Source: Treponema sp.
Lineage (GTDB): Bacteria > Spirochaetota > Spirochaetia > Treponematales > Breznakiellaceae
DNA: 8,400 nt
Reading direction: 5' to 3'
Assembly (NCBI GenBank): GCA_031278025.1
Contig: JAITLF010000014.1
Location: forward strand, 1 to 8,400
The position numbers were made by a program, and so were the translations under genes. Under the pieces are notes generated by a model that saw nothing but the letters and a program-made list of their open reading frames with translations, did not search any database and was not told the origin of the DNA. Shown in pieces: positions 1 through 8,400 of the stretch (the stretch's first letter is position 1; each line of letters starts with the position of its first letter).

Positions 1-175
1 GGTTCTGACGGCCAACTATCCGATACAAAGCCCGGGAAAAGACCGCAAGAAGTAAAGAACGGCCTGGAATCCGAAACTACCCGCATATTCCGGGCCTTTC
101 CCGGCAATGTAAATGTAAGGCTGTTTCGCTATGTGTAATTTCTAGACGGCCTGTATTCGCTGCCGCGTTCACCTT
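1..175. other. No recognisable complete gene; possible gene tail at left edge
   Basis: I recognise no gene here. On the plus strand, frame 2 is open from the window edge to a TAA at 53-55 and reads VLTANYPIQSPGKDRKK, a plausible basic C-terminus of a gene entering from the left. Frame 1 is also open to a TAA at 136-138, so the choice is not forced. A small hairpin (CCGGG 90-94 with CCCGG 100-104) follows but lacks a T-run. The minus strand of 77-175 continues the frame of the transposase fragment without family similarity that I can see. Confidence 0.25.
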
Positions 176-387
176 CGGCAATGTGAGAAAGGTTCCCAGC
201 CATTCCGCTTCCGCCGCAACGAAGGCCGCTATCCGGCTCCATTCATCCGCGGTTGCCAATACTCCTATCAGGGTGACCATCACGATATCCGACAGAAAAT
301 GCGCCACATACGGCTCAAACCGCTTGTCTTCCAGCGATTCAAATACCTCTCGAATATCCGCAACGACTCAATGTCGATGTTCTCCAT
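176..387 (-). pseudogene. ISAs1-family transposase, N-terminal remnant
   Basis: This is a decayed start of an ISAs1-family (H-repeat-like) DDE transposase. The ATG at 387-385 reads MENIDIESLR, and then the frame must shift by one base near 350-360 to continue as DIREVFESLEDKRFEPYVAH and on to LATADEWSRIAAFVAAEAEW and LGTFLTLP. That order of motifs (two-residue-spaced Glu/Arg start, 'LEDxR', 'ADEW..IA.F', 'WL.TFL.LP') matches the DDE_Tnp_1-associated N-terminal domain of the family. After LTLP the expected N-G-x-P-S-H-D-T block is missing and the sequence diverges, so the catalytic domain is gone. The fragment is about 70 of roughly 370 residues. It cannot be active, because it has both a frameshift and a truncation. 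It lies just left of an element with ISAs1-type ends, which may or may not be historically related. Family assignment is by motif recognition only. Confidence 0.65.
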
Positions 388-514
388 ACAGGTTACCCCT
401 TATTCAGCCATCATTTCCCGGATTTCCTGTATTTTGACGCTTTTCGCCATATTCCCCCTCCCTCTTTCCGTATGCGCCATTATGCGAGAATCGGACATTT
501 CTATGCGTTTATCT
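388..514. other. Short segment between transposase remnant and element; tiny ORF only
   Basis: On the minus strand a 26-codon ORF (480 down to 400; internal ATG at 450 giving MAKSVKIQEIREMMAE) ends 12 bases before the transposase remnant start. I do not recognise it and cannot say it is a gene. I looked for a CAGGG-type terminal repeat that would mark the outer end of the ISAs1 copy and did not find one. On the plus strand the last 11 codons (482-514) stay open into the target duplication and may belong to the interrupted aminotransferase gene described at 985-1143. Confidence 0.3.
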
Positions 515-524
515 GGGCGAATAA
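515..524. repeat. Target-site duplication, left copy
   Basis: GGGCGAATAA lies immediately outside the left terminal inverted repeat and is repeated without mismatch at 985-994 immediately outside the right one. Ten bases fits the 8-10 bp duplications known for ISAs1-family insertions. Confidence 0.9.
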
Positions 525-542
525 CAGGGCGAGCGCATTAAA
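525..542 (+). repeat. Left terminal inverted repeat of the 460-bp element
   Basis: CAGGGCGAGCGCATTAAA, 18 bp, exactly complementary to 967-984. Similarity between the two ends fades beyond 18 bp (left continues CATTCTTAGG, right inward AAAGAATACC). Confidence 0.9.
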
Positions 543-687
543 CATTCTTAGGGAGCAGCCGCCACAGGTTCCCTTACCGCCGCCGGCGGCCGCGACGCCT
601 TGCCAGACTTCATCATGATGTCCGGCGCGGTTTCTGGCGGCGGTACCGGCGGTACTACCGGCAACTGACGGCGGCGGGGCCTGCGGT

Positions 688-916
688 GTGTAAACCCAGG
701 GTTACGGCGTGTAAACCTGGGTTTTTGCGCCGAAAAAATGTTTTTGCGCTGCACAAAAGTGTTTTTGCGCTGCACAAAAGTGTTTTTGCGCTGCACAAAA
801 GTGTTTTTGCGCTGCACAAAAGTGTTTTTGCGCTACGGAAAAGTGTTTTTGCGCTGCGGAAAAATGTTTTTGCGCTGCGGAAAAGTGTTTTTGCGCTGCA
901 CAAACCCGGGTTTCTG
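688..916. repeat. 21-bp-period array of imperfect dyads
   Basis: Seven consecutive units of exactly 21 bp run from 740 to 886. Units 1-4 (740-823) are identical and contain TTTTTGCGCTGCACAAAA. Units 5-7 (824-886) carry CGGAAAA in place of CACAAAA, with small variations. Partial units lie at 721-739 and 887-904. The same period extends left: GTGTAAACC begins at 688 and again at 709, 21 bp apart. Each core is a dyad (TTTTGCGC, one base, GCACAAAA) with 7 of 8 pairs matched, and the variant units also keep 7 of 8. The edges are sharper palindromes: AACCCAGGGTT at 693-703 and the perfect AAACCCGGGTTT at 902-913. Because 21 is a multiple of three, several frames on both strands stay open through the array; I read these as by-products and not as proteins. 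Twenty-one bases is two helical turns, so protein binding or DNA bending is possible, but no function is shown. Confidence 0.9.
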
Positions 917-925
917 ATCGAAAAA

Positions 926-969
926 CCGGGGCCGGCAACACCGGAGCCCCGGCGGGGGTATTCTTTTTT
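926..969 (+). terminator. Terminator-like hairpin near right end of element
   Basis: CCGGGGC (926-932) pairs with GCCCCGG (946-952), extended inside by CGG (933-935) with CCG (941-943) across a two-base bulge, with a CAACA loop. A T-rich run, TTCTTTTTT, follows at 961-969. The eight-base gap between stem and T-run is longer than in a classical rho-independent terminator, so strength is uncertain. It would stop plus-strand transcripts leaving the element towards the aminotransferase tail and dehydrogenase. Confidence 0.4.
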
Positions 970-984
970 AATGCGCTCGCCCTG
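967..984 (-). repeat. Right terminal inverted repeat of the 460-bp element
   Basis: On the plus strand this reads TTTAATGCGCTCGCCCTG, the exact reverse complement of 525-542. It abuts the right duplication copy. Confidence 0.9.
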
Positions 985-994
985 GGGCGAATAA
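985..994. repeat. Target-site duplication, right copy
   Basis: GGGCGAATAA, identical to 515-524. In the aminotransferase frame it encodes Gly-Arg-Ile plus the first base of an Asn codon. Confidence 0.9.
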
Positions 995-1143
995 ACAGGG
1001 AACTTGTAAAACGGGGCTTTATGACCTATTCTTATGCGAACATGATCCTGGTGACGCCGCCGCTTATTAGTACGGCGGAGCAGCTCCCCGAAGAGATGGC
1101 GGGCATGGATGAAGCGCGTAACACGGCGGATGGAATGGTATGA
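985..1143 (+). pseudogene. Class-III aminotransferase, C-terminal tail, interrupted by the 460-bp element
   Basis: The frame reads GRINRELVKRGF, then MTYSYANMILVTPPLIST, AEQLPEEM and ends ADGMV at the TGA 1141-1143. The pattern (xRINxELxKRG, ANMILVTPPLI, then a Glu-rich last helix) is that of the small C-terminal domain of PLP-dependent class-III (omega) aminotransferases, which move an amino group from an amine donor to a keto acid. Only about 52 of an expected 420-450 residues remain. The 460-bp element has split the gene. Deleting it with one duplication copy joins 482-524 (MRESDISMRLSGRI) to 995 in frame, giving SGRINRELVKRG. Left of about 480 the gene is not recognisable, so a second loss has occurred there. 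The pyridoxal lysine domain is absent, so no activity is expected. The tail overlaps the next gene by ATGA, showing former translational coupling. An internal ATG at 1021 could give a 40-residue peptide of no evident use. Confidence 0.65.
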
Positions 1144-2252
1144 TGAATTATTACATGCCCACGAAAGTAGTGGGGGGCGAAAACGGTATTTTTGAGAACC
1201 GCTCGCTTTTTAAGGAACTGGGGAATAAGGCCCTGATTGTTACCGGACGGACTTCGGCCAAAAAAAACGGCTCCTGCGACGACGTGGTAAAAGCCCTGGA
1301 AGCCAACGGCCAGGCATATACCCTCTTTGATCGGGTGATGCCAAACCCGACGATAGCCTGCGCCTTTGACGCTGCCGGGGTGGCCCGGCGCGCGGCCTGT
1401 GATTTTGTCATTGCCCTGGGGGGCGGCTCTCCTAAGGATGTGGGCAAGGCGGCGGCGGCAGTTGCGGTGAACCCCCTGCCCTCCGGCGCCCTGTTTACAA
1501 CGCCTTTTGACAAAGCCCTGCCCGTGGCCGCCGTCCCCACCACCGCCGGGACCGGCTCGGAGGTAACCCAATACGCGCTGCTTACCAACGACGCCATTCA
1601 ATCAAAATCCTCTCTCTCCTCGCCCCTGCTCTTTCCCCGCGTCGCCTTCCTGGACCACCGGTATCTTTCGAGTTTGAGATGGAATACCATGATTAACACG
1701 GCCCTGGATGCCCTCTCCCATGCGGTAGAAGGTTCGCTGGGGGTACGCGCCTCGGCCTTTACGGAGGCCGCCGCGCAAAGGGGCATCCGGCTTTTTGCCG
1801 AATGCCTTCCCGCCCTCAAGTCCCGCAGCTTCGATGATCCCGCGGTCCGGAAGAAGCTGCTTTTTGCCGCAACCCTGGATGGTATGGTTATCGCCAACAC
1901 GGGAACGCTGGCGGTTCACGCTATGGGTTATTCCCTCACCTATTTCAAGAAGGTGGATCACGGCAGGGCCAATGCCCTCCTCCTCGGCGCGTATCTCAGG
2001 TTTGTTCACGGGAAGGAGAAAGCCGCCGGTACAAACCGTGTCGGCGAGATACTTGACGCACTGGGTATGAGAAACCTTGCCGAATTTGACGCCGCCATAG
2101 ACGAACTTTTGGGAGACCGGGAAAAACTCTCTGCCGCCGAAATCGAACACTACGCGGAGACCGCGATTCACGCCAAACACATCGCTAACGGCGTCATTAA
2201 ACCCGAAAAGACAGATCTGCTTGAGGTGCTGACAAGGTCTGTGGGCGGGTGA
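1140..2252 (+). CDS. Iron-containing alcohol dehydrogenase (group III)
   Basis: This is a cytosolic NAD(P)-dependent metal alcohol dehydrogenase that interconverts an aldehyde and a primary or secondary alcohol. The 370 residues are close to the usual 380-390 and cover both domains. The N-terminal Rossmann-like domain has GGGSPKD at 94-100, the dinucleotide motif, and PTTAGTGSEVT at 133-143. The all-helical domain supplies the metal ligands: Asp190 and His194 (in ALDALSHAVEG), His260 (LAVHAMGYS) and His274 (VDHGRANAL). All four are present, so the enzyme should be active. The start is ATG 1140 or the adjacent ATG 1143. ATG 1140 overlaps the stop of the aminotransferase tail (ATGA), with only a weak SD (GGATGGAA, 1128-1135), typical of coupled translation. 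The pairing suggests reduction of the aldehyde made by the transaminase, as in taurine or aminophosphonate pathways, but the substrate cannot be read from sequence. With the upstream gene broken, its expression may be reduced or rewired. Confidence 0.9.
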   Translation: MMNYYMPTKVVGGENGIFENRSLFKELGNKALIVTGRTSAKKNGSCDDVVKALEANGQAYTLFDRVMPNPTIACAFDAAGVARRAACDFVIALGGGSPKDVGKAAAAVAVNPLPSGALFTTPFDKALPVAAVPTTAGTGSEVTQYALLTNDAIQSKSSLSSPLLFPRVAFLDHRYLSSLRWNTMINTALDALSHAVEGSLGVRASAFTEAAAQRGIRLFAECLPALKSRSFDDPAVRKKLLFAATLDGMVIANTGTLAVHAMGYSLTYFKKVDHGRANALLLGAYLRFVHGKEKAAGTNRVGEILDALGMRNLAEFDAAIDELLGDREKLSAAEIEHYAETAIHAKHIANGVIKPEKTDLLEVLTRSVGG

Positions 2253-2257
2253 TTTTC

Positions 2258-2263
2258 AGGAGG
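2258..2263 (+). promoter_or_regulatory. Strong ribosome binding site for the lipoprotein gene
   Basis: AGGAGG lies eight bases before the ATG at 2272, in the 19-bp gap after the dehydrogenase stop. It fixes the start and implies co-transcription with the dehydrogenase. Confidence 0.85.
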
Positions 2264-2271
2264 AACGAAAG

Positions 2272-3261
2272 ATGAGTAAGAGTAAGATTACGATTAAAAT
2301 GATTAAAAAGAAAAACCCGGCGCGCCACGGGACGGGAGTATGGCGGACTGCGGGTATGATCCTGCTGTTCCTGCTTCCTCTGCTTTTAGGCTGCCCGCTT
2401 TATGATGCCTCGTTTGGTGATGTTGCGGATAGAATCTATCGTGTCTATTATGAGGGAAATCGTCATACCGAGGGATCCCCGCCGGTGGATCCCGCAGCCT
2501 ATTCCCCCGGGGATAAAGCAACCGTGCTTGCTAAGCCGGAAGGGCTGAAACGGGGAACCCTGCCTTTTGGGGGATGGCGGCAGATCGGGAGTAACAACAT
2601 ATTTCAGGCCGGGGACGCGATATATATAGGCTATGAGGATGTATTGTTCTACGCCTGGTGGCAGGACGATCCGAATTATGTTCCCTATCAATACGCCGAT
2701 CATTCCGATACCGGCGGGGTGATCATCACCCAATACGCTCCCTATGACGAAAATTATATGGGGGCGCTCACGATCCCCGACAAACTGGACGGCAAAGCGG
2801 TTACGGCTATTGGGGAAGGGGTCTTTGCCAACCGTTATTTTGACAGCATAACCCTGCCTTCCCAGTTAAAAGCCATCGGGAATAAGGCGTTTGCCCGGAC
2901 GTATATTACGAATATCACCATTCCTGATACGGTAACATCCATCGGCAAATTGGCGTTTCAGGACGCCGCTCTGGAAACAATCAGTTTAGGAAGCGGCCTT
3001 AAATCCATAGGCGATTATGCCTTTGACGGCAACCGTCTGACGGGTCTTTTCCTTCCGGCTTCGGTAACATCCGTGGGAGCGGGAGCGTTTTTCGGAAACG
3101 AGCTAAGGTCCATAGAAATCGGCGCCAATGTTGCCATTGAGAGCGATACTTCCATGGGAATCCACGGCGCATCGTTCTACAACCACTATCAGGATCAGGG
3201 CGCCAAAGCCGGGGTCTATCTGTACAAGGGCCAGGCCTGGAAGGGGCCGTATGCTGATTAA
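2272..3261 (+). CDS. Surface lipoprotein with Flg_new-like repeat and BspA-type LRR domain
   Basis: This is a predicted exported lipoprotein of 329 residues. A lysine-rich N-region (2-20) leads into a hydrophobic stretch (about 27-39) and a lipobox ending LLGC, with Cys41 as the lipid-modified residue. Residues about 56-131 have the pattern of one Listeria-Bacteroides repeat (Flg_new): Tyr-x-Gly-Asn, a VDPAAYSPGDKATVL segment, GGW and a closing FYAWW. Residues 178-288 form five LRR_5/BspA-type repeats of about 22 residues, starting AIG, AIG, SIG, SIG and SVG, with the consensus (A/S)IGxxAFxxxxLxxIxLPxxVT. Such proteins are abundant in treponemes and other gut bacteria and usually mediate adhesion or surface binding; the ligand here is unknown. 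Residues 289-329 form a short non-repeat cap. Its function has no evident link to the upstream dehydrogenase, although the two are only 19 bp apart. The AGGAGG SD supports the start. Confidence 0.88.
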   Translation: MSKSKITIKMIKKKNPARHGTGVWRTAGMILLFLLPLLLGCPLYDASFGDVADRIYRVYYEGNRHTEGSPPVDPAAYSPGDKATVLAKPEGLKRGTLPFGGWRQIGSNNIFQAGDAIYIGYEDVLFYAWWQDDPNYVPYQYADHSDTGGVIITQYAPYDENYMGALTIPDKLDGKAVTAIGEGVFANRYFDSITLPSQLKAIGNKAFARTYITNITIPDTVTSIGKLAFQDAALETISLGSGLKSIGDYAFDGNRLTGLFLPASVTSVGAGAFFGNELRSIEIGANVAIESDTSMGIHGASFYNHYQDQGAKAGVYLYKGQAWKGPYAD

Positions 3262-3307
3262 GAAAAACCGGCGGCTCGAAGCGACGGTCCCGTATAGTAC
3301 ACCGCTA

Positions 3308-3370
3308 AGAGGCTGTTCCAAAACCCGCGCCGGCGTGCGGAACGCCGGCGCGGGTTTTGGAACAGCCTCT
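3308..3370. repeat. Perfect 29-bp-stem palindrome between convergent genes
   Basis: The arms 3308-3336 and 3342-3370 are exact reverse complements (29 bp each) around the loop GCGGA. The outer part is AGAGGCTGTTCCAAAACC and the inner part is GCGCCGGCG-rich. It lies 46 bp after the lipoprotein stop and overlaps the last two bases of the facing helicase-fusion stop codon (TAG, plus-strand 3369-3371). It could serve as a bidirectional terminator, helped by the internal GGGTTTT on either strand, although no T-run follows the full stem. The 'GGCTGTTCCAAAA' outer arm also resembles ends of some insertion sequences, and TAA occurs at both edges (3306-3308 and 3370-3372), so a dispersed mobile palindrome is an alternative. 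The structure is certain; the role is not. Confidence 0.9.
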
Positions 3371-6300
3371 AAAACAACCGGCCCTGAAGATCCCGGGGTT
3401 TCCGGTTTTCTTCACGGGAGAGGGGAACAAGTTCCTCCAGGTTTTCAAGGAACCTGCTTGGGCCGGCCTCCAATTTCCTCCCTCCCAGCATGCGTGTACG
3501 CGCCCAGGACAGGTACAGCCCCTGCCGCGCCCTGGTCATGGCTACGTAGAGAAGCCGCTTTTCTTCCGCTATCCGGTCCGCCGCCCCGCCTCCGGCGGTT
3601 TCGCCGCCGTAAAGGGTAAAGGGCAGGATTCCTTCTTCAAGGCCGGCGGTAAACACATGATCGAACTCCAGCCCCTTGGAAGCGTGAATGGTCATGACCC
3701 GCACAGCCTCCCGCTTTACCGGTTCATCAGGACCGCCGTCCCCGTTGCCGCTGACCGCCAGAACATCCAGAAATTCCCCAAGGCTTCCGTACATCCCCGC
3801 CAGGGTGCGGAGCCGTTCGGCATACCGCGCCCCGTCTTCGGTCTTTTCCCGTTTCCCGCGTCCTTTTACCGCCGCTTTCAGGGCGCCGTCCTTTTCCGCG
3901 TCTTCCCACGCCTGTTGTACCGCCTCTGCCGGGGACTGCCCGGTAAGCGGGGCCTGCCGCTCCCGCAGCCTGCCGAGTACCGTCTTGACCGGCTCCTCCT
4001 CCCACCAGGGCCGCTCCCCGGTAAGCTCGAAGGGAAGCCCGTGGTCCTTGAGGGCTTTGACAATGGGAGACGCCAGCGCCGCAGTCCGCACCAGGATCGC
4101 GCACTCCCCAAGACTCGTGAGTCCCGCCCCCGGCGTTTTCTCCGCCCCGTCCGTACCGTGTCCCGCCACGCGGCTGTCCAGGGCGAAAAAGCTCGTTCCC
4201 CCGATAAGCCGGGCTATGCGCCGGGCTATGCCTTCGGCCTCGGACTTTTCCGTCGGGTATTCGGCCCGGAACAGGCTCACCGCCTGTTCCGTCCCCACCA
4301 GGCGGGCGCCGGTCAGCCGTCCCGCAGCGTTGATGATGGGGCCGCCGCAGCGGAAACTCCGGGACAGATAAAAGGTCTCCGCGCCGGGGTAATCCTGCGC
4401 AAACCGGTCCAGGAACCGCTTGTCCGCCCCCCGGAACCCGTAGATCGCCTGGTTGGGGTCCCCGATGACCCGGAGTTCAAAAAGCGGCGCTCCCCCGCCG
4501 GCCTCCTGGTCGTTGGGGGCCAGGAGGCGTACCAGGACATACTGGGCGAAGTTCACGTCCTGATACTCGTCCACCAGGATACAGCGGTACCGGCCCCGGT
4601 ACTTCGAAAGGAGGGCGGGGTTTCCCGCCAGAAGCCGTACGGTTCCCGCAATAAGGTCGTCAAAGTCCAGCAGGGCATCTTCCCGGAGCCGCGCGTGGTA
4701 ACGGCCGTAGAGGGCCTCGGCTTCCGCGTTGGCCGTCTCAAGGCCAAAGGTTCCCGCCAACTCCGGCACCGATGCCAGGAAGGGAGGGGCGGAACCGGCC
4801 CTGCGGCCGCCCGGCCGGGGTGCGGTTTCCCCCGGCAGGAGCAGGAACCGCTTCCGGGTTTCGATGTACTTCCCCAGACCCTGGGGCCGCATCCCCGGTT
4901 TCCCCGGCGCGGCCTGGAGGATCTCCTCCAAAATCCGGTCCCGCTCGGATTCGCTCAATACGGTAAAACCCTCAGGCGTACCCGCATCCGGCGGCTGTTC
5001 CCGCAGCAGGGAGCAGCACAGGGAATGGAAGGTAGCGGCGGTTACGGCGGCGGCGGCGCCCCCCGGGACCGTCCGGGCGATACGCTCCCGAAGCTCCCCC
5101 GCAGCCTTCACGGTAAAGCTGAGGGCCAGAATAGATGCGGGGTCCCGGCCCTCGTGGATGAGTCGGGCTATCCTGGCGGTAACCGCCGCAGTCTTCCCCG
5201 TACCCGGCCCGGCGACGATGGCGGCGTAGCGCCCGCCGTAGGAAACCGCCGCTTCCTGGTCCCGGTCAAGGGTGAAAGCCGGGGCAGCCCCGGCCCGCGC
5301 CGCCGGAACCGCCTGACCCCGGGGCCGGGGGGCCGCCGCCGTTCCGCCGCGCTTTTTTCCTTCAGAAACCGCTCCCCGTGTCCGCCCTCCGGAATCAGCA
5401 GGCGGCGGCCCAAAATCCGCAGGGAGGCCGAAGAGATCCGGCCCTCCCGAAAGGACGGGCTTCCAGCCGGGCGGAAAAGCCCGGATTATCCCGTATTCCC
5501 CGTCGTAACCGGGAGTAACTGACACGTCGCCGCGGCGCATCCGGGTAACGGCGGCGGCCAGGAGTTCCCCCGAAAGGCCGGGCCACGTAAGCCCGGCAAT
5601 GTCCCGCGCATCCATGTCCAGCAGGATGGCGAATTCGCTCCCCGCCTTTTCTATCAATCCGGCATAAGCGGCCTTCACCTTCCTGGAAGCCACGCCGGTT
5701 TCCAGGATCTCCCCCAGCAGTTCCGGCAACGGGATGAGGGATCGGTAAGGCCGCCGGTTGGCGGGCCCCCGGACGGCGGGCCTGAACTCGGCGGCCCCGT
5801 CCGGGGGCGGGCAGGGGGCCGTCTCGTCCACCGGGCGGTCGGCCAGTTCCAGGACCCGGCCCATCACGCCCCTGGTCAGCGGCCTCCCGCATACCGGGCA
5901 GATGCCGCCGGAGGCCGCCGCTTCCTGGGGGGTACAAAAAAAGCCGCACTTGCGGTGGCCGTCGTAGTGGTACTTCCCTTCCTGGGGAAAAAATTCGATG
6001 GTTCCGGCGATACGGTTTCCGGCGCCCCCTGCCCCGGAAGCGGCAGGCGCCGGACCGGCAGACCACAGGGCGTCCTGCAACGAAGGATAATCCAGGTTCA
6101 TATCGAAAACCGTGGCTTCCCGGCCCAGTTTTTCCGGGGAATGGGCGTCGGAATTGGAAATGATGGCGAACCGGTCCAGGGCGGCAAGGGCCCAGTTCAT
6201 CGGCGGGTTGGAGGAAAGCCCGGTTTCCACTGCCGGAATGCGGGAGACCAGATCGCCGTAACATTCGTCCAGGGAATCAAAGCCCGACTGCGCGCCCAGG

Positions 6301-6836
6301 GCGGAAAACCAGGGGGTCCAGATATGGGCGGGGATGAGCGCGGCCCTTTCGTCCGTATCCAGGAGCATGGCCAGGAGGTCCCGGGAATCCATTCCCAGGA
6401 TGGGCCGCCCGTCGGAACGAATGTTGCCGCCCGCCCGTTCCAGCCGGGCTTGAAAAGAAGCCGCTGCCGTGAAATCGGGCAGGATGATAAGGTGATGCAC
6501 CTTCCGGACAGCCGCCCCCTGTTTGTAAACCGTGCTGACCTCCCCGGTAAGAACAAACCGGGGAACATCCCCCGCCGGCGTGGGGAGCCCTTCGGCCAGG
6601 GCGGGCCCCCGGTCGAATTCCGCCCGTACCGGCTCCTTTAGGGCGTACAGCCCCGGTTCGCGCTCCTCAAGGCGATCCCTCAGTTCCGCCAGCCACAGGG
6701 GATGGGTGCAATCCCCCGCGCCCAACAGGTTTATCCCCTTGATCCGGGCCCACCGGTCCAGATACACAGGGGTCAGCTTCTTTCCCGTAGCACGGGAAAA
6801 CCGGGAATGAATGTGCAGGTCTGCAATAACACGCAT
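3369..6836 (-). CDS. Endonuclease Q-like PHP nuclease fused to UvrD/PcrA-type helicase
   Basis: This 1155-residue two-part DNA-repair enzyme has an N-terminal half (1-about 465) that follows archaeal/bacterial endonuclease Q, which nicks 5' of uracil, hypoxanthine or abasic sites. The PHP metal motif DLHIHSRFSRA is at 6-16, GEVS at 98-101 (Glu99), HH at 114-115, IPAHIWTPWF at 168-177, ETGLSS at 204-209, SNSDAHSP at 227-234, and FFPQEGKYH at 282-290. A four-Cys zinc site follows (Cys297, 301, 313, 316). After a low-complexity Gly/Ala/Arg/Pro linker (about 475-520) comes a full superfamily-1 helicase: Q-motif Gln527, Walker A AGPGTGKT (542-549, Lys548), DEYQD (756-760), GDPNQAIYGFRG (792-803), MTIHASKGLEFD (1048-1059) and YVAMTRAR (1097-1104). 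All key residues are intact. The start is fixed by DLHIHS at residue 6; GAGG is only one base from the ATG, so initiation may be leaderless. The gene stands alone, convergent with the lipoprotein gene. The fusion suggests nicking followed by unwinding from the nick. Confidence 0.9.
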   Translation of the reverse strand: MRVIADLHIHSRFSRATGKKLTPVYLDRWARIKGINLLGAGDCTHPLWLAELRDRLEEREPGLYALKEPVRAEFDRGPALAEGLPTPAGDVPRFVLTGEVSTVYKQGAAVRKVHHLIILPDFTAAASFQARLERAGGNIRSDGRPILGMDSRDLLAMLLDTDERAALIPAHIWTPWFSALGAQSGFDSLDECYGDLVSRIPAVETGLSSNPPMNWALAALDRFAIISNSDAHSPEKLGREATVFDMNLDYPSLQDALWSAGPAPAASGAGGAGNRIAGTIEFFPQEGKYHYDGHRKCGFFCTPQEAAASGGICPVCGRPLTRGVMGRVLELADRPVDETAPCPPPDGAAEFRPAVRGPANRRPYRSLIPLPELLGEILETGVASRKVKAAYAGLIEKAGSEFAILLDMDARDIAGLTWPGLSGELLAAAVTRMRRGDVSVTPGYDGEYGIIRAFPPGWKPVLSGGPDLFGLPADFGPPPADSGGRTRGAVSEGKKRGGTAAAPRPRGQAVPAARAGAAPAFTLDRDQEAAVSYGGRYAAIVAGPGTGKTAAVTARIARLIHEGRDPASILALSFTVKAAGELRERIARTVPGGAAAAVTAATFHSLCCSLLREQPPDAGTPEGFTVLSESERDRILEEILQAAPGKPGMRPQGLGKYIETRKRFLLLPGETAPRPGGRRAGSAPPFLASVPELAGTFGLETANAEAEALYGRYHARLREDALLDFDDLIAGTVRLLAGNPALLSKYRGRYRCILVDEYQDVNFAQYVLVRLLAPNDQEAGGGAPLFELRVIGDPNQAIYGFRGADKRFLDRFAQDYPGAETFYLSRSFRCGGPIINAAGRLTGARLVGTEQAVSLFRAEYPTEKSEAEGIARRIARLIGGTSFFALDSRVAGHGTDGAEKTPGAGLTSLGECAILVRTAALASPIVKALKDHGLPFELTGERPWWEEEPVKTVLGRLRERQAPLTGQSPAEAVQQAWEDAEKDGALKAAVKGRGKREKTEDGARYAERLRTLAGMYGSLGEFLDVLAVSGNGDGGPDEPVKREAVRVMTIHASKGLEFDHVFTAGLEEGILPFTLYGGETAGGGAADRIAEEKRLLYVAMTRARQGLYLSWARTRMLGGRKLEAGPSRFLENLEELVPLSREENRKPRDLQGRLF

Positions 6837-6841
6837 GCCTC

Positions 6842-6847
6842 AGTATA
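6842..6847 (-). promoter_or_regulatory. Possible -10 box for the EndoQ-UvrD fusion gene
   Basis: The minus strand reads TATACT ending five bases before the ATG, so transcription would begin at or next to the start codon. This fits the lack of a properly spaced SD. No good -35 lies 17 bp upstream (TTCCCC region), so this is tentative. Confidence 0.25.
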
Positions 6848-6956
6848 CCTTTGGCAATGAGGAGGGGGAAGCTGCGGGCGGCCGGCACGTTACGGAACGG
6901 GGAAACAATAAAGAACCCTGCGGGACGGGAGCGTTTGTGAGGCTGAATACCCCCTT

Positions 6957-7017
6957 CCGCCCGCCGAATGGGGCATCCGGCCCGGCGGGCGGCGCCAGGC
7001 TCCCGGTACCGCCGGGC
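6957..7017 (-). other. Overlapping mutually exclusive hairpins downstream of oppF
   Basis: CCGCCCGCCG (6957-6966) is exactly complementary to CGGCGGGCGG (6983-6992). GCCCGGCGG (6980-6988) is also exactly complementary to CCGCCGGGC (7009-7017). The middle arm is shared, so only one stem can form at a time. The pair begins 13 bases past the oppF stop in transcript order. No T-run follows on the minus strand, so a classical terminator is not evident; 3'-end protection or a role before the fusion gene is possible. The rest of 6837-7029 shows nothing else I can name. Confidence 0.4.
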
Positions 7018-7029
7018 CGTTTCAAAGGG

Positions 7030-8031
7030 TCAGTTTTGCTGGAGAAAACACGCGGCCTTGTGATCGCTCTTTTCCGCGGAGACCGGCTTCAGCTCAGGCA
7101 GGCTGGTCTTGCAGGCATCCATCCGGCGGGGGCAGCGGTCGTAGAAAGAACATCCGGGGCGGCGTACGTTTGGGGACGGCACGTCCCCGGTAAGGATAAT
7201 CCGCTGCCGCTTCGCCTCAATTTTGGGGTCCGGTATGGGCGCCGAGGACAGGAGCGCCTGGGTATAGGGGTGAACCGGGTTGCGGTAAAGATCGCGGTAA
7301 TCGCTGATCTCCACGATTTTTCCCAGGTACATAACCGCGATCCGGTCCGATATGTACTTGATAACCGCGAGGTCGTGGGCGATGAAAAGATAGGACAGCC
7401 CTATTTCCTTCTGAATGTCCTTAAAGAGGTTCAGTATCTGGGCCTGAATTGAAACATCAAGGGCGGATACGGGTTCATCCGCAAGTACCAGCTGGGGGTT
7501 AAGGGCAAGGGACCGGGCTATACCGATACGCTGCCGCTGCCCCCCGGAAAATTCGTGAGGGTAGCGGTTCTTGTAAAACGGGAGAAGCCCTACCAGGTCC
7601 ATCAGCTTTTCGACGCGGGCCTCAATTTCATGTTCGCTTGTGTCCAGCAGTTTCAGTTTTTTGTAGATGCGCATGGGTTCCGCGATGATGTCCCCGGTAG
7701 TCATACGGGGATTAAGGGAGGCGTAGGGGTTCTGGAAGACGAGCTGCATGTTCCGCCGGGCTTCCAGCAGCTGCCGCCTGTTCATGGTGGAGAGATTCTT
7801 CCCGTTGAGGTACACATTCCCCGATGTAGGGGTGTGGAGCCTGGAAAGGGCGCGGACCACCGTCGATTTTCCGCAGCCCGATTCCCCCACAAGGCCCAGG
7901 GTTTCGCCCGTTTTAAGGGAAAAAGAAACGCCGTCAACCGCGTAGATAAACCGTTTTTCCGTATTGAAAAAGCCCCGGGTTTCCGCGGGAAAATACATGC
8001 ACAGGTCCGTAACTTCCAGTAAATCCTTCAT
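7030..8031 (-). CDS. oppF: Oligopeptide/dipeptide ABC transporter ATP-binding protein OppF/DppF-like
   Basis: This is one of the two cytoplasmic ATPases that power peptide (or similar solute) import through an Opp/Dpp permease. With the ATG at 8031 it has 333 residues, the usual family size. Motifs in order are Walker A GESGCGKST (49-57), Q-loop Gln100 in LVFQNPYASLNPR, signature FSGGQRQR (161-168), Walker B LVLADEP (181-187) and H-loop His219 in FIAHDL. The C-terminal oligo_HPY region begins HPYTQALLSSAP and has four Cys (294, 300, 307, 328) in the spacing seen in this family, sometimes associated with an Fe-S site. A TTG 12 bases upstream (8043) keeps the frame open, but the ATG is preferred. 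It overlaps the oppD stop by ATGA and is preceded by GGAGGA at a good distance. The residues after the Walker A glycine and the long N-terminal insertion (FFNTEKRFIYAV) are typical of OppF rather than OppD. Substrate is not determinable. Confidence 0.93.
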   Translation of the reverse strand: MKDLLEVTDLCMYFPAETRGFFNTEKRFIYAVDGVSFSLKTGETLGLVGESGCGKSTVVRALSRLHTPTSGNVYLNGKNLSTMNRRQLLEARRNMQLVFQNPYASLNPRMTTGDIIAEPMRIYKKLKLLDTSEHEIEARVEKLMDLVGLLPFYKNRYPHEFSGGQRQRIGIARSLALNPQLVLADEPVSALDVSIQAQILNLFKDIQKEIGLSYLFIAHDLAVIKYISDRIAVMYLGKIVEISDYRDLYRNPVHPYTQALLSSAPIPDPKIEAKRQRIILTGDVPSPNVRRPGCSFYDRCPRRMDACKTSLPELKPVSAEKSDHKAACFLQQN

Positions 8032-8400
8032 AGGTTCCTCCAACAGCTTGCCCAGTGGCTGTTCCCGTAACCGGCCTCTTCCGGGTAACCGGTCTTACAG
8101 ATCTCCTGAACCTCGGAACAGCGGGGGAAGAAGGGGCAGCAGGAGGGGAGGTCTATCACGTTCGGCGGCTGGCCGGGGATGGAAAAAAGCCGCTCGGAAT
8201 TGGGAAGGTCCAGCCGGGGTACCGACTTGATAAGCCCGCGGGTATAGGGATGCCGGGGGTTCTCAAAAATATCCGCCGTAAAGCCCCGTTCCACGATCCT
8301 GCCGGCGTACATTACATAGATGGTATCGCACATCCCCGCCACCACTCCCAGGGAATGGGTGATGAGGATCACCGCCGTACCGAATTGCCGGGTAAGCCCC
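8028..8400 (-). CDS. oppD: Oligopeptide/dipeptide ABC transporter ATP-binding protein OppD/DppD-like, C-terminal part
   Basis: The 5' part lies beyond the right edge. The visible part reads (complement) GLTRQFGTAVILITHSLGVVAGM to a stop TGA at 8030-8028. It begins just before the H-loop (VILITHS), then continues CDTIYVMYAGRIVE, the HPYTRGLIKSVPRL peptide-transporter motif and the C-terminal Cys cluster (SCCPFFPRC, ICKTGY, ASCW), all characteristic of OppD/DppD. The Walker motifs are outside the window. The residue after the H-loop His is Ser where Asp is usual (THD). The stop overlaps the oppF start by four bases, so the pair is translationally coupled, with oppD first as in most opp operons. 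It partners with OppF as the heterodimeric ATPase; the permease and binding-protein genes are presumably further right. Confidence 0.92.
   Translation of the reverse strand, partial: GLTRQFGTAVILITHSLGVVAGMCDTIYVMYAGRIVERGFTADIFENPRHPYTRGLIKSVPRLDLPNSERLFSIPGQPPNVIDLPSCCPFFPRCSEVQEICKTGYPEEAGYGNSHWASCWRNL
8036..8041 (-). promoter_or_regulatory. Ribosome binding site that decides the oppF start
   Basis: The minus strand reads GGAGGA four bases before ATG 8031-8029, inside the end of oppD. It favours the ATG over the upstream TTG at 8043, which has this SD overlapping its own codons. Confidence 0.8.

Follow-up and report, generated by a model that had tools for sequence, protein, structure and literature searches.

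A transposase-free 460-bp element with ISAs1-type ends and an internal 21-bp tandem array in Treponema

The locus and its neighbors

The stretch of DNA analyzed here (hereafter "the window") comprises the first 8,400 nucleotides of a Treponema sp. contig (JAITLF010000014.1), and its left part is dominated by two adjoining mobile element sequences. A 460-bp element occupies positions 525–984 (the interval of 515–994 given in the original prediction additionally takes in both of the flanking 10-bp duplications), and on the left it adjoins another ISAs1-type IS, which is decayed and of which the 5' part is seen (169–515, minus strand); the end of this IS, when read leftwards, is CAGATAAACGCATAGAAA. 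The open reading frame at 77–307 matches the N-terminal part of a transposase (PF13808, E 3e-7, 30.7 bits versus a cut-off of 32.3; 22.2 bits to the NCBIfam ISAs1 model NF033564, whose cut-off is 70), and positions 169–513 share 80% DNA identity with an IS of genome G011, whose end is of the same sequence type. As this second IS ends at 515, with only 9 bp between it and the 460-bp element, and as the left copy of the duplication (515–524) has the last base of the neighboring IS end for its own first base, the element seems to have been inserted into a target directly at the edge of the older IS insertion. Such an end-next-to-end arrangement, in which a CAGGGCGAGCGCAT-type end lies 9–10 bp (one duplication length) from the end of a different ISAs1-type IS (CAGGATAAACGCATAGAAA type), was seen in 2 of the 81 distinct end contexts, namely, at 498–525 of the window and at 250–278 of locus L061 (genome G012), where the second IS type lies at 10 bp; judging from the sequences, it looks as if a second element had reused the target site of the first one in both.

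To the right of the element, the last 51 codons and the stop of an aminotransferase gene (988–1143, plus strand; named by eye), the 5' part of which is absent, are followed by a gene for an iron-containing alcohol dehydrogenase (1140–2252, plus strand), which has 93% identical relatives in L001 and L002, two loci from Treponema sp. MAGs that, judging from the isolate names, we take to be termite-gut genomes; the Treponema carrying the 460-bp element is probably from a termite gut as well. The aminotransferase gene is complete in L002, where a 445-codon open frame, which looks, by eye, like a class III aminotransferase, lies left of the dehydrogenase. Relatives reveal an empty site in part: L001 and L002 both continue through the right insertion point without the element, but homology of the window to them starts only at 987, and, since the other IS lies on the left where the remainder of the aminotransferase gene would be, an empty site can be made out clearly on the right side only. 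Upstream of the aminotransferase and dehydrogenase genes, L002 (4454–11065) has frames that look, by eye, like genes of reductive pyrimidine catabolism. The DNA of L002 is ~94% identical to positions 987–2252 of the window, and the PHP/UvrD-like protein of genome G002 is 58% identical to that of the window; this suggests horizontal transfer of the pyrimidine-catabolism/aminotransferase/dehydrogenase cluster, which in the window is cut at the element.

The PHP/UvrD-like protein just mentioned is encoded at 3369–6836 (minus strand) as a single protein, whose N-terminal region has a PHP-associated match, albeit a weak one, and which continues as a UvrD-type helicase. When 15 genomes were compared, full-length or partial relatives of it (57–94% identity) were present in 14, whereas the match in G008 was one of 33% only. 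The closest was that of G001 (94% over residues 784–1155), followed by those of G014 (80%), G013 (79%), G012 (70% over residues 1–458), G180 (64%) and, as given above, G002. G001, G013 and G014 constitute one genus of our collection, and G002–G012 another; by these identities, the organism of the window probably belongs to the former.

Structure of the element

The ends of the 460-bp element are just as originally described, the arms at 525–542 and 967–984 being 18 nt long and 100% complementary, and so is the exact 10-bp target duplication, GGGCGAATAA, which is found at 515–524 and again, identically, at 985–994. No other structure in the window was picked up when perfect inverted ends (14 bp or longer), spaced 30–1500 bp apart and adjoined by an identical direct repeat of 8–12 bp, were scanned for, and the same scan found paired ends with a duplication in 0 of 200 Markov-1 random sequences of window composition. 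Mismatch-free ends and duplication, which are the sole basis for dating it, make a recent insertion plausible.

Reading the element from left to right, its left terminal repeat, CAGGGCGAGCGCATTAAA (525–542, plus strand), has the sequence found at either end of a full ISAs1-family IS and is the outer portion of a 51-bp segment (525–575, plus strand), for which the right end (transposase 3' side) of a related IS is the source. This segment is 92% identical to the right end of an IS in G180 (E 3e-17), while its first 39 bp are 87% identical to the right end of the IS in G006. A GC-rich imperfect hairpin (575–645) comes next; in the copy of the element found in G180 (see below), a perfect 28-bp stem and 30 bp more than in the window are seen there. 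It is followed by the only tandem array inside the element, 8.9 copies of the 21-bp unit GTTTTTGCGCTGCACAAAAGT (721–904), and by a GC-rich hairpin with a subsequent T-rich run (926–966, plus strand), which resembles a terminator and may function as one, although such terminator-like sites are not enriched in window positions 1–1300 (2 found versus 2.2 expected from shuffles). The last 22 bp (963–984, minus strand), which contain the right 18-bp repeat, are the same as in related ISs, where they form the left end (transposase 5' side). The GC content of the whole element is 56%.

That no transposase is encoded inside holds true: none of the four interior ORFs (counted from at least 60 aa, spanning 79–102 aa) has a Pfam match, and, in comparison with the ISs of G006 and G180, ~387 bp of the interior are unrelated to IS sequence. 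The predicted fold of the element is better than that of 100 out of 100 shuffles (z of −6.6 and −11.0). The frame at 552–668 (plus strand), which is open to its stop and ends in ...DFIMMSGAVSGGGTGGTTGN, persists in the copy of G180, where the extra 30 bp are a multiple of three; it may be the remaining 3' end of a captured gene, for which no relatives were identified. Searching 72,556 plasmid records returned no match to the element, its exact 18-bp end was not found in viral contigs, and no Rfam matches were obtained in the window at gathering scores. Short interior matches in G082 (two), G100, G104, G176, G065, G110 and G125 were dropped, as they fall into differing reading frames, are in some cases glycine-rich and have nothing in common.

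An autonomous IS with the same ends

A full-length ISAs1 copy having the same ends, the existence of which had been proposed as a check, is indeed present in a relative: the IS in G006 is 1266 bp long, has identical 18-bp ends and a 10-bp duplication of its own (GAGAAAATTT), and encodes a 400-codon frame whose product scores 395.8 bits against the NCBIfam ISAs1 model (cut-off of 70). Target duplications of the ISAs1 family are 8–10 bp long, and the assignment of the 460-bp element's ends and duplication to this family stands, as they have the CAGGG start, the 18-bp length and the 10-bp duplication of the G006 IS. G001, the closest genome compared, has an identical 18-bp end as well, and the frame that comes after it looks, by eye, like the same transposase. 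The homology of the element to this IS group is confined to the ends, element positions 1–51 corresponding to the IS right end and 439–460 (at 100%) to the IS left end, which is the anatomy expected of an IS that kept its ends and exchanged its middle.

Allowing for up to 2 mismatches, the 18-bp end was found in all three genomes of the G001 genus and in 10 of the 11 of the G002 genus, the backwards control pattern matching none in either, and many of these matches are variant ends (e.g., CAGGGCGAGCGCATATAA). At least nine contigs in G002, G003, G006 and G012 break off at a distance of 117–119 bp from an end's outer edge, as is expected when a short-read assembly meets a multi-copy IS.

Further copies and related elements

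Further copies, each flanked by its own duplication, had also been anticipated; a second full-length copy exists in G180, but it has no detectable duplication. When the interior was searched for in 195 genomes of the family, 12 had some match at E 1e-3 and the whole element was found only in G180, no full-length interior copy being recovered from the other 194 assemblies, of which short-read ones lose repeats. Among 390 genomes drawn from the order, five matched the interior at 1e-5, again at full length in G180 only. A 20-base interior pattern (2 mismatches) matched 10 of the 195 genomes, once or twice each; as its backwards control matched three genomes as well, only the G180 matches of this pattern count.

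The G180 copy is 512 bp long, has one mismatch in each 18-bp end and does not share the site of the window copy, the gene downstream of it being another one. The two are identical at 424 of the 460 aligned positions, with 52 further gap columns, the identity being 165/184 in the array and 259/276 (93.8%) outside it. As the PHP/UvrD-like proteins of the two genomes are only 64% identical, this DNA identity outside the array points to a putative transfer of the element between lineages, be it by direct movement or by sharing via a mobile pool. A search of the 39 genomes of the genus of G180 for an allele lacking this copy matched nothing but G180 itself.

A second MITE family, 127 bp in length, is present in G007 as three complete copies (L053:480–606, L054:550–676 and L055:517–643; 114–120 of 127 positions identical), with further ends in L058 and L066. 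Its ends differ from the 18-mer by 0–2 bases, one of the three complete copies has a 10-bp duplication, and, apart from nearly the same ends, it is unrelated to the 460-bp element, so that the IS group has given rise to at least two MITE lines. Across all fetched loci, 13 distinct elements with paired ends were counted when as many as 4 mismatches were allowed in each end; 3 of them have an exact 10-bp duplication, whereas the other 10, the G180 copy included, are without any duplication of 4–12 bp.

The 21-bp tandem array

The copy number of the array is equal in the window and G180 elements, and differences between units tend to recur in successive ones (the first four full window units have CACAAAAG, and G180 has CGGAAAAG), which suggests that homogenization among the units may have taken place. 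A unit of 21 bp amounts to about two helical turns. The units are near-palindromic at 14 of 21 positions, as much being reached by 9.3% and 2.9% of the shuffles; of 18 array units tested for a dyad, 9 had a shuffle fraction below 0.1 and 9 had no clear dyad, and a general dyad rule for the arrays, which is thus only partly true, was abandoned.

In low-numbered contigs of 17 genomes, period 21 accounted for 14 of the 46 non-overlapping arrays (the next commonest periods having three each), these fourteen being from G020 (six), G143 (four), G001 (two, of 2–3 copies) and G006 (two, of 2–3 copies). No period-21 arrays were present in 133 kb of G180 or in 52 kb of G002. A wider set of loci agrees on period 21, but includes similarity-chosen and duplicate loci. 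Locus-specific arrays whose period is exactly 21 bp, or else 20 or 23 bp, are frequent in some genomes of the family and absent from the sampled contigs of others; examples from G020, G143 and G134 are L183:894–1582, L182:5703–6314, L184:238–445, L187:2467–2703 and L130:716–906. The partial matches to the array in G134, G020, G143 and G356 (69–79% identity over parts) were considered as its possible source and set aside as analogues; those in the first three turned out to be 21-bp arrays on inspection, and no paired ends (up to 5 mismatches) were found around them.

Origin and mobility of the element

The explanation we favor, with a probability of roughly 0.9, is that the 460-bp element is a non-autonomous ISAs1-family MITE in Treponema, the ends of which come from an IS, the middle of which has been replaced and which has been moved in trans. 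Of a full ISAs1-family element, ~51 bp on the right and 22 bp on the left would have been retained, and everything between them, the transposase gene included, would have been exchanged for unrelated DNA with the GC-rich hairpin, the nine-unit 21-bp array and the terminator-like hairpin. An ISAs1 transposase made elsewhere in the cell would then recognize the 18–22 bp ends and excise or copy the element, the insertion of which with a 10-bp staggered cut would leave the flanking duplication; the array and the hairpins may affect transcripts. The element most likely transposes in trans, and we infer that the partner IS is present in the genome of the window organism itself. The middle of the ancestral IS was presumably lost by exchange between the kept ends, and the array is presumably cargo that movement does not need.

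A dead relic, i.e., a plain deletion derivative of an ISAs1 IS whose middle disappeared where it stood and which was never mobile as a whole, would share the match of its ends to the IS, and shortened pairs do exist in G007, where two of 791 and 800 bp have longest frames of 184 and 127 codons and interiors that look, by eye, like decayed transposase. The interior of the 460-bp element, however, is not IS sequence, the same 460–512 bp structure sits at another site in a second species and has, therefore, travelled as a unit, and the exact 10-bp duplication around the short form also fits an insertion of the short form, so that we hold this origin to be improbable. Far more improbable still, to the point of being negligible, is that the inverted ends and the duplication are due to chance or are an artefact of assembly: the window is possibly metagenome-assembled and contigs of relatives break at these repeats, but chance occurrences were absent from the 200 random sequences, and the same ends and an almost identical element recur in other assemblies.

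A proposal that is compatible with the MITE interpretation places the function in the array, the repeats of which would bind proteins or structure RNA and would be spread by the IS ends (e.g., as mobile terminators or RNA stabilizers). The retention of 8.9 units in both copies despite their divergence, the near-palindromic units together with a fold better than all 100 shuffles, and the stand-alone arrays with periods of 20–23 in other genomes of the family speak for it; the folding, however, is partly forced by the inverted ends and repeats, half of the 18 array units tested are without a clear dyad, and the array is less conserved than the rest of the element (165/184 versus 259/276). We know of no protein or transcript that uses the array and regard such a function as rather unlikely, if less so than a relic. 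Equally speculative is a broader proposal, in which Treponema of this family use, or suffer from, locus-specific ~21-bp arrays, one of which was captured by an ISAs1 MITE that now spreads a phased binding or RNA-structure platform across species. If this were true, the ISAs1 MITE would be a carrier of ready-made repeat platforms between species. The frequency of 21-bp arrays in some genomes of the family might merit a separate study.

Comparison with known systems

As to precedents, no clear report of an ISAs1-derived MITE was found in the literature searched, to which most subscription papers do not belong: in its accessible part, one paper assigns two ISs and two MITEs to ISAs1 and IS630 without stating which is which (PMC11298459), and the term ISAs1 was not found in the accessible part of a review (PMC10969869). 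The same literature, with the same limit on subscription papers, returned no report of bacterial MITEs with internal tandem repeats; nothing on point for 21-bp arrays or termite Treponema transposases was among the matches listed, and the only match listed for ISAs1 together with Treponema in the open literature concerns rodent gut microbiota. With the 460-bp element, an ISAs1-related MITE that has a matching autonomous partner is now on record for this lineage, and, as a MITE common to two distant genomes of one family with its nine-unit array intact, it offers a handle on gene flow and on the spread of tandem arrays.

Ends of 14–22 bp starting with CAGGG and a 10-bp repeat are given for ISAs1 elements in the accessible part of PMC11946415. 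The 460-bp element has the 18-bp CAGGG ends and the 10-bp duplication, and its ends are common to an ISAs1-family IS in a relative, but it is devoid of a DDE transposase, which makes it a derivative rather than an IS.

Bacterial MITEs, as far as the accessible text of two papers goes, are thought to be mobilized in trans, e.g., MITEPye1 with IS1182 and TIMEs with Tn3 (PMC11578231, PMC4133298). Ends shared with an autonomous IS, by which a MITE is recognized, were found here in relatives. Small size, the lack of a transposase, IS/transposon-like inverted ends, a target duplication and a stable predicted RNA fold are likewise in common with those MITEs as described in the accessible text, whereas the ISAs1 partner, the length of 460 bp versus 30–300 bp (PMC4133298), a composition that is not AT-rich and the 21-bp array set the present element apart.

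The internal module of BOX elements is longer than a 21-bp unit. These small interspersed elements of Streptococcus pneumoniae have, according to the accessible part of PMC3049150, a repeatable boxB module between fixed outer modules, a layout of an internal repeatable module between fixed outer parts that is shared by the 460-bp element; the BOX elements, however, have only low similarity to IS ends in that account, whereas the ends of the 460-bp element match those of an IS exactly and its unit is 21 bp. Set against these systems, the 460-bp element is real but of a fairly ordinary kind, and is unusual mainly for its array of 21-base repeats.
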